DNA of 64,000 bases. It comes from Natrinema pellirubrum DSM 15624 (lineage in GTDB: Archaea; Halobacteriota; Halobacteria; Halobacteriales; Natrialbaceae). Of the stretch, positions 1 through 64,000 are shown in pieces (the stretch's first letter is position 1; every line of letters begins with the position of its first letter). The position numbers were made by a program, and so were the translations under genes. The stretch is from assembly GCF_000230735.2 (NCBI RefSeq), contig NC_019962.1, positions 1,984,001 to 2,048,000 on the forward strand, given 5' to 3'. The notes beneath the pieces are model-generated. The model did not search any database. It saw nothing but the letters and a program-made list of their open reading frames with translations, and was not told the origin of the DNA.

Positions 1-1
1 C

Positions 2-2098
2 GAAGACGAGGCGCGCAACGTCCAGTGGTACCTCGAGAACACGCTGTTCGACGTGGTCGGCGAGGTCTACGACGAACTCGCCGATGCGATCGACGAGGAA
101 GTCCCCGGCAGTCTCGAAATCCCGAAGCTCTTCGAGTTTCGGTCGTGGGCCGGCAGCGACCGCGACGGCAACCCCTACGTGACCCCCGAGGTCACGGCGA
201 ACACCCTGGAGCGCCAGCGTTCGGTCGTCTTAGAGCAGTACCGCGATCAGCTCAAACGCCTCTCCGGAGTCCTGAGCCAGGACGGCAGCCGGATCGACGC
301 CGGCTCGGCGTTTCAGGCCTCGCTCGAGGAAGATCGCGAGCGGCTGCCGGGGACCGCTCGGACGGCCGAGGAGCGCTACCCCGACGAGCCGTACCGACAG
401 AAGCTCAAGCTGATGCGCGAGCGACTCCGCCGGGTCGGCGACGTTCGCCCCGGCGGCTACGAGACGGTCGAAGGCCTGCGCGACGACCTCGCGGTCATCG
501 CCGAGAGCCTCCGGGACAACGGGGCCGAAAGCGTCGTCGACGCTCACGTCGACCCGATCCGGCGGCGGGTCGCGACCTTCGGCTTCTCGCTGGCGAGTCT
601 GGACCTGCGGGATCACCAGCAGAAACACACCGACGCCATTGCCGAGGCCCTCGAGGCCGAGGAGATCGACTACCACGGCCTCTCGGAGGACGAGCGGGTC
701 GAGTTCCTGACCGACGCGGTCCTGCAGGACGAGCCCGTCATCGACCTCGAGCGGACGGCGGACCTCTCCGAGGAATCGGCACGAGTCCTCGACCTGTTCG
801 ATCGCCTCGCGGCGTGGCAGACCGAGTACGGGAGCAACGCGATCGACACCTACTGCATCTCGATGACCGAGGAGCCGAGCCACGTCCTCGAGGTACTCTT
901 CCTCGCGGACCAGGCCGGCGTCGTCTCCCTGCCCGAACACTCGGGGCTCGATATCGTCCCGCTTTTGGAGACCGAATACGCCCTCTCGGGGGCCCGCCGG
1001 ATCATGGGCACGCTGTTCGAGAACGAGGCCTACGCGCAGGCGCTGGCGGCCCGCGGGCGGACCCAGGAGATCATGCTGGGGTACTCCGACTCGAACAAGG
1101 AGAACGGCTTTCTCGCGGCCAACTGGTCGCTGTACAAGAACCAGCGCCGGCTCGGCGAGATCTGCGACGATCACGACGTGACGATGCGGCTGTTCCACGG
1201 TCGCGGCGGCTCGATCTCGCGGGGCGGCGGCCCGATGAACGAGGCGCTGCTGGCCCTGCCCAACTCCACGGTCACGGGGCAGGTCAAGTTCACCGAGCAA
1301 GGCGAAGCCATTGCCGAGAAGTACGCCAACCCCCGCATCGCCGAGCGCAACATCGAACAGATGCTCAACGCCCAGTTGCGGGCGCGCAAGCAGGCGCTGG
1401 ACCAGCCCGAAGAGGAGGTCCCCGAGGAGTGGGTCGACGCGATGGAAACGATGGCCGACGCCGCCCGCCGGGAGTACCGCGACCTCTTGGAGAGCGACGG
1501 GTTCGTCCGCTACTTCGAGCAGGCGACGCCGATCACGGTCATCGAAGATCTCGATCTGGGCTCGCGGCCGGCCTCCCGCAGCGGCGAGCGCACGGTCGAG
1601 GATCTGCGGGCGATCCCGTGGGTGTTCTCCTGGACCCAGTCGCGGTGTATCCTCCCGGGCTGGTACGCGCTCGCGACGGGAATCGACGCCTACGCAGACG
1701 ACGGCGGCTCGATGGAGACGCTCCAAGAGATGTACGAGGAGTGGCCGTTCTTCCGGACCACGCTCGACAACGCCGCGCTCTCGCTCTCGCGTACTGAACT
1801 CGAGATCGCCGAGCGCTACGCCGAAATGGCCGACGACGACCTCCGGGAGCGCTTTTTCCCCCGGGTGACCGACGAGTACGAGCGGGCAAGCGAGTTGATC
1901 ACCGAAATCGGCCAGCGCGAACAGTTACACACCCGCGACTGGCTCGGCGAGAACCTCGAGCGACGAAACCCCTACGTCGACCCGCTGAACATGCTTCAGG
2001 TCTACCTGCTCGACCGGACCCACCGGACCGACATCGAGGAGCGAACGCTGCGACTGACGGTCAAGGGGATCGCGGCCGGGATGAAGAACACCGGGTAA
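2..2098 (+). CDS. ppc: Phosphoenolpyruvate carboxylase, 5'-truncated by window edge
   Basis: Carboxylates phosphoenolpyruvate with bicarbonate to oxaloacetate, the anaplerotic feed of the citrate cycle; cytoplasmic. The open frame runs from base 2 with no start, so the N-terminal part lies upstream; about 698 residues are present against roughly 900 in the family. Visible family signatures are RSWAGSDRDGNPYVT near the cut, the FHGRGGSISRGGGP catalytic glycine-rich loop around 1195-1235, and the C-terminal end MKNTG, which is the usual PEPC terminus. The stop is TAA at 2096-2098, followed by 99 bases and then tRNA-Ser. Family identity is secure; only the start is unseen. Confidence 0.97.
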   Translation, partial: EDEARNVQWYLENTLFDVVGEVYDELADAIDEEVPGSLEIPKLFEFRSWAGSDRDGNPYVTPEVTANTLERQRSVVLEQYRDQLKRLSGVLSQDGSRIDAGSAFQASLEEDRERLPGTARTAEERYPDEPYRQKLKLMRERLRRVGDVRPGGYETVEGLRDDLAVIAESLRDNGAESVVDAHVDPIRRRVATFGFSLASLDLRDHQQKHTDAIAEALEAEEIDYHGLSEDERVEFLTDAVLQDEPVIDLERTADLSEESARVLDLFDRLAAWQTEYGSNAIDTYCISMTEEPSHVLEVLFLADQAGVVSLPEHSGLDIVPLLETEYALSGARRIMGTLFENEAYAQALAARGRTQEIMLGYSDSNKENGFLAANWSLYKNQRRLGEICDDHDVTMRLFHGRGGSISRGGGPMNEALLALPNSTVTGQVKFTEQGEAIAEKYANPRIAERNIEQMLNAQLRARKQALDQPEEEVPEEWVDAMETMADAARREYRDLLESDGFVRYFEQATPITVIEDLDLGSRPASRSGERTVEDLRAIPWVFSWTQSRCILPGWYALATGIDAYADDGGSMETLQEMYEEWPFFRTTLDNAALSLSRTELEIAERYAEMADDDLRERFFPRVTDEYERASELITEIGQREQLHTRDWLGENLERRNPYVDPLNMLQVYLLDRTHRTDIEERTLRLTVKGIAAGMKNTG

Positions 2099-2197
2099 CG
2101 CCGCTCGGCTCGAGGTGCCATCGCCCTCGGGCGAACCGTTCGCACGGAGCGAAAAAATCGAAACGGGTAAAAACGTCTCTCGAGTAGAGAGGAGTGA

Positions 2198-2282
2198 GCC
2201 GAGATAGCCTAGCCCGGCCAAGGCGGCAGATTCGAAATCTGCTGTCCTCACGGACACGGGAGTTCGAATCTCCCTCTCGGCG
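2198..2282 (+). tRNA. tRNA-Ser (CGA)
   Basis: A complete class II tRNA cloverleaf is readable. The acceptor strands GCCGAGA and TCTCGGC pair perfectly with discriminator G at 2282. The anticodon stem GCAGA/TCTGC encloses loop TTCGAAA, giving anticodon CGA for serine UCG codons. A long variable arm (TGTCCTCACGGACAC) and the T-loop GTTCGAATC follow. Discriminator G and the long variable arm both support serine rather than leucine. No intron is seen and CCA is not encoded. A short T run at 2284-2287 directly follows and may end transcription. Confidence 0.96.
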
Positions 2283-2578
2283 CTTTTACAGCAACAAACC
2301 GATGAGCGCCGCGTAGCGGCGCGAATCGATGTTCGGTGCTGCAACACGATTCCGGACGATTTGCGGTCGTCCAAACTGACACCGCCGAGTCGTGCTGACT
2401 GGACGCTTCAATTCTCGAGTCGCACCGTCCGATGGCGGCGGAGGGGTACGACATGTTCCGCTCTGGCGCCGACGGTCCCGTCATTTGCAGGCTGGGCCTC
2501 TTTGCGAGGACTTGTGATAGGTGTGGGAACACGAGCCACAATGAACGGACCTCGAGCGACACCGGACCGGTGGGGACG

Positions 2579-4237
2579 ATGAGTTTCGACGACGACACCT
2601 CGGACGACGAGGCGTTTCACCCCCTCGGTGAGTCGTGGCAGGACGACCTCGAGGAGATGCTCGACGAGACCGAGTACGACACCGAACTCGGCATGGAAAT
2701 GGGGAGAGACGCCATGCGGGTCACGAAGGGGGAACTCTCGGAGGAGGAGTTCCACGAGCGATATCACGACGACGTGGTCGCGGAGTTCGGCGAGGACGAA
2801 CGGCCGATCGCCAGCCCGGACGATGCGGACGGCAACGAGGATGGGATCGGGTCGACGCTGTTGGAATTCGCCAACGGCGACGGATCCCGTCGTGAGATGC
2901 TCAAAAAGACCGGGGCCGGGCTGGGGTTCGCGAGTCTCGGCTGGGGCGCGGTCGATCAACAGGAGCCGGAGCCCGCCGTCGAGGAGGCGGGAGAAGTCCA
3001 GGACGCAGACGAGGGAACCCAGTGGGGGATGACGATCGACCTCGAGAACTGTGACGGCTGTCTCGCCTGCGTGACCGCTTGCAATCAGGAACACAACTGG
3101 GACCAGGGGTCAAACTGGATGTACGTCCTCGCCTTCGAGGACGGCTCGGTCGAGTCTCCGGATCCCGACACCGTCGACGTCGACCCCGAGGACTGTGGGG
3201 ACAACCCGGTCGTCCACGAGTTCAACTACCTCGTCCGCCCGTGTCAGCACTGCACCGACGCGCCCTGCGAGAAGGTCTGTCCGACGACGGCCCGTCATAC
3301 CCGCGAGAAGGGTGGGATGGTACTGACCGACTACGACATCTGCATCGGCTGCCGGTACTGTCAGGTCGCCTGCCCGTACGGCGTCAACTACTTCCAGTGG
3401 GAGGAACCGGAAACCGACGAGGACGAACTCAGTGCCGACATGGTCTACGACTATCGCGACCGGCGCGTCAGCGCTCGTGCCCCTCGCGGCGTCATGTCGA
3501 AGTGCGTCTTCGACCCCGCCCGTCAGGACGGGAACTTCGGCGAGGGCAACGTCGGCACGGTCGCCTGCGAGGTCGCCTGCCCACCGAACGTGATCCAGTT
3601 CGGCGACAAGAACAACCCCGCGAGCGATCCCGAACGGTACAGGGAGAACCCGGCTCGATCGCGAACGATCATCAACCTGAATGCGGAGCTTCCGTCCGCG
3701 GATTCGGTTTCGTCGTCGCTCGAGGGCGTCAGCGGGAATTTAGACGCGGTCATCGATGCCGTCGACGAGTTCACGAGGACGCGAATCGCGCTCGCGACGG
3801 GGGTCCAAATCACCCAAGAGGAGTACGAGGAGGAAGCGCCGCCGGGCGATTCGCTCCCGGACAAGGAAACGGGCATCCTCGAGGTCGTCAGCGCGATCGA
3901 AGACACCGGCCTCGTCCTCGAAAGCGAGCAGGTTCGCGAGGAACTCGGGTTGCTGGCGGACCAGTTCGAGGGGCCGAGCCAGGACGTCCAGGTCGCCGAC
4001 ACGGAAGAGGTCGCACAGGAACTGTTCGAGGATTACGTCAACGCGCCCCAAAACGAGTTCGAGTTGCTCGCGGATATCGGAACGAACCCGAACGTCGACT
4101 ACCTCGGCCATGAACCCGGGCCCGAAGCCGAGCAGGTTCGCGGACCGGTCTCGTACGCGGACGTCGGCATGCTCAATAGGCGCCAGAACGCCCTCGAGAA
4201 GCGGACTATCGGCCTCGGGCCGATCGACTCGTCTTGA
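2579..4237 (+). CDS. Multi-cluster 4Fe-4S ferredoxin-type electron-transfer protein (DmsB/PsrB-like) with haloarchaeal N-terminal domain
   Basis: Probable electron-transfer subunit resembling the iron-sulfur subunits of molybdopterin oxidoreductases. The ATG at 2579 starts an acidic N-terminal domain of about 90 residues, then a Tat-like stretch SRREMLKKTGAGLGF, then four cysteine groups: CDGCLACVTAC, CQHCTDAPCEKVC, CIGCRYCQVAC and a last group CVFD...CEVAC. In the last group the second cysteine of the usual CxxC is aspartate (codon 3512-3514), so one cluster may be 3Fe-4S or Asp-ligated. A C-terminal region of about 180 residues matches nothing I recognise. No molybdopterin subunit or membrane anchor lies nearby, so the partner is unknown. 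An in-frame ATG at 2432 exists, but 2579 begins the acidic domain. Confidence 0.85.
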   Translation: MSFDDDTSDDEAFHPLGESWQDDLEEMLDETEYDTELGMEMGRDAMRVTKGELSEEEFHERYHDDVVAEFGEDERPIASPDDADGNEDGIGSTLLEFANGDGSRREMLKKTGAGLGFASLGWGAVDQQEPEPAVEEAGEVQDADEGTQWGMTIDLENCDGCLACVTACNQEHNWDQGSNWMYVLAFEDGSVESPDPDTVDVDPEDCGDNPVVHEFNYLVRPCQHCTDAPCEKVCPTTARHTREKGGMVLTDYDICIGCRYCQVACPYGVNYFQWEEPETDEDELSADMVYDYRDRRVSARAPRGVMSKCVFDPARQDGNFGEGNVGTVACEVACPPNVIQFGDKNNPASDPERYRENPARSRTIINLNAELPSADSVSSSLEGVSGNLDAVIDAVDEFTRTRIALATGVQITQEEYEEEAPPGDSLPDKETGILEVVSAIEDTGLVLESEQVREELGLLADQFEGPSQDVQVADTEEVAQELFEDYVNAPQNEFELLADIGTNPNVDYLGHEPGPEAEQVRGPVSYADVGMLNRRQNALEKRTIGLGPIDSS

Positions 4238-4325
4238 CCTCCTTTCACCCCAATCGAGACGGCAGTCAGGGGCCGAGCCGTTCGAAACCCCACGCATTCA
4301 AGCGACTCGAGCCGAACGGGCGACT

Positions 4326-4526
4326 ATGGACCGTCGAAAGCGACTGATCGTCGGGGGCCTCTGGATCGGGGTCGCGATCGTGATGGCGACGACCCTCGAG
4401 GTCGGCCTGCCCACGTCTGCGAGCGCGGTCGCTCGCCTGTTCGTCGTCGCCGTCGCTCTGTTTCTGGCCGCCGTCTACGCGCTCGACCCGTGGAACGTCG
4501 TGAGCGATCCGTTCCGGCAGGGATAG
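4326..4526 (+). CDS. Small two-helix membrane protein, unknown function
   Basis: A 66-residue protein starting at ATG 4326, 88 bases after the Fe-S protein on the same strand. A short basic N-terminus (MDRRKR) precedes a hydrophobic segment near residues 8-26 and a second one near 34-53, so it is probably a two-helix inner-membrane protein. No motif points to a function. It could be a membrane partner of the Fe-S protein, but that rests only on adjacency. Confidence 0.6.
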   Translation: MDRRKRLIVGGLWIGVAIVMATTLEVGLPTSASAVARLFVVAVALFLAAVYALDPWNVVSDPFRQG

Positions 4527-4592
4527 GCCAGCGCCGACGCCGTCGCTCTCCGGTGGATCGGACCGCGAGAACCGAGTCGGCCACCGAACTCC

Positions 4593-6125
4593 TCAGTCGT
4601 CGGCCGGTGCGAGCGGCTGCTGGTCGGCCGCGAGCAGCCGATCGAGCGCGTCGACCATCGCTTTCACGCTCGCACGAGTGATGTCGGCCTCGCTGCGGGC
4701 GACCGTCACCGAGCGGTCATTGCGGACCATCGTGACTTCGACAGTGACGACGGCGTCGGTGCCGCCAGTGACGGCGTCGACGTGGTAGGACTCGAGTTCG
4801 GCGTCGGCCATCGAGCCCAGCGCCTCGCGGACGGCGGAGACGGCGGCGTCGACGGGGCCGGAGCCGGTGCCGCTGGCGACGCGTTCCTCGCCGTCGACGT
4901 CGAGGCGGACGCTCGCGGTCGGGACCGCCCCGCCGCTGGTGGCGGAGAGATCGAGGAGGTCGACGACGCGCTCGCGGTCGTCCCCGGTGACGTCCTCGGC
5001 GATCGCCAGCAGGTCGGCGTCGGTGACCCGGCGGCCACGGTCGCCCAGTTCCGTCACGCGAGTCGCGATCTCGGCGACCTCGTCGTCGGCGGCCTCGACG
5101 TCGTGTTCCTCGAGCGCGGCCCTGACGCCGGCGCGACCGGTGTGTTTGCCCAGCGCGAGCCGGCGTTCGCGCCCGACCGTCTCAGGGGCGTAGGGCTCGT
5201 ACATCTTGTCGTCTTTGAGCGTGCCGTCGGTGTGGATGCCGCTCTCGTGGGTGAAGGCGTTCTCGCCGATGACGGCCTTGTTCGGCGGGAGCTGGACGCC
5301 CGTCGCCCGGGCGACGGTCTGGGCGAGGTCGTACACCTCTTCGAGATCGAGCGTTTCGACGTCGTAGACGTGATCGAGCGCGATCGCGACCTCTTCGAGG
5401 GCGACGTTGCCGGCGCGTTCGCCGAGCCCGTCGACCGTGCAGTGGACCAGGTCGGCCCCCGCGGAGACGGCCGCGAGCGCGTTCGTGACGCCCAGCCCGA
5501 GGTCATCGTGGGTGTGGGCGCTCACCGGACCGAGGTCGGCGAGTCGGGAGACGGCCTCGTGGGTGTGTTCGGGGCCGGTGTGGCCGACGGTGTCGGCGAA
5601 ACAGAATCGGTCCGCGCCGGCCTCGAAGGACGTCTCGGCGAGTTCCTCGAGGTAGTCGAGATCCGCTCGCGAGCCGTCCTCGCCGATGACCTCGACCCAG
5701 AGGTCGTTCTCTTTGGCGTAGGCCACCAGTTCGGCGGTGTTTTCGAGGTTGTCCGCGCGGGACGTGCCGACCTTGCCCTCGACGTGGCGATCGCTGGCGG
5801 GGACGACGATGTGAACCCCGTCGACATCACACTCGAGCGCGAGGTCGATGTCGCCTTTCATTCCGCGACAGAAGCTGGTGACGCGGGCGTCGAGATCGAG
5901 GTCGGTCACCCGCGAGATGGCCTGTCGCTCACCCGCACCGGTACAGGCGCTGCCGGCTTCGATGACGGAGACGCCCGCGCGCTCGAGCGAGCGGGCGATT
6001 TCGACCTTCTCGTCGGGCGAGAGCGAGACGCCCGGCGCTTGCTCGCCGTCGCGAAGCGTCGTATCAAGCAGGCGTACTGTACGGTCCGATGCGATCGTCT
6101 GTTCGGGTGAGTGAGTTACAGGCAA
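4593..6125 (-). CDS. 2-isopropylmalate synthase / (R)-citramalate synthase family enzyme
   Basis: DRE-TIM metallolyase condensing acetyl-CoA with a 2-oxoacid (2-oxoisovalerate for leucine, or pyruvate for isoleucine); the sequence does not settle which. Seen: [15 protein letters not shown] signature near the N-terminus, [13 protein letters not shown], the metal-binding [10 protein letters not shown] and a GERAGNV loop, then a C-terminal LeuA-type regulatory domain (about the last 150 residues), suggesting feedback control by an end-product amino acid. The frame stays open to GTG 6275, overlapping the TGA of the upstream DUF192 gene, but those 50 residues look non-conserved. I prefer TTG 6125, about 45 bases downstream of a TATA-like TATAAT on the minus strand at 6171-6176. 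GTG 6194 is another option. Confidence 0.9.
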
Positions 6126-6170
6126 GAGTGGTGAATTACGGGAACTGCGGGTGTTGTCGTCGGAACGGTG

Positions 6171-6177
6171 ATTATAC
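6171..6177 (-). promoter_or_regulatory. Possible TATA box for the LeuA/CimA-family gene
   Basis: The minus strand reads GAGTATAATCACC here, the only clear AT-rich box in the region between the DUF192 gene and the synthase core. It lies inside the longest possible reading frame. If it is the promoter, translation must start downstream, which favours the TTG at 6125. Confidence 0.35.
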
Positions 6178-6271
6178 TCGTCGGAGAATTTCACGCCCAG
6201 CCGGGTCGCCCCGACTTCCTCTATCCTCGTCAGATGGCGTATGGCGTGCCATTGTATCCCGTCACAACGTA

Positions 6272-6685
6272 TCACGGTGTCTTAAAACCGCCGGTTCCGG
6301 ACTCGGGGCCGGCGTCCTCGAGGCGGACCCGGTCGCCGGCCTCGACACCCGCGGCGCTGCCGGCCGGCAGTTCCACGATGAGATCGGCTCGGGCGCGGGC
6401 GAAACTCCGCCACGGCCGGAGCCGCTCGACGCGCTGGACGACTCCGTCCTCTATCCAGAGGGCGTCGATCGGAAAGAACACGAACAGCATGTGAAGGTCC
6501 CGGACCGCCGGGTCGTCGAACCGAAAGGCGAGCGCGTAGTCGTCGGGCACCGAGCGCCGGAACATGAGCCCGCGGGCCTGGCTCACGAGCGTGTCCGCGA
6601 CCTCGACCGTCGTCGCCAGCGTTTCCGTCCGCTCCTCGACTATCTCGTCGTCGGCGTCGGACGCCGGCTCGTGGACGAGTCGCAC
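6272..6685 (-). CDS. DUF192 family protein
   Basis: A 137-residue DUF192 protein. Visible conserved features are the core RGLMFRRSVPDDYALAF, the LHMLFVFFPIDALWI strand pair and the C-terminal ELPAGSAAGVEAGDRV. DUF192 proteins are small beta-barrel proteins, often exported, of unknown biochemical role. The start is GTG at 6685; the frame stays open further upstream toward the palindromic repeat, so a slightly longer N-terminus is possible. It lies just upstream of the synthase gene on the same strand. Confidence 0.8.
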   Translation of the reverse strand: MRLVHEPASDADDEIVEERTETLATTVEVADTLVSQARGLMFRRSVPDDYALAFRFDDPAVRDLHMLFVFFPIDALWIEDGVVQRVERLRPWRSFARARADLIVELPAGSAAGVEAGDRVRLEDAGPESGTGGFKTP

Positions 6686-6730
6686 GACCTCGAGTCCGAA
6701 CGGCGACGAGAAAAAGGTCTCGGGCCGCGC

Positions 6731-6816
6731 CTATAGTAGCCACTGAAAGTCATTGCACACCTGATCGCACGACAGCGTTGCGATCAGTGTGTGAATCGTT
6801 TCAGTGGCTACTATAG
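6731..6816. repeat. Palindromic mobile-type repeat, copy A (MITE-like)
   Basis: An 86-bp near-perfect palindrome. The outer arms are an exact 18-bp inverted repeat, CTATAGTAGCCACTGAAA at 6731-6748 and its complement at 6799-6816. An inner pair, CTGATCGCA and TGCGATCAG, extends the hairpin. Related copies lie at 33074-33149 and 41381-41456. The right end lies inside the coding region of the winged-helix gene at 6801. TA lies just inside both ends, compatible with a TA target duplication but not proof of one. Confidence 0.85.
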
Positions 6817-7247
6817 AGATCCGCGACCGTCGCTGCAGCGTCGAACGCCGCCAGCACGCCCTCCTCGAGCAGGAGCCGGCCGAATTCGGAGAGTTCGTAT
6901 TCGGGGCCGTCGACCGACGGGTCGACGAGGCAGGGCATTCGCTCGGCGAGGACGCCGCCGTCGACGAGCGCGTCGATGGCGGGTTCGATAGCCGCCTCCC
7001 CGTCGTCCGTTTCGGCCGCGATCTCGGGAACCGTCACGCCGTCGTCCGAGTGTGCGTACACCGCGTACGCGACCGCAAACTGGTCGCGGTCGCCGATCGC
7101 GTCGACGGCCGCGAGGACGTCGTCGGTCGAGAGGAGGGTGTCGGGATCGTCGGTCGGAAGCACGACCGGCGGTAACGCGGGCCGGGGGCAAAACCCCATC
7201 GACGGCGACGGCTGACTTCCCTCGGACGCGGGCGGTCGATTCAACAT
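6801..7247 (-). CDS. Winged-helix-type protein whose 3' end is made by the palindromic repeat
   Basis: Predicted 148-residue protein; the likely functional part is a winged-helix DNA-binding fold: LSTDDVLAAVDAI, DGVTVPEIAAETDDGEAA, IEPAIDALVDGGVLAER, YELSEFGRLLLEEG. This layout resembles small haloarchaeal transcription regulators. The last codons (TAT AGT AGC CAC TGA, residues YSSH) come from the palindromic repeat inserted at 6731-6816, so the original C-terminus was probably different. The first 25 residues are proline-rich and may not be translated; an internal start is possible. Regulatory target unknown. Confidence 0.65.
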   Translation of the reverse strand: MLNRPPASEGSQPSPSMGFCPRPALPPVVLPTDDPDTLLSTDDVLAAVDAIGDRDQFAVAYAVYAHSDDGVTVPEIAAETDDGEAAIEPAIDALVDGGVLAERMPCLVDPSVDGPEYELSEFGRLLLEEGVLAAFDAAATVADLYSSH

Positions 7248-7272
7248 CCCCGGAGCCCTAGTGCCGGCGACG

Positions 7273-7797
7273 ATGGAGAAAACGCCGCAGGGAACCTCGG
7301 TCGGCGTCGACGACCCCTACGAGTTCGCGGGCGTCTGTGACTACCTGACCGGCGAGGGGACGTGTCGGTACGCCTTCGATCACTACGACCACGACCCCGA
7401 GTTCGCCCGCGAGCGCGCTGCCGAGGACTACGAGTGTCCCGTCGTCGACCCCGAGTCCGACCCCTCGTGGGCCGACTGCCCGCACTTCCGGTCGCGGAAT
7501 CACGATCGCGAGTGCGTTCGCTGTGGCCTCGCGGAAAAGCGGATGGCCCACGACGACGAGCGACCGCTGCTCGAGGAACACCACCTCTCCTACGATCGCG
7601 ACGGCGAGACCCTCTCTCACGAGATCACGGTCTATCTCTGTCGCTGGTTCCACTCGAAGGTCCACGATTCGTGGGCGCGGATCACCGACGACGCCGCGCC
7701 CGACCCCGAGGCGATCGCCGCCCTCGAGCAGCGACGGGGCCGCGAACAGTCGGAACTGGGGTTCGAGTCGGCGGCGGAACGATACGACGACTCCTAG
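7273..7797 (+). CDS. Haloarchaeal conserved Cys/His-rich protein, HNH-like
   Basis: About 174 residues, conserved-looking, with probable metal-binding groups: CDYLTGEGTC, CPHF, CVRCG, then EEHHLSY and LCRWFHSKVH. The spacing of EEHH and the later H/H resembles the core of HNH-type folds, but nuclease activity is not shown. I believe it belongs to a haloarchaeal DUF (DUF7097-like), from memory only. ATG 7273 is chosen over GTG 7261 because it is the stronger codon and begins MEKTPQG. The gene is convergent with the SDR gene. Confidence 0.75.
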   Translation: MEKTPQGTSVGVDDPYEFAGVCDYLTGEGTCRYAFDHYDHDPEFARERAAEDYECPVVDPESDPSWADCPHFRSRNHDRECVRCGLAEKRMAHDDERPLLEEHHLSYDRDGETLSHEITVYLCRWFHSKVHDSWARITDDAAPDPEAIAALEQRRGREQSELGFESAAERYDDS

Positions 7798-7815
7798 CGG
7801 CCGCGAAGCCGCGGC

Positions 7816-8772
7816 TCAGACGAGTTTGCGGACCAGCCCGTAGAGCTTGTCGCGAATCGAGGCCGGGAGGAACCGGGCGTACAGCCCGTACTGCGCGAGG
7901 GGACCGACCGGGTACCGGGCCGGCGGATCGGGGCTGGTCGCCGACTCGAGGATCGCCTCGGCGACGTCCTCGGGTTCGGAGGCGAAGGGGCCGCCGCTAC
8001 CGCCGCCGATCAGTTGGGCGTCGTCGTAGAGTTCGTACAGCGACTCGTAGTCTGCCGTTCGCTCGTTCTCCGGAAGTTCCTCGTCGACGCGGGTCGTAAA
8101 CGCCGTCTCGACCGGCCCGGGTTCGATCAGCACCACGTCGATGTCGAACTCGTCGACTTCGGCCCGCAGTGCGTCGCTCATCCCCTCGAGGGCGAACTTC
8201 GAGCCGGAGTACGCGCCCGAGCCGGGCATCGAGATCCGGCCGGAGACGCTCGAGACGTTGACGATTCGGCCCTCTCCCTGGGCACGCATGTGCGGGAGGG
8301 CGGCGCGGGTCAGCCGGTGGGGGCCGTAGACGTTGACGTCGAACTGTCGGTGGAGGTCGCTCGTCGAGACGTCCTCGAGCGGGCCCATCTGGGCGTAGCC
8401 GGCGTTGTTCACGACGCAATCGATCGAGCCGGCGACGTCGACGACTTCCTCGACGGTCCGGGCGACCTGTTCGGGGTCGGTGACGTCCAGCGCGAGGGTC
8501 TCACAGCCCTCGTCCGCGAGGTCGGCGACGTCGTCGACGTTGCGCGCCGTCGCGAAGACCTGCCAGTCGTCGTCGAGGAAGGCGCGGGCGGTCGCGCGAC
8601 CGATGCCGGACGAGCAGCCGGTGATGAGTACCGACTGCTTGCGCGTGTAGCGGTCCTCGTCGCCTGCGGGGCCCGCGTCGTCCACGGTGGTCTCGCGGCC
8701 GGGGTCGTCCTCGACGACGGTCCCGTCGGCGCCATCGTCGGCTGTCCTCTCGACGTCCGCATCGGTAGCCAT
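7816..8772 (-). CDS. Short-chain dehydrogenase/reductase (SDR)
   Basis: Classical NAD(P)-dependent SDR of 318 residues. Seen: cofactor motif TGCSSGIG, structural NNAG (VVNNAGYAQMG), catalytic Ser in VSSVSGR and the YxxxK pair in YSGSKFALEG; IEPGPVET follows as usual. An N-terminal extension of about 45 acidic residues precedes the Rossmann fold, so the start at ATG 8772 (MATDADVERT) is likely but could be further in. Open frame upstream of 8772 lacks family similarity. Substrate unknown; the family includes oxidoreductases of sterol-like and fatty alcohol substrates. Confidence 0.92.
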   Translation of the reverse strand: MATDADVERTADDGADGTVVEDDPGRETTVDDAGPAGDEDRYTRKQSVLITGCSSGIGRATARAFLDDDWQVFATARNVDDVADLADEGCETLALDVTDPEQVARTVEEVVDVAGSIDCVVNNAGYAQMGPLEDVSTSDLHRQFDVNVYGPHRLTRAALPHMRAQGEGRIVNVSSVSGRISMPGSGAYSGSKFALEGMSDALRAEVDEFDIDVVLIEPGPVETAFTTRVDEELPENERTADYESLYELYDDAQLIGGGSGGPFASEPEDVAEAILESATSPDPPARYPVGPLAQYGLYARFLPASIRDKLYGLVRKLV

Positions 8773-9057
8773 ACGCGACGGGTTCGTGCGACGATACCTA
8801 AGTATCGATGGTTTGTCGCGCTGATCGTACTGTTCGGATTCGGCGACGATCACGGGGTGACGAGCGACCCCCTCGAGACGGCAAACGACCTGAAAGCCCC
8901 CGGATCGATCGACTCGCGCGCCTCGGTGCGCTCCTCGCTCCCGACGGTCGCTGCGGTGCTTCCGTCGTCGTGCGTCGTCGATCGGCCCGGCCCCTTTCAG
9001 TCCCACCCGCCGCGGGTGGACGGTCGGCAGGCAATCGCCGGTGGAGTGGCGAATCGG

Positions 9058-9849
9058 CTACGTATCGATCTCTCCCTTGGCCTCGTCGGCGTACTTGTCG
9101 GCGAGCCGGACCGGTTCTGGGAGTTTGTACGACGAGGAGAGCGCGAGTGCGATGTCGGCCGCCGTCTCGGGGCCCACGCGGTGGCCGGGGCTGACGTAGA
9201 GCGGGTTGATATACCGGTTCGGGGAGTCGTACTGGCGCGTCTGGACCGCATAGCCCAGCAGGGTACCGTCGGGCGCGTCGACCCTCGAGTTCGCTTCGAT
9301 ACCGATCGTCGTCCCCTCGAGGAGGTCGTCGGTATTCTCACGTGGAGTACCACAGAGCAGGCTCTTGGCGACGCCGACGCTTGGCACGTTCCGGACCACG
9401 CCGATGTGGGTCGCGATCCCGGCCTGCCGGAAGTGAATCCGACCGCTGCCGTCGAACAGGAACAGGTCGGGCTCGACGGACAGTTCCTCGAGCGCCGCGA
9501 GGATCGGCCGCCCCTCGCGAAAGGAGAGCAGGCCGGGGATGTAGGGGATCTCGAGGTCGGTCACCGCGTGGACGCGCTCGATCACCTCGCCGCCGCGGGT
9601 CGCGACGACGGCGCTCAAGGCGCGGTCCTGCTCGCCGTCCTCGTTCGTCAGGAACGACTGATCGACGCCGACGACGACCGGTTGCTCATCGCCGCTCGCC
9701 GCGGCCTCGAGCGGGTTCGACAGCACGGCTGGATCGAACGACAGATCGTCCTCGAAGGTCGCGACGGAAGCGATCTCTCGCTGGAGCGACTCCATCTCCG
9801 CACGTGAGAGCGAGCCGTCGGGAGCGAGGTCGGGACGGGGCTGGTGCAT
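9058..9849 (-). CDS. nfi: Endonuclease V (deoxyinosine 3' endonuclease)
   Basis: Repairs deaminated adenine by cutting the second phosphodiester bond 3' of inosine. The 263-residue protein has the family motifs in order: VGVDQSF (Asp63), IPYIPGLLSFRE (Glu112), LFLFDGSGRIHFRQAG (Asp133), GVAKSLLCG, and NPLYVSPGHRV. The three acidic metal ligands are all present. Start at ATG 9849. It is convergent with nothing and separated from the SDR gene by about 285 bases with no visible gene. Confidence 0.95.
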   Translation of the reverse strand: MHQPRPDLAPDGSLSRAEMESLQREIASVATFEDDLSFDPAVLSNPLEAAASGDEQPVVVGVDQSFLTNEDGEQDRALSAVVATRGGEVIERVHAVTDLEIPYIPGLLSFREGRPILAALEELSVEPDLFLFDGSGRIHFRQAGIATHIGVVRNVPSVGVAKSLLCGTPRENTDDLLEGTTIGIEANSRVDAPDGTLLGYAVQTRQYDSPNRYINPLYVSPGHRVGPETAADIALALSSSYKLPEPVRLADKYADEAKGEIDT

Positions 9850-9909
9850 TCGGTCAGGGGTAGACGCCGGGCGAAAATCAGTTACAGGGTCCTGGGGCGA
9901 GTGCGGGCG

Positions 9910-10860
9910 TCAGAACCGGCCGCGGCCGGGCCCGCCCGGACCACCGGGCCCGCCGGGACCGCCACCGCCGCCGCCGAACTCGAGGCGACTGGGCGCGCTG
10001 ACGTTGCGGTTCTGTTTGACGTACTGGCCGTAGGCGAGCCCGATCACGAGGCCGACGAGGTGGGCGCCGTGGGCGATACCGCCGCCGCCGGTCGCGCCGG
10101 TGAGGAAGAAGACGCTGATGAAGGCGTAGCCGGCGGTCAGCAGCCAGATTGGGACGGGAAGGATGAAGTAGAGATAGACCTTCAGACCGGGGTTCAGGAC
10201 AGTCAGGACGCCCATGATCGCGAGGGCAGCGCCGCTGGCTCCGAGAACGGCGGTCGGACTCCCTTGGGCGACGGAGATCGCGATCTGGCCGAGGCCGGCG
10301 AGGACGCCGCTGACGATGAACAGGGCCGCGAAGTTCCGCGAGCCGACGTACCGCTCGACGAGCGGCCCGAAGAAGAATATCACGATGCTGTTCCCGACGA
10401 TGTGCAAGAAGCTCCCATCGGGGAGGAGGAACGGCGAGTGGGAGAAGACAGACGTGACCCACGTCCAGACGTACTCCGGATGCTGGGACGAGAGGACGAA
10501 CAGCGACTGATGGAGTTCCAGACCGCTGATGAGGAGTGTGAAAATCTGGAGGGCGTAGGTGACCCAGATCAGAAGCAAGAACGTGTAGGTCATGTTCCCG
10601 CGGAAGTACGCCAGCGGGCCGCCCGGGCCAGTGTCGATCGGGAGTTTGTCCATGATCCCGGAGGCCCGGGACGTCCCCCCGCCGGAGCCGACGCTGTCGT
10701 CGAACCCGCTGTCGAAGACGCCCTGCGGGTCGTTCCAGTTCTCGAGTCCCGAGCAGTCGTGGTTCTCGGGCAGCCGATGGTCGCCACAGTAGGTGCCGCC
10801 GCAGTGACGACAGTTATACGGCATGTTTTCGTCGTTCCCACACACGTCGCACTTCGCCAT
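9910..10860 (-). CDS. Rhomboid-family intramembrane serine protease with N-terminal AN1 zinc finger
   Basis: Intramembrane protease of 316 residues. Residues 4-36 form an AN1-type zinc finger with the pattern CxxC-x9-CxxC-x4-CxxH-x5-HxC. A Gly/Asp linker follows, then at least six hydrophobic segments (about 90-275). Rhomboid signatures: HIVGN around 153-157, catalytic Ser209 in GASG, and His267 in AHLVGLVIG. The tail is a run of glycine and proline repeats. The AN1 fusion is known from haloarchaeal rhomboids (established, from memory) and suggests a cytoplasmic recruitment or ubiquitin-like protein-binding role. Confidence 0.93.
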   Translation of the reverse strand: MAKCDVCGNDENMPYNCRHCGGTYCGDHRLPENHDCSGLENWNDPQGVFDSGFDDSVGSGGGTSRASGIMDKLPIDTGPGGPLAYFRGNMTYTFLLLIWVTYALQIFTLLISGLELHQSLFVLSSQHPEYVWTWVTSVFSHSPFLLPDGSFLHIVGNSIVIFFFGPLVERYVGSRNFAALFIVSGVLAGLGQIAISVAQGSPTAVLGASGAALAIMGVLTVLNPGLKVYLYFILPVPIWLLTAGYAFISVFFLTGATGGGGIAHGAHLVGLVIGLAYGQYVKQNRNVSAPSRLEFGGGGGGPGGPGGPGGPGRGRF

Positions 10861-11212
10861 TGATCGGGGGTATGTGCGGCGTCGCTAAGGGATTTGGGGT
10901 TTAGCCGCCATTTCTCTCCGAGTCCCGCTCCCTGAGAGATCTGTACCGAAGTGTCGCCGGGAACGAGGTGGTATCAGAGTCAATATTCGCGTCCCGGTAT
11001 GCACTCGGCCATCGTCTGGACGGGGGTCACCCGGCCGATGCACACCACGACCAGAAGCGTTCGAATGTCGGTGACTCGAGACGAACTATTGCTGGAAACC
11101 GGAGTGCCGCGAGGAACACGAATCTCGCCTAGGGTAACGTGTCCGGCGGAGATAATTATATATTATAATTTAAGATATTCCCATATGTTTCGACACATGA
11201 TTATATTATGCA
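10861..11212. other. Intergenic region, AT-rich in its second half
   Basis: About 350 bases without a supported gene. The second half becomes strongly AT-rich (around 11148-11215, with TATATATTATAATTTAAG), which looks like a promoter region for the small ORFs that follow on the plus strand. The first half holds only short shadow frames. Confidence 0.5.
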
Positions 11213-11287
11213 ATGAAAGACGAAAACGGGGACTCAAACGGCGGCCGGAACAGACGAAGCGTACTGAAGACAGTCGGCACCACCTAA
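11213..11287 (+). pseudogene. Orphan Tat-signal start, 24 codons, probable gene remnant
   Basis: ATG 11213 opens a 24-residue frame ending at TAA 11285-11287 that contains a twin-arginine motif, NRRSVLKTVGTT, then stops before any hydrophobic h-region. It looks like the first codons of an exported protein gene whose body has been lost. A strongly AT-rich promoter-like region lies just upstream. The small membrane protein at 11315 follows after 27 bases. It may also be a coincidence or a leader peptide. Confidence 0.35.
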
Positions 11288-11314
11288 AGAAACGACAACA
11301 GTATACTAACAACA

Positions 11315-11518
11315 ATGGATGATATTATCGACGCCGACCTCGTGAATTACAGTCGCGGAGTTCTGGCTCTCGTACTCGGCGGCCTCTTGACGCTGTTCAA
11401 CTACGGAGACGGCGTCGTGACTGCGATGGACGGAGTGCTGTGGTTCGCATACGTCACCGCCGTTGGGTATGTGATACTCACCGTCTTTGCGATCGTCTCC
11501 GCTCGCATCTGGGACTAG
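11315..11518 (+). CDS. Small membrane protein, unknown function
   Basis: A 67-residue protein with two hydrophobic segments (about residues 14-28 and 41-64: LWFAYVTAVGYVILTVFAIV). It starts at ATG 11315 and ends at TAG. It shares no motif with a known family that I recognise. The AT-rich region upstream probably carries its promoter. Confidence 0.5.
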   Translation: MDDIIDADLVNYSRGVLALVLGGLLTLFNYGDGVVTAMDGVLWFAYVTAVGYVILTVFAIVSARIWD

Positions 11519-11645
11519 GGTACCACGACGAGGGTCGAAGACCGATATCGGTGACCTGATTCGGCACCGTTCACGGTCGCTGTCAGCGCGCACACCCATC
11601 CGAGCGGACTGTACATTTTTGCCTCCCCATCCCCCACGTTCCGGT

Positions 11646-12086
11646 GTGCAAGAGTACGAGCGCAAGCAACTGCTCGAGCGCGTCGAGCGCGAGGGCGCGA
11701 CCGTCGGCGCGGACATCCCGGAGACGATCTCGGTCCAAGGCGAGGAGATCGATCTCCGGACCTTCGTCTTCGAGATCAAGCGCCGCGAGACGGTGCCGTC
11801 CGGCGAACGCGATCGCGTCGAACAGGCCAAGCGGAACCTGCGACGCGAGCGGCTCGAGCGACTCGAGCGGATCGAGGAGGGCGCGATCACCCGCGAGGAA
11901 GGCGAGGCACTCGCCCAGAGCATCATCGGCATCGACCGGGCGTTGAACGCCCTCGAGAGCCTCGGCCCGACGGATCTCGAGCGCGAGCAACGGGCCAAGC
12001 AGGCCCAGGACCGCAAGCGCTGGATGTCCTTCCTGAAGAAGGCGCTGGGTCGGGAGGACGACGGGGCCTCCCGGAGGGGCCGATGA
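11646..12086 (+). CDS. DUF5788 family protein
   Basis: A 146-residue haloarchaeal conserved protein, highly charged and helical: EYERKQLLERVEREG at the start, FEIKRRETVPSGERDRVEQ, and repeated RxERLERLERIEEG. Start at GTG 11646 (MQEYERKQ as initiator-read). Its stop overlaps the PolX start as ATGA (12083-12086), so the two are probably translated as a coupled pair. Function unknown; the linkage suggests a DNA-repair-related partner, which is inference only. Confidence 0.8.
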   Translation: MQEYERKQLLERVEREGATVGADIPETISVQGEEIDLRTFVFEIKRRETVPSGERDRVEQAKRNLRRERLERLERIEEGAITREEGEALAQSIIGIDRALNALESLGPTDLEREQRAKQAQDRKRWMSFLKKALGREDDGASRRGR

Positions 12087-13834
12087 CGACCAACGCCGAG
12101 ATCGCGGCCCGATTCGAGGAGTTCGCCGACCTGCTCGAGGCCGACGACGTCGAGTACAAGCCCCGCGCCTACCGGCGCGCGGCCGAGAACGTCCGGGCCC
12201 ATCCCTCGCCGATCGCGGACCGAGTCGCGGACGGCGATCGTGAAGTCCTCGAAAACATCGACGGCGTCGGCGACGCCATCTCGTCGAAGATCGTCGAGTA
12301 CGTCGAGACCGGCGAGATCGAGGAACTCGCGGAACTGCGGGCCGAGCTGCCGATCGACATCGCCGACATCACCCGCATCGAGGGCGTCGGTCCGAAGACC
12401 GCCGGGAAGCTGTATCGGGAACTCGGGGTCGAGACGCTGGACGACCTTGAGGACGCCGCCGAAGCGGGCGAGATACAGGACGTCAAGGGCTTCGGTCCCA
12501 AAACCGAGGCGAACATCCTCGAGAACCTCGAGTTCGCCCGAACGGTCGGCCAGCGCCAGCTCCTGGGTGAGGCCCGGCCGCTTGCTGACGACGTCCTCGC
12601 GTACCTCGAGGGCCTCGAGGCAGTCGAGCGGTGTGAAGTCGCGGGTTCGATCCGCCGGTGGCGCGAGACGATCGGCGACGTGGACGTCCTCGCGGCGACC
12701 GAAGACGGCGAGGCGGTCGTCGAGCAGTTCGTTTCGTGGGAGTCGGTCGACGACGAGATCGAATCCGGCCCCGAGAAGGCAAGCGTCCGCGTCGGCGAGA
12801 GCCGTGTCGACCTGCGGGTCGTCGTCCCCGCGGAGTTCGGCTCGGCGCTGCAGTACTTCACGGGGAGCAAGGACCACAACGTCGCCCTGCGCAACTACGC
12901 GATCGACCGCGGGATGAAGTTGAACGAGTACGGGGCCTTCGACGTCAGCGACGTGGAAGACCACGAAGCGGGCCAGCGCGTCGGCGACCGCGTCGCGGGT
13001 GAGACCGAGGCGGGCATGTACGAGGCGCTCGGGCTTGCGTGGATCCCGCCCGAACTCCGGACCGATCGCGGCGAGATCGACGCCGCCGAGAACGACGTGT
13101 TACCGGCCCTGCTCGAGCGCGGCGATATCCGCGGCGACCTGCATACCCACACCGAGTGGTCCGACGGCAACACCTCGATCGAGGCGATGGTCGAGGCCGC
13201 CGCCGAGCGGGGCTACGACTACTTCGGCATCGCCGACCACGCCGAGGGACCGGGCGTCGTCGGCGATATGGGCCTCGCCGACGACGAGATCCTCGAACAG
13301 GTCGAGGAAATTCGCGCGGTCGGCGACGACGCCGAAATCGAGGTCTTCGCGGGGATCGAGGCCAACGTCGACGCCGCGGGCGAGATCGACCTCTCCGACG
13401 ACGTGATCGACGCGCTGGACGTGATCGTCGCCTCGACCCACAGCGCCCTGAGTCAGGACGCCGAGACCGCGACCGAGCGGCTCGTCCGCGCCGTCGAGAA
13501 CCCGACGATCGACGTGCTTGGCCACCCCAGCGGCCGCCTGCTCAACGAGCGCTCCGGCCTCGAGTTCGACGCGACCGCGCTCGGGGCGGCCGCCGCCGAC
13601 CACGACACCGCCCTCGAGGTCAACAGCAATCCCCGGCGGCTGGATCTCTGGGGCAGCGCCGTGCAGGCGGCCATCGACGAGGGCGCGGTGATCGCGGTCA
13701 ACACCGACGCCCACCGGCCCGCGACGCTCGAGTACATGCGCTGGGGCGTCCACACCGCGCGGCGCGGCTGGGCCGAGCCCGACGACGTGATCAACGCCTG
13801 GGAACTCGCCGAGTTACGGCAGTTCCTCCACTGA
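12083..13834 (+). CDS. polX: DNA polymerase/3'-5' exonuclease PolX
   Basis: Family X polymerase of 583 residues for gap-filling in base excision repair. Order of domains: helix-hairpin-helix repeats (IDGVGDAISSKI, IEGVGPKTAGKL, VKGFGPKTEANI) up to about residue 150, the polymerase-beta-like nucleotidyltransferase core with GSIRRW and TIGDVDVL (Asp-x-Asp metal pair), and a C-terminal PHP domain from about 345, starting DLHTHTEWSDG with further His/Asp residues including IADHAEG, ASTHSAL, LGHPSGR and NTDAHRP. The PHP domain provides the exonuclease in studied homologues. It overlaps DUF5788 by four bases. Confidence 0.97.
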   Translation: MTTNAEIAARFEEFADLLEADDVEYKPRAYRRAAENVRAHPSPIADRVADGDREVLENIDGVGDAISSKIVEYVETGEIEELAELRAELPIDIADITRIEGVGPKTAGKLYRELGVETLDDLEDAAEAGEIQDVKGFGPKTEANILENLEFARTVGQRQLLGEARPLADDVLAYLEGLEAVERCEVAGSIRRWRETIGDVDVLAATEDGEAVVEQFVSWESVDDEIESGPEKASVRVGESRVDLRVVVPAEFGSALQYFTGSKDHNVALRNYAIDRGMKLNEYGAFDVSDVEDHEAGQRVGDRVAGETEAGMYEALGLAWIPPELRTDRGEIDAAENDVLPALLERGDIRGDLHTHTEWSDGNTSIEAMVEAAAERGYDYFGIADHAEGPGVVGDMGLADDEILEQVEEIRAVGDDAEIEVFAGIEANVDAAGEIDLSDDVIDALDVIVASTHSALSQDAETATERLVRAVENPTIDVLGHPSGRLLNERSGLEFDATALGAAAADHDTALEVNSNPRRLDLWGSAVQAAIDEGAVIAVNTDAHRPATLEYMRWGVHTARRGWAEPDDVINAWELAELRQFLH

Positions 13835-13852
13835 TACGTCTTCTGAACCGCC

Positions 13853-14317
13853 ATGCGACTTCTCCTCGATCTCATGTGCGGCGGGCTCCGTGCCTATCTG
13901 CGGATGTGTAACCACGACACCGCCTACGCCGGCGACCGCGGCCTCGAGGCCGACGACGATCTCCTCGCCGTCGCCCGAGACGAGGACCGAACCGTCGTCA
14001 CGCGAGGCGTCGCCCTCGCGGCCCGCGCCGACGAGTCGATCCTCCTCGAGAGCCGCGACGTCGAAGCACAACTCGCCGAACTCGACGACGCGGGCGTCGA
14101 TCTCACGCTGGCCGACGACCCCGCGTTCTGCGGACGGTGTAACGGCCCGCTCGAGTCGGTCGATCCAAGCGCGTCGACGCCGGAGTACGCGCCCGATCCG
14201 TCGGACCTCGAGAGCTGGGTCTGTCGGGACTGCGGCCAATACTTCTGGCAGGGGAGTCATTGGGACCGGGTCGCGGAGACGCTCTCGAGGGTGGGCGACG
14301 CCGACGGGGCGCAGTAG
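13853..14317 (+). CDS. Mut7-C RNase domain protein
   Basis: A 154-residue protein with the Mut7-C layout: N-terminal PIN-like part (LLLDLMCGGLRAYLRM, DRTVVTRGVALA, DAGVDLTLADDP) and a C-terminal zinc ribbon, FCGRCNG and WVCRDCGQYFWQGSHWDR. The family contains predicted ribonucleases; catalytic activity here is inferred from the family. It begins 18 bases after PolX on the same strand and may be part of the same transcript. Confidence 0.85.
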   Translation: MRLLLDLMCGGLRAYLRMCNHDTAYAGDRGLEADDDLLAVARDEDRTVVTRGVALAARADESILLESRDVEAQLAELDDAGVDLTLADDPAFCGRCNGPLESVDPSASTPEYAPDPSDLESWVCRDCGQYFWQGSHWDRVAETLSRVGDADGAQ

Positions 14318-14434
14318 TACGGGTTCGCCGTTCGGAATGGAATCGAGTGATCGAATCGCTTGGTACAGTTCGCTGGTTTCTGAACGGCGTCGAACTGAAA
14401 ACCTATATCTGGCACGTGCGTAGATTCGTTCACG

Positions 14435-14752
14435 ATGCAATTCTGCGACGGGTGTGGTTCGATGATGCACACGGAGGGCGACACGTGGGTGTGTCGCTCT
14501 TGCGAGAACGAGGAACCGCGGGACTCGCAAGCGGAAGCGGCGATGGCGACCCGGGAGGGGCAGCAAGACGATGGGGCACCCGACGTGGCCGACGCGACCC
14601 AAGCCTCCGCCGAGACGATGCAGGAGCCCTGTCCAGCGGACGACTGTGACAGCGAACAGGCCTACTCCGAGATGATGCCGAAGCCGGGCGGTTCCTACGA
14701 GGTTCGGCTGTTAACCTGCATCGAGTGTGGCCACAAGTGGCGCGAGTCCTGA
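14435..14752 (+). CDS. TFS/TFIIS-like protein lacking the acidic hairpin residues
   Basis: A 105-residue relative of transcription factor S, the archaeal RNA polymerase cleavage factor. It has the N-terminal RpoM-like zinc ribbon (CDGCGSMM...CRSC) and a C-terminal ribbon ending CIECGHKWRES. The hairpin that normally carries the Asp-Glu pair (as ASADEPPTRFFKC in the second copy at 29480-29809) here reads PKPGGSYEVRLLTC, so the catalytic acids are gone. The second cysteine pair is spaced CPADDC instead of CxxC. It may be a non-cleaving or inhibitory paralogue. Confidence 0.8.
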   Translation: MQFCDGCGSMMHTEGDTWVCRSCENEEPRDSQAEAAMATREGQQDDGAPDVADATQASAETMQEPCPADDCDSEQAYSEMMPKPGGSYEVRLLTCIECGHKWRES

Positions 14753-14924
14753 CGTCGCACCTCGCAAACCCTCACCCCTGCATCTTGCACGAGCGTCGTC
14801 TCAACTGGTGGCTGAATCACGTCTCCTGCGCGATATTGTTTACCTATGCTGAACGCATATTCCGAACGCCATTTAAATGAAAATTGCATTCCATTTAGGG
14901 GAACGGATGACGACTGCGTGCCGC

Positions 14925-16148
14925 TCAGTCGAACCCGTCGGTCCCGGGCAACAGATGCGCCTCGAGAACGTCCTCGTCCAGTTCGATCCCCAGCCCCGGC
15001 TCGGTCGGCACGTCGATGTAGCCGTCCTCGATGAGCGGCCCTTTGCGTGCGAGCAGGTCGTCCCACCAGTCCACCTCGAGGGCGTGATATTCCAGCACGT
15101 CGGCGTTGGGGACGGCGGCACAGAGGTGGACACAGGCCATCGTACCGACGGGGCTACAGACGTTGTGCGGCGAGAACGGAATGTAGCGCTCCTCGGCGCG
15201 CTGGGCGATCCGTTTGGACTCGGCGAGGCCGCCGCAGGTGGTCGGGTCGGGCGTGATCACGTCGACTGCGTAGTCGTCGAGCAGGTCGCTCAGTTCGTGG
15301 ATACGAAAGCGGTTCTCGCCCGTTGCCAGCGGCGTCTCGGTCCGCCGGGCGACTTCCCGCTGGGCGTCGGTCTCCTCCGGCGGGACGAGGTCCTCGAGCC
15401 ACATGAGGTCGTAGGGCTCGAGTGTGCGGGCGAGGCGGACGGCGCTCTCGACGGTGTAGTCCCAGTGGCAGTCGAAGGCGAGATCGATCTCGCGTCCGAC
15501 GGCGTCGCGGACGGCTTCGACGACCGAGACTTTGTGGTCGATCGCGGCGTTGGTGAGCCGGCCATTATAGGGATCGGGCTCGTTGTCCCGTTCCATGTCG
15601 AGGTCGAACTTGATCGCGTCGAAGCCCATGTCGACGACGCGCTCGGCTTCGGCGGCGTAGGCCTCGGGGGTGTAGGCGTCCGCGTCGGCGTACTCGGTGA
15701 ACCCGCCGTCGTCGACCGCGTAGGCCTCGCCGGCGTGGCAGTCGCAGTAGAGCCGGACCCGATCGCGATAGCGCGAACCCAGCAATTGGTAGACCGGTAG
15801 GTCCAGGATCTTCCCGGCGGCGTCCCAGAGCGCGATCTCGATGCCCGAGGCGGCGGTGACGACTTTTCCCGTCGTCCCGCCGTGGCCCGACGTCTCCTGC
15901 ACGATGCGCCGGAACAGCCGTTCGACGTCCAGCGGGTTCTCGCCGACCAGAAACCGGTTCGCGTACTCGATCAGCTCCGGGACGCCGCCACCGCGATAGG
16001 CCTCGCCGATCCCCGTCACGCCCGCGTCCGTGTGGACTTTCACGAGGTTCCACTCGAAGTTTCCGTCGACGACCGCCGATTCGATTCCGGTGATCGCGAC
16101 GTCGTGACCCGCCGGGCGATCCGTGGCGTGGTTCGAGAAGTCCCTCAC
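14925..16148 (-). CDS. Enolase-superfamily dehydratase (mandelate racemase/muconate lactonizing type)
   Basis: Sugar-acid dehydratase candidate of 407 residues. Typical order: N-terminal capping domain (VHTDAGVTGIGEAYRGG), then the barrel with KFDLD, metal ligand Asp in LAFDCHWDY, Glu in WLEDLVPPE, Glu in ATGENR, Asp in VITPDPTTCGG, and His in SPHNVCSP. It shares strong similarity with the gene at 20952-22190, but the spacing suggests a different substrate, for example xylonate, galactonate or fuconate. Start is GTG 16148. Downstream are no sugar transport genes. Confidence 0.88.
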   Translation of the reverse strand: MRDFSNHATDRPAGHDVAITGIESAVVDGNFEWNLVKVHTDAGVTGIGEAYRGGGVPELIEYANRFLVGENPLDVERLFRRIVQETSGHGGTTGKVVTAASGIEIALWDAAGKILDLPVYQLLGSRYRDRVRLYCDCHAGEAYAVDDGGFTEYADADAYTPEAYAAEAERVVDMGFDAIKFDLDMERDNEPDPYNGRLTNAAIDHKVSVVEAVRDAVGREIDLAFDCHWDYTVESAVRLARTLEPYDLMWLEDLVPPEETDAQREVARRTETPLATGENRFRIHELSDLLDDYAVDVITPDPTTCGGLAESKRIAQRAEERYIPFSPHNVCSPVGTMACVHLCAAVPNADVLEYHALEVDWWDDLLARKGPLIEDGYIDVPTEPGLGIELDEDVLEAHLLPGTDGFD

Positions 16149-16306
16149 CGCCGATCACCGACGACGACGGTGGTACTGGGTTCCCGGTCGAACGACGACG
16201 CGGCGAGACGGGGACTCGAGATCATCGTGGGAGGTACTGGCACACGTTCGCACGTCAAACCACCGGCTCGAGCATCGATGGCGGGCGGCATGCGGTCCGG
16301 GCGGTA

Positions 16307-17059
16307 CTAATAGACGGCGGCGTCGTCAAACCGCCCGTCGTAGGCGATATGCTGTGGATGGGTCGGCTCGGTTCCCGAGAGGAAGAGCCGGTCGACCTTC
16401 TCCCAGGTGTTCTCGTAGACGAGATTGCCGAGTTCCGAAGCGGTCGTCGACCAGCGATACGGCCCGTCGTCGTAGATCACGCGGCGAGCGACCCCGTCGT
16501 CGAACGCCTCGAGGAGGTCGGCTTCCGTCTCGATCGCGGCCTCGAGGGCGGTGTGGGCGACCCCGACGGACCGCGGGAGGTGTGCGTACGACGACGTGAA
16601 GGGTGGCAGCGAGAGGGAGTCGGCGAGGTCGCGGGCACGTCGGTTATCCCACGGGAAGTGTCGCGGGTTGAAGATCTCGATGGCGTCGATCACGTCGGCG
16701 TACCGGCGCAGATCCGCCTCGGCAAGGCTCACGTTCGCAAACTCCGGATGCGGGACGAGTACCGTCGCCCCCTGGCGATCGAACTCGGCCATCGCCGTCT
16801 CGAGCGGGATGAAATCGGGAACCGGCTCCTCGAGGCCCAGCGCGAGGACGTGTTTGCGGTTCCGCCACGTTCCGGTGAACACCTCGCGGGCGGGGATCAC
16901 CAGCAAGTCGTCGTCGGAATAGGCCGCCGCCCGCTCGCGGACCTCCGGAAGCCGTGTGAAATGCGGTGCGTAGACGATCGCGTCGAGACCGGCCCGTTTT
17001 GCCCGCTCGACGACGCGATCGGTCAGCACCTTCACGTGGGGGTCGACTCGGTACGTCAC
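16307..17059 (-). CDS. PHP-domain phosphoesterase-like protein
   Basis: A 250-residue protein with PHP layout. The usual N-terminal HxH is replaced: the protein starts MTYRVDPHVKVL, giving Asp-Pro-His. Other likely metal-binding groups are present: YAPHFTRLPE, IPAREVFTG, VPHPEF, IEIFNPRHFPWDN and TSSYAHLPRS. PHP proteins hydrolyse phosphate esters or exonucleolytic substrates; the specific reaction is unknown. Start is GTG 17059, 17057. It lies downstream of an open intergenic stretch and is convergent with nothing. Confidence 0.75.
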   Translation of the reverse strand: MTYRVDPHVKVLTDRVVERAKRAGLDAIVYAPHFTRLPEVRERAAAYSDDDLLVIPAREVFTGTWRNRKHVLALGLEEPVPDFIPLETAMAEFDRQGATVLVPHPEFANVSLAEADLRRYADVIDAIEIFNPRHFPWDNRRARDLADSLSLPPFTSSYAHLPRSVGVAHTALEAAIETEADLLEAFDDGVARRVIYDDGPYRWSTTASELGNLVYENTWEKVDRLFLSGTEPTHPQHIAYDGRFDDAAVY

Positions 17060-17196
17060 TCCTCGATCACGCCCCCCACTTTCGGGACAGCCGAGTTATG
17101 AATTCTGATTCGGCGGCCGCTCGGCCACCTGTCTTCCGACCGATGGGCTCGGCTGCGAAAGGATGATTAGGGCGGCCGTGCGAGTTCCGGTATCGA

Positions 17197-17484
17197 ATGG
17201 CCTGGGAATGCGGAATCGACGGCTGTGGATCGGTCTTCGAAGACGTCGAGTCGGCCGTCGTCCATCAGGCGACGGAACACCAGCGCCGCGAGTGTAAGGT
17301 CTGTGGCACCGTCGTCCCCGACGGTTACCTCGCGATCCGACACGCCTTCACCGAACATAGCCGCGCCGAGTACGTCCGCGCCTACGGTGCCAGCTCCGAA
17401 GCGGTCCGTGAACGCGAGGAGTTGCTCGAGGAGATCGAATCGGTCGCGGACATGAAAACGATCGCGAACGAACTGAAGCGGTAA
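17197..17484 (+). CDS. Zinc-finger protein, C2H2-like
   Basis: A 95-residue protein with two likely zinc-binding sites: CGIDGCGSVF...VVHQATEH (C2H2 pattern) and CKVCGTVV...IRHAFTEH. A charged C-terminal helix follows (VREREELLEEIESVADMKT). Start at ATG 17197. It may bind nucleic acid or protein; haloarchaea have many such micro-zinc-finger proteins and few have known function. Confidence 0.7.
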   Translation: MAWECGIDGCGSVFEDVESAVVHQATEHQRRECKVCGTVVPDGYLAIRHAFTEHSRAEYVRAYGASSEAVREREELLEEIESVADMKTIANELKR

Positions 17485-17551
17485 CGACAGTCGTTGTCCC
17501 TGCCGTGGCGTCCTCCCTCTCGTCGGCCGCTCGCGTCGGGTTACAGCACCG

Positions 17552-18355
17552 TCAGTAGTTGTCGATAATCGCCGAGACGCAGCCGGAACTCTCCTTGTAG
17601 GAGGTGTGGTCGGGGACGGCGTCGCTCACGTCGACATCGGCGTAGTTGCTCGCCGTCTCCCCGTCGGAGAACCAGCCGCCGCAGTCGGCCGGCCCGCTCC
17701 CGAGTCGGGCGATGCTGTCGTTAGTCGAGTAGTAGTTGTGGACCGCGCCGGCCGAGGACTCGATGGCATCGTAGAAGTCCCCGCTCTCACAGGGGGCGTC
17801 GTCCACCTCGTAGGAGCCGATGCTGTCCGCCGTCTCGACCGTGAACGCGCCGCCGATGGCCGCGAGCGTCTCCATCTGGACGATCCCGCCCATCGAGTGG
17901 CCGAGGATGCGGATCGTCGTGTTCGGATTCGCGTTCGTGTAGTCGCCGAGCCAAGCGGCGAAGGCGTCGCCGGTGTCTCGAGCGCTCGCTTCGGCCGACC
18001 AGGGGAGGCCGCTGTCGTCCCACGTGACCGCAGTTACGGTCTCGGTATAGCCGAGATCTCTGGCGGTCTGTTGGAAGGTCGCGGCCTCGCTGACGCTGGC
18101 CGACGATCCCGTATAGCCGTGGACGTTGAACACCACCTCGTCCTCGTTCTGGGGTGCATCGTCGATGCTGGGCGTCCCATACCGGAAGTCGACCTCCATG
18201 ATCTCGTCGGTGTCGGCCGCGACCGACCCCGACGCGACGCTCAACCCGGTCCCGGCGACGACCGTTGCCGCCGTCGTCCGCAGCATTCGCCGCCGCGAGA
18301 GCGTCGTCGTCTCGCTGTTCCCCGCAGTCGAATCCGTGTGTTTCTCGTGAGTCAT
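17552..18355 (-). CDS. Tat-exported alpha/beta hydrolase (lipase-like)
   Basis: A secreted 267-residue hydrolase. The N-terminus has a Tat motif SRRRMLRTTAATVVAG and a hydrophobic stretch ending near SVAADTDE. After it comes VVFNVHGYTGS (oxyanion-hole region), the nucleophile elbow GHSMGG, a likely acid residue in NDSIARLGSG and His in VPDHTSY. C-terminal cysteines (CESGDFY, CGGWFSDG, SGCVSAI) may form disulfides outside the cell. It probably hydrolyses an ester or lipid; substrate unknown. Confidence 0.85.
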   Translation of the reverse strand: MTHEKHTDSTAGNSETTTLSRRRMLRTTAATVVAGTGLSVASGSVAADTDEIMEVDFRYGTPSIDDAPQNEDEVVFNVHGYTGSSASVSEAATFQQTARDLGYTETVTAVTWDDSGLPWSAEASARDTGDAFAAWLGDYTNANPNTTIRILGHSMGGIVQMETLAAIGGAFTVETADSIGSYEVDDAPCESGDFYDAIESSAGAVHNYYSTNDSIARLGSGPADCGGWFSDGETASNYADVDVSDAVPDHTSYKESSGCVSAIIDNY

Positions 18356-18617
18356 CAGTTATCGTTCGCGTTGTGGTAGCGAACGACAATCCCATTCTCG
18401 TGTCCGTCGTTACCGCTTTATCTTCGGAACTGAGCGTGTTTATGTGAGGGCGGACGACCGGCACCGGTCGTTTCGTCTCGATCCACTGCTGGTCGGTTTC
18501 GCGACCCGCTGAATCTCCGGGCTGGAGTGACGAGGGATACCACTGGCCCGGTTTTATCGCGATGTCGGAAGGCCGTAGACAGCCACATCCGTGGTTACCG
18601 CTCCTCGCAAAATGTAG
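18356..18617. other. Intergenic region between hydrolase and SecE-Spt5 operon
   Basis: About 260 bases with no supported gene. The part near 18356-18420 upstream of the hydrolase has short AT-rich stretches that could hold its promoter. Longer frames here are in the wrong composition and are treated as shadows. Confidence 0.5.
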
Positions 18618-18655
18618 TAGAAAACGCCCTCGGCGCGAGCGGAGCGAGCGCCGAG
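18618..18655 (-). terminator. Probable terminator after spt5
   Basis: On the minus strand a hairpin with arms CTCGGCGC and GCGCCGAG (18629-18655) is followed by a TTTT run at 18621-18624. It lies 12 bases downstream of the spt5 stop, so it is a plausible transcription end for the secE-spt5 operon. The arms contain the common haloarchaeal GCGAGC composition, so chance is possible. Confidence 0.45.
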
Positions 18656-18667
18656 CGAACCAACTCG

Positions 18668-19105
18668 CTATCGCTCGTCGGAATCCAGCACGCGAATCTG
18701 GTCGCCCCGAACCGTCACCGGAATCGGAACCGTCGCCTCGTACAGTTCGACGGTCACCTGATCCTTGCCCTCGTCGATGCGCTGGACCTGTGCCTTCTCG
18801 CCTTTGAACGGCCCGGCGATGAGTTCGACGATGTCGCCCTCGGCGATCCCCTCGACGTCCGGCTTCGGCGAGAGGAAGTGTTCGACTTCGGAAATGTCTG
18901 ACTCGCCGGGGACGATGCTGCGGGCGTGGGGAATGTCCTCGAGGACACGGTTGAGGACGGCGTTGCCCTCGGCTTCGACCATCACGTAGGAGGTCAGCGA
19001 GTCGGGGGCCAGCGCCGCGTGGATCTCCGGCTCCTCGCGGTTGATGATCATGTCGGCGACGGTTCGTTCCTGACTCGCCGTCGTTTTGACAGCGTAGATC
19101 CCCAT
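18668..19105 (-). CDS. spt5: Transcription elongation factor Spt5 (NusG family)
   Basis: A 145-residue archaeal Spt5: an N-terminal NGN domain ([20 protein letters not shown]... [13 protein letters not shown]) and a C-terminal KOW domain ([25 protein letters not shown]). It holds the RNA polymerase clamp closed for processive elongation, with Spt4 as partner. ATG 19105 overlaps the stop codon of the upstream secE gene by one base (TAATG). This secE-spt5 arrangement is widely conserved. Confidence 0.97.
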
Positions 19106-19284
19106 TAGATGCCACCACCGCCCGAGATGAACAGCATAATCGCGCCGATGATGAAGCCGACGAGGCCAACCAGGAAGATCCCCGCACCGGCGATCTTCGA
19201 CACTTGGAGGAACTCCTCGGTCGTGGGTGTCGTCGCCATTTTCAACACCCGAACGTACGAGGTGAGGTCGTAGGGAACGTCCAT
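19105..19284 (-). CDS. secE: Protein translocase SecE/Sec61-gamma subunit
   Basis: A 59-residue protein missed by size filters, starting at ATG 19284 and ending at TAA 19105-19107. It starts [20 protein letters not shown], contains [14 protein letters not shown] and a single long hydrophobic helix ([18 protein letters not shown]) before a SGGGI end. This is the archaeal SecE layout: an amphipathic helix and one membrane helix that clamp SecY. It directly precedes spt5 with a one-base overlap, so both are one operon. Confidence 0.95.
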
Positions 19285-19440
19285 ATCTGTCTATTCACAG
19301 CGCGGGGTCTTTTATCTGTCTTTCGTGTCAGCCGAAGGGTTGCCACGATCGCCCCCGCTCAGCGGGCCGACTCGAAGCAGCTATCGACGTTGCACTCGAC
19401 GGCCCCGCGTCCAAACCGCTCGTCCCCCAAGCGCCGCCGC

Positions 19441-19635
19441 ATGGCCGAAGACGATACCGACAGAACCGACGAGTACGAGGCCGAACGGGAAGCCGAAATC
19501 GAAGACGAACTCGAGCGGATCGACCGTGATCCCGACGAGGTCGACGACGGCGACGGTGCCCTCGGGACGCAGAACGCGCCTCGCGAGGACGCGGAGACCC
19601 TCGAGGAAGCGGAGGGAGACGCCGAGGCGGAGTGA
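19441..19635 (+). CDS. Small highly acidic hypothetical protein
   Basis: A 64-residue, extremely acidic protein: MAEDDTDRTDEYEAE... DPDEVDDGDGALGTQNAPRED... EAEGDAEAE. It starts at ATG 19441 and ends at TGA. There is no recognisable domain and it would be disordered. Acidic micro-proteins are common in haloarchaea, but gene status is supported only by the clean ATG frame and amino-acid bias. Confidence 0.4.
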   Translation: MAEDDTDRTDEYEAEREAEIEDELERIDRDPDEVDDGDGALGTQNAPREDAETLEEAEGDAEAE

Positions 19636-19726
19636 CGCCGGACGACTCGCCGACCGTGACGCGAGCGGTTCGGAACTGGCAGTCACCACGACTCGAACCG
19701 GGGGTTACGATGGCAACCGATAGCAG

Positions 19727-20905
19727 TCAGGGCCGGGGGCCCGGCGGTCGCTCGCCCGGACCCGGACCGCCCGGAATCGGGGGCCGCTGCCGTTCCGGCT
19801 CCGGCCGGAAGCCAAGCGTCAGTTCGACAGTTTCCCGCTCGCCGTCGCGGACGATCTCGACGTCGACCGTCTCGTCCGGCGACGCCTCGAGCGCGAGATA
19901 CGAGGAGAGTTGGTCCTGCGTGGGGATCGACGTCCCCTCGATGGCGACGATCACGTCGCCGGTCCCGGGCCGTCCCGTCGCTGCCGGCTCGAGGACGCCG
20001 TCAGCGGGGGAGTCCGGGACGACCTCGGCGACCAATACGCCGATCGCGTCCTCGAGACCGATCTCCTCGGCGATGCTCGGCCCGACCGGCTGGACCCCGA
20101 CCCCCATGTACGGATGCTCGTAGCTGCCGTCCTCGATTAGTGCGGGGACGACTCGGATCGCCAGTTGCGCGGAGATCGCGAAGCCGATGGTCTGTCCGGC
20201 CCCGGCGAAGACGATGCCCAGTACCTCGTTGTCGAGGCTCACGAGCGGCCCGCCGCTGTTACCGGGGTTGATCGGCGCGTCGGTCTGGATCGCGGCCGGA
20301 ATCGAGAACCCGGTCGGACTGGGGAGCGCCCGATCGAGTCCGCTGACGATCCCCTGCGAGACGGAGGCATCGAGCCCCAACGGATTGCCGATCGCGAGTA
20401 CCTCCTGGCCGATCACCGGCTCCGCATCGGCCAGCGAGAGGCCGTCGGCAACGTCGGGGACCGTCTCGACCTCGAGGACGGCGAGATCGCTGTAGATGTC
20501 GGTGCCGACGACGGCGGCCGTCCGCCACTCGCCGTTGTTGAACTGGAGTTCGATCTCACCCTCACCGGCAGCCTCGACGACGTGGTTGTTCGTCAGGACG
20601 TATCCGTTCTCGAGGACGAATCCGGTACCGATCCCGCCTCGACCACCACCGTCTGGCGCGCCCATCCCGGCGACGGACACCAGTACGACGGAGTCGATCG
20701 CCGCCTCGTACACCGCCGCGTACTCGCTGTCGACGTTGGGACCGTTCCCCGACGCGCTCGAGTCGCCGTCGTCCTGTGCAGCGCCGGTTCCCGCCCCGCC
20801 GAGGCCCAGCGCCGCGATGGTGCTGATCGTTCCAGCCGTCCGCAAGAACCGTCGTCGCGTCCGTTCGTTCGATGGCACGCGGGTAGCCACCCCGACGATC
20901 GACAT
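19727..20905 (-). CDS. HtrA/DegP-like serine protease with PDZ domain, Tat-exported
   Basis: A 392-residue secreted chymotrypsin-fold protease for extracytoplasmic protein quality control. The N-terminus has a Tat motif RTRRRFLRTAG and a hydrophobic segment to about residue 43. The triad is His108 (NNHVV), Asp140 (YSDLAVLEV) and Ser217 (PGNSGGP). A PDZ domain follows from about 260 (YMGVGVQPVGPSIAEE... GDVIVAIEGTSI). The tail is proline- and glycine-rich. Besides ATG 20905, a GTG at 20878 is reasonable: a TTTTAT box lies about 27 bases upstream, giving a leaderless start. Confidence 0.93.
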   Translation of the reverse strand: MSIVGVATRVPSNERTRRRFLRTAGTISTIAALGLGGAGTGAAQDDGDSSASGNGPNVDSEYAAVYEAAIDSVVLVSVAGMGAPDGGGRGGIGTGFVLENGYVLTNNHVVEAAGEGEIELQFNNGEWRTAAVVGTDIYSDLAVLEVETVPDVADGLSLADAEPVIGQEVLAIGNPLGLDASVSQGIVSGLDRALPSPTGFSIPAAIQTDAPINPGNSGGPLVSLDNEVLGIVFAGAGQTIGFAISAQLAIRVVPALIEDGSYEHPYMGVGVQPVGPSIAEEIGLEDAIGVLVAEVVPDSPADGVLEPAATGRPGTGDVIVAIEGTSIPTQDQLSSYLALEASPDETVDVEIVRDGERETVELTLGFRPEPERQRPPIPGGPGPGERPPGPRP

Positions 20906-20951
20906 AAAACGGGAGCCGGCAGGGGCAGCCGATCGGCTCCGAACAGCAGGG

Positions 20952-22190
20952 TCAGGCCTCGTCGAAGAGAACCTCTCCCTCGACCGCGTGTTCCGCGACG
21001 GCGTCCATATCGAGCGTGACGCCCAGGCCGGGCTCCTCGGGAATTTCGATGGAGCCGTCCTCGATGACCGTCTCCTCGACCAAGTCCTCCCACCAGCCGA
21101 GTTCGTAGGAGTGGTACTCGACGGCCAGGGCGTTCGAGATGGCCGCGCCGACGTGGGCGCTGGCGACCGTCGCGACCGGCGAGGCGACGTTGTGCATCGC
21201 GACCGGCACGTAGTACATGTCCGCCAGATCGGCGATCTTGCGGGTTTCGCGCATCCCGCCGACCTTCGGCATGTCGGGCGCGATGATGTCTACCGCCTGC
21301 TCCTCGAGCAGGCGGCGCTGGCCGTGTTTCCGGTAGACGTTCTCGCCGACGGTGATCGGCGTCGTCGTCGACTGCGTGATTTCGCGTTGCACGTCGTGGT
21401 TCTCCGGCGGCACGGGGTCCTCGAGCCACCAGACGTCGTACTCCTCCAAGCGCTTCGCGAGCCGCTTGGCGCTGCCGCCGGAGAAGCTCCAGTGGCAGTC
21501 GAAGGCCACGTCGGCCCGGGAACCGACGCGCTCGGTGACCGCCTCGACGATCGAGGCTTTGTGTTCGATTTCGGGGGCCCGGAGGTGGCGGTTCGCGCGG
21601 TCTTTCTCGTGGCCGCTGGGCACGTCGAGGTCGAACTTCAGGGCGTCGTAGCCCAATTCCTCGACGACGCGCTCGGCCTCGTCCGCACAGGCGATCGGAT
21701 CCGCCTCCTCTTCTGTATGGCAGTCACAGTAAACCCGAACCTCGTCGCGGTACTTGCCGCCCAGCAGCTGGTAGGCCGGCACCTCGAGGATCTTGCCGGC
21801 CAGATCGTGCAGGGCAACCTCGATGCCCGAAATCGCGGTGACCGTGACGCCGCCGATCGAGCCCTCGCCGGACATCTTCTGGACGAGGTGTTCGGTCAGC
21901 CGATCGATATCGAGTGGGTTCTCCCCCTGCAGGAAGGGTTTCATCCGCTCGATCAGTTCCGGCGCGCCGGCCCCCCAGTAGGCCTCGCCGGTGCCGACGA
22001 TCCCCGCGTCCGTGTAGATCCGCACGAGGGTCCACGGGAAGTTGCCGTCGACCATCGTCGTCTGGACGTCAGTGATCTCGACGTCGCGCCCGCCGCCGCG
22101 CTCGCTCGTGACTCCCATCGTCTCCGCCGAGAGGTCCCGCATCGTGTACTCGGCGTTCGGGTCGTGTAGCCTCGAGTAATCGACTCCCAT
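20952..22190 (-). CDS. gnaD: Gluconate dehydratase-type enolase-superfamily enzyme
   Basis: Dehydrates gluconate to 2-keto-3-deoxygluconate in the semi-phosphorylative Entner-Doudoroff route of haloarchaea. The 412-residue protein has the enolase-superfamily order: NFPWTLVRIYTDAGIVGTGE, KFDLD, FDCHWSF (Asp ligand), WLEDPVPPEN (Glu), TVGENVYRKHG (Glu), APDMPKVGGMRETR and AMHNVASPV (His). The N-terminal MGVDYSRLHDPNAEYTMRD and DVEITDVQTTMVDG stretches are as I recall for haloarchaeal GnaD; xylonate dehydratase is close and cannot be fully excluded. Start ATG 22190. Confidence 0.8.
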   Translation of the reverse strand: MGVDYSRLHDPNAEYTMRDLSAETMGVTSERGGGRDVEITDVQTTMVDGNFPWTLVRIYTDAGIVGTGEAYWGAGAPELIERMKPFLQGENPLDIDRLTEHLVQKMSGEGSIGGVTVTAISGIEVALHDLAGKILEVPAYQLLGGKYRDEVRVYCDCHTEEEADPIACADEAERVVEELGYDALKFDLDVPSGHEKDRANRHLRAPEIEHKASIVEAVTERVGSRADVAFDCHWSFSGGSAKRLAKRLEEYDVWWLEDPVPPENHDVQREITQSTTTPITVGENVYRKHGQRRLLEEQAVDIIAPDMPKVGGMRETRKIADLADMYYVPVAMHNVASPVATVASAHVGAAISNALAVEYHSYELGWWEDLVEETVIEDGSIEIPEEPGLGVTLDMDAVAEHAVEGEVLFDEA

Positions 22191-22614
22191 AGTCGGACGT
22201 TCACTCGCACGATAGTAATAACTGTCACCTGCGGTGGGCGGGGTTACGCAGTCGTGCCGGACGGGACGGAGTATCCTGGCCGGTTCACGTACTGGACTCG
22301 TCCGAAACGGCGTCCGTGGCCGCTACCACCCCGTCAGCCTCGAGAGCCAGTGTCTCTCATCCTGGGTGGTAAAGAGCGACCAGGCGACCGGTTACGCGAC
22401 CGTCGAACTCACCTATGATGAGGATGCGACAAAATCGGAAGAGGAGTTCAGACTGCTTGATTGATCACGATGTCGGACCCGCCAAGGCCGCCGATGTGTT
22501 CGAGATAGTCGTCTCGACGTGAGTAAACATCAATCTAACATATATTCTCCCGTGGTTATAAGACCACAGGTGAATATTTTAAACTGCTATTGAAAATAAC
22601 TGTGAATTAGAGCT
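22191..22614. other. Intergenic region with likely gene debris
   Basis: No intact gene is supported. A plus-strand frame ending at TGA 22462-22464 reads ELTYDEDATKSEEEFRLLD at its end and looks like a C-terminal coding remnant. On the minus strand, about 22538-22459, a frame reads RRDDYLEHIGGLGGSDIVI and ends at TGA. The two overlap, so at most one was real. AT content rises sharply after about 22510, marking the edge of the AT-rich island. Confidence 0.4.
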
Positions 22615-22890
22615 TCAGGCGCGAGAAATCGGAAGGTAGCCGAGGCCGCCCGCAGCTAATATCACTCCAAATAGAATATAAGCAAAGACACCTACAAATT
22701 CGATAGTATCAGATGCATTAAAGAGTTCTAAGATGCCTCCACCCACAAAAATCAGAGATATACCGAGAATACAAGCGGTTAGTAGTATATCAACCATTGC
22801 ATCTTTGACGGCTGTATGAATGATCCTATAGAGGTCCTGTTCATCAAATTCGGGTGGTGTACCCTCATCTCTTCCTGTGCTGGAATCCAT
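22615..22890 (-). CDS. Small membrane protein in AT-rich island, unknown function
   Basis: A 91-residue protein. An acidic N-terminus (MDSSTGRDEGTPPEFDEQD) and helix YRIIHTAVKDAMVD precede two hydrophobic segments, near residues 34-56 and 65-84. Codon use is far more AT-rich than the surrounding chromosome. It follows the Tat-secreted gene at 23012 on the same strand after about 120 bases, so it may be co-transcribed as a membrane partner, for example an immunity or anchor protein; that role is inference only. Confidence 0.6.
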   Translation of the reverse strand: MDSSTGRDEGTPPEFDEQDLYRIIHTAVKDAMVDILLTACILGISLIFVGGGILELFNASDTIEFVGVFAYILFGVILAAGGLGYLPISRA

Positions 22891-23011
22891 TGGCCCACAT
22901 ATTATTCAGTTATACTGTCTTAAAAAAGTGCAAGATGAATACTAATAAGTATTTGGAATATGAAATATATCTTATATTTGCATGCTAAAGGTTTAGTTAA
23001 ATCCGCTAATC

Positions 23012-23806
23012 TTACCCCTTTATAAGGTTTTTCCGAAGTCTTTTGCCAGTCCCATTCCAGTCACCAGACAATCTGGTGTACAATCGGTCAGTAACTAAAC
23101 AACTCAATCCAGTCTTCGTTATCGCACATCTATCAAATTTTCCGGTTGCATCCGAAACGAAGAAATTCCCATCAGCTCGTTTTGTAATCTTCTTATCTTC
23201 GTTCCCCTCATAATTCCATTTGGCCGGAGGAACAATCCTACCCTTACCCGAAGCACTAGCGTTCATCGCTTTTACAGTCTTTCCAGGATTATATTCCCAT
23301 TCAATCGAATGGGTGAACGTGAAAGCATGTACTGAGTAATCGATTACTGGAACCTTGATTTTGGCTTTTGCTGAATCCTTATATGATGCGGGCTTTCCTA
23401 CAGCGGAAGATTGTACCGAAGTAGCAGATACAGTTGATTCCTCGACAGTCTGAGCAGAGGATGTATGTTCAACAACCATCTCTCCTTCTGATAGTAGTTC
23501 ATTTACCGCCTCTATTTGCTCCGAGGAGAGGTCGTTAGCTACTTCTTTATTCAAATCGTTTAGAATAGATTTTTCAATTGCTTTATTCTGAACAATGTTC
23601 TCTACTTCCTGTACATTCTGATCCGATTGTTTGACAAATCTGGCAACCTCTTTATTCTCTGTTGGATCGAAGGTGGTGTCTGGTAGATATTGGTTACAGT
23701 CTCTATGGTTTGCCGCCGCCGTTCCCGTAGCACTAATCGCAAGACCGCTTACAGGAATTGCTTTGAGAATTGACCTTCTAGTTCTACGCTGCTGGTCAGT
23801 AACCAT
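23012..23806 (-). CDS. Tat-exported protein of unknown function in AT-rich island
   Basis: A 264-residue exported protein with unusual AT-rich codon use. It starts at ATG 23806 (MVTDQQRRTRRSILKAIPVS), has a Tat signal and an AxA-like end near GTAAANHRD. The middle part is helical and Asn/Gln/Glu-rich (FVKQSDQNVQEVENIV); the C-terminal third has Trp/Tyr-rich strands (THSIEWEYNPGKTV, PPAKWNYEGNEDKKI) and two cysteines (RCAITKTGLSC), then a basic tail (GKRLRKNLIKG). A long TTG frame to 23821 exists, but ATG fits the signal better. I recognise no family; a secreted toxin-like protein is one possibility. Confidence 0.65.
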   Translation of the reverse strand: MVTDQQRRTRRSILKAIPVSGLAISATGTAAANHRDCNQYLPDTTFDPTENKEVARFVKQSDQNVQEVENIVQNKAIEKSILNDLNKEVANDLSSEQIEAVNELLSEGEMVVEHTSSAQTVEESTVSATSVQSSAVGKPASYKDSAKAKIKVPVIDYSVHAFTFTHSIEWEYNPGKTVKAMNASASGKGRIVPPAKWNYEGNEDKKITKRADGNFFVSDATGKFDRCAITKTGLSCLVTDRLYTRLSGDWNGTGKRLRKNLIKG

Positions 23807-23849
23807 GCCCACACTTTTCAACGCCCTACATATTAAATTATCTTAGTAT

Positions 23850-23880
23850 ATTAGTTACATAGTTAATATTATATATTTGC
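23850..23880 (-). promoter_or_regulatory. AT-rich promoter region for the island gene
   Basis: The block around 23850-23880 reads on the plus strand as TTAGTTACATAG and TAATATTATATATTTGC, the most AT-rich stretch upstream of the secreted gene. A TATA box here would lie about 45-60 bases before ATG 23806, leaving a short leader. The exact element cannot be fixed by eye. Confidence 0.35.
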
Positions 23881-23979
23881 TAACTGTTCCGCAAAGATCC
23901 GCGTTCAGTTGTACTTGGTCTGCAGTCTAGAAATAGTATCGCTGGTTTAGTCGTCGAAATACTGCCGGCGCGTCGATCC

Positions 23980-24111
23980 TCACGGTCTGGAGCCATCGCT
24001 CAAGTCCTTGGGGAAGTTTGCGCTGTCCGGGACCGTCCGTTCGACGATCGAATCGGGGAAGCCTTCAGTATCGGCGACGCCGCCGATGGTAATTCGAACG
24101 TGTCTTTCGTG
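23980..24111 (-). pseudogene. Coding remnant, unknown origin
   Basis: A 43-codon minus-strand frame with normal haloarchaeal composition, HVRITIGGVADTEGFPDS and VERTVPDSANFPKDL, ending at TGA 23980-23982. It begins directly after an in-frame TAG and has no start codon. It looks like a leftover piece of a gene next to the AT-rich island. No family is recognised. Confidence 0.35.
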
Positions 24112-24247
24112 CTATAAAACATCGAACCTTCCCCTTCTCAAACTTGCATGAAACCAGCTTATCTGAACACTACCCACAGTGTCTCGGAGAATCCTAATAA
24201 TTCGTTCATGATCGCGAAAATACGACAGGCACCGTCAGTATCGGCTA

Positions 24248-25111
24248 CTACTCGAGGTCGTCGGGTACGTCCTCGAGGGCGGCGTCGGTCGCTTCCATCG
24301 CGGCGAAGGCGGCCCGCTTCTCGGCCGTCCGCCGTTCGATCGCCGCCGGTCCGACGGCGAGTTCGATCCGGGTCGTTCCGTCGTCGAGCCTCGAGGTTCC
24401 GAGCAGGGTGACGGGACCGATCTCGCGGGTGTTACGGACGTGAGTCCCGCCGCAGGCGCGGGCGTCCCACGGCTCCGGCGAGCCGGTCGTCGCGGTGAAC
24501 CGGCCCTTTCGCTGGCGGTCCTTCTCGTCCTCGATCGAGACGGTTCGGACGCGCCCCTTCGCCACGGCGGCGTCGTCGGCGTGGTCGTCGAAGACGACGG
24601 CGTCACGCTCACGGGCGTTGGAAACCGGCTCGTCGTCCCACGACACCGGTCGGGACTCCCAGACCACGCGGTTGACCGCCTCGTCGAGTTCCAGCAACCG
24701 CTCGTCGTCGATCATCGCCGCCGTCTCGAGGTCGACCCGGACCGTCTCGGGGCCGATCTCGAGGCCCGCGTACGAGGCGTCCTCGAGGAGACGGTCGGCG
24801 ACCCCGAGCAGGACGTGAGTGGCGGTGTGAGCCCGCATGCAGTACATCCGGAAGGACCAGTCGACCGAACAGAGAACGCGGTGGCCGACCGAAAACGAGG
24901 GGGCGTCGGCCAGCACGTGGATCTGCTCGCCGTCGACCAGTTCGACGTCGGTGACTGTGATATCGCTGACCGTCCCTCTGTCGGCCGGTTGGCCAGCACT
25001 CGCCCCGAAGAAGTGGCTCCGCTCGAGCCAGACCCGTCGCCCGTCGATCGACGTCACCTCGGTCTCGAACCGCGTCGCGTACGGCTCCGCTGCCGCCCGT
25101 TGCCCGGTCAT
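24248..25111 (-). CDS. Alanyl-tRNA editing protein AlaX-like
   Basis: Trans-editing protein that deacylates mischarged tRNA-Ala. The 287-residue protein has the second-domain fold of AlaRS: SHFFGASAGQPADRG near the N-terminus, zinc-ligand HTATH (HxxxH), and ACGGTHVRN with the Cys and His ligands near the C-terminal half. ATG 25111 is preferred: a CTTTTAG box about 25-30 bases upstream (near 25140) would give an almost leaderless start; GTG 25135 would add eight residues. It is divergent from nothing and lies upstream of the AT-rich island. Confidence 0.88.
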   Translation of the reverse strand: MTGQRAAAEPYATRFETEVTSIDGRRVWLERSHFFGASAGQPADRGTVSDITVTDVELVDGEQIHVLADAPSFSVGHRVLCSVDWSFRMYCMRAHTATHVLLGVADRLLEDASYAGLEIGPETVRVDLETAAMIDDERLLELDEAVNRVVWESRPVSWDDEPVSNARERDAVVFDDHADDAAVAKGRVRTVSIEDEKDRQRKGRFTATTGSPEPWDARACGGTHVRNTREIGPVTLLGTSRLDDGTTRIELAVGPAAIERRTAEKRAAFAAMEATDAALEDVPDDLE

Positions 25112-25188
25112 CGGTTCCAGTCGGTTCTCGGTCACTAAAAGTCTGCCCGCCGAGACCGTCGCCCGACCCGAGAAAAACTACCGGTCGC

Positions 25189-25710
25189 TCACTCCGCGAG
25201 CGTCACGTCCAGTCGCTCCTCGAGGGCATCGATCAGGCCGCCGCCGACGCCGGCCTGGGTCGCTCGACCCTGTTCGACCGCGAGGATGTCTTTCTCGGGT
25301 GCGCCGAGTTCCTCGGCGAGTTCCTCGCGCTGGAGGCCGGCCTCCCGTCGAGCCTCGACGAGGGCCTCGCCGTAGTCCGAGACGAGGTAGGGCAGGGGGT
25401 CGTCGTCGTAGTTGGTGCCCTCGCTCTCCCAGTGTTCGGAGTCGCCGTCCCAGACCGGGTTGGCCTTCGCGACGTTCTGGGCCGCCTTCCGCTTGCGGTT
25501 CGGTTCGTCGGTCGAGCCCGCGTCCTGCTCGCTTCGCTTTCGGTCTCCCCCGCCGTGGGCCGTCGAATCGTCGTGTGGCGCGCAGTCCGGACAGACCTCG
25601 AGTTCCGCGCCGGCGACCGACGCGAGCGTCAGCGAGTCGCTCTCGGTACCACAGAGTTCGCAGTTCGTCCCGCCGCCACCGCCGGACGAACCGGTCGAGT
25701 ATTTGGCCAT
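25189..25710 (-). CDS. Multiprotein bridging factor aMBF1
   Basis: A 173-residue archaeal MBF1. It has an N-terminal zinc ribbon, NCELCGTESDSL...VCPDCAPH, a flexible charged linker, then a helix-turn-helix of Cro type near the C-terminus: YGEALVEARREAGLQREE, LAEELGAPEKDILAVEQG, IDALEERLDVTLAE. MBF1 proteins link regulators to the basal machinery or bind ribosomes. The start is ATG 25710 (MAKYSTGSSGGGGG), as in haloarchaeal homologues; the longer frame to 26454 is a shadow of the adjoining gene. Confidence 0.9.
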   Translation of the reverse strand: MAKYSTGSSGGGGGTNCELCGTESDSLTLASVAGAELEVCPDCAPHDDSTAHGGGDRKRSEQDAGSTDEPNRKRKAAQNVAKANPVWDGDSEHWESEGTNYDDDPLPYLVSDYGEALVEARREAGLQREELAEELGAPEKDILAVEQGRATQAGVGGGLIDALEERLDVTLAE

Positions 25711-25799
25711 GCGGACGTTTGGCATCTGCCGCATTTCAACGGTTCGGTAGCGTACACGCCGTCGCGACGGACACGGGCCGCGGGGCTCCCCTCGATCGA

Positions 25800-27116
25800 T
25801 CAGCGCCCGAACCGTTTCCTGATCGTCGCTCGCAACGGCAGCCCCAGCCCGCCGAGCAACGGCAGGACGACGACCGCCGCGATGTCGAGCGGGAGGCTGG
25901 CGACGCCCGCTGCCGCCGCGCCGACGGCCGCGAGCGGGGCAAGCACCGGGAGGACGTAGAGATACGACGGCGTCCACCCCGGGCCGCGTCGCGTGTGTCG
26001 GACGACGACGCCGAACAGCAGCGGCATGAGGACCGCACCGGCAAGCAGCGGGCCGCCGATCAGCGTCGTCGGCACCGCCACCGACAGCGCGACGACGATC
26101 GTCTCGTCGATCGTCACCGGCCCCCAGGTCTCCTCCCGGCGGACGACCCGGGAGACGAGCAGACCGAGGAACGCGAGGACGACGACACCCGCCAGCGCGC
26201 CGTACCACAGCGGCCGCTCGAGGGGCGGGGTCACGACCTCGAGTCCGCGCATGAACGCGACGGTCGTCTCGACGCCCCCACGGTCGGCCGAGAGCGCGGT
26301 CCAGAGCCCTTGCGGGTCGGCACCGATCCCGGCCAGTTCGGCCCGGAGCGAGCGAAGCGCACCCTCGTTCGCGAGCGCGAACTGGACGAGGCCGGCGGCG
26401 TAGACGATCACCGACAGCCAGAGCAGCGGCAGCGAGAAGTTCTGTCGCCGCCACCAGCGGGCGATCGGATTGGCTGTCGACCCGTCGTCACTGTCGGTCG
26501 TCCGCGATCGATCGGTACTGCCGGCAGTATCATCCGACCCGCCGGTCCGACTGCTCGTTCCCGAGCCCGTCCCGCCGCCGGTCCCCGTCGCGGTTCCGGT
26601 GGCGGTCGCACTCGAGGCGTCGGCGGTCGCGCCGGCAGCCGACGCGCCCGCGCTCGAGGTCGCGCCACCGGTTCCGGCGGCCGAGCCGGTTGCGCTCGTA
26701 CCGGCGCTCGAGGTCGACGTCGAACCGCGACTCGAGGTCCCGGCGCTACTGCTCGCGGAGCCGGCCGCCGACGCGCCGGCGGCCGATGCCGACGCGGAGG
26801 CCGTCTCCGACTCCGAGTAGCTCACCTCCGTTCCCTCGTCGTCGCCGTCGTCGCTCTGCCAGACGTCGGGTGAGGGGAGGCCACTGGTCCGTTTGGCGAC
26901 GTAGTCCTCGTGGCCCAGTCGGTCGTAGGCCTGTCGTTCGACGGGATCGCCGAGGATGTCGTAGGCGGTCTTGACTGCGGTGAACTGCGCCTGTGCGCGG
27001 TCGTCGTCGTTCACGTCAGGATGATAGACACGGACCTGCTCGCGGTAGGCGTCCTTGATCTCGTCCTGATCGGCGTCGGGCGAGATCTCGAGCAGATCGT
27101 AGAAGTCCTCTGTCAT
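25800..27116 (-). CDS. J-domain protein with multi-helix membrane C-terminus
   Basis: A 438-residue protein. Residues 4-70 form a J domain (YDLLEISPDADQDEIKDAYR, with HPD in RVYHPDVND), the part that stimulates Hsp70 ATPase. A low-complexity linker of Ser/Ala/Thr/Gly (about 105-215) follows, then a basic WWRRQNF and at least six hydrophobic segments to the C-terminus. The layout suggests a membrane-anchored Hsp70 recruiter. The linker is repetitive at DNA level and may vary in length between strains. Start ATG 27116. Confidence 0.88.
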   Translation of the reverse strand: MTEDFYDLLEISPDADQDEIKDAYREQVRVYHPDVNDDDRAQAQFTAVKTAYDILGDPVERQAYDRLGHEDYVAKRTSGLPSPDVWQSDDGDDEGTEVSYSESETASASASAAGASAAGSASSSAGTSSRGSTSTSSAGTSATGSAAGTGGATSSAGASAAGATADASSATATGTATGTGGGTGSGTSSRTGGSDDTAGSTDRSRTTDSDDGSTANPIARWWRRQNFSLPLLWLSVIVYAAGLVQFALANEGALRSLRAELAGIGADPQGLWTALSADRGGVETTVAFMRGLEVVTPPLERPLWYGALAGVVVLAFLGLLVSRVVRREETWGPVTIDETIVVALSVAVPTTLIGGPLLAGAVLMPLLFGVVVRHTRRGPGWTPSYLYVLPVLAPLAAVGAAAAGVASLPLDIAAVVVLPLLGGLGLPLRATIRKRFGR

Positions 27117-27259
27117 ATGAGCGTAGGGAAGTGTAGTCTGTCCCCGAGTTGTAGGGGAGAGGTTATAGTTTCAATGTTATTGCCGATCCGAGCGGAGGCT
27201 CGGTCTCGAGTACGGAGTGCGTTGTGGCCGTTGCGATCGGAGCGACCGTGAAGTGGCAG

Positions 27260-28570
27260 TCACGAGAAGTCCGCGAGCGACGTTTGCCCGCTCGGGCGAT
27301 CGTCGCCGGAAACCGCCGGGTACGGTTCGTCGTCGGTTGCGTCGGCAGTGGATTCGTCGTCGGTCGACTCGAGGCTCGACCCCCCGTCAGTACTGTTCCC
27401 GCCCCCTTCCCAGCTCTCGAGGCTGGCCTGATCGGCGGCCGCGAACTCGAGGTTGGCGACGCGGACGCCGACCTTGCGGACGGGCTCGGCCTCGAACTCG
27501 GTGAAGAGGTCCCGTGCCACGCGGTCGACCAGTTCGGGGTCGTCGACGGGGCCGGGCAGTGACCGCTCGCGGGTGTTGACGTCGTACGGCGGCGTGACCG
27601 CCTTGACGCCGATGGTTCGGTACAGCGCACCCTCCCGGCGGGCGCGGTCGGCGACGGCCGCCGCGAGCGTCTCGATCTGGTCGTACTTCGGCTCGGGTTC
27701 CGCGACGGCCTCGGCGAAGGCCGACTCCCGCGAGAAGCTCTTAGGGTCGCCCTTTGGCTCGACGCGGCGGTCGTCGTCGCCGCGTGCGCGGTCGTACAGT
27801 TCTCGGCCGCGCTCGCCGAAGCGCTCGACCAGCGGCTCCGGGTCGGCCGCCGCCACGTCGCCGGCCGTCTCGAGGCCCATTGCCCGAAGCTCGCGGGCCG
27901 TTACCGGGCCGACGCCGTGGAGCAGGTCGACCGCGAGCGGGGCGAGGAACTCCCGGATCTCGTCGGGCCGGACGACGGTGAGCCCGTCGGGTTTGTCGAA
28001 GTCGCTGGCGATCTTGGCCGTACTCATCGTCGGCGCGACGCCGACGCTGACGGCCACGCCGACCTCCCGGCGGATGCGGTCCTTGACGTGCCGGGCGAAG
28101 CCGTCGGCGACCTCCCACGCCGTGCGCTCGGTCACGTCGAGGTAGGCCTCGTCGATGCTGACCTCCCGGACCACGTCCGCGCAGTCGTGGAGGATCTCCC
28201 GGACGTCGGCCGCGACCGACTCGTAGTAATCCATGTCGACGGAGCGGTAGTAGCCGGTTTCCGCGCGGTCCGTCTCCCCGTCTAGGTCGCCGGCCTCGGA
28301 CGCCGCGCGTCTGGGCAGCCGCTCGAGCGCCGTCGAAATGGCTTGGGCGCTCTCGACGCCGAACTCGCGGGCCTCGTAGCTGGCGGTGGCGACGGCACCG
28401 ACGGTCTCGCCGGGTTCGTACCCCATGCCGACGACGACCGGCTCGCCCCGGAGTTCGGGTTCGCGCAGTCGCTCGCAGGACGCGTAGAAACAGTCGGCGT
28501 CGACGTGACAGACGATCCGGTCCTCGTCGGCCTCGCGCTCGACGCCCGGCAGCCGGGGCCCGTCGGACAT
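27260..28570 (-). CDS. dinB: DNA polymerase IV (Y family, Dbh/DinB-like)
   Basis: Translesion polymerase of 436 residues. Catalytic motifs are present: VCHVDADCFYASCE (Asp and Phe/Tyr gate), YEAREFGV, and SIDEAYLDVT with Asp-Glu. A helix-hairpin-helix follows (LHGVGPVTARELRAMGLETAGDV) and the little-finger domain with GAVTP-like strand order. The Gly/Ser-rich C-terminal tail ends PSGQTSLADFS, resembling a PCNA-interaction motif (QTSLADFS, QxxLxxF). ATG 28570 is preferred over the open frame upstream to 28630. Confidence 0.95.
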   Translation of the reverse strand: MSDGPRLPGVEREADEDRIVCHVDADCFYASCERLREPELRGEPVVVGMGYEPGETVGAVATASYEAREFGVESAQAISTALERLPRRAASEAGDLDGETDRAETGYYRSVDMDYYESVAADVREILHDCADVVREVSIDEAYLDVTERTAWEVADGFARHVKDRIRREVGVAVSVGVAPTMSTAKIASDFDKPDGLTVVRPDEIREFLAPLAVDLLHGVGPVTARELRAMGLETAGDVAAADPEPLVERFGERGRELYDRARGDDDRRVEPKGDPKSFSRESAFAEAVAEPEPKYDQIETLAAAVADRARREGALYRTIGVKAVTPPYDVNTRERSLPGPVDDPELVDRVARDLFTEFEAEPVRKVGVRVANLEFAAADQASLESWEGGGNSTDGGSSLESTDDESTADATDDEPYPAVSGDDRPSGQTSLADFS

Positions 28571-28651
28571 TCGTCTACCGATCGATTCGTCCGGACGGAC
28601 GTGAACGTTGCGCCCGCCGACGGCGGACACGGTCTCCCCGGATCGCCGCCG

Positions 28652-29383
28652 CTACAGCTCGTAGGCCATCATCACCTCATCGACGTACTCGCCGTCGATG
28701 GTGTAGTGGTCCTTGCGGATCGCCTCGGTGTCCCAGCCGTGGACGGTCAGGAACTCGAGTGCGGTGTCGTTGACCACGGGAACGCTGTTGTAGAGCTTCC
28801 GGTAGCCGTTGGCCTCGGCCCACTCGATCCCGCGTTGCAGGAGCGTACTCCCGATCCCGTGGCCCCGGTAGGCCTCGCGGACGCCGACGGTCTGCTGGGC
28901 GACCTCCCGGACCGGTTCGACCCGGTGGAGATCGAGGTGCGTCCAGCCGACGACCGCGCCGTCGACGGTCGCGACGAAGAACTGGCGGGTCTCGATCGCG
29001 TTGTGTCTGGTGACGGTGTCGTCGTAGAGCAGTTGTTCGGCGACCGTCTCGGCGACGACGTAGGTGTCCTCGGCCGTGACGTCCCTGATCGTCTCGATCA
29101 GTCCGTCGAAGTCGTCCTGTCTTGCGGGGCGGACGGTGACGGTGAACTCGTCCAACTCGTGTTTCTCGACGGCCCCGAACTCGAGCGCGAGTCGGAGGGT
29201 TCCGCCGTCTTCCGCGAGATAGCCGTCCTGCTTTAGCTCCTCGAGACGGGTCTGGAACTCCTCGACCGGGAGGGAGACGATCTCGCGCAGTTTGTGCCGT
29301 TCGACGGTCCCGTGGCGCTCGACGTACTCGTAGAGACGCCGGCTGGCATCGGAATCGAACGTCGGCCGCTCGAGCGCGTCCAT
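28652..29383 (-). CDS. Winged-helix plus GNAT acetyltransferase fusion, copy 1
   Basis: A 243-residue protein with an N-terminal winged helix (SRRLYEYVERHGTVERHKLR, FQTRLEELKQDGYLAE) and a C-terminal GNAT domain from about residue 80: TVTVRPARQDDFDGLIETIR, VGWTHLDLH, and acetyl-CoA loop REAYRGHGIGSTLLQRG. It likely acetylates a small molecule or protein and may sense DNA or another signal through the winged helix. It has a close paralogue at 45568-46296. ATG 29383 is chosen; an ATG at 29404 would add seven residues. Confidence 0.88.
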   Translation of the reverse strand: MDALERPTFDSDASRRLYEYVERHGTVERHKLREIVSLPVEEFQTRLEELKQDGYLAEDGGTLRLALEFGAVEKHELDEFTVTVRPARQDDFDGLIETIRDVTAEDTYVVAETVAEQLLYDDTVTRHNAIETRQFFVATVDGAVVGWTHLDLHRVEPVREVAQQTVGVREAYRGHGIGSTLLQRGIEWAEANGYRKLYNSVPVVNDTALEFLTVHGWDTEAIRKDHYTIDGEYVDEVMMAYEL

Positions 29384-29479
29384 ACGACCGCTACGGGCGA
29401 CCACCGCTTATTCCTTGCCCATCGGTACCTATTGACACAATAATCCGGACGGAACCGCCGAACGGACCCGACAGCGTAG

Positions 29480-29809
29480 TTAGTTGTACTCCCGCCACCG
29501 GTTCCCGCACTCGGTACACTTGAAAAAGCGCGTCGGCGGCTCGTCGGCCGACGCGGTCTGTTTCAGCGTGTACCACGCTTCTTCGGCACCGCACTCGTCA
29601 CAGATCACGTCGTTTGCCTTCGGTTTCCCCTCGAAGTTGGCGTTCTCGTCGGACTCGATCACGTCGTCGTCGGTCTGGGACTCCGTCGTGACGAAGGCGT
29701 CTTCCTGCTCGCGGTCGCGCTCGCTCGAGGCCCCGCAGTCGTCGTTCGTACAGACCATGCGGTCACCGCGAGCCTTCATCATCGAGCCGCAGTCGTCGCA
29801 GAATTGCAT
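29480..29809 (-). CDS. Transcription factor S (TFS), canonical form
   Basis: A 109-residue archaeal cleavage factor that restarts backtracked RNA polymerase by stimulating its RNA cleavage. It has an N-terminal zinc ribbon (CDDCGSMMKARGDRMVCTNDDC), an acidic linker, and a C-terminal ribbon CDECGAEEAW...CTECGNRWREYN. The hairpin carries the catalytic Asp-Glu pair in ASADEPPTRFFKC. The other copy at 14435-14752 lacks this pair. Start at ATG 29809. Confidence 0.92.
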   Translation of the reverse strand: MQFCDDCGSMMKARGDRMVCTNDDCGASSERDREQEDAFVTTESQTDDDVIESDENANFEGKPKANDVICDECGAEEAWYTLKQTASADEPPTRFFKCTECGNRWREYN

Positions 29810-29857
29810 ACCCGGCCGGTACGTGCCCGAGCGGCAAAAACACTCGAGATCGACGGG

Positions 29858-30358
29858 TCACCGCTCCCGGTCGCCCGCCTCGTCCGCGAGGACGAACGGG
29901 CAGTCCGCGACCCGAACCGTCTCGATCGTCGGCACCGCCAGGATCTCGGCGTCCGCGTGGGTGCAGGCGACGTCGGGCGGCTCGGTGAGGTATTCACAGC
30001 CCTGACAGTAGGCTCGCTTGTCGACCTCGCGGACCTCGCTGTCGGCCGCGTCCGTCGGTGCCGGTAGATTATCGCCCTCGAGTTGCTCCCAGAGTCGGTC
30101 GGCGTCGATATCGGCGGTGTCCTGCCGATCGAATAGGTCGTCGAACTCGGTCGTCTCAGAGGCGCTGTCGTCCGGTTCCGCGGCGGCCGAGGCGGGATCA
30201 CCGAGAGAACCGGCATGGTTGTCCGATTCGGAATCGTCGGACTCGAGCGGTGCCGAGTCCGCATCGTGAGTGATCTCGATTCCGGCGTCTCCGGCCGCGG
30301 ATTCGGCTCCGGCGTCCGTCTCGAACTCGCTCTCGTCGTCTCCGGTGTCGTCAGTCAT
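29858..30358 (-). CDS. Hypothetical acidic protein with C-terminal Cys motif
   Basis: A 166-residue protein. A long acidic, disordered N-terminus (residues 1-100, rich in Asp, Glu, Ser, Ala) precedes a compact C-terminal part with cysteines: YCQGCEYLTEPPDVACTHAD and a final ADCPFVL, which may bind one zinc. It starts at ATG 30358 and overlaps the end of the RHH gene (30351) by eight bases, so the two are probably coupled. Function unknown. Confidence 0.65.
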   Translation of the reverse strand: MTDDTGDDESEFETDAGAESAAGDAGIEITHDADSAPLESDDSESDNHAGSLGDPASAAAEPDDSASETTEFDDLFDRQDTADIDADRLWEQLEGDNLPAPTDAADSEVREVDKRAYCQGCEYLTEPPDVACTHADAEILAVPTIETVRVADCPFVLADEAGDRER

Positions 30359-30596
30359 CGGACTCACCGCCGGTCTCGGGGCCGGTGCCGTCGTGCGTCG
30401 CCACTGCCGAGTCGGTCGATTCGGCCGTCGGCGTCGGGTCGTCCTCCGTTGCGGCTGCGGCCGCGGCGGTCACCAGCCGCCGACAGATCTCGTCGCGACT
30501 CTCGCCGCGCCGGGCGGCTTCGTCGGCCAGCCAGTCGTCGGCCTCGTCGGGGACGGCAAAGGAGACGGCGCGCTCATCGTGGTTTCGGCTGGACAT
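30351..30596 (-). CDS. Ribbon-helix-helix DNA-binding protein
   Basis: An 81-residue protein with a ribbon-helix-helix signature: the beta strand RAVSFAVPDE, helix 1 DDWLADEAARRGE and helix 2 SRDEICRRLVTAAAA, followed by a disordered acidic tail. CopG/Arc-type proteins dimerise through the strands to bind an operator. Start ATG 30596 (MSSRNHDE). It overlaps the downstream acidic Cys-motif protein by eight bases. It may regulate its own operon; no operator was pinned. Confidence 0.7.
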   Translation of the reverse strand: MSSRNHDERAVSFAVPDEADDWLADEAARRGESRDEICRRLVTAAAAAATEDDPTPTAESTDSAVATHDGTGPETGGESDD

Positions 30597-30664
30597 CTGT
30601 CCGTATTTGGGATATCGAGCGTATAAGCGTTGGTCCGAACTCGAGCGCTGAGCCGCGCCGCCGG

Positions 30665-31501
30665 TCACCTGATCTTGCGGACGTTGCTGATGTCGAAGCC
30701 GCCGTCGTGGATCTCCGTCTCGAAGCGGACGATATCCTCGTCCTCGAGTCGGGAGAGGACGCCCCGGAACTGCTCGACGACGAGGGTGCGGGCGCGTTCG
30801 GAGCCGCCGCTCTCCCACTCGAACAGCAGCGTGCCGTCGGTAGCCTCCTTGAGCCGGCCGAGTTCCGTCGGACCCAGCAGTTCGGCGTTGACCAGCAGGA
30901 GGATGACGCCGCCCCAGCGATGCGAGGCGCGTTTGAGCCCCTTCAGCAACACGGTCAGGTCGGACCAGTCCAGTCGGTCGTCGGCCGCCGCCACGAGGTC
31001 GGTGACCGAATCGATCACGACGAGGTTGTCGGTGGCGTGGTCGGTCAGGTACTCGCCCAGCGCCTCGAGGACGTCAGTACGTTCGTTGTGGCTGCCGAGT
31101 TCGGTGATGTCGGCCATCCCGTCGGCGTACCAGTCGGTCGGCACCGGCGTCAGCTGGAAGTACTCCTCGGCGAGTTCGACGAACCGGACGTCGTCCATCC
31201 CCGCGTCGACGAGGGCCTCGTCCATGACGAACTGCATCTCCTCGACGACGGCGCTCGGTTCGTCGGTAAAGGAGACGTAGTGGACGTCCTCGGGCAGGGT
31301 CACGTCGGACTCGAGGTCACCGTAGTAGAGGTCGAAGAGATCGGGGTCGGCCTCGACGAGTCCGTTCATCACGGCGCTGGTGTAGCAGAACTCACGTGCG
31401 CCGGCACCGGACTCGCCGGCCAGTAAAACGACGCTGCCGGTTGGCGCGCCGCCACCGATCATCCGATCGAGCCGCGAGACGCCGAGCGGCATCCGTTTCA
31501 T
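30665..31501 (-). CDS. HTR-like RecA-superfamily ATPase with degenerate Walker A
   Basis: A 278-residue RecA/KaiC-like protein of the haloarchaeal HTR-like group. The N-terminal LDRMIGGGAPTGSVVLLAG leads to a P-loop reading GESGAGAREF, where the usual Lys-Thr/Ser after the last Gly is Ala-Arg, so the conserved lysine is missing. Walker B is visible as NLVVIDSVTDL. Without the lysine, ATP binding could be weak or altered; the group may act as a regulator or membrane-signal sensor. Start ATG 31501. Confidence 0.75.
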   Translation of the reverse strand: MKRMPLGVSRLDRMIGGGAPTGSVVLLAGESGAGAREFCYTSAVMNGLVEADPDLFDLYYGDLESDVTLPEDVHYVSFTDEPSAVVEEMQFVMDEALVDAGMDDVRFVELAEEYFQLTPVPTDWYADGMADITELGSHNERTDVLEALGEYLTDHATDNLVVIDSVTDLVAAADDRLDWSDLTVLLKGLKRASHRWGGVILLLVNAELLGPTELGRLKEATDGTLLFEWESGGSERARTLVVEQFRGVLSRLEDEDIVRFETEIHDGGFDISNVRKIR

Positions 31502-31737
31502 ACGGGGTCGTTCGCTCGCGTCCCTTTACCGGTTGCGGCCGACCGTTTGCTCTCCGCTCCCTCGCGTCGCTCGGCAAAAGGTCGATCAAAAGCCACCTCC
31601 CTCCCTGCCGCTCGTTTCACTCGCTTCAGGTCGGTCGTCGGCCCGCTCGCTCATTGACTCGCGGCCGTCGGCCGCTCGTCTTACCGCGGCGCTACGCGCC
31701 GCGGTTTCGTTCGCTCGCGGTGACAATATCTCCATCA

Positions 31738-32724
31738 CTATCGGCGACCGACATCCGTCTCGACTCGAGCCCCACTCTCGGCCGCTTCGGCGAGGATCAC
31801 GCGACCCTCGAGCCCGCGGTCCGCGAGCGCGTCCCGAGCCGCGGCCGCAGCCTCCTCGGCGTGGCGGGTATCGGTCACGCCGTAGACGACCGGCCCCCAC
31901 GACGACTGGCCGACGCCCGAGAGGACCGGACAGTCCTCGAGCGCGTCGACGAGTTCGCCCGCGGGCGGCCGGAAGACCCCTCCCTGTGCGTCGGCGTACC
32001 AAGCACCGTTCTTGCGGCCGATCTCGGCGACGGCCTCGCCGAAGGGCTCGAGGCCACCGCCGGCCGCGGCGGGCAGCAGTTTCCGGGTGACGACGCCGGC
32101 GATCTCGTCGGCGATCGCGGGGTTGGCCCGCTCGACGACCGCGCGCATGCTCTCGTCCTCGTCGTCGCCGCTGCGGCCGGGCTCGGCGTCGGGGACGACG
32201 ACCAGAAAGCGCCAGTCATCGGGCAGGTCGTGGCGGGCGACGACCGGCGGCACCGTCCAGTCGCCCTCCGCCGGCGGCTCCGTGGTGAAGCGGTTCGTCG
32301 GGTGGCCGGCGTCGACGACGAACCCGCCGCCCTCGAAGGTCGCGACGCCGACGCCGCTGCGACCGCCCCGCCCCATCGCGGGCGCGTTCTCCCGGACCCG
32401 CGGCTCGAGTCCGTGGGCCCGTGCCGTCGCCGTCAGCACTGCCAGCGCGAGTTGGGTGCCGCTCCCGAGGCCGACGTGGCGTGGCAGCCGCTCCTCGAGC
32501 GCGACCGCGACGCCGGGGAGATCCAGCACGTCGACGGCGCGACGGGCGTACGTGGCGGCGAGCGGATCGTCGGTCACGACATCGGTGGCGGGTTCGGCGG
32601 TGACGGTCACCCGCGGCTCCGCGAGCCCGATGCCGATGCCCCCGTAGAGCCGCCCGCGGGCAAGCGACAGGTTCTGGAAGCCAACGTGGAGTCGCGCCCC
32701 GGTGCTGACGGTCGCGCTCGGCAT
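31738..32724 (-). CDS. Beta-ribofuranosylaminobenzene 5'-phosphate synthase-like (GHMP-fold) protein
   Basis: A 328-residue protein of the beta-RFAP synthase family, which in methanogens joins 4-aminobenzoate to PRPP in methanopterin synthesis. It starts at ATG 32724 (MPSATVSTGARLHVGFQNLS), then GIGIGLAEPRV, the GHMP-type glycine-rich loop PRHVGLGSGTQLALAV, a second Gly-rich block GRGGRSGVGVATFEGG, and a C-terminal GGVFRPP and GVGQSSWGPVVYGV. Haloarchaea are not known to make tetrahydromethanopterin, so the true product here is unsettled; it may feed a related C1 pterin. Confidence 0.85.
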   Translation of the reverse strand: MPSATVSTGARLHVGFQNLSLARGRLYGGIGIGLAEPRVTVTAEPATDVVTDDPLAATYARRAVDVLDLPGVAVALEERLPRHVGLGSGTQLALAVLTATARAHGLEPRVRENAPAMGRGGRSGVGVATFEGGGFVVDAGHPTNRFTTEPPAEGDWTVPPVVARHDLPDDWRFLVVVPDAEPGRSGDDEDESMRAVVERANPAIADEIAGVVTRKLLPAAAGGGLEPFGEAVAEIGRKNGAWYADAQGGVFRPPAGELVDALEDCPVLSGVGQSSWGPVVYGVTDTRHAEEAAAAARDALADRGLEGRVILAEAAESGARVETDVGRR

Positions 32725-32870
32725 GATCGTGGCCTCGCTACGGATCCCCCCGGCAAGGGGGTTTCGACGGTGGCAACGCCTGACGATGGCTCTGACGGTC
32801 CACTCGACGGGACCGTGGACTTGGGGCAGCGGGACACAGCCGATACCGATTCCGCAGACACGCTTCCACG
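32725..32870. other. Intergenic stretch upstream of the beta-RFAP synthase-like gene
   Basis: About 146 bases without a supported gene. It precedes the glycosyltransferase remnant on the plus strand and the start of the synthase-like gene on the minus strand; the promoter of the latter probably lies here, but no clear TATA box stands out. Confidence 0.4.
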
Positions 32871-33073
32871 ATGGCGCGTCCCGACGCCTCGGCAATCGTG
32901 CCAGCCTGTGACGAGGCCGACCTCTCCCTGCGGCTACGCCGCGAGGGTACGGTCGTCTACGATCCGACCTGTCCCGTCGGCAGGAGCGGGTCGGCTACGC
33001 GGGACTGTTCCTGACGTATCCGGTCGGCCACCTCGAGTACATCCTGCCATGGCGGTCGCAGACCGGGACAAGA
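32871..33073 (+). pseudogene. Glycosyltransferase (GT2-type) C-terminal remnant, frameshifted
   Basis: From 32871 a frame reads CDEADLSLRLRREGTVVYDP, closely matching the DxSLRLRxxG signature near the end of GT2-family domains. Around 32980 the reading shifts to another frame, which continues [19 protein letters not shown] until the palindromic repeat copy B starts at 33074. The start of the gene is missing, the frame is broken and the end is cut, so it cannot make an active enzyme. Confidence 0.55.
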
Positions 33074-33149
33074 GTTGCCGCTGACAGTCATTGCACACCT
33101 GCTCACACGACCGCGCTGCGATCAGTGTGTCAATCGTTTCAGCGGCTAC
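33074..33149. repeat. Palindromic mobile-type repeat, copy B
   Basis: A 76-bp imperfect palindrome with outer ends GTTGCCGCT and AGCGGCTAC and the same inner blocks as copy A: GTCATTGCACACCTG and TGCGATCAGTGTGT. It lies in the same orientation as copy A, between the glycosyltransferase remnant and ilvD, about 150 bp before the ilvD start. Confidence 0.8.
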
Positions 33150-33270
33150 GATCCTTTTGAGCGCGTGGGTCCCTGCGTCGGTTCCGATCCGTCGCTGCTC
33201 GCAGCCGTTGGCCTCGCGGACGAACGTATTCGGCTTTTTCCGAGTTTCCGAACCATTGGCCGAGAAAGGG

Positions 33271-33281
33271 TAACTTATACC
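33271..33281 (+). promoter_or_regulatory. Probable TATA box of ilvD
   Basis: The block TAACTTATACC (TTATA at 33275-33279) is centred about 26-28 bases before ATG 33303. That is the normal spacing for an archaeal transcript starting at or next to the start codon, so it supports 33303 over ATG 33288. Confidence 0.55.
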
Positions 33282-33302
33282 GTTTCGATGCGACGTGAGA
33301 CC

Positions 33303-35030
33303 ATGAGCAGCGATACCGAATTCGACTACGGCAAGGACGAGGAGTTACGTAGTCGCGAGGTGACCGAGGGCGCGGACAAGGCCCCACACCGCGCGATGTT
33401 CCGGGCGATGGGGTTCGACGACGAGGACTTCGGCGCGCCGATGATCGGCGTTCCGAACCCCGCGGCCGACATCACACCGTGTAACGTCCATCTGAACGAC
33501 GTCGCCGACGCGGCCCTCGAGGGCGTCGACGAGACCGGTGGGATGCCAATCGAGTTCGGAACGATCACGATCTCGGACGCCATCTCGATGGGGACCGAGG
33601 GGATGAAGGCCTCGCTGATCTCCCGGGAAGTGATCGCCGACTCCGTCGAACTGGTGTCGTTCGGCGAGCGCATGGACGGGCTGGTCACGATCGGCGGCTG
33701 TGACAAGAACATGCCCGGAATGATGATGGCCGCGATCCGGACCGACCTGCCCTCGGTCTTTCTCTACGGCGGCTCGATCATGCCCGGCGAACACGAGGGC
33801 CGGGAGGTCACCGTCCAGAACCTCTTCGAGGGCGTCGGTGCCGTCGCCGACGGCGAGATGAGCCCGGACGAACTCGACGAGATGGAGCGCAACGCCTGCC
33901 CAGGCGCGGGCTCGTGTGGTGGCATGTTCACCGCGAACACGATGGCCTCGATCTCCGAGGCAATCGGCTTCGCACCGCTTGGCAGCGCCAGCCCGCCCGC
34001 CGAAGTCGAGTCGCGCTACGACGTCGCCCGCGAGGCCGGCGAGATCGCCGTCGAGGCCGTCGAAGCAGGGCGGAAACCCTCCGACTTCCTCAGCGAGGCC
34101 TCTTTCGAGAACGCCATCGCCCTGCAGGTCGCCGTCGGCGGCTCGACCAACGCCGTCCTCCACCTGCTGGCGATGGCCGCCGAGGCCGGTGTCGACTTAG
34201 ACATCGAGACGTTCAACGAGATCAGCGCCCGCACGCCGAAGATCGCCAACCTCCAGCCCGGCGGCAAGCGCGTGATGAACGACCTCCACGAGGTCGGCGG
34301 CGTGCCGGTCGTCCTGCGTGAACTGCTCGAGGCCGACCTGCTCCACGGCGACGCGCTGACCGTTACCGGCGAGACGATGGCCGAGGCCATCGAGCGGGCC
34401 GACCCGCCCGCGATCGAAGACCTCGACGCCGACTTCCTGCATACTGTCGACGACCCGATCCACGAGCGCGGTGCCATCCGTATCCTCACCGGCAACCTCG
34501 CGCCCGAGGGCGCGGTCATCAAGATCACCGGCGAGGACCACCTCCACCACGAAGGACCGGTTCGGATCTTCGAACAGGAAGAAGACGCGATGGCCTACGT
34601 TCAGGAAGGCAACGTCGAATCCGGCGACGTCATCGGGATCCGCAACGAGGGGCCCCGCGGTGGCCCCGGCATGCGAGAGATGCTCGGCGTCACCTCAGCC
34701 GTCGCCGGCCAGGGCCACGCCGAGGACGTCGCGCTCTTTACCGACGGCCGCTTCTCCGGTGCGACCCGCGGGTTCTCTATCGGCCACGTCGCCCCCGAGG
34801 CGGCGGCCGGCGGTCCCATCGCTGCCCTCGAGGACGGCGACACGATCACCATCGACATCGACGACCTCGAACTCTCCGTCGATCTCTCCGACGAAGAGAT
34901 CGAGCAGCGACTCGCGGACCGGGAACAGCCCGACCGCCAGTACACCAGCGGCGTGCTGGCGAAGTACGGGCAGGCCTTTGGCTCCGCGGCCAACGGCGCG
35001 GTGACAAACCCCGGCGTCAAAGACGACTAA
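33303..35030 (+). CDS. ilvD: Dihydroxy-acid dehydratase
   Basis: Fe-S dehydratase making 2-oxoisovalerate or 2-oxo-3-methylvalerate from the dihydroxy acids in valine/isoleucine synthesis. The 575-residue protein has full family length and motifs: [10 protein letters not shown], Fe-S cysteine in [10 protein letters not shown], a second in [16 protein letters not shown], and a C-terminal [11 protein letters not shown] with GHVAPEAA. All cluster cysteines are visible. ATG 33303 is chosen because the TATA box lies about 27 bases upstream; ATG 33288 would add five residues. Confidence 0.97.
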
Positions 35031-35162
35031 CGGACACGTTCGGCCCACTGAGCGAGTGAGGGACTTCCTTGTCGGCTCCGCTCGAGCCACGACGATCGGT
35101 CCCTTCGATTTCCTGCACCGGTCTTTCCCGCCCTTGTCACCGACTACCGACTAGATTCCCGT

Positions 35163-35318
35163 ATGCGTAAATACTGTCTCGAGTGCGACTGGCAGGTCAG
35201 CACCGCCGACGGCTACACCGAAAAGGAGGTGTCCGAAGCGGCGATCGACCACTTCGTCGAGACGGGACACACGGTCGATTCGCTGCGACTCCCGCCGCCC
35301 GTACTCCGGCAGAACTGA
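35163..35318 (+). CDS. Small zinc-binding-type protein, 51 residues
   Basis: Below the usual size cutoff. ATG 35163 starts MRKYCLECDWQVSTADGYTE, followed by VSEAAIDHFVETGHTVDSL and a TGA at 35316-35318. The CxxC...HxxxxxH arrangement looks like a single zinc site, and the fold resembles small haloarchaeal zinc-finger micro-proteins (DUF-type). It is convergent with ribL. Function unknown. Confidence 0.6.
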   Translation: MRKYCLECDWQVSTADGYTEKEVSEAAIDHFVETGHTVDSLRLPPPVLRQN

Positions 35319-35338
35319 TCGATCGGCCGCGTCGTCGC

Positions 35339-35767
35339 TCAGCCGCGGCGCTCGAGGACCCGATCGATGATCAACCGGGTCGAGAGCAATTGGTCGTCGT
35401 CGGTCTCGCGGGCGCTTGCGCGACGGACCTCGCAGTCGATCCCCCGCCGCTCGAGTTCGGTTGCGATGGCCTCGTCGTCGTGGTGCTGATCGTGGCCTAG
35501 CGCGATCACGTCGGGATCGATCTCCTCGATCGGAACGAAGATGTCCTCCTCGTGGCCGAGCAGGGCCTCGTCGACGGCCTCGAGCGCGCCGACTACGTCC
35601 CGGCGCTGGGTCGCCGGACAGATCGGCTTCTCCTTGTGATCGACGTTCGTCTTGCGGGCGACGATCACGTAGAGTTCGTCGCCCATCGCGGCGGCTTCCG
35701 CCAGGTAGTGGACGTGGCCGGGATGGATGATGTCGAAGGTCCCCTGCGCGATGACGGTCCGGCTCAT
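35339..35767 (-). CDS. ribL: FAD synthase (archaeal RibL-type adenylyltransferase)
   Basis: Transfers AMP from ATP to FMN to make FAD. The 142-residue single-domain protein has the nucleotidyltransferase signature [18 protein letters not shown] with the HxGH motif and the later [10 protein letters not shown] block matching the ISS(T)R loop of the family. It is the archaeal short form, unlike the bacterial fused RibF. ATG 35767. It lies upstream of no cofactor genes; its neighbour on the same strand is the JAMM protein. Confidence 0.9.
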
Positions 35768-35861
35768 GTCGCCCCCGCGGTCGATCCGGCGGTACGTGGT
35801 TTCCGTGGCGATCCCGTTGTCGGTCCGGTACGTGGCATCGTCTCGAGCATAGCGAGTCTCG

Positions 35862-36356
35862 TCATCGCAGTTCCTCGTCGATATCCGCCTGCGTGAAATC
35901 GAAGAAGTCCTCGGTCTCGGGCAGGTCGATGTCGATCACGTTCAGTCCGGTCGGCTGGCCCTTCGAATCGAACGCCTTCCAATCGGTCCGGCGGTAGGGC
36001 GCGCCGATGATGACGTGAACGCTGCCCCGGCCGAAGGTGTCCAGGTCCGCGTTACTCGGGCTGATGACGCCGTTCGGATGGGAGTGGATGCTTCCCAACG
36101 CCTTCACGTCGTTGGGAATCTGGTTCGTCTTGACCGTCGCGCTGACGCTGTTTGACTCGGTGCCAGGCACCACGAGGATGTCCGTGATGACCAGCCCCTC
36201 GCGGTCCAGTCCCAACCGGTCGGCCTCGGTCCCCCGGAGAAACCCCATGTACTCGTTCGGGTGGGTCTCCTCCGAGGACTCGAGGGCGAACTCGAGCGTT
36301 TCCTCCGCGATGCCGAGGATCTCGCTCGAGCGAAACAGCGCGTCGAACAGCCCCAT
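35862..36356 (-). CDS. JAMM/MPN-type metalloprotease-like protein
   Basis: A 164-residue Mov34/MPN/PAD-1 family protein. The N-terminal helix is followed by the conserved glutamate in NEYMGFLRG and the JAMM motif [18 protein letters not shown] (HxH, then Ser and Asp). This metal site is that of deubiquitinase-type isopeptidases; haloarchaeal members remove ubiquitin-like SAMP proteins in studied species. The substrate of this copy is not known. Start ATG 36356. Confidence 0.9.
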
Positions 36357-36517
36357 GGTCTACGCTGGGGCCTTGCGGTTGCTAAACGTTCCGATGCGTC
36401 GGTTCCACCCGGGCGTCGGATTCGGACTCGCTCGTCGACCGCGCCGCGGGTGAAGCAGCCGGTTTTATCGGCGGTTGTTCAAAAACGATATCAGTTCTGA
36501 CTGATCAATATAGTGCG

Positions 36518-37636
36518 ATGCCCTCTCGGCGTTCGGTGCTTGCCACTGGTATCAGTGTTCTCCCGACCGTGATCGGAGGATGTGCCTCGTTACCCGGACT
36601 TCGGGATCCGGACGGAGCCGACTGGTCAGCGTCGGTTCCCGAACCGGGTACCCTCTCACCTCCGGTCGCTACCGAGGGAGTCGTCGTCGCCGGCGGACGC
36701 CGCGACGACGATATAGCGTCGGGGCGACTGAAGGCGTTCGATACCGAGACGGGCGAACGCCAGTGGGAGTTCGATTTCGGGCGGATGACCGGACTCACTG
36801 CCGCCGACGGTACCGTGTACGTCGGCGAGAAGCGGGGATCGAATCGGGCGCGGATTCTCGCGTTCGATGCCCGGACGGGCGACCGACGGTGGACACAGCG
36901 GGTCGCCAATCTCTCGTCGGCAATGACCGTCGCGAACGGGACGCTGTACACTGCAAACGGCGGGCTCGCAGCGATCGAGACCGACGGCGGGACGATTCGG
37001 TGGGAACGGTCCGGCGTCGCCGAAACGGGGTTTACCGTCGTCGCCGCCCCGGACGACCAGCTGGCGGCCGACGATCACGCGGTCTATTTCGCCGACGCGG
37101 ACGGAGTCGTTGCGCTCTCGACGACCGACGGAACCGCCTCGTGGCGGTGGCGCCCCGAGCAGTGGGAGGCGCCCGCCGTCGGACCGACCCCGATCGGCGA
37201 CGCGGTCTACGTGGGCGGCGGCAGTGACATCGTCGCGCTCGACGAGGCGGACGCCACCGCTCGATGGCGGACGTCGTTCGGGCGGGCCGCCGGAGTCACG
37301 GGGTTCCACACGACCGAGTCGTCGCTGCTCGTCGCAGAAGGCACGGACGAAGCGCCGTCGGATACCTTCGGAACGGTGTACGAACTCTCGTTGAAAGACG
37401 GCGGCGAACGATACGAGATGCGGTTCGACGCGCCCGTCACCCAAACGGCGTCGACGGCGACGACGTTTATCGTCGGGACGAACGACGGAACGGTGGAATG
37501 GACCGACGGTGCGTCGTTCTTCGAGCAGTTCGAAACGACGCTGCCGACCGGCAACTACGTACTCGGTGGGGCCGGCGAGCGCGCGTTCGCCCAAACCAGT
37601 GAGGGGACGCTCTGGACCCTATCGCCTCCCGCGTGA
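36518..37636 (+). CDS. PQQ-like beta-propeller lipoprotein
   Basis: A 372-residue exported lipoprotein. The N-terminus MPSRRSVLATGISVLPTVIGGC has a Tat-type SRR and a lipobox ending at Cys22. The mature part is made of repeated propeller blades, e.g. GRLKAFDTETGERQWEFDFG, ARILAFDARTGDRRWTQRV and GGLAAIETDGGTIRWER, with Trp-ending blades. Such proteins usually bind ligands or act in quinoprotein-type redox or envelope assembly, but no active-site residues identify a substrate. Divergent from the JAMM gene. Confidence 0.85.
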   Translation: MPSRRSVLATGISVLPTVIGGCASLPGLRDPDGADWSASVPEPGTLSPPVATEGVVVAGGRRDDDIASGRLKAFDTETGERQWEFDFGRMTGLTAADGTVYVGEKRGSNRARILAFDARTGDRRWTQRVANLSSAMTVANGTLYTANGGLAAIETDGGTIRWERSGVAETGFTVVAAPDDQLAADDHAVYFADADGVVALSTTDGTASWRWRPEQWEAPAVGPTPIGDAVYVGGGSDIVALDEADATARWRTSFGRAAGVTGFHTTESSLLVAEGTDEAPSDTFGTVYELSLKDGGERYEMRFDAPVTQTASTATTFIVGTNDGTVEWTDGASFFEQFETTLPTGNYVLGGAGERAFAQTSEGTLWTLSPPA

Positions 37637-37701
37637 GAGCCGGTCGGTCGTATCTCGTTATCAGTAGGGGACCCGGACACGGACCGAGGACGTATAAGTG
37701 C

Positions 37702-38178
37702 CTATTCCGGGACGATCGTCAGGTCGGGAAAGTACGTCCGATAGAACGCAGTATCGAAGCTAATCAGTACATCGGCGTCGGCGGCCGCATGACCGCCGAT
37801 AACGAAGTCAGCGGCGATGTGTTGTCGTGGGGAGAGATCGTCGCCACAGTCCGTACAGTCGACGCTCTGTGTCGCACCACAGGACGGGCACTGGAGTCCG
37901 TTCGGTCGCCGACCGGTGTAGCGCTGGAAGCGCTGTCCCGCCCGGAACAGTGCTTCACGCGACGGATCCGAGCGCTGAATACTGAAGTCCTCGAGGAATC
38001 GATCGAGATCGGCCGTCGTCTCGAAGTGACCATCGGCCGCGAGTTCGGCGTAGACGACTGACGACACGACGATCCGACCGTCTCGATAGGCGCGTCGGAG
38101 CGCGCGTTCGCTGGCATCGGCGTAGTCGTCTTCGTACAGCAGTGCAAGTAACGCGTTCGTATCCACCGCCGTTATCAC
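37702..38178 (-). CDS. PIN-domain toxin (VapC-like) with zinc-ribbon insertion
   Basis: A 158-residue PIN-domain protein, the toxin half of a pair. The acidic nuclease residues are Asp6 (AVDTNALL), Glu45 (YAEL), Asp124 (AADFVIG) and Asp142 (SFDTAF). Between them is an unusual insertion with four cysteines, C97-P-S-C100 and C108-T-D-C111, a zinc ribbon. Start is GTG 38178, which overlaps the antitoxin stop as GTGA. VapC toxins cleave RNA such as tRNA or rRNA; here the zinc ribbon might direct the target. Confidence 0.85.
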   Translation of the reverse strand: MITAVDTNALLALLYEDDYADASERALRRAYRDGRIVVSSVVYAELAADGHFETTADLDRFLEDFSIQRSDPSREALFRAGQRFQRYTGRRPNGLQCPSCGATQSVDCTDCGDDLSPRQHIAADFVIGGHAAADADVLISFDTAFYRTYFPDLTIVPE

Positions 38179-38459
38179 TGCTCGGCCCTCGACTCGCTAT
38201 CCGTGCCCTCATCACCGATATCACGAGGGTATTCGCCGCGGAGTCGTCGCATCCGTTCCGGCATCGTCTCATCGCTATCAGCGCTGCCACGGTACTTCTC
38301 GAACGGATCGTCGCCGTCTGTCGTCGTCGGTTCCTCCTTGCGGATCTCGTATCCCGAAGCGGTTTCCTCGAAGGAAATCTCGTCACCCGGTTCGATTCCG
38401 AGTCGATCACGGATCTCCTTCGGGATCGTGACCTGTCCTTTCGTCGTAACGCGTGGCAC
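38175..38459 (-). CDS. AbrB/SpoVT-type antitoxin (VapB-like)
   Basis: A 94-residue protein with an N-terminal SpoVT-AbrB DNA-binding fold: VPRVTTKGQVTIPKEIRDRL, GIEPGDEISFEE, then a charged C-terminal tail (ERMRRLRGEYPRDIGD) that probably wraps the toxin. Start at GTG 38459; the longer frame to 38627 runs into the divergent promoter region. It overlaps the PIN gene by four bases. A palindrome over the promoter suggests autorepression. Confidence 0.85.
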   Translation of the reverse strand: MPRVTTKGQVTIPKEIRDRLGIEPGDEISFEETASGYEIRKEEPTTTDGDDPFEKYRGSADSDETMPERMRRLRGEYPRDIGDEGTDSESRAEQ

Positions 38460-38474
38460 GAGTATACATTCTCG

Positions 38475-38495
38475 GTAATACTCTATCAGTATTAC
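38475..38495. promoter_or_regulatory. Perfect palindrome over the toxin-antitoxin promoter, probable operator
   Basis: Plus-strand sequence GTAATACTCTATCAGTATTAC has exact 8-bp arms around a 5-bp spacer. It sits about 16-36 bases before the antitoxin GTG, overlapping where its TATA box should be, and about 134 bases before the divergent RecJ-like start. An AbrB-type antitoxin dimer would fit such a site. Confidence 0.6.
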
Positions 38496-38597
38496 GGTGC
38501 CGTACTCGGATCGAACCGACACGATAGCGGCCCGGGATGGCTGCTGTCCCGTATCCGAAACCCCCACGGCGAGCCGCCATCCCTTCTTGACAAGGGT

Positions 38598-38603
38598 TAT
38601 ACG
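38598..38603 (+). promoter_or_regulatory. Probable TATA box of the RecJ-like gene
   Basis: The block TTATAC is about 27-30 bases before ATG 38629, the expected distance for a near-leaderless archaeal promoter. Confidence 0.5.
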
Positions 38604-38628
38604 CGACCGCCTCAAACGACGATTCAAG

Positions 38629-40536
38629 ATGACGCGTGACTCCGCCGGGGAACCCGGCGCAGACGACGGGGATTCCGTCGTCTACGATCTCGCCCCTGAC
38701 TGTACCGCCGACGACGTCGAACAAGGCCGTCCCTATCTCGCGACGATCAACGGCATCGTCGACTACGGCGTCTTCGTCGATCTCTCCGACTCCGTCTCCG
38801 GACTCGTCCACGAATCCGTCCTCGAGGGCACCTACGCCGTCGGCGACGAACTCGTCGTCGAACTCGAGAGCGTTCGCGAGAACGGCGACATGGCCTTCGA
38901 GCCGGTCGACGTCGGCGACGATCACGAGACCGAGTCGGTCAGCCGCGACTACTCGCTGACCGGCACCGACGGCCTCGAGGCCTCGATCGGCGACCAGGTC
39001 CACCTCGAGGGCGAGGTGACGCAGGTCAAACAGACCGGCGGCCCGACGATCTTCCACGTCGCCGACGAGAACGGCGTCGTTCCCTGTGCCGCGTTCGAGG
39101 AGGCCGGCGTCCGCGCCTACCCCTCGATCGAGGTCGGCGACGTCGTCCGCGTCACCGGCACGCCGGAACACCGCGAGGGCTCGGTCCAGATCGAGGTCGA
39201 GGGCCTCTCGAAACTCGAGGGCGAGGACGCCGAAACGGCTCGCGAACGCCTCGAGGCGGCCCTCGAGGAACGAGCCGAACCCCACGACGTCGAGCCGCTG
39301 ATCGACTGGCCGGCCTTCGAGAAGCTCCGCGAGGACCTCGAGGAAGTCGCGCGACTGCTGCGCCGGACCGTCCTCGAAGGACGCCCGATCCGGGTCCGGC
39401 ACCACGCCGACGGCGACGGCATGTGCGCCGCCGTCCCCGTCCAGATCGCGCTGCAGCGCTTTATCGCCGATGTCCACGAGGACGCGGACGCGCCGCGTCA
39501 CCTCATCAAGCGGCTGCCGGCCAAAGCGCCGTTCTACGAGATGGAAGACGCGACGCGGGACCTGAACTTCGCGCTCGAGGACCGCGAGAAACACGGCCAG
39601 CAGCTTCCCCTCCTGCTGATGCTCGACAACGGCTCGACGGCCGAGGACGTTCCGGCCTACGAGACGCTGGCCCACTACGACATCCCGATCGTCGCCGTCG
39701 ACCACCACCACCCCGACCCCGACGCGGTCGGCGACCTGCTCGACGCCCACGTCAACCCATACCTCCACGACGAGGACTACCGGATCACCACCGGGATGCT
39801 CTGTGTCGAACTCGCGCGGATGATCTATCCCGACCTGGGCGAGGAACTCCGCCACGTCCCTGCCGTCGCCGGCCTCTCGGACCGCTCGAAGGCCGACGCG
39901 ATGGACGACTACCTCGAACTGGCAGCCGAGGAGGGCTACGACGAACAGCGCTTGCAAGACGTCAGCGAGGCGCTCGACTACGCCGCCTTCTGGCTGCGCT
40001 ATAACTCCGGCGACCAGCTGATTCAGGACCTGCTGCAGGTCGACAGCGACGACGACGCTCGCCACCGCGAACTCGTCGACTTCTTCGCCGAGCGCGGCCG
40101 CGAGGAGGTCGACGAGCAACTCGGGGCCGCGATGCCCCACCTCGAACACGAGACCCTCGAGAACGGGGCCCATCTCTACCGGATCGACGTCGAGAACTAC
40201 GCCCACCGCTTTACCTACCCCGCGCCGGGCAAGACCACCGGCGAGATCCACGACCGCAAGATCGAGGAGACCGGTGACCCGGTCATCACGGTCGGTTACG
40301 GCCCCGACTTCGCCGTGCTTCGAAGCGACGGCGTCCGGCTGGACATCCCGAACATGGTCTCGGAACTCGAGGCCGAGATCGCGGGCGGTGGCGTCTCCGG
40401 CGGCGGCCACCTCGTCGTCGGCTCGATCAAGTTCGTCAGCGGCAAGCGCGAGGAAGTGATCGACGCCTTAGTCGAGAAGATGGCCGAGGCCGACATCGAC
40501 GAGGCGCTCTCGAGCGCGGCCCCGATCGACGACTGA
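38629..40536 (+). CDS. DHH-family phosphoesterase, RecJ-like nuclease
   Basis: A 635-residue protein. Order: S1 RNA-binding domain (GRPYLATINGIVDYGVFVDL), an OB-fold (VHLEGEVTQVKQTGGPTIFHV), then the DHH catalytic domain with RVRHHADGDGM, LLMLDNGS, and VAVDHHHPDPD, and a DHHA1-type C-terminus with GGGVSGGGHLVVGS. Archaeal RecJ-like proteins act as single-strand exonucleases with GINS/Cdc45-type roles or as RNA exonucleases. The S1 domain leans toward RNA. Start ATG 38629 is set by the TATA box upstream. Confidence 0.9.
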   Translation: MTRDSAGEPGADDGDSVVYDLAPDCTADDVEQGRPYLATINGIVDYGVFVDLSDSVSGLVHESVLEGTYAVGDELVVELESVRENGDMAFEPVDVGDDHETESVSRDYSLTGTDGLEASIGDQVHLEGEVTQVKQTGGPTIFHVADENGVVPCAAFEEAGVRAYPSIEVGDVVRVTGTPEHREGSVQIEVEGLSKLEGEDAETARERLEAALEERAEPHDVEPLIDWPAFEKLREDLEEVARLLRRTVLEGRPIRVRHHADGDGMCAAVPVQIALQRFIADVHEDADAPRHLIKRLPAKAPFYEMEDATRDLNFALEDREKHGQQLPLLLMLDNGSTAEDVPAYETLAHYDIPIVAVDHHHPDPDAVGDLLDAHVNPYLHDEDYRITTGMLCVELARMIYPDLGEELRHVPAVAGLSDRSKADAMDDYLELAAEEGYDEQRLQDVSEALDYAAFWLRYNSGDQLIQDLLQVDSDDDARHRELVDFFAERGREEVDEQLGAAMPHLEHETLENGAHLYRIDVENYAHRFTYPAPGKTTGEIHDRKIEETGDPVITVGYGPDFAVLRSDGVRLDIPNMVSELEAEIAGGGVSGGGHLVVGSIKFVSGKREEVIDALVEKMAEADIDEALSSAAPIDD

Positions 40537-40667
40537 CGCCGGGACAGCCGTCGGTGGAACCGCACCACTCGAGTCGAACGAGGCTCTTCTTTCGGACGTC
40601 GGACCGTGGGTCAAGCGAGCGACGGCTGCGGTAACACGGAGTCAGCAGGGACGGCGTCTCGCCACCA

Positions 40668-40674
40668 CTATATT
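40668..40674 (+). promoter_or_regulatory. Possible TATA box of the MaoC-like gene
   Basis: CTATATT lies about 32-37 bases upstream of ATG 40705 in an otherwise GC-rich region, which fits a short leader of about five to ten bases. Confidence 0.4.
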
Positions 40675-40704
40675 GGTGTCGTCTCAACTGAGCGATCAGT
40701 TCTC

Positions 40705-41091
40705 ATGACACATCCCACCGAAGGCGAGACGAGAACGTTCGAACGGACGTTTACCGTCGAAGACGTACGGCAGTTCGCGGACCTCTCCGGTGACGACCAA
40801 CCGCGGCATACCGAACCGGACGACGATGGGCGCGTGATGGTCCAGGGGCTGTTGACCGCGACGCTACCGACGAAACTGGGCAGCGATAACGAAGTGTTGG
40901 CCAGTACGATGGAGTTTAACTTCCATCAGCCGGTCTACACCGGCGAGCCGATCACGTGTCGCTCGACGTTCGACACGGTCATCGAACGGGACGACCGCTA
41001 CGAATTCGTATCGGATGTGGTCTGTGAGAATTCGGCCGGTGAAACCGTCCTGACCGCAACGACTGAAGGCCTCATCTGGAAAGACGAGTAA
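40705..41091 (+). CDS. MaoC-like hotdog dehydratase
   Basis: A 128-residue single-hotdog protein. FTVEDVRQFADLSGDDQPRH corresponds to the hydratase-2 motif (usually Asp-x-x-x-x-His; here Asp and His flank QPR), followed by VQGLLTATLPTKLGS and FHQPVYTGEPIT. The family hydrates enoyl-CoA thioesters or related acyl substrates. Start ATG 40705; the frame upstream to 40606 lacks similarity. The substrate is unknown. Confidence 0.75.
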   Translation: MTHPTEGETRTFERTFTVEDVRQFADLSGDDQPRHTEPDDDGRVMVQGLLTATLPTKLGSDNEVLASTMEFNFHQPVYTGEPITCRSTFDTVIERDDRYEFVSDVVCENSAGETVLTATTEGLIWKDE

Positions 41092-41169
41092 CGCAAGCGA
41101 GAAACGAGCGCATCGAGTGGTGACCGGGCGTTCGGGTATCGATTCGACGACGACACTGTACTTGACCGA

Positions 41170-41298
41170 TCAGTCGGCACCGTGACGCGGCGTGTAGCCA
41201 CAGTCGTCACAGACCAGTGACTCGTACCGAGCCGCGAGCGGTCCCGAACAATCGGGACACTGATAGTCAATTTCGAGTGAGCGTTGGGTTACTGCCAT
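41170..41298 (-). CDS. Zinc-ribbon micro-protein, 42 residues
   Basis: A small protein below the usual cutoff. ATG 41298 starts MAVTQRSLEIDYQCPDCSGP, then LVCDDCGYTPRHGAD and TGA. The CxxC...CxxC pattern makes one zinc ribbon. Haloarchaea carry many such proteins, some tied to swarming or biofilm behaviour in Haloferax, but no role is shown here. The palindromic repeat copy C lies 83 bases upstream. Confidence 0.6.
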   Translation of the reverse strand: MAVTQRSLEIDYQCPDCSGPLAARYESLVCDDCGYTPRHGAD

Positions 41299-41380
41299 AC
41301 TCGAGGCGAATACCTGGACGAATATAAACTCGGCTATTATGCCGGTAGAATAATATAGTAATTCTAGAACACCGCCGAGA

Positions 41381-41456
41381 GTAGCCGCTGAAACGACTGA
41401 CACACTGATCGCACCGCTGTCGTGTGAGCAGGTACGCAGTGACTGTCGGTGGCTAC
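41381..41456. repeat. Palindromic mobile-type repeat, copy C (reverse orientation)
   Basis: A 76-bp imperfect palindrome with ends GTAGCCGCTGAAA and GGTGGCTAC. It matches the reverse complement of copy B over nearly its whole length, differing at only a handful of positions. It lies between the zinc-ribbon protein and the gene ending at 41507. Confidence 0.8.
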
Positions 41457-41506
41457 TATCGGACGACGGAAATCGGATCGACACTGGGCGGGACGGCCGT
41501 GAGTCG

Positions 41507-41830
41507 TCAGAACTGATAGCGGCGTTCGTCGTCCATCGAGGGGTACTGGTCCGCACCGGTCATCTCTTCGAAGGTCATCCCCGAGAGGTACTCGTCGTAG
41601 GTCACGTCGTAGGCCGTCCGCAGTTGGAAGTCGAGCTTGCCCGTATCGACGGTCGACTGGAAGAGCATGTGGATGGCCCGCCGAACGAGTTCGTCCGTCT
41701 CCTCGGGCTCGAGGGCCGTCTCGAGGAGGGCGAGTTCGTTGCGCGTCTCGCGGTCCAGCGAGAGCGCCAGTTCGTCGCCGATGTCGGTGTAGGCGGCCGT
41801 TACGTCGTCGTTGAGATCATCGAGGCTCAT
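41507..41830 (-). CDS. Conserved hypothetical haloarchaeal protein
   Basis: A 107-residue, acidic, mainly helical protein (LNDDVTAAYTDIGDELAL, ELVRRAIHMLFQSTVDTG) ending in YPSMDDERRYQF. The composition and clean start (ATG 41830) support a real gene. No domain is recognised. The TIGR/DUF identity is not known to me. It is divergent from mutY. Confidence 0.6.
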   Translation of the reverse strand: MSLDDLNDDVTAAYTDIGDELALSLDRETRNELALLETALEPEETDELVRRAIHMLFQSTVDTGKLDFQLRTAYDVTYDEYLSGMTFEEMTGADQYPSMDDERRYQF

Positions 41831-41955
41831 ACCCGTGGGGACTCGAGCGGGCCGGATAGGCCTTTCCAGTTCGAGCCGGACCGCACCGCCGGGAGCCGAT
41901 ATCGGAGCCGCCCCATTGCGACACTGACTTACAGCCGACGGCGTAACCCCAGCCG

Positions 41956-42879
41956 ATGACAGCAGGGGACGGGGCGCAGCTACCCGACGACCGCGGGGCG
42001 GTTCGCGAGGCGCTGATCGAGTGGTACGAGGCCGACCACCGGGAGTTCCCGTGGCGGCGGACGGACGACCCCTATGAAATCCTCGTCAGCGAAGTGATGA
42101 GCCAGCAGACCCAGCTCGGTCGGGTCGTCGAGGCCTGGGAGGGGTTCCTCGAGCGCTGGCCGACGACAGCCGCCCTCGCGGCGGCCGACCGGGCGGACGT
42201 GGTTGGCTTCTGGACCGACCACAGTCTGGGCTACAACAATCGGGCCAAATACCTCCACGAGGCGGCCCGGCAGGTCGAGGAGGAGTACGACGGCGACTTT
42301 CCCGACACCCCCGCGGAGCTACAGGAGCTGATGGGCGTCGGTCCGTACACGGCCAACGCGGTCGCGAGCTTCGCCTTCAACAACGGGGACGCGGTCGTCG
42401 ACACCAACGTCAAGCGAGTCCTCTACCGGGCGTTCGACGTGCCAGACGACGACGCGGCGTTCGAGGACGCGGCGAACGACCTCATGCCGGCGGGCCGCTC
42501 CCGAGTCTGGAACAACGCGATCATGGAACTGGGCGGGGTCGCCTGCGAACAGACGCCCTCGTGTGACGAAGCCGGTTGTCCGTGGCGCGAATGGTGTTCG
42601 GCCTACGCTAGCGGCGACTTCACCGCCCCCGACGTCCCGACCCAGCCGAGTTTCGAGGGGAGCCGCCGGCAGTTCCGCGGTCGCGTGATCGGCACCCTCC
42701 GCGAACACGGCGAACTCGAGATCGATATGCTCGGCCATCGCATCCGCGTCGACTACGTCCCCGACGGCGAGTACGGCCGCGAGTGGCTGACCGGCCTGCT
42801 CGAGGACCTCGAGGCCGACGGGCTGGTCGAGTTCGACCGCGACGGTGCGGACGGACCCGTCGCTCGGCTGCGACGGTAG
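41956..42879 (+). CDS. mutY: A/G-specific adenine glycosylase MutY
   Basis: Removes adenine mispaired with 8-oxoguanine. The 307-residue protein has an HhH-GPD core: helix EVMSQQTQLGRVV, hairpin LMGVGPYTANAVASF and catalytic Asp in AVVDTNVKRV. The Fe-S cysteines appear as CEQTPSCDEAGCPWREWC; the spacing (5, 4, 5) differs slightly from the common 6-2-5. A winged-helix-like C-terminal region follows (LREHGELEIDMLGHRIR). Start ATG 41956, divergent from the hypothetical gene. Confidence 0.9.
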   Translation: MTAGDGAQLPDDRGAVREALIEWYEADHREFPWRRTDDPYEILVSEVMSQQTQLGRVVEAWEGFLERWPTTAALAAADRADVVGFWTDHSLGYNNRAKYLHEAARQVEEEYDGDFPDTPAELQELMGVGPYTANAVASFAFNNGDAVVDTNVKRVLYRAFDVPDDDAAFEDAANDLMPAGRSRVWNNAIMELGGVACEQTPSCDEAGCPWREWCSAYASGDFTAPDVPTQPSFEGSRRQFRGRVIGTLREHGELEIDMLGHRIRVDYVPDGEYGREWLTGLLEDLEADGLVEFDRDGADGPVARLRR

Positions 42880-43096
42880 TTGTGTTCCAATCGTGTGGAG
42901 AAATCGGCGAGAACGGCGGCGACGGAGCGCCGTGGTTTCGTATTCCCTGTCAGCCAAATATCGGTTCTTGGCCACCTAGAAGGAAGACACGCAGGGACTT
43001 GTACTTGACCGGAAATTACAGGAATTGAGAACGCACCGATATCGTTTCGTCTCTTCGTAGAGAGTCCCCACCCGACGGTAGTGTTAAAATTCGTAT

Positions 43097-43112
43097 ACTA
43101 CTGGCCAGTAGT
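43097..43112. promoter_or_regulatory. 16-bp perfect palindrome, possible operator
   Basis: ACTACTGGCCAGTAGT is self-complementary over all 16 bases, in the non-coding region before the Bat-type regulator. It may be a binding site or promoter-linked hairpin; no regulator is assigned. Confidence 0.4.
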
Positions 43113-43220
43113 CTCCCATAGAACGGCCACACCCCGCATATCGACCCGGCTGAAATTAGATTCGACATGACAGTCATCCGATTTGGGTGGCGGGAAAGGC
43201 TACCGGTAGCGAAATCCGTC

Positions 43221-43226
43221 TATACG
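43221..43226 (+). promoter_or_regulatory. Probable TATA box of the Bat-type regulator
   Basis: TATACG is 27 bases before ATG 43248, the expected distance for a leaderless haloarchaeal transcript. Confidence 0.5.
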
Positions 43227-43247
43227 TCTTCGTGGTGGGGTTCGGTG

Positions 43248-43955
43248 ATGACCACAGTCGTCGAACTCGAGATTCCGGCAGCGCGACTCGGCTTCGACCG
43301 GACCTTCGATCGGGTATCGACGTTCGAGTTTCAGGTCGGGGGGATGATCGGTGACTCGCCGCCGCTGATCTGGGCCAGCGGTCCGGATCGGGACGCCGTC
43401 GCCCGGGCGCTCGAGGCCGATCCGTCGGTCGACGTAATCGCCAGCCTCGGCGACGGCGGGGAGTCGCCGACCGGCGCGTCCGACGGCGCCGGGACGGACG
43501 TCGGCCCGGGCGATCGCTGGCTGTTCAGGACCGAGTTCGGGGACGCGGCGAAACTGTTTACCGAGATCGTGACCGACAACGACGGCGCGATCCTGACCGC
43601 TCGAGGACGGAACGGTCGGTGGCTGGTGAAACTGCTCTTTCACGATCGGGAGTCGGTGTCGGCGTGTCACGACCTGCTCGAGCAATACGAATACCGGGCG
43701 ACCGTCACCCGGATCAGCGGCGTCGACGACCTCGCGAGCGCACAGACTCCCCTGACCGAAACCCAGTACGAGACGATCTGCAAGGCCCACGAACTGGGGT
43801 ATTTCGACGTGCCGAGGGGGGTGACGCTCAAGGAGTTGGCGGCCGAACTCGACGTCTCTCATCAGGCGTTGTCCGAACGACTCCGCCGAAGCCACGCGGC
43901 TCTGGTCAGTGCCGAACTCTCCGAGCGGACCGCACCGATGGCGATCGATCCCTGA
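43248..43955 (+). CDS. Bacterio-opsin activator-like HTH regulator
   Basis: A 235-residue regulator of the haloarchaeal Bat-type class. The N-terminal part (VELEIPAARLGFDRTF...) resembles the sensor region of these regulators. The C-terminal HTH_10 domain reads LTETQYETICKAHELGYFDV, PRGVTLKELAAELDVSHQAL, SERLRRSHAALVSAEL. Start ATG 43248 is supported by the TATA box 27 bases upstream. Such proteins respond to oxygen, light or unknown cues; the target genes are not visible. Confidence 0.88.
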   Translation: MTTVVELEIPAARLGFDRTFDRVSTFEFQVGGMIGDSPPLIWASGPDRDAVARALEADPSVDVIASLGDGGESPTGASDGAGTDVGPGDRWLFRTEFGDAAKLFTEIVTDNDGAILTARGRNGRWLVKLLFHDRESVSACHDLLEQYEYRATVTRISGVDDLASAQTPLTETQYETICKAHELGYFDVPRGVTLKELAAELDVSHQALSERLRRSHAALVSAELSERTAPMAIDP

Positions 43956-44353
43956 GTCCGCCGAGCCTCGGTCGACACGCTAGCAGTTTTCCCGACCTCC
44001 TGCGCTCGTAAGTTCCCGAGTGAAACATATTTCGCCCAATAATACCCAATAAATTCTCTTTCTATCGGCAGACAATGACGATCTTGTTCCAATAGGTAGA
44101 TTTATTGCCCGATAGACCAATGATTATTATGTCGGCGAGACGCCGACCGCCCGACGACCGACCGTCGCTGTGAGCGCCGGTGGATCACCCGTACTCAATC
44201 ACGATTCACGGTCATTCGTGGCTGTATGACCGCGTTGCTATCGGCCGCTCCGGGTCGTTCACGACCCGAGCGTTCGCTTTTGCCGCCACTCACCGAGACA
44301 CACCGTCGAGGTCAGTATGTTTATCCGTCCGCCTGGTATACAATCACACGAAC
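43956..44353. other. Intergenic region with inverted repeats
   Basis: About 400 bases with no supported gene. Several AT-rich blocks appear, with a direct repeat CCCAATAA, an inverted pair TCTATCGG (44061-44068) and CCGATAGA (44109-44116), and a compact hairpin TCGGCGAGACGCCGA at 44132-44146. The hairpin may end transcription of the Bat-type gene; the inverted pair may be regulatory. TATA-like ATGTTTATCC at 44317-44326 precedes the next gene. Confidence 0.4.
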
Positions 44354-44911
44354 GTGATCGATCGCGGCCGGACCGACGACCCCGGTGATGCCGCCCGAGA
44401 CGCGGACGGAGGGGCGATCCCCGCCGAACTGTCACTGGACGACGTCCATCACCTCCTCCAGACGAAGCGCCGGCGGGACGTCCTGCGATACCTGCGGGAC
44501 GCCGAGGGGTCGGTCCGACTGCGCGAACTCGCCGAACAGGTCGCCGCCTGGGAACAGGAGACGACCGTCGAGGAACTCCGATCCGATGAACGCCAGCGCG
44601 TCTACATCTCGCTGTACCAGTCCCATCTGCCGAAACTCGACAATCACGGGATCATCGAGTACGACAAGGATCGCGGCCGGGTCGACTCGACGCCGCGGAC
44701 CGGTCAGCTCGAGCCGTATCTCGAGGGACCGACCGAAACGGACTCGAGCGACCCGTGGCCCCGTCGGTACGGGGCGACCGTCGGGCTCGGTACTGTGTTC
44801 CTCGGCGCGGTGGCGGCCGGGCTCGCTCCGATCGACGGGCTCGTCGCCGCGGGACTCGTTTTGGGTTCGTTCGCAGCCGTAACGGCCGCACACGCGTGGA
44901 CCGGCTCGTAG
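44354..44911 (+). CDS. DUF7344-type winged-helix protein with two membrane helices
   Basis: A 185-residue protein starting at GTG 44354. The N-terminal winged helix is LSLDDVHHLLQTKRRRDVLRY, VRLRELAEQVAAWEQ, SLYQSHLPKLDNHGIIEYD, the haloarchaeal DUF7344 layout (name from memory). The C-terminal part has two hydrophobic segments (YGATVGLGTVFLGAVAAGL, LVAAGLVLGSFAAVTAAH), so the regulator is likely tethered to the membrane. A single-domain relative lies at 61420-61809. Confidence 0.78.
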   Translation: MIDRGRTDDPGDAARDADGGAIPAELSLDDVHHLLQTKRRRDVLRYLRDAEGSVRLRELAEQVAAWEQETTVEELRSDERQRVYISLYQSHLPKLDNHGIIEYDKDRGRVDSTPRTGQLEPYLEGPTETDSSDPWPRRYGATVGLGTVFLGAVAAGLAPIDGLVAAGLVLGSFAAVTAAHAWTGS

Positions 44912-44939
44912 GGCGACGGGAACGACCCGGCGACGACCG

Positions 44940-45388
44940 TCAGTCGGCGCGGGAGTGGGCCGTTCCGGTCCGCTCTCGGGACCGCTCGAGGAGTCGGCCG
45001 GCGTGAAAGGCGACCGAGAAGTCCTGCGGACTGGGCAGGGCACAGGCGAGCCACCCGATCGCCGCCGCGGCGACGACCGGCGTCTCCGCGGTCAGGTGGC
45101 CGGACAGTCCCAGTCCGAAGACGGGCACGGCGAGCAGGGCGGGCGCGAGCGCCGCGAGGCGGAGTGTCCAGGGCGGTTCGGTACCGGTCGGTCGGGGGTG
45201 GACGGCGGCCCACGGCCGTGTCGTGACCAGTGCGACGAGGCCGTCGGCACGACCGGGAAAGTAGGAGACGGCGTACTCGACGCGTGCAAGCCGCAGAACC
45301 GCGGCGTGTGACCACTCGTGGGCGACCAGTCCGACCGCTACCGCGATCGCGAGGGCCGATCCAGCAACCACCACGTCCGATCCGATCA
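44940..45388 (-). CDS. Membrane protein with HExxH zinc-protease motif
   Basis: A 149-residue protein with hydrophobic segments near 8-24, 83-98 and 105-120. The first helix ends in LVAHEWSHAAVLRL, an HExxH motif like that of M50/DUF3267 membrane metalloproteases. Another conserved region, PSPQDFSVAFHAGRLLERS, follows. The protein is short for an M50 protease and the third ligand is not clear. Start ATG 45388. Divergent from the GNAT gene. Confidence 0.7.
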
Positions 45389-45567
45389 TGGGGAGCGCGC
45401 GACACGTCTGCCGCCCGGAACCGGGCGGCGATCGTCTCACGCGATCGGATCGATGGACTCCCGGTGCAAGGGGGGCCGGCTGTACCAGTTGCCGGCTTAA
45501 GGTCACGTCGGGGACCGGTCGGCTCCGCCAGGCAAGGATTAAGTATTGGTTCGTGGTGGCGAGTGCC

Positions 45568-46296
45568 ATGGCCACTGAGACACTCGAGTTCGGTCACGAG
45601 GACCGCAAACGGATCTACGAGTACGTCGAGCGACACGGCGCGGTCGATCCCGACGACACGCGGGAACGGTTGGGGATCGATCCGAGCGGCTTCCGACACC
45701 ACGTCGCGATCCTCAAACGCGACGGGCGACTCGAGAAAGGCGACGGCAAACTCCGGGTGACGATCGACGCCGGTGCCGAGGAGGAGTACGTCTCGGCGGA
45801 CCTCGAGTTCCACATCCGACCCGCCCGCCAGGAGGACCTGACGGGGATCGTCGGCGCGATCCGGCAAGTTGCCGAAGAACGGACCTACATCGAGGCCGAG
45901 AGCGTCGCCGACGAGATCGATCACGAGGAGGCCCTGCTCCGCCACAACGAACTCGAGTCGCGGATGTTCTTCGTCGCCACCGTCGAGGACGACGTCGTCG
46001 GCTGGGTCCACCTCTACGCGCCCGAAATCGACAAGCTGAGCCACACCGCCGAACTCACCGTCGGCGTCTTGGAGGAGTACCGTGGCCACGGCATCGGCTC
46101 GCATCTCCTCTCCCGGGGGCTCGAGTGGGCCGGTTCGAACGGCTACGAGAAGCTCTACCAGAGCGTTCCCTCGACCAACGAGGGGGCGATCGCCTTCCTC
46201 GAGGGTCACGGCTGGGAGACGGAAGCCGTCCGCGAGGACCACTACAAACTCAACGGCCACTACGTCGACGAGGTGATGATGGCTGTCGGACTCTGA
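45568..46296 (+). CDS. Winged-helix plus GNAT acetyltransferase fusion, copy 2
   Basis: A 242-residue fusion like the gene at 28652-29383: an N-terminal winged helix (KRIYEYVERHGAVDPDDTR, FRHHVAILKRDGRLEK) and a GNAT domain (FHIRPARQEDLTGIVGAIR, VGWVHLYAP, EEYRGHGIGSHLLSRG, YVDEVMMAVGL). The conserved tail, Y(V)DEVMMA, is shared by both. Start ATG 45568 has a TATTGG stretch upstream. The two paralogues suggest an acetylation function linked to DNA or a small-molecule sensor. Confidence 0.88.
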   Translation: MATETLEFGHEDRKRIYEYVERHGAVDPDDTRERLGIDPSGFRHHVAILKRDGRLEKGDGKLRVTIDAGAEEEYVSADLEFHIRPARQEDLTGIVGAIRQVAEERTYIEAESVADEIDHEEALLRHNELESRMFFVATVEDDVVGWVHLYAPEIDKLSHTAELTVGVLEEYRGHGIGSHLLSRGLEWAGSNGYEKLYQSVPSTNEGAIAFLEGHGWETEAVREDHYKLNGHYVDEVMMAVGL

Positions 46297-46499
46297 GTTG
46301 ACAGCCCGATTTATCTGACCGCCCCCGAAACGGGGTAGAACGCACGCTGTACTCCCCACGCGGTTCGAGTACGGGTGACGAGGGGAATCGACCGTCGTAC
46401 GCGACGTGTCCGCCGCTTCCGCCGGCCCGACCGACGCGAGCGACCGCCGAGGTCGGTCGAATCGAAAGACAATTCCTCCGGACGGCGCTATCGGGAGGC

Positions 46500-47681
46500 A
46501 TGCTTTCGATCGCGCTTGCCGGGAAACCGAACGCCGGCAAGTCCACGTTCTACACCGCGGCGACGATGGCGGAGGTCGACGTCGCCAACTATCCGTTCAC
46601 GACGATCGACGCCAACCGCGGGGTGAGCTACGTCCGGACCGAGTGTCCCTGCCTCGAGCGCGAGGACCGTTGTAACGCCGAGAACTGCGAGGACGGCAAG
46701 CGCTACGTGCCGATCGAACTGCTGGACGTCGCGGGGCTGGTCCCCGGCGCTCACGAAGGGAAGGGACTGGGCAATCAGTTCCTCGACGAACTCACCAACG
46801 CGGACGTGATCGTCAACGTCGTCGACGCCTCCGGCGGCACCAACGAGAAGGGCGAACCGGTCGATATCGGCGACCACGACCCGCTCGAGGACATCGACTT
46901 CATCGAGGAGGAGATGGACCTCTGGCTGGCCGGCATCGTCGACCGCAACTGGGAGTCCGTCGAGCGCAAATCACGCTCCCCGGACTTCGACATCGACGAC
47001 GCGCTGGCGGACATGCTCTCGGGCTTCGGTGCCTCTCCCAAGCAGATCGCGACCGTCCTGCGGGAACTGGACTATCCCGACGATCCGATCCAGTGGGACG
47101 ACGACCACCGCGAGGAACTCGCACGGCTGGTCCGCGAGCGAACGAAACCGATCGTCGTCGCGGCCAACAAGATCGACGTCGCACCCGAGGAGAACGTCGA
47201 GCGCCTGCTGGACCTGGACAAGCCCGTGATCCCGACCACGGCGGAGGGCGAACTCGCCTTGCGCCGGGCCGCCGAGAACGGGCTGGTCGACTACGATCCC
47301 GGCGACGAGACGCTCGAGATCGGCGACGACGTCAACGACGCCCAGCGCGAGGCCCTCGAGGGACTGGCAGACACCATGGCCGAGTGGGGCGGCACCGGTG
47401 TGCAGGCGGCACTCGACCACGCCGTCTACGACCTGCTCGATCACCTCACCGCCTACCCCGTCGAGGACGCCTCGAAGTGGTCCGACGGGAGCGGCAACGT
47501 CCTCCCCGACGCCTTCCTCTTGCCCGACGGCTCGACCCCGGTCGACCTCGCCTACAGCGTCCACTCCGACATCGGCGACGGCTACCTCCACGCCGTCAAC
47601 GCCAAATCGAACCGTGAGATCGGCGAGGAGTACGAACTCGAGGAGGGAGACGTGATCAAGATCGTCAGCACGGCGTCGTAA
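46500..47681 (+). CDS. ychF: Redox-regulated ATPase YchF (Obg-family)
   Basis: A universally conserved translation-associated P-loop NTPase of 393 residues. Motifs: G1 AGKPNAGKST near the N-terminus, switch region NYPFTTIDANRG, LLDVAGLVPGAHEGKGLG, NKID in VVAANKIDVA, and a C-terminal TGS domain (LPDGSTPVDLAYSVHSDIG... EGDVIKI). The archaeal-length insert of about 90 residues is present. The protein acts on ribosomes in stress. Start ATG 46500. Confidence 0.95.
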   Translation: MLSIALAGKPNAGKSTFYTAATMAEVDVANYPFTTIDANRGVSYVRTECPCLEREDRCNAENCEDGKRYVPIELLDVAGLVPGAHEGKGLGNQFLDELTNADVIVNVVDASGGTNEKGEPVDIGDHDPLEDIDFIEEEMDLWLAGIVDRNWESVERKSRSPDFDIDDALADMLSGFGASPKQIATVLRELDYPDDPIQWDDDHREELARLVRERTKPIVVAANKIDVAPEENVERLLDLDKPVIPTTAEGELALRRAAENGLVDYDPGDETLEIGDDVNDAQREALEGLADTMAEWGGTGVQAALDHAVYDLLDHLTAYPVEDASKWSDGSGNVLPDAFLLPDGSTPVDLAYSVHSDIGDGYLHAVNAKSNREIGEEYELEEGDVIKIVSTAS

Positions 47682-47859
47682 CGCCGGGCGAAACGGTGTT
47701 TTCGTCGTAGCGTCTCGAACGATCTCGATTGCCACCGATCAGCGTGTGTGAATTAGACGAACTCGTCTCGTTCAGGAAATTATTACCTGTCTATTCAGAT
47801 ATTCGCCCAATACGTCGTTAGGCGGACGACTTATCCGGCATAGTGTGGTTGGTCGTTCC

Positions 47860-48135
47860 ATGGTGGACAAGACCATTGCCGCCGACGAGGTCACCCGCGA
47901 AGAGGCCGCCGACCAGCTGCGAGCGCTGGCCGACGAGATCGAGGGGACCGGCCAGGCGACGGTCCGAACGGGGAACAAAACGGTCGATCTCACGCCCTCG
48001 GAGTCGATCGCCTACGAGGTCGGCGTCCGCGAGCGGTCGTCGATCCTGCGCGGGAACCGCGAAACGGTCACGGTCAAACTCGACTGGAAGCCACCGAAGC
48101 CCGCGGAGGGGACCGAATCGGCCGAAGCGGAGTAG
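47860..48135 (+). CDS. Amphi-Trp domain protein
   Basis: A 91-residue protein with the amphi-Trp fold seen in haloarchaea: TREEAADQLRALADEIEG, QATVRTGNKTVDLTPSESI, YEVGVRERSS, and VTVKLDWKPPKP near the end with the conserved Trp. The role of the domain is unknown. ATG 47860 is preferred over ATG 47845; a TTATCC box about 28 bases upstream supports it. Confidence 0.85.
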   Translation: MVDKTIAADEVTREEAADQLRALADEIEGTGQATVRTGNKTVDLTPSESIAYEVGVRERSSILRGNRETVTVKLDWKPPKPAEGTESAEAE

Positions 48136-48245
48136 CGCGCCGACGGACCCGGTTTCTCGGCCGCGCGATATCGACGACGGCACGGACTATCGCGATCGCT
48201 GTCGGGTAGGGTCGTGCTTTTCTCCGACGGCGACCTACACCCCGC

Positions 48246-48497
48246 ATGACCCCACGTCACACGGGCGTTTCCGAGTCCCGACGCGACCGAGCGATGGCGG
48301 CACGGTTGGCCACCCTCGAGGAACGACTCGAGGCGGCCGAACGCCAACAGCGGCTGCTTCGGACCACGGTCGCCGGACTCGCTCGCGAGGTCGGCCGCTC
48401 GCTGGGCTGTCAGTGCAGTCGCTGTGACGAGAGCTATACGCTGGTCGGGGACGGCTGCATGTACTGTCCTCGCTGTGGCTTCCGGGAGTCGCTGTAG
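48246..48497 (+). CDS. Small coiled-coil zinc-ribbon protein
   Basis: An 83-residue protein with an amphipathic, Arg/Glu-rich helix (ARLATLEERLEAAERQQRLL) and a C-terminal ribbon CQCSRCDESYTL...MYCPRCGFRESL with two CxxC pairs. The start at ATG 48246 is fair; ATG 48294 would shorten it. Function unknown. Confidence 0.6.
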   Translation: MTPRHTGVSESRRDRAMAARLATLEERLEAAERQQRLLRTTVAGLAREVGRSLGCQCSRCDESYTLVGDGCMYCPRCGFRESL

Positions 48498-48533
48498 AGC
48501 GCTCGAGCCACGGGCGGTCCCGTCGACGGGCCC

Positions 48534-49394
48534 TCAGAGAAGTCGGCCGAGCGGATCGAACCGGACGGCGGCGACGAGAACCGCCAGGAAGACGTACGAG
48601 CCCCGAACGAGCAGCATGGTCGCGAGTTCCGGATCGGCCCGGCGCGCGACAGCGGCGACCGCAGCGAAGGCCAGGACCGCCAGCAGCGCGGTCAGCGGGA
48701 AGATCCGCAGGACGGCGAACGCGGTGACGGCGATCAGCGCCGCGGTCATCAGTCCGTAGGCGACGGCGTAGGCGCGGTCGGGGCCGACCGCGACCGCGAC
48801 CGTTCGCTTCCGGATCGAGCGGTCGTACGCGTAGTCCTGTGCGTCGTCGATCACCTTGACGCCCGACAACAGGATCAGGAAGACGACGGCGAAGCCGAGT
48901 GAGACGGCGGTGATCGTCTCGGCCTGGACGTAGAACCCGCCGAGGATCGAGAGGGCGATGCCGAGCGGATAGCCGGTCGTCGCCGTCACGGGGTTCGTGT
49001 CGAGTTGGGGTGCGTGGTGGTAAGCGATCAGCCACGTCGGGACGACGACCACCAGCACGAGGGCGTCGACCAGCGCCACGAGCAGGAGACAACAGCCTGC
49101 AAACACCGCCGTCGAGGCCGCGAGCCCGAGCCGACAGCCCCGTTCGGTCAGCGGGTGGTCGTCGTCCTCGCCGCGCACGTGGAAGTCGACGTAGCCGTCT
49201 TTGACGTGGGCCGTGTAGACCGCCGCGAACATCGCGACGACGTGGACCGCTGCGAGAACCGGGTCGACGCTCCCCGCGAGGATCGCGCCGAACAGCGACG
49301 CGGCGATCGGCGGCGTCATGAAGACGGGATGGACCTGTGACCAGTACGCTCGAGCGACCGCGCCCGAACCCGTCCCGCCTCTCGCGAGAGCCAT
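48534..49394 (-). CDS. UbiA-family prenyltransferase
   Basis: A 286-residue multi-helix membrane prenyltransferase. Aspartate-rich motifs are KDGYVDFH and DDAQDYAYD, which bind the Mg-diphosphate of the prenyl donor, separated by membrane helices as in the family. The acceptor could be a quinone or lipid headgroup; no gene context identifies it. ATG 49394 (MALARGGTG) fits the family N-terminus; longer open frame upstream is not supported. Confidence 0.88.
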   Translation of the reverse strand: MALARGGTGSGAVARAYWSQVHPVFMTPPIAASLFGAILAGSVDPVLAAVHVVAMFAAVYTAHVKDGYVDFHVRGEDDDHPLTERGCRLGLAASTAVFAGCCLLLVALVDALVLVVVVPTWLIAYHHAPQLDTNPVTATTGYPLGIALSILGGFYVQAETITAVSLGFAVVFLILLSGVKVIDDAQDYAYDRSIRKRTVAVAVGPDRAYAVAYGLMTAALIAVTAFAVLRIFPLTALLAVLAFAAVAAVARRADPELATMLLVRGSYVFLAVLVAAVRFDPLGRLL

Positions 49395-49489
49395 ACCCGG
49401 ACGACAACGAACTGACGGATAATACCTCGGGCGGGCACCGCGGTTCCGAAACACACAATTTGATGTGGTGTGCCGTACCACGAGCGAGC

Positions 49490-51178
49490 ATGACGGACGA
49501 GTATACTGGCGCGGATCTCTTCACTGACGCTCTCGAGACCTACGGCGTCGACTACGTCTTCGGCAACCCGGGGACGACCGAACTCCCGATCATGGACGCG
49601 ATCGGCGACAGCGACCTCGAGTATCGGCTCGGCCTCCACGAGGACATCGCGGTGGGGATGGCCGGCGGCTACGCACAGCGCCGCCGGTATCACGCCCACC
49701 ACGACGACTCGATCACGCCGGTCGGCGTCGCGAACCTCCACATCGCGCCGGGGCTGGCCCACGGGTTGGGGAACCTCTATGCAGCCAAGATCACCGGCGC
49801 ACCGCTGGTCGTGACCGCGGGCAATCACAGCACCGACTTCCGCCACGAGGAGCCGATCCTCTCGGGCCGGCTGGCCGACATGGCCCGCGAGTACTGCAAG
49901 TGGTCCGACGAGGTACTCGACGTGGACGCGCTGCCGACGATGCTCCGGCGGGCGTTCCGCGTCGCGATGACCCCGCCGACGGGGCCGGTCTTCCTCGGGC
50001 TGCCGCTGGACGTGATGCTGGCCGAAACCGACGCCGAACCGGAACGGCTGGGCCCGATCCCCAACGCCGGCGGCGGTGACCCCGGCCAGCTCGAGCGCGC
50101 GGCGGAACTGCTGGCCGAGGCCGACGATCCGGTGATCGTCGTCGGCGACCACGTCGCCCGGTCGGGAGCCGACGCCGTCGCCGCGGCGGTCGATCTCGCG
50201 GAGGCGACGGGGGCCCGCGTCCACGGGGAGATCCTCGCCTGCGAGGTGGACTTCCCGACCGACCACGAGCAATGGGTCTCCTACCTGCCGACCAACGAGG
50301 AGCTGGCCGCGATGCTGATGGATACCGACACGGTTCTGTTCGCGGGCTGTTCGACCAACACGACGCTGACCCGCCACGAGGAGGCGCTGGTCGATCCCGA
50401 CACGACCTGCATCCACCTCTCCGACGACAGCTGGCAGGTCGGGAAGAACCAGCCCGCCGACGCGGCCGTGATCGGCGATCCGGGGCTCGTCATGCAGGGT
50501 ATCGCCGAGCGCGTCCAAACGAAGCTCTCCGAGGACGTCGTGGCCGACCGCCTCGAGGGAGTCGCCGAGGTCAAGGAGATGGTCGAGTCCCAGATGGCCG
50601 GCTACGGCGAGGCCGACGGGGACGATCCGCGGGCCTCGAAGGCCCAGCTGGTCGATGCGATGGAGCGGGTTGCGGGCGACGCCGCGATCGTCGACGAGGG
50701 CGTCACCTCGAAGTACGCCATGCTGACCCGGTGGGACCTCGGCCCCGAGCAGTACATCTCGAACAAGGGCGGCGGGCTCGGCTACGGGCTGCCCGCTGCG
50801 GTCGGTGCCGCGGTCGCCGAGGAACAGCACGACGAGCCCCGGGACGTGGTCGGATTCATCGGCGACGGCTCCTACCAGTACTACCCCCACTCGATCTACA
50901 GCGCCGCCCGCTACGATCTCGACCTGACCGTCGTCATCTCGGACAACCGCAACTACCGCATCCTCAAGGACAACACGCTCGCGATCATGGGCGGCGAGGA
51001 AGACGACTACGACTTCGTCGGCATGGACTTCGAGCCGAACGTCGACCTCGTCAAAAACGCCGAGAGCCACGGCGCGCGCGCCGAACTCGTCGAGACGCCC
51101 GATGGGATCGAGGGCGCACTCGAGGCAGCGCTGGACCGTGCGGGGCCGGACGTGCTGGACGTGTTGGTACAGGACTGA
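49490..51178 (+). CDS. Thiamine diphosphate-dependent decarboxylase/synthase-type enzyme
   Basis: A 562-residue ThDP enzyme with three-domain layout. The N-terminal pyrimidine-binding domain shows FGNPGTTELPIM, the catalytic Glu in GLHEDIAVGMAGGY, and a middle domain. The C-terminal pyrophosphate motif is FIGDGSYQYYPHS...VVISDNRNY (GDGS to N). It resembles benzoylformate decarboxylase/acetolactate synthase relatives; the large acceptor pocket residues cannot be assigned by eye. Start ATG 49490. Downstream 97 bases lies the histidine kinase. Confidence 0.85.
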   Translation: MTDEYTGADLFTDALETYGVDYVFGNPGTTELPIMDAIGDSDLEYRLGLHEDIAVGMAGGYAQRRRYHAHHDDSITPVGVANLHIAPGLAHGLGNLYAAKITGAPLVVTAGNHSTDFRHEEPILSGRLADMAREYCKWSDEVLDVDALPTMLRRAFRVAMTPPTGPVFLGLPLDVMLAETDAEPERLGPIPNAGGGDPGQLERAAELLAEADDPVIVVGDHVARSGADAVAAAVDLAEATGARVHGEILACEVDFPTDHEQWVSYLPTNEELAAMLMDTDTVLFAGCSTNTTLTRHEEALVDPDTTCIHLSDDSWQVGKNQPADAAVIGDPGLVMQGIAERVQTKLSEDVVADRLEGVAEVKEMVESQMAGYGEADGDDPRASKAQLVDAMERVAGDAAIVDEGVTSKYAMLTRWDLGPEQYISNKGGGLGYGLPAAVGAAVAEEQHDEPRDVVGFIGDGSYQYYPHSIYSAARYDLDLTVVISDNRNYRILKDNTLAIMGGEEDDYDFVGMDFEPNVDLVKNAESHGARAELVETPDGIEGALEAALDRAGPDVLDVLVQD

Positions 51179-51275
51179 GACGGCGGTCCGCGACGGTGTC
51201 GAGGGAGGACCGCCGTCTCCCGCGGTTCGGCCGGTAGACACTTGCGTCTCGTTCCTAATTGCTACCTGTTCACCG

Positions 51276-53060
51276 ATGGGTTGGGCCGTCTCTCCGTACA
51301 GTGTCGTGTTGTCGCTCTCGCTCGTCGTCGCCGTCGGAACCGCGGCCGCGGCGTGGCGGACTCGACCCGAAGCCGGCTCGAGTACGCTCGCCGCGCTCAT
51401 GGCGACCGTCGCCGTCTGGCTCGGCGCACACGTCCTCGAGATCGAATCGGCGACGATAGCCACGAAACTGTGGTGGGCCGACCTCCAGTGGATATGTGCC
51501 GCGGTTATTCCGACGCTATTCGTCGTCTTCGCGCTCCAGTATACGGGCGAGGACCGCTGGCTCACCCGGTCCCGACTGGGGCTGTTGTCGATCGAGCCAC
51601 TCGCCATGATCGGCGCGTTGGCGATCAACGACCGCACGTTCGTGCTGTGGGGGCCGCCGGTCGAGGAACCGATCTCGCTCGGGAGTTGGTGGGCATCGTC
51701 CGCGACGGTCGTGACCTCGGAACCGGGGCTCGGGCTGTTCGTTCACCTGGGGTACGCGACGCTCTGTCTCGCGATCACGTCGGTCCTCGTCTTCCGGCTG
51801 ATCGCACGGACCGAGCGACTCTACCGCTGGCAGGGAGTCGCCGTCTTCGTCGCGATCACGGTCCCCTGGGGGACGGCCGTCCTCTCGGCGGCGTCGCTCG
51901 AGATCGTCGGCACGACGCCGATCGGCTTTACCGTCACCGGCCTCGCGATTACCTTCGGCCTCTATCGATACCGGCTCCTCGAGATCGCCCCCATCGCCCG
52001 CAGCGAGGTCGTGACGAACCTCGAGGACGGCGTGCTGGTCGCCGACGCAGATCGCCGGATCGTCGACAGCAATCCGGTCGCGCGGGAGATATTCGCGGAC
52101 GAGCGAGACGCTCTCGTCGGGGAATCGATCGACGACGTAATTCCGATCGATGGTGACGCGGTGATCGACGGGTCCCGCGACCGAGACGGGGAGGACACCG
52201 CGGCAACCGCGGGAAACGCCGACACGATGCAGTTCTCGCTCGACGGCGGACGGACCTATTACGATCTCTCGATTTCGTCAATCGACGACGGGCGCGGGTA
52301 CTCGGCCGGCTGGACGGTCGTCGTCCACGACGTGACCGAGCGGGTCCATCGCGAACGCGAACTCGAGCGCAAGAACCGAAGACTCGACGAGTTCGCGAGC
52401 GTGGTCAGCCACGACTTGCGGAACCCGTTGACGGTCTCGAAGGGGTATCTCGAGTTACTCGAGGAGGAGTACGACCCGGCGTACGTACGGACCGTCGCCG
52501 AATCCCACGAGCGGATGGAACAGCTGATCGACGACGTGCTGACGCTCGCTCGGCAGGGCCAACGCGGGCTGGATCCCGAGCCGGTCACACTCGCGGCCGT
52601 CGCACACGAGGCGTGGTCGACGGTCGATACCGCGGGGGCGACGCTGTCGGTCGTCGACGAGCGAACGATCGTCGCGGATCGAACCCAGCTCCGGCAGTTA
52701 CTCGAGAACCTGTTCCGAAACGCGATCGACCACGGGGGACGATCGGGGGCCGAAACCGACGGCCGCGACCTGACCGTCACCGTCGGCACGCTCGAGGGCG
52801 GGTTCTTCGTCGCCGACTCGGGGACGGGCTTCGAGGGCGATCCGGAGGAGATTTTCGACTCCGGCTATACGACGAGCGAGCGCGGGACGGGACTCGGGCT
52901 GTCGATCGTGGCGGACATCTGCGAGGGACACGGGTGGTCGGTGACCGCGACCGACGGGGACGGGGGCGCACGGTTCGAGATCACCGGCGTCGAGCGACAC
53001 GAAACGGCGACTGACGACCGGTCCGACGGGATGTCATCCGGGGTCGGAGCGGCCGAGTAA
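51276..53060 (+). CDS. Sensor histidine kinase with N-terminal 7TM domain
   Basis: A 594-residue kinase. The N-terminus holds seven hydrophobic segments (about 1-235), a known haloarchaeal 7TM sensor class. A PAS-like region follows (NLEDGVLVADADRRIVDSNPV, FSLDGGRTYYDLSISSI), then the HisKA motif FASVVSHDLRNPLTVSKGYL with the phosphoacceptor His and the HATPase domain with N-box LENLFRNAIDHGG and G-boxes DSGTGF and GTGLGLSIV. No response regulator adjoins. Start ATG 51276. Confidence 0.92.
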   Translation: MGWAVSPYSVVLSLSLVVAVGTAAAAWRTRPEAGSSTLAALMATVAVWLGAHVLEIESATIATKLWWADLQWICAAVIPTLFVVFALQYTGEDRWLTRSRLGLLSIEPLAMIGALAINDRTFVLWGPPVEEPISLGSWWASSATVVTSEPGLGLFVHLGYATLCLAITSVLVFRLIARTERLYRWQGVAVFVAITVPWGTAVLSAASLEIVGTTPIGFTVTGLAITFGLYRYRLLEIAPIARSEVVTNLEDGVLVADADRRIVDSNPVAREIFADERDALVGESIDDVIPIDGDAVIDGSRDRDGEDTAATAGNADTMQFSLDGGRTYYDLSISSIDDGRGYSAGWTVVVHDVTERVHRERELERKNRRLDEFASVVSHDLRNPLTVSKGYLELLEEEYDPAYVRTVAESHERMEQLIDDVLTLARQGQRGLDPEPVTLAAVAHEAWSTVDTAGATLSVVDERTIVADRTQLRQLLENLFRNAIDHGGRSGAETDGRDLTVTVGTLEGGFFVADSGTGFEGDPEEIFDSGYTTSERGTGLGLSIVADICEGHGWSVTATDGDGGARFEITGVERHETATDDRSDGMSSGVGAAE

Positions 53061-53074
53061 CGACCCCCGCGTAG

Positions 53075-54622
53075 TCAGGAACGCCAGTAGGCCGGCGTCA
53101 GGATCACCAGCACGGAGAGGATCTCGAGCCGGCCGATCCACATCAGGAAGGTCATGTACAGCTTCGCGGCCCCGGAAAACGGCTCGTAGCTGTTCATCGG
53201 ACCGACGACGCCGACGCCCGGCCCGACGTTGCCAAGCGTCGCGATAGTCGCGCTGATCGCCTCGAGTGCCGTCAGCTCGAGGCCGGGCGTTCGGTAGGCG
53301 TCGAGAAAGAGCAGGACCGTCGAGACAGCAAACAGCGTCAGGAAGAGGACGATGAAGACGAAGATGCCGTGGATCGCCTCCTCGTCGATGACGTCGCCCG
53401 TGTCGCCCATTCGGACCGGCCGAACCGCCTGCGGATGGACGGTCGTGAACAGTTCGCGTTCGATGGACTTCCCGACGACGTACCAGCGGATGATCTTGAT
53501 CGAGCCGGCCGCCGACCCCGCTGAACCGCCCAGAAACATCGCGAACAGCAAGATTACCTGCGTCGACTCGCTCCAGGTGTTGAAGTCCATGCTGGCGTAG
53601 CCTGTCGTCGTCACGATCGCCAGCGTCTGAAAGAGCCCGTGGCGCAGCGAGCGCTCGAGGCTGCCCGGGATCGCGGCGACGCCGTCGGGGACCGTCGCGA
53701 GGCCGACCCCGAGAAAGAGTGGGGCCGAGAGGAGGACACCGACGACACCCATCGACAGGAGATAGGACCGGAACTCGGCGTTCCCGGTCAGCCGATCGGG
53801 CTTGCCGCGCCAGACGTGCCAGTAGAGCGCGAAGTTCGTCCCGGCAACGATCATGAACGGCATGACCGCCCACTGGACGATCGGTTCGAAGGCCTCGACG
53901 CTGCGTCCCTCCGGCGAGAAGCCGCCGGTCGGCAGCGTCGTGAGTGCATGCGAGACGGCGTTGTAGAAGGTCATGTTCGGGGCCAGTCCCACGAGGTGGA
54001 GCCCGTAGTAGACGACCACGGCCGCGAGCGTGAACCAGACGTAAATCAGCCAGAGCGCCCGCGCCGTCTGTCTGATCCGCGGGGTCAGCTTCTCGACCTG
54101 AATGCCGGGCGCTTCCTCCCGGATGAGTTGGGTCCCACCGACGGACAGCTCCGAGAGGATCGCGACCATGAGGACGATGATCCCCATCCCGCCGAGCCAC
54201 TGGGTGAGCTGTCGCCAGAGCATGATCGAATGCGAGTGGGTCTCGACGGAAATCTCGCCCATCACCGTCGCCCCGGTCGTCGTGAACCCGGACATCGACT
54301 CGAAGAGGGCGTTGATCGGCTGTGCGATCGTCCCCGTCCCGGCGACGAGATACGGGATCGTCCCGACCAGCGGCAGAACCAGCCACGTCAGCGCCACCAG
54401 TAGGAACGCCTCGCGGTGTTCGAGGTCCGGCTCGGGCTCGAGGCGCTCGAGGCCCGTTCCGACGCCGACCGCGACGACCAGCGCGACCAGAAACGGCAGC
54501 GGGCTCTCCCGGTAGAACAGCGCGACCGCCGTGGGAACCAAAAGCGACAGCGAGAGGAACTTCAAGACGGTACCCAGGAGGCTGCAACTCGAGCGGACGT
54601 CGACGTGAATCCTACCGATCAT
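53075..54622 (-). CDS. TrkH-type potassium transport subunit
   Basis: A 515-residue multi-helix K+ uptake channel of the TrkH/KtrB class. It has four channel-like repeats with filter-adjacent motifs SMSGFTTTGATV, TLPTGGFS, TTTGYASM and TLGNVGPG. The C-terminal ends at TPAYWRS. Membrane helices are dense across the whole length. No TrkA regulator lies within the window, but several haloarchaea place it elsewhere. ATG 54622 is chosen over the frame reaching 54739. Confidence 0.92.
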   Translation of the reverse strand: MIGRIHVDVRSSCSLLGTVLKFLSLSLLVPTAVALFYRESPLPFLVALVVAVGVGTGLERLEPEPDLEHREAFLLVALTWLVLPLVGTIPYLVAGTGTIAQPINALFESMSGFTTTGATVMGEISVETHSHSIMLWRQLTQWLGGMGIIVLMVAILSELSVGGTQLIREEAPGIQVEKLTPRIRQTARALWLIYVWFTLAAVVVYYGLHLVGLAPNMTFYNAVSHALTTLPTGGFSPEGRSVEAFEPIVQWAVMPFMIVAGTNFALYWHVWRGKPDRLTGNAEFRSYLLSMGVVGVLLSAPLFLGVGLATVPDGVAAIPGSLERSLRHGLFQTLAIVTTTGYASMDFNTWSESTQVILLFAMFLGGSAGSAAGSIKIIRWYVVGKSIERELFTTVHPQAVRPVRMGDTGDVIDEEAIHGIFVFIVLFLTLFAVSTVLLFLDAYRTPGLELTALEAISATIATLGNVGPGVGVVGPMNSYEPFSGAAKLYMTFLMWIGRLEILSVLVILTPAYWRS

Positions 54623-54742
54623 AGCTGGTGATGAGGCCGGACGACTGCCGGCCGGCGAACAGTAACTACTACCAGGGAATCGTACGACCGCAATAAAGAC
54701 TGTGCCTCCGATATCGCGGACACAGCGTCGAGAACCCACGGA

Positions 54743-55612
54743 TCAGCCGAAGACCTGCTCGTAGTGATGAGCCATCGCGGCGCGGGCGGTGGCGGAGAAC
54801 GCGGGAACGTAGTCCATGGTGAGGAAGAACGGCGACTCGGTAACCGGCCCGGCGTACTCGTCGATCGGCCCGCGTTCGGTCGCGAACGGGTGATCGCGCG
54901 GCGTGTTCCGGCTCTCCACTGCCGAGTAGCCAGTCGCCATCGGAGTGATACCGTGGCGGACGAACCAGCCCCGGGCATCGGGGTGGTCCTGTGCGCCACA
55001 GCTGTGGGCGCGTCGCGACGGCGAGGGTTCGGATTCGGTCGCCTCGACGGGGTAGTGCGGAAAGTCGGTCCAGCCGACGACCGCGTGGCCACACTCGTGG
55101 GCCGCGAAGTTCCGCAGCAGGTCTCGAGGGGTCCCGACCCCCGCGCCGAAAAGCGCGGCGAGTTCGGCGTTGACGTAGCCGTACGCACCGGGTTCGCGGG
55201 AACGACCGTCACTGCGGCCCGCGTACCCCCGCATTGCCCCGGCGGTCGTCGCGCCGTCGGCGACGACGGCCAGCGTCACCGTTGTCGCCGTTCGATCGCC
55301 TCGCAGGGCGTCGTCGGTCTCCATGGCGTCTAACGTCTTGCCGTGTGCGGGCGCGATCTCGAAGTCGACGACCGCATCCGTCTCGAGGGTTACATCAGCG
55401 GTGCCCGGCGTCGCCTCGGTCCACGTCTCGGCGAACAGGTCGACGCCCTCGCGGACCGCGTCGAGCGCGTCCTCGGCGGGCTCGGCGGAGGTGTGACGAA
55501 CGATCTCGAGGGTCAGATCGCCGTCGCTGCCGGTAGCCGCGCCGACTCCCGATACAGCGGCTGTTCCGGCCACGCTACAGGCACACGCGAGAACGCGACG
55601 GCGGGTTGGCAT
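54743..55612 (-). CDS. Tat-exported protein with HExxH zinc-protease motif
   Basis: A 289-residue exported protein. The N-terminus MPTRRRVLACACSVAGTAAV has a Tat motif. The middle region is Thr/Ala-rich beta; the notable stretch is NFAAHECGHAVVGWTDF, an HExxH zinc-binding motif, with SCGAQDHPDARGWFV downstream perhaps giving a further ligand. It is probably a secreted metallopeptidase, but the family is not one I recognise. Start ATG 55612, with 93 bases before the FAD oxidase gene. Confidence 0.75.
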   Translation of the reverse strand: MPTRRRVLACACSVAGTAAVSGVGAATGSDGDLTLEIVRHTSAEPAEDALDAVREGVDLFAETWTEATPGTADVTLETDAVVDFEIAPAHGKTLDAMETDDALRGDRTATTVTLAVVADGATTAGAMRGYAGRSDGRSREPGAYGYVNAELAALFGAGVGTPRDLLRNFAAHECGHAVVGWTDFPHYPVEATESEPSPSRRAHSCGAQDHPDARGWFVRHGITPMATGYSAVESRNTPRDHPFATERGPIDEYAGPVTESPFFLTMDYVPAFSATARAAMAHHYEQVFG

Positions 55613-55705
55613 GGAACGCTCTAGGGAAGGATGCGAGTGTGATCATATCGTCCTTCCGGCCGAGGGGAAGGATGGGACTGCTACTGACGCCGTTCCCGAC
55701 CGCTG

Positions 55706-57127
55706 TCAGCGGTCCGGTTCCCGAACCCGCTCGCCGTCGGCCGTCTCGGGGAAGACTTTCCCCGGATTGAGCGTATCCGTTGGGTCAAACGCTTGCTTGA
55801 CCGATCGCATGGCCTCAACCGCGCCCGCGCCGTGTTCCGGCTCGAGGTACGCCTGTTTCCCCTCGCCGATGCCGTGTTCGCCCGTGGCCGTCCCGCCGAG
55901 GTCGATGGCGAGTTCGACGATCGCTCGGTAGAGTTCCTCGCCGCGCTCGAGTTGGGCGGGATCGCTCGGATCGGCGAGGACGCTGTAATGGAGGTTGCCG
56001 TCGCCGGCGTGGCCGAAACAGGGGACCAGCAGGTCGTACTCGTCGGCGAGTCGCTTCGTCTCGTGGACGACCTCGGGGTAGGCGCTGATCGGCACCGTCA
56101 CGTCACCCGGGTGGAGCGACTCGAGGTCCGGGTCGTAGCTCCTGACGGCGAAGGCCAGTTCCCGCCGGGCCTCCCAGAGGGCGGCCATCTCATCGTCGTC
56201 GTCGCTCATCTCGAAGCGGGCGACAGTGTGGTCCTCGAAGATCGTTCGGCAGAGGTCGATTTCCGCCTCGATCCCGTGGTTGGCGTGAAACTCCAGGAAG
56301 ACCATCGGCGAATCGGGCAGGCCGGTGTCGAGGTAGTCGTTGGCCATCCGGGCGCTCAGCCCGTCGACGAGTTCGATCTTGGCGACGTCGACCTCGGTCC
56401 GGACCGCGTCGAAGACCGCCTCGGCGGCGTTGTCCAGCGTCTCGAAGATCGCCCGCCCGCCGCGGATCTGTTCGGGCCGGCCGGCCAACTCGAGGGTGGC
56501 CTCGGTGACCACCGCCAGCGTTCCCTCGCTGCCGACCAGCAGGTCGGTCAGGTTGTAGCCGCTCGAGGTCTTGATCGCCCGCGAGCCCGTCTGGACGACG
56601 GTCCCGTCGGCAAGCACGGCCTCGAGCCCGAGGACCCAGTCGGCGATCTCGCCATAGCGGACCGTCCCCATGCCGCTGGCGTCGGTCGCGATCATCCCGC
56701 CGATCGTCGAGATCTCGCCCGAGGAGGGCAGTGGCGGGAAGAAGAGCCCGTCACCGGCGACGTGTTCGTCGACATCCGAGCCGATGATTCCAGGTCCGAC
56801 GTCGATCTGAAAGTCGTCGGGCCGGTAGTCGACCACCGCGTCCATCCGGGTCAGATCGAGGCTGATCCCGCCGTGGGCCGGGACGGCCGCGCCCTCGAGG
56901 CCCGTTCCGGCCGCGTAGGGTGTGACGGGCACGCCGCGGTCGGTCGCCGCCGACAGCACTGCCGAGACGTCCGCGGTCCGCTCGGGCCAGACGACCGCGT
57001 CGGGCATGACCCCGCCCGAGTCCTCGGTCCCCCAGTCCGTCGCGTGTGATTCGCGTCGGCCGTCCGCGAACGACAGCTGGTCGTCCCCGAGGTCGAGATC
57101 CTCGAGGAACGAACAATCGTGTGCCAT
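55706..57127 (-). CDS. FAD-binding oxidoreductase, GlcD/D-lactate dehydrogenase type
   Basis: A 473-residue flavoenzyme oxidising D-lactate, glycolate or a related 2-hydroxyacid. The N-terminal PCMH-type FAD domain has VTPYAAGTGLEGAAVP, DVGPGIIG, PSSGEISTIGGMIATDASG and LLVGSEGTLAVVTEATL. The C-terminal domain shows CFGHAGDGNLHYSV and GTATGEHGIGEGK, both family marks. The electron acceptor is probably a membrane quinone or Fe-S partner, not seen here. Start ATG 57127. Confidence 0.9.
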   Translation of the reverse strand: MAHDCSFLEDLDLGDDQLSFADGRRESHATDWGTEDSGGVMPDAVVWPERTADVSAVLSAATDRGVPVTPYAAGTGLEGAAVPAHGGISLDLTRMDAVVDYRPDDFQIDVGPGIIGSDVDEHVAGDGLFFPPLPSSGEISTIGGMIATDASGMGTVRYGEIADWVLGLEAVLADGTVVQTGSRAIKTSSGYNLTDLLVGSEGTLAVVTEATLELAGRPEQIRGGRAIFETLDNAAEAVFDAVRTEVDVAKIELVDGLSARMANDYLDTGLPDSPMVFLEFHANHGIEAEIDLCRTIFEDHTVARFEMSDDDDEMAALWEARRELAFAVRSYDPDLESLHPGDVTVPISAYPEVVHETKRLADEYDLLVPCFGHAGDGNLHYSVLADPSDPAQLERGEELYRAIVELAIDLGGTATGEHGIGEGKQAYLEPEHGAGAVEAMRSVKQAFDPTDTLNPGKVFPETADGERVREPDR

Positions 57128-57298
57128 GCATGCATGTTAGACACTGACAGTATCAACGTTTCCCACTGGATCGTACGCGGATCGCTCGAGACGGCCTCGT
57201 GACTCGAGTATATATCCCTCGTATCCGACGATATAATAACAATGTCTAACGCATCTGAATTATAATCGTCTTTTACTGAATTCTGCCAGCACAATCGT
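57128..57298. other. Divergent intergenic region with repeated TGTCTAAC motif
   Basis: 171 bases between the FAD oxidase and phoD. The motif TGTCTAAC occurs on the minus strand just before the oxidase start (57135-57145 region, followed by ATGCAT) and on the plus strand at 57244-57251 (followed by GCAT). AT-rich blocks near 57205-57275 probably hold both promoters. The motif may be a shared regulatory site. Confidence 0.4.
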
Positions 57299-58935
57299 AT
57301 GCCAGAGCAAAATGGCACACGGAACGGGACGAATCGGCGCGGCTTTCTCGAGAGCATCGGCACCACCTCGGTCGCTGGCGGCCTCGCGGCGGTTCTCGCC
57401 CAGCGCGATATCGTCCAGCCGGTCGCCGCGGCGTCGGCGACCGATCGGAGCGTCTTCGACATCGACGGGACAGCCGATCCCGACGCGACGTTTCCGCAGT
57501 CGGTCGCCAGCGGCGGACCGACCTCGAGCGGCGCTATTCTCTGGACGCGGATCGCCCCCAGTGCGGTCGTCTCCGAGGAGCCGATCGGTGTCCAGGTCGC
57601 GACCGACGACGACTTTGCGGACCTGGTCTACGAGGGAACGGTCCCCGCCGATCGACTCTCGAGTACACACGATTACACGGTCAAAGTCGATCTCGACGGC
57701 GTTCTCGAGTCGGATCGTCGCTACTACTACCGGTTCGTCTACGACGGCGTCGCGACACGGACCGGTCGCTGTCGGACGCTACCGGCGGCCGGCGCGAGCC
57801 CCGATTCGCTGTCGTTCGCGGTCCTGACGTGTCAGGACTACCAGAACGGGTACTACGGAGCCTACCGCCACCTCGCGGCCGAAGACGTCGACTTCGTCGT
57901 CCACCTCGGCGACTTCATTTACGAGTCCGCCGACGGTGCCTACACCTCGCCGACGACGGATATCAAGGACGGGCGCGACATCGACCTCCCCAGCGGCGCC
58001 GATCTGGCGGAGTCCCTGGCCGACTTCCGGACGCTGTATCGAACCTACAAGGGGAACGAATTCCTCCAAGAGGGACTCGAGCAACACACCGTTATTCACG
58101 GCTGGGACGACCACGAGATCGGGAACAATCGATACTGGGACGAGAAAGCGAACGCACCGGTGTTGCCGGATACGGACGGCGGCGAGCAGCCCGAGCGGGC
58201 GATGGAGATCACGGCCGACGGCATTCAGGCGTGGGTCGAGTACGTTCCCGCCCGCGTCGAGTTCGATCCCAACGAGTCGGCACTGCAGGACCAGCTCCGA
58301 CTGTGGCGGGATCTCCAGTTCGGCGACCTCGTCGATCTGACCGTCACCGACGAACGCCTCTATCGCGACGGGCCACCCTGTGGCGACGCACGGATCACCT
58401 GCACGGATGAGGAAGCGCAGGGACGGACGATGCTCGGCCACGAACAGAAACAGTACTTCACGGACTGGGTCAGCGAGTCCGATGCCGTCTGGTCGGTCTG
58501 GGCCAACGAGGTGCTGACGATGCCCCTGACCATCGGCGACAACTGGTCGCAGATCGAACTGCTCCACGACTCGTGGGACGGCTTCCAGCACGAACGCTGG
58601 GAACTCATGCAACACGTCGCGGACGTCGATCCACGCAACTTCGTCGTCCTGACCGGCGACCTCCACGCGTCGCTTGCCGGCCACGTGAAAGCCGGCTACG
58701 GCGAAATCGAGCCGTTCGAGACGTACGACCGAATCGGTGTCGAGCTGATGACTCCCGCCGTTACGAGCGTCAACGCCGCCGACGTAGTCGATTTCCCGAG
58801 TGACTGGGACGACGACGCGCTCGCGGAGTTGACCAAGGACCAAAACGACCACCTCGAGTACGTCGACTGGCATCAGCACGGCTACGCCGTCGTCGAGTTC
58901 ACCCGCGATCACTGTACGTATACCGTGTACGGCGT
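57299..58935 (+). pseudogene. phoD: PhoD-like alkaline phosphatase/phosphodiesterase, interrupted by insertion sequence
   Basis: Tat-exported PhoD-family phosphoesterase that releases phosphate from organic esters. The signal is TNRRGFLESIGTTSVAGG. A fibronectin-like N-terminal domain precedes the metal-binding core: FAVLTCQDY, DFVVHLGDFIYE, HGWDDHEIGNN, WSVWANEV and VVLTGDLHASLAG, with TYDRIGVELMTPAV. All core motifs are intact, but after TYTVYGV the gene is cut by an insertion sequence at 58936. The frame then reads about 74 foreign residues to 59158. The lost 29 residues lie at 60017-60107, so an almost complete protein may still be made. Confidence 0.9.
58926..58935. repeat. Target-site duplication, left copy
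   Basis: TGTACGGCGT immediately left of the insertion sequence, identical to 60007-60016 at the other end. It is the 10-bp host sequence duplicated on insertion. Confidence 0.8.
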
Positions 58936-60006
58936 CGAGGGTGTCATAGAACTCTTGTCACACCGTGATGATCGTGCTTCCCGGATTATCTCCTCGTTCG
59001 TAGTTGGTGATCGCAATAACGAGACGCAGACACAACGACAGGAACACTTGTGCTCGTGCATGGACGCGGCCTCGGGCGTGGACGTGCCCGAGGCCGCAGT
59101 CCTTGACTGCGTCGTTAGTTCGTTCGACGCCTGTCCGGCGGTTGTACGTCTCATCTAACGTCGATTGCTTCAACTTCACGTCCTTGCTGTGTTCTTTGAT
59201 ACGGTCTTCGACCCTGTACTCTATGTCCAGTGGATCGTCGGTGTTGCGTGCGTTGTACGGGGCGATTGGCACGACTCCTGCGGTCAGCAGGTAGTCGTGC
59301 CAATCGAGTGTGTCATAGGCGCTGTCTCCAAGCATCCAGATCGGAGTGTCGACGGCGAGCGCGTCACGCGTGACGCGCATCGCCGTCTCTTCTGGCGCTT
59401 GTTTGCTCTCGGTGAATTCCGCTGCAATCGGGATCTTTGAACCAGTCGAAACGATCGTGCAGCCGTAGCCGTAGTAGTACTCTTCAGCCGTTGGATCGTA
59501 GCATTTCGACGCGTCTTGATCGGCTGGCATCGTTCTCACGTCTGTCGAATCAATCGAGTAGGTCAAGTCGAGCAGGCCCCGCAAGGCGGCCTGCTCGACG
59601 AGGTGGTCGAAAATCTCGTCGATGACGTGTTCGAGATCGGTGAGGAAACGATCGACCGCGTCTCTCGACGGCGGTCGATCGAAGCCACAGCTGAGCCAGA
59701 CGACTGTGTTGTTCAGTTCTCGCGCAACCGGACGAATGCCGTAGATATCCTTGTAGTAGCAGTGCAGAAACCCACGCATCATCTCGGGTGGTTCGTGGTC
59801 TCGTGTTCGCCCCGTCTCCGCCGGGGCGAACACGTCGAATTCTTCGAGAAACTCGAAGGAGAGATGCTCGAACAGCGCTAGCGTCTCCGTCTCCACGGCA
59901 TTGAAGAACGTCTCTACCGTAGGATTATCTTGCAGGGTCGCTGGGCTCATACCACCTCAGCGTTCACCCTGCTCTCTGGTATGAGAACTGTTCTATGACA
60001 CCCTCG
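58936..60006 (-). mobile_element. Insertion sequence with 17-bp terminal inverted repeats
   Basis: A 1071-bp element. Its ends match as a perfect 17-bp inverted repeat, CGAGGGTGTCATAGAAC, with weaker similarity for about 12 more bases. It is flanked by the direct 10-bp duplication TGTACGGCGT. It carries one intact transposase on the minus strand, opposite to phoD. Removing the element and one duplication restores the phoD frame to a normal stop, so the insertion is recent. Confidence 0.9.
58958..59950 (-). CDS. DDE transposase of the insertion sequence (IS4/IS5 superfamily)
   Basis: A 330-residue transposase, intact from ATG 59950 to its stop. The DDE catalytic residues can be placed as Asp in YSIDSTDVRTM, Asp in WMLGDSAYDT and Glu in RTGVERTNDAVKD. 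A helical N-terminal region (TVETFFNAVETETLALFEHL) and DRPPSRDAVDRFL precede the core. I assign it only to the IS4/IS5 DDE group; the exact ISfinder name cannot be set by eye. Confidence 0.9.
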   Translation of the reverse strand: MSPATLQDNPTVETFFNAVETETLALFEHLSFEFLEEFDVFAPAETGRTRDHEPPEMMRGFLHCYYKDIYGIRPVARELNNTVVWLSCGFDRPPSRDAVDRFLTDLEHVIDEIFDHLVEQAALRGLLDLTYSIDSTDVRTMPADQDASKCYDPTAEEYYYGYGCTIVSTGSKIPIAAEFTESKQAPEETAMRVTRDALAVDTPIWMLGDSAYDTLDWHDYLLTAGVVPIAPYNARNTDDPLDIEYRVEDRIKEHSKDVKLKQSTLDETYNRRTGVERTNDAVKDCGLGHVHARGRVHARAQVFLSLCLRLVIAITNYERGDNPGSTIITV

Positions 60007-60016
60007 TGTACGGCGT
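60007..60016. repeat. Target-site duplication, right copy
   Basis: TGTACGGCGT immediately right of the insertion sequence, identical to 58926-58935. Confidence 0.8.
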
Positions 60017-60107
60017 CGACAAAGATGCGGACCCGCGGGATGCCGAGCGGTCGACCCTCGCCCGATATCGTACCCCGGACGGCGACCCGACCCTCACGGA
60101 ACTGTAG
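60017..60107 (+). pseudogene. phoD: Severed 3' end of phoD
   Basis: This stretch continues the phoD frame once the element and one duplication are removed: after GV come DKDADPRDAERSTLARYR and TPDGDPTLTEL, then TAG at 60105-60107. It has no start codon of its own. It is the clearest evidence that the preceding gene was whole before insertion. Confidence 0.85.
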
Positions 60108-60287
60108 GCACACAGTGGGTGGGTCGCCGCGAGCGGTTCGCCGGAGATGTGACGATCCTCCCATCGCCGGTGATCGGTCGCGCACGTGACTGGACGGAAA
60201 CGCTACAGATTTATGTGAGTCCGTGACGCGGTGTGCGGTGATGGCAGACCGAACCACGACTCGACGGCCGACGCGGAGGGGAGCCCG

Positions 60288-61295
60288 ATGAATGCCGAAC
60301 TCGACTTGCTGGTCCGGCTCGGGGACTACGACCGTCCGCAGGGCGTCGCCGAGCGTGCCGTCCAGGCCGAGGAACTGGGTTTCGACCGGATCACGGTCGG
60401 CGAGACGACCGGCTGGAACATCGTGCCGCCGCTAACGCTGGCGGCCGACAGGACCGACGAACTCGGCATCTCCAACGACGTCATCTCGCCGTACGGCCGG
60501 ACGCCGTCGATGCTCGCCCAGACCGCGCTGACGATGCAGGCGGCCGCCGACGGCCGCTTCCGGTTCGGGATCGGCCCGAGTTCGCCCGCGATCACCGAGC
60601 GCTGGCACGGTCAGGAGTTCGACCGGCCGCTCCGGCGCACCCGAGAGGTGATCGAGATCATGCGCAACGTCTACGAGGAGGGCAACCCCGCCTACGAGGG
60701 CGACATCTTCGAGATCGCTGGGCTGGGCTACGAGCGCGGGCCGAGCGAGAACCCGCCGCCGATCGACGTCGGCACCCTCGGTCCCAAAGCCACCGAGATG
60801 GCCGGTCGCTTCGGCGACGGCTGGGCCCCGCAGATGTTCACGAAAGACGGCCTGCGCGACCGCCTCGAGGACTTAGAGCGTGGTGCCGAACTCGGTGGGA
60901 AGGACCTCTCGGACCTGCGGGTCGCGCCGATCGTCCGCGGGATCGCCAGCGAGGACCGCGAGGCGGCCCGCGAGAAGGCCCGCGGCACGATCGCGTTCAT
61001 GCTCGGGGCCTACGGCCCCTACTACGGGAACTCGGTCGCCGAACAGGGCTATCCCGACGTCGTCGACGAGATCCGGGCCGCCTGGGACGATCGGGACACC
61101 GATGCGATGGCCGCTGCCCTTCCCGACGAGGTCCTCGACGAACTCGCGTTCGCGGGCACCCCCGACGAGGTCCGCGAGTGGCTCGCGGAGTACGCCGCTA
61201 TCGAGGGCGTCGACGCCGTTCGCGTCGGGTTCGTCGACGGGATGAGCGAGGACGACAAGCGGACGACGATGGAAGCTGTCGCCGACCTCGTCTAA
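60288..61295 (+). CDS. F420-dependent luciferase-like oxidoreductase (NP1902A family-like)
   Basis: A 335-residue LLM-class flavin/F420 enzyme similar to methylene-tetrahydromethanopterin reductase in fold. Visible parts are GFDRITVGETTGWNIVPPLT, LGISNDVISPYGRTP, FRFGIGPSSPAITERWHG, DVGTLGPKATEMAGRFGDGW and an SADPE-like GTPDEVREWLAEY. The cofactor-binding region fits F420 rather than FMN, but this is inference. ATG 60288 is chosen; the frame upstream to 60231 lacks similarity. Substrate unknown. Confidence 0.88.
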   Translation: MNAELDLLVRLGDYDRPQGVAERAVQAEELGFDRITVGETTGWNIVPPLTLAADRTDELGISNDVISPYGRTPSMLAQTALTMQAAADGRFRFGIGPSSPAITERWHGQEFDRPLRRTREVIEIMRNVYEEGNPAYEGDIFEIAGLGYERGPSENPPPIDVGTLGPKATEMAGRFGDGWAPQMFTKDGLRDRLEDLERGAELGGKDLSDLRVAPIVRGIASEDREAAREKARGTIAFMLGAYGPYYGNSVAEQGYPDVVDEIRAAWDDRDTDAMAAALPDEVLDELAFAGTPDEVREWLAEYAAIEGVDAVRVGFVDGMSEDDKRTTMEAVADLV

Positions 61296-61390
61296 CCGCC
61301 GGTCGGTCCTCCATCGCGATCGCAGCCGTCTCGAGCGGGCTCCTACGACATGACACGCAGTGTGGTGTTTCGATCGGACTCACAAGTTGC

Positions 61391-61398
61391 ATATATAC
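61391..61398 (+). promoter_or_regulatory. TATA box of the second DUF7344-type gene
   Basis: ATATATAC is centred about 26 bases before ATG 61420 in a GC-rich background, so this gene probably has a leaderless transcript. Confidence 0.6.
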
Positions 61399-61419
61399 GC
61401 CCCGATCCCTATCGGGGGT

Positions 61420-61809
61420 ATGATCCCGCTACTGAGTTCGCCCGAGAGCCTCACCGCGTTCGGCGAGGACGCCGACGCCGTCGATACGGCGATGGATCTA
61501 CTTGCCGACGGGCGACGCCGCGCGGCGCTGCAGTATCTCGCGGAGACGGGTGGCGACGCCACGCTCACAGAACTGGCGGTCGAAATCGCTACCCAGGAAG
61601 CCGGCACGGAGCCGAACGCGATCTCGGACCACGGCGACGTCCCCTCGAGAAAGCGCCGCGCCGTCCGAATCTCGCTCCATCACACCCACGTCCCGAAGCT
61701 GACGACCGCCGACGTCGTGGACTACGACACGGCGACCGAGACCGTCACGCTCACCGACCGCGGGCGGACCCTGCTTGAGCGGGCAGACGCGGTTCAGGAG
61801 TCCGCCTGA
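61420..61809 (+). CDS. DUF7344-type winged-helix protein
   Basis: A 129-residue single-domain relative of the protein at 44354-44911. The winged helix is AMDLLADGRRRAALQYLAE, ATLTELAVEIATQEAG, SLHHTHVPKLTTADVVDYD, TVTLTDRGRTLLERAD. It lacks the membrane helices of the other copy. A strong TATA box lies 26 bases before ATG 61420. Regulatory target unknown. Confidence 0.8.
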   Translation: MIPLLSSPESLTAFGEDADAVDTAMDLLADGRRRAALQYLAETGGDATLTELAVEIATQEAGTEPNAISDHGDVPSRKRRAVRISLHHTHVPKLTTADVVDYDTATETVTLTDRGRTLLERADAVQESA

Positions 61810-61846
61810 CCGGCCGACTGCGCTGTTTTCACCGAAAACGGCTCTG

Positions 61847-62812
61847 TTACGGCTCGATCACGAGTTTGCCGAGGAAGCTATCTTCCATGACCGCACGCTG
61901 GGCCTCGGCGGCCTCCTCGAGGTCGTAGCTACGGGCCACGTCGATCGAGAGATCGCCGGTGTCCATGAGGTGGGCGGCCCCGCGCAGCGGCACGCGCAGG
62001 TCCGGCGTGTTGAACATGCTCATGAACTGGTAGGAGACGTCTTTCGACCGGGCCGCGCCGTCGTTCGTAAAGCCCGGATCGGTGCTGTTCTCACCGATGC
62101 CGACGACGCGAGCGCCCGTGGCCGCGACGTCGGCGTCGAACTGCAGGTAGTCGTCGAGGCGGTGGTCGAGGACGGCGTCGACTCCGCCGTCGGCCGCCTC
62201 GCGGACGGCGTCGACCAGATCGTCCCGGCCGTAGTCAAGCACCGTCTCGGCACCGTAGTCGGCCAGTTCGTCGTGGTACTCCTCGGACGCGGTCGTGATC
62301 ACCCGCGCGCTTACCGCGGCCGCGATCTGGACGGCCGCGTGGCCGACGCCGCCGGAGCCGCCGTGGACAAGACAGTACTCCGCGGGATCGAGGTCCGCGT
62401 GGTCGATCAGCGCGCGCCAGGCGGTGACGGCGGCGACGCCGGCCCCGCCCGCTTCGGTGAGGTCCGCTCCGTCGGGGAGGTGAACCACTCGATCAGTCGG
62501 GATCGTCGCGTACTCCGCATACGAGCCCTGGAAGCCGCCGTTACCGATGCCGGTACCGTAAACACGATCCCCTTCCGCGAAGTCCTCGACGGCTTCGCCG
62601 GTCACCGCGACGGTCCCAGCCACGTCGACGCCGGGCGTAAACGGCACGTCGACCGGTTCGTACGAGCCGTCCCGGAAGTAGGTATCGACGGGGTTGATCC
62701 CCGCCGCGGCGACCTCGACGAGCAACTCGTCGTCGGCCGGTTCGGGCCGGTCGATCTCCTCGACCTGCAGTACGTCCGCGTCGCCATGTTCGTGAAGGCG
62801 TACAGCTCTCAT
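61847..62812 (-). CDS. Zinc-free quinone oxidoreductase (MDR superfamily)
   Basis: A 321-residue medium-chain NADPH:quinone-type oxidoreductase. The N-terminal half has VAAAGINPVDTYFRDGSY and VPFTPGVDVAGTV; the Rossmann part has YCLVHGGSGGVGHAAVQIA, then EEYHDELADYGAETVLDY. The structural and catalytic zinc cysteines of alcohol dehydrogenases are absent, as in QOR proteins. The C-terminus has EAAEAQRAVMEDSFLGKLV. Start ATG 62812. Confidence 0.93.
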   Translation of the reverse strand: MRAVRLHEHGDADVLQVEEIDRPEPADDELLVEVAAAGINPVDTYFRDGSYEPVDVPFTPGVDVAGTVAVTGEAVEDFAEGDRVYGTGIGNGGFQGSYAEYATIPTDRVVHLPDGADLTEAGGAGVAAVTAWRALIDHADLDPAEYCLVHGGSGGVGHAAVQIAAAVSARVITTASEEYHDELADYGAETVLDYGRDDLVDAVREAADGGVDAVLDHRLDDYLQFDADVAATGARVVGIGENSTDPGFTNDGAARSKDVSYQFMSMFNTPDLRVPLRGAAHLMDTGDLSIDVARSYDLEEAAEAQRAVMEDSFLGKLVIEP

Positions 62813-62891
62813 CTCGTTCGAACACACGGATCGGGACGATAAAACGGTACACGTGACGGCAGGGAAGACGGGGCCACTCCGCGACCGGGCC

Positions 62892-63221
62892 CTACTCGCG
62901 GCGGGTCCGCACCGCAGTACCCGAGATGTTGACCCAGAGCATCCCCTCGCGCATCTCCTCGTAATCGAAGCCGACGCCGACGACCGCGTCGGCGTCCAGT
63001 TCGGCGGCCTCCGCACGGAGATCCTTGAGTGCCTCTTCCCGACCCTGTTTGATCTTCTTCTCGTAGGAGCCGCTTCGCCCGCCGACGATATCGCGGATCC
63101 CGCCAGCGATGTCACTGACGACGTTCGCGCCGATGATCGCCTCGCCGGAGACGACGCCACAGTACTCCGTTACCGCTCGGTCTTCGATCTCGTCCGTCGT
63201 CGTGACGGTGATGTCTGCCAT
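62892..63221 (-). CDS. YbjQ/UPF0145 family protein
   Basis: A 109-residue protein of the YbjQ family, which forms a homomeric ring of unknown role. It has the core blocks YCGVVSGEAIIGANVVSDI, AEAAELDADAVVGVGFDYE and LWVNISGTAV. Length and ends match the family. Start ATG 63221; 79 bases upstream of the QOR gene on the same strand. Confidence 0.92.
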   Translation of the reverse strand: MADITVTTTDEIEDRAVTEYCGVVSGEAIIGANVVSDIAGGIRDIVGGRSGSYEKKIKQGREEALKDLRAEAAELDADAVVGVGFDYEEMREGMLWVNISGTAVRTRRE

Positions 63222-63289
63222 ACGCGAGAATGTGAACTCGACGACAGATAAAGCTGTAGGACAGCGAGAGAACGGGACCGACGAGAGAG

Positions 63290-64000
63290 CTACTGAACCG
63301 CCCGCGTCGCGTCGTCGATGATCTCGAGCGCCTCCTTCAGTTCCTCCGTCCCCGTCGCGTAGGACAGTCGTGCGTAGCCCTCGCCGTTCGTACCGAACGC
63401 GTCGCCGGGAACGACGACGACGCCGCGATCCAGCACTTCGTCACACCAGCCCTCGGGGACCTTCGGCATCGCGTAGAACGCGCCTTCGGGGGTGGGCACC
63501 TCGAGGCCGGCGTCGGTCAGTCCGTCGAGGACGAGATCGCGGCGCTGCTCGAAGGTCCCGACCATCTCCTCGACCGGTTCCTGGGGACCGGTCAGGGCGG
63601 CCTCGGCGGCGTACTGGGCCGGCGCGGAGGCACAGGCTTGCCCGTACTGGTGGACCCGCAGCATGCGCTCGATGCGACGATTGGAGCCGAGGACCCAGCC
63701 GAGCCGCCAACCGGTCATCGAGTAGGTCTTCGAGCAGGCGCTGACGACGACGACGTTGTCCGACTCGGCGAACTCGAGCGGCGATCGATGCTCGCCCTCG
63801 AAGACGATGTGTTCGTAGACTTCGTCCGAAATACAGAGGACGTCGTGTTCGTCGGCGATACGGGCGAACTCGCGCATGTCGGCCTCGCTCTGGACGGCCC
63901 CGGTCGGGTTCGCGGGACTGTTGACGACGAACGCCGCGGTCTCTTCGGTGATGGCGTCCTCGACGGCCGCGGGATCGAGGGTGAGGTCCTCCCGCAGCCC
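63290..64000 (-). CDS. PLP-dependent aminotransferase (class I), truncated by window edge
   Basis: The frame stays open to base 64000, so the N-terminal part is outside the window; 236 residues are visible. The family motifs are NSPANPTGAV, the Asp-Tyr-type DEVYEHIVFEG, and the cofactor lysine in SACSKTYSMTGWRLGW. The C-terminal part has VPGDAFGTNGEGYARLSYA. It transfers amino groups between amino and 2-oxo acids; aspartate or aromatic acids are likely substrates, not settled here. Confidence 0.95.
   Translation of the reverse strand, partial: GLREDLTLDPAAVEDAITEETAAFVVNSPANPTGAVQSEADMREFARIADEHDVLCISDEVYEHIVFEGEHRSPLEFAESDNVVVVSACSKTYSMTGWRLGWVLGSNRRIERMLRVHQYGQACASAPAQYAAEAALTGPQEPVEEMVGTFEQRRDLVLDGLTDAGLEVPTPEGAFYAMPKVPEGWCDEVLDRGVVVVPGDAFGTNGEGYARLSYATGTEELKEALEIIDDATRAVQ

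Follow-up and report, generated by a model that had tools for sequence, protein, structure and literature searches.

Insertion of ISH11 is accompanied by short target duplications that vary in length. Duplications of 6, 8 and 9 bp have been tabulated for this element (PMC10264941), and the ISH11 copy in arcD of an evolved Halobacterium NRC-1 is associated with a 10-bp duplication (PMC7193027). The ISH11 protein is named 'IS5-like element ISH11 family transposase' in the NCBI nomenclature. A known relative of the phosphatase considered here is PhoD of B. subtilis, which loses both its activity and its bound iron when the C-terminus is truncated; these truncations took away a capping helix that is absent from most PhoD proteins (PMC4223295).

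The window that we analysed, a 64,000-nucleotide stretch of the Natrinema pellirubrum DSM 15624 genome, contains a phoD gene that was almost certainly interrupted by an ISH11-like insertion event, judging from the junctions and from intact relatives of the gene. The retained part of phoD (codons 1–546; 57299..58936, plus strand) is 93–98% identical to Natrinema orthologues and contains a twin-arginine-like signal (RRGFLES). Pfam matches above the gathering score were obtained for PhoD_N (PF16655; residues 68–160, 77.9 bits) and PhoD (PF09423; residues 173–541, 275.6 bits), and the PhoD domain stops at residue 541, ahead of the break after codon 546. The last 29 codons and the TAG stop codon are stranded on the far side of the element (60018..60107, plus strand), where they match the C-termini of the orthologues in frame, codon for codon. 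An earlier note on this DNA had proposed that the phoD frame is restorable, with the TAG at 60105–60107 lying 29 codons past the junction. Joining the flanks at the duplication gave exactly this result, i.e. a product of 575 amino acids consisting of 546 codons plus 29.

The same note had placed the element at 58936–60006, with perfect 17-bp inverted ends and a 10-bp direct flank on both sides. The ends are indeed perfect inverted repeats, but each lies one base further in. Complete copies elsewhere in the genome end at GAG...CTC, and the element therefore extends from 58937 to 60005 (58937..60005; 1069 bp, ends GAGGGTGTCATAGAAC and GTTCTATGACACCCTC), with 16-bp perfect terminal inverted repeats and a target-site duplication of 12 bp rather than 10. 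The C/G pair that had been counted as the 17th base of the ends is part of the target duplication, and the other copies rule out the 17-bp/10-bp arrangement. The left (58925..58936, plus strand) and right (60006..60017, plus strand) copies of the duplication, GTGTACGGCGTC, match each other exactly; the chance of a 12-bp exact flank match is ~6e-8. The joined PhoD product is identical under either parse of the element ends.

The element contains a 330-aa ORF for a DDE transposase with a PF01609 match (58958..59950, minus strand), transcribed antisense to phoD. This protein is colinear with the ISH11 transposase over its full length (89% identity, 330/330 residues, no gaps), which bears out the view that the transposase is intact. 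At the nucleotide level the element is 87.4% identical to ISH11 of Halobacterium salinarum NRC-1 with 100% coverage. From its end-to-end nucleotide similarity and conserved termini, its intact single-ORF DDE transposase and its short duplication of a type that varies in length, the element is classed as ISH11-like, IS5-like in NCBI naming. An NCBIfam match to IS1182 was also obtained; it fell below threshold (62 bits versus a cut-off of 270), and the nucleotide match to ISH11 was preferred. Some match to the element was found in 25 of the 29 genomes of the genus, many of these being fragments, and 52 plasmid records matched as well. A search for the transposase in phage records gave no match.

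Uninterrupted phoD genes encoding 575 amino acids are present in N. mahii, N. thermotolerans, N. gari, N. pallidum and N. altunense. These five orthologues share 93–98% identity with the joined frame, and no gap appears where the alignment crosses the junction. The earlier note had stated that intact homologues ending at TVYGV would speak against its interpretation. None of the orthologues ends there; past this motif they continue VDKDADPRDAERSTLARYRTPDGDPxLTEL before the stop codon, ending as the joined frame does. The target sequence is present once in N. mahii, N. thermotolerans and N. gari, so that the empty site expected by the note among sister strains was found in sister species instead. 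In N. pallidum and N. altunense one base of the target sequence is different. Gene order is kept on both sides of phoD, and the collinearity of the flanks is clearest for N. thermotolerans and N. mahii. No insertion at the same point was found in the other genomes of the genus that have a close orthologue.

These observations are best explained by a simple sequence of events. An active, multicopy ISH11-like element almost certainly jumped into phoD after this Natrinema split from its sister species, and the staggered cut doubled 12 bp of the target. As the transposase gene is antisense to phoD, phoD is now read into the element, yielding a fusion without the native C-terminus. The allele as present is an ORF (57299–59158) encoding a 619-aa fusion, in which the native last 29 residues of PhoD are replaced by 73 unrelated ones. 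The element-derived extension (58937..59158, plus strand) consists of these 73 foreign codons, which read EGVIEL...VVRLI, and the TAA at 59156–59158.

The positions of the Natrinema protein that align with the metal ligands of the B. subtilis structure 2YEQ (C178, D205, D270, D271, N276, N277, D454 and H456) all lie before residue 546, and N277 is the only one of them that is not among the columns listed as invariant. The lost tail (residues 547–575) includes Y563, which is invariant in our alignment even in gammaproteobacterial relatives, as well as the near-invariant residues D547, K548 and R564. In a structure model of the intact N. thermotolerans PhoD, residues 557–566 form the last beta strand (pLDDT ~73–85); this C-terminal strand and the tail are present in the orthologues and lost in this allele. 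The last predicted beta strand is gone, whereas the metal-ligand positions are kept, and we consider with moderate confidence that activity of the fusion is impaired or absent. The effect of C-terminal truncation on B. subtilis PhoD points in this direction, with the limitation of the capping helix. Loss or strong reduction of activity appears somewhat more likely than full function.

It is possible, though doubtful, that the fusion still functions as a PhoD enzyme. The Pfam PhoD domain is complete ahead of the break and every metal-ligand position is retained, so the core is complete, and the last strand might be dispensable or might be replaced by residues ~561–570. An AlphaFold model of the 619-aa fusion does contain an element-derived strand at 561–570 (SRIISSFVVG). 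However, pLDDT is ~70 in this segment and <50 past residue 575, and the input alignment had set 561–570 close to where the native strand aligns, a possible bias that leads us to give the predicted strand little weight. Both structure models were built from shallow alignments of 11–12 sequences, and their mean pLDDT was 62–69. In addition, the conserved tail residues listed above, with Y563 foremost, are missing from the fusion. The stronger version of this idea, namely that the element strand antisense to the transposase would supply a replacement beta strand and tail and thereby give rise to a functional chimeric phosphatase rather than a null allele, we consider improbable. An impaired or inactive enzyme is thus the reading that we prefer.

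No second PF09423 gene and no PhoA (PF00245) gene was found in the genome, and the idea that a paralogue makes phoD redundant was accordingly rejected. One distant, partial match to PF05787 (PhoX) is present (74.7 bits), and PF05787 matches of that kind occur in 25 of the 29 genus genomes. PhoD is itself patchy within the genus: 14 of the 29 genomes are without a match, indicating that its absence is evidently tolerated at the genus level.

Counting related copies, the genome carries the element ~24 times, and four of the copies are at least 99.9% identical. Target duplications of nine family copies in this genome measure 12, 6, 9, 6, 10, 9, 7, 8 and 7 bp. Because the four copies are so similar, and because the two duplication copies flanking the phoD element are still identical, the insertion into phoD is probably recent, in agreement with the earlier note. 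Recent activity of the element is well supported, with transposition being deduced from the near-identical copies together with the empty site of the sister species.

The patchy distribution of PhoD, which points to dispensability at the genus level, could also fit an older, fixed insertion, after which phoD would be undergoing pseudogene decay in this lineage. We regard this explanation as unlikely. Neither the retained part of phoD nor the stranded tail shows any sign of decay, and comparison with the sister orthologues gave 98% identity, with 13 non-synonymous versus 23–28 synonymous codon differences. The identity of the duplication copies and the near-identity of the element copies also argue against great age. 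Finally, although the element is multicopy with near-identical copies that might be misplaced inside phoD, an assembly artefact can practically be dismissed, as the junctions are exact, the clean duplication is of local sequence unique to the phoD copy, and doubling of 12 bp of target is not what one expects from a misjoined repeat.

Several other arrangements of related elements were observed in this genome. A local cluster of seven ISH11-like copies occupies ~250 kb immediately upstream of the window (C1:1705299-1958573). Thirteen copies of a non-autonomous, MITE-like element of 151 bp, whose ends are of the ISH11 type, are located on C1, C2 and C3 (L095–L107). They are at least 99% identical, and most have duplications of 5–8 bp; the near-identity of these copies points to a recent burst. 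We also found a 1244-bp unit in which an ISH11-like relative, with 73% identity to the phoD element, is joined by a 23-bp linker to the 151-bp miniature element. This unit occupies three sites, C1:3098446-3099690 (L021), C1:745307-746550 (L023) and C1:300350-301593 (L024). The L021 site shows separate duplications for the two elements, CACCAGCC and GTAACAAC. The entire unit is found again in identical form at L023 and L024, bounded there by the outer duplications ACTTATTA and ACGTCTGCT. This pattern suggests that the unit travelled as a single composite, starting from the L021 arrangement.

Both the element family and the gene are known, and insertions of this kind are ordinary and well documented; as such the phoD case is routine insertion sequence biology for haloarchaea. 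What it provides is a natural allele pair, intact in the sister species and truncated here, that bears on the need for the C-terminal strand and poses the question of whether this strand is required for activity in the short, cap-less type of PhoD. It also illustrates how an 'intact ORF' call (619 aa, with a good Pfam score) can mask a truncated enzyme.

Natrinema PhoD has its family, fold and metal-ligand positions in common with B. subtilis PhoD (PDB 2YEQ), an alkaline phosphatase/phosphodiesterase. The intact Natrinema protein differs in that it stops just past the last strand and has no capping helix at its C-terminus; since it was this helix that was removed in B. subtilis, those truncation results are not directly transferable. 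The phoD element closely resembles ISH11 in length (1069 versus 1068 bp), and both have a 330-aa transposase and target duplications of variable length, whereas their nucleotide sequences have diverged by ~13% and the 12-bp duplication in phoD is slightly longer than the published 6–10 bp. The closest parallel to the event itself is the arcD case (PMC7193027), in which a coding gene was likewise disrupted by an ISH11 element flanked by a short direct repeat; that insertion arose during laboratory evolution, in another gene and another genus, whereas the phoD insertion was seen in a genome assembly.
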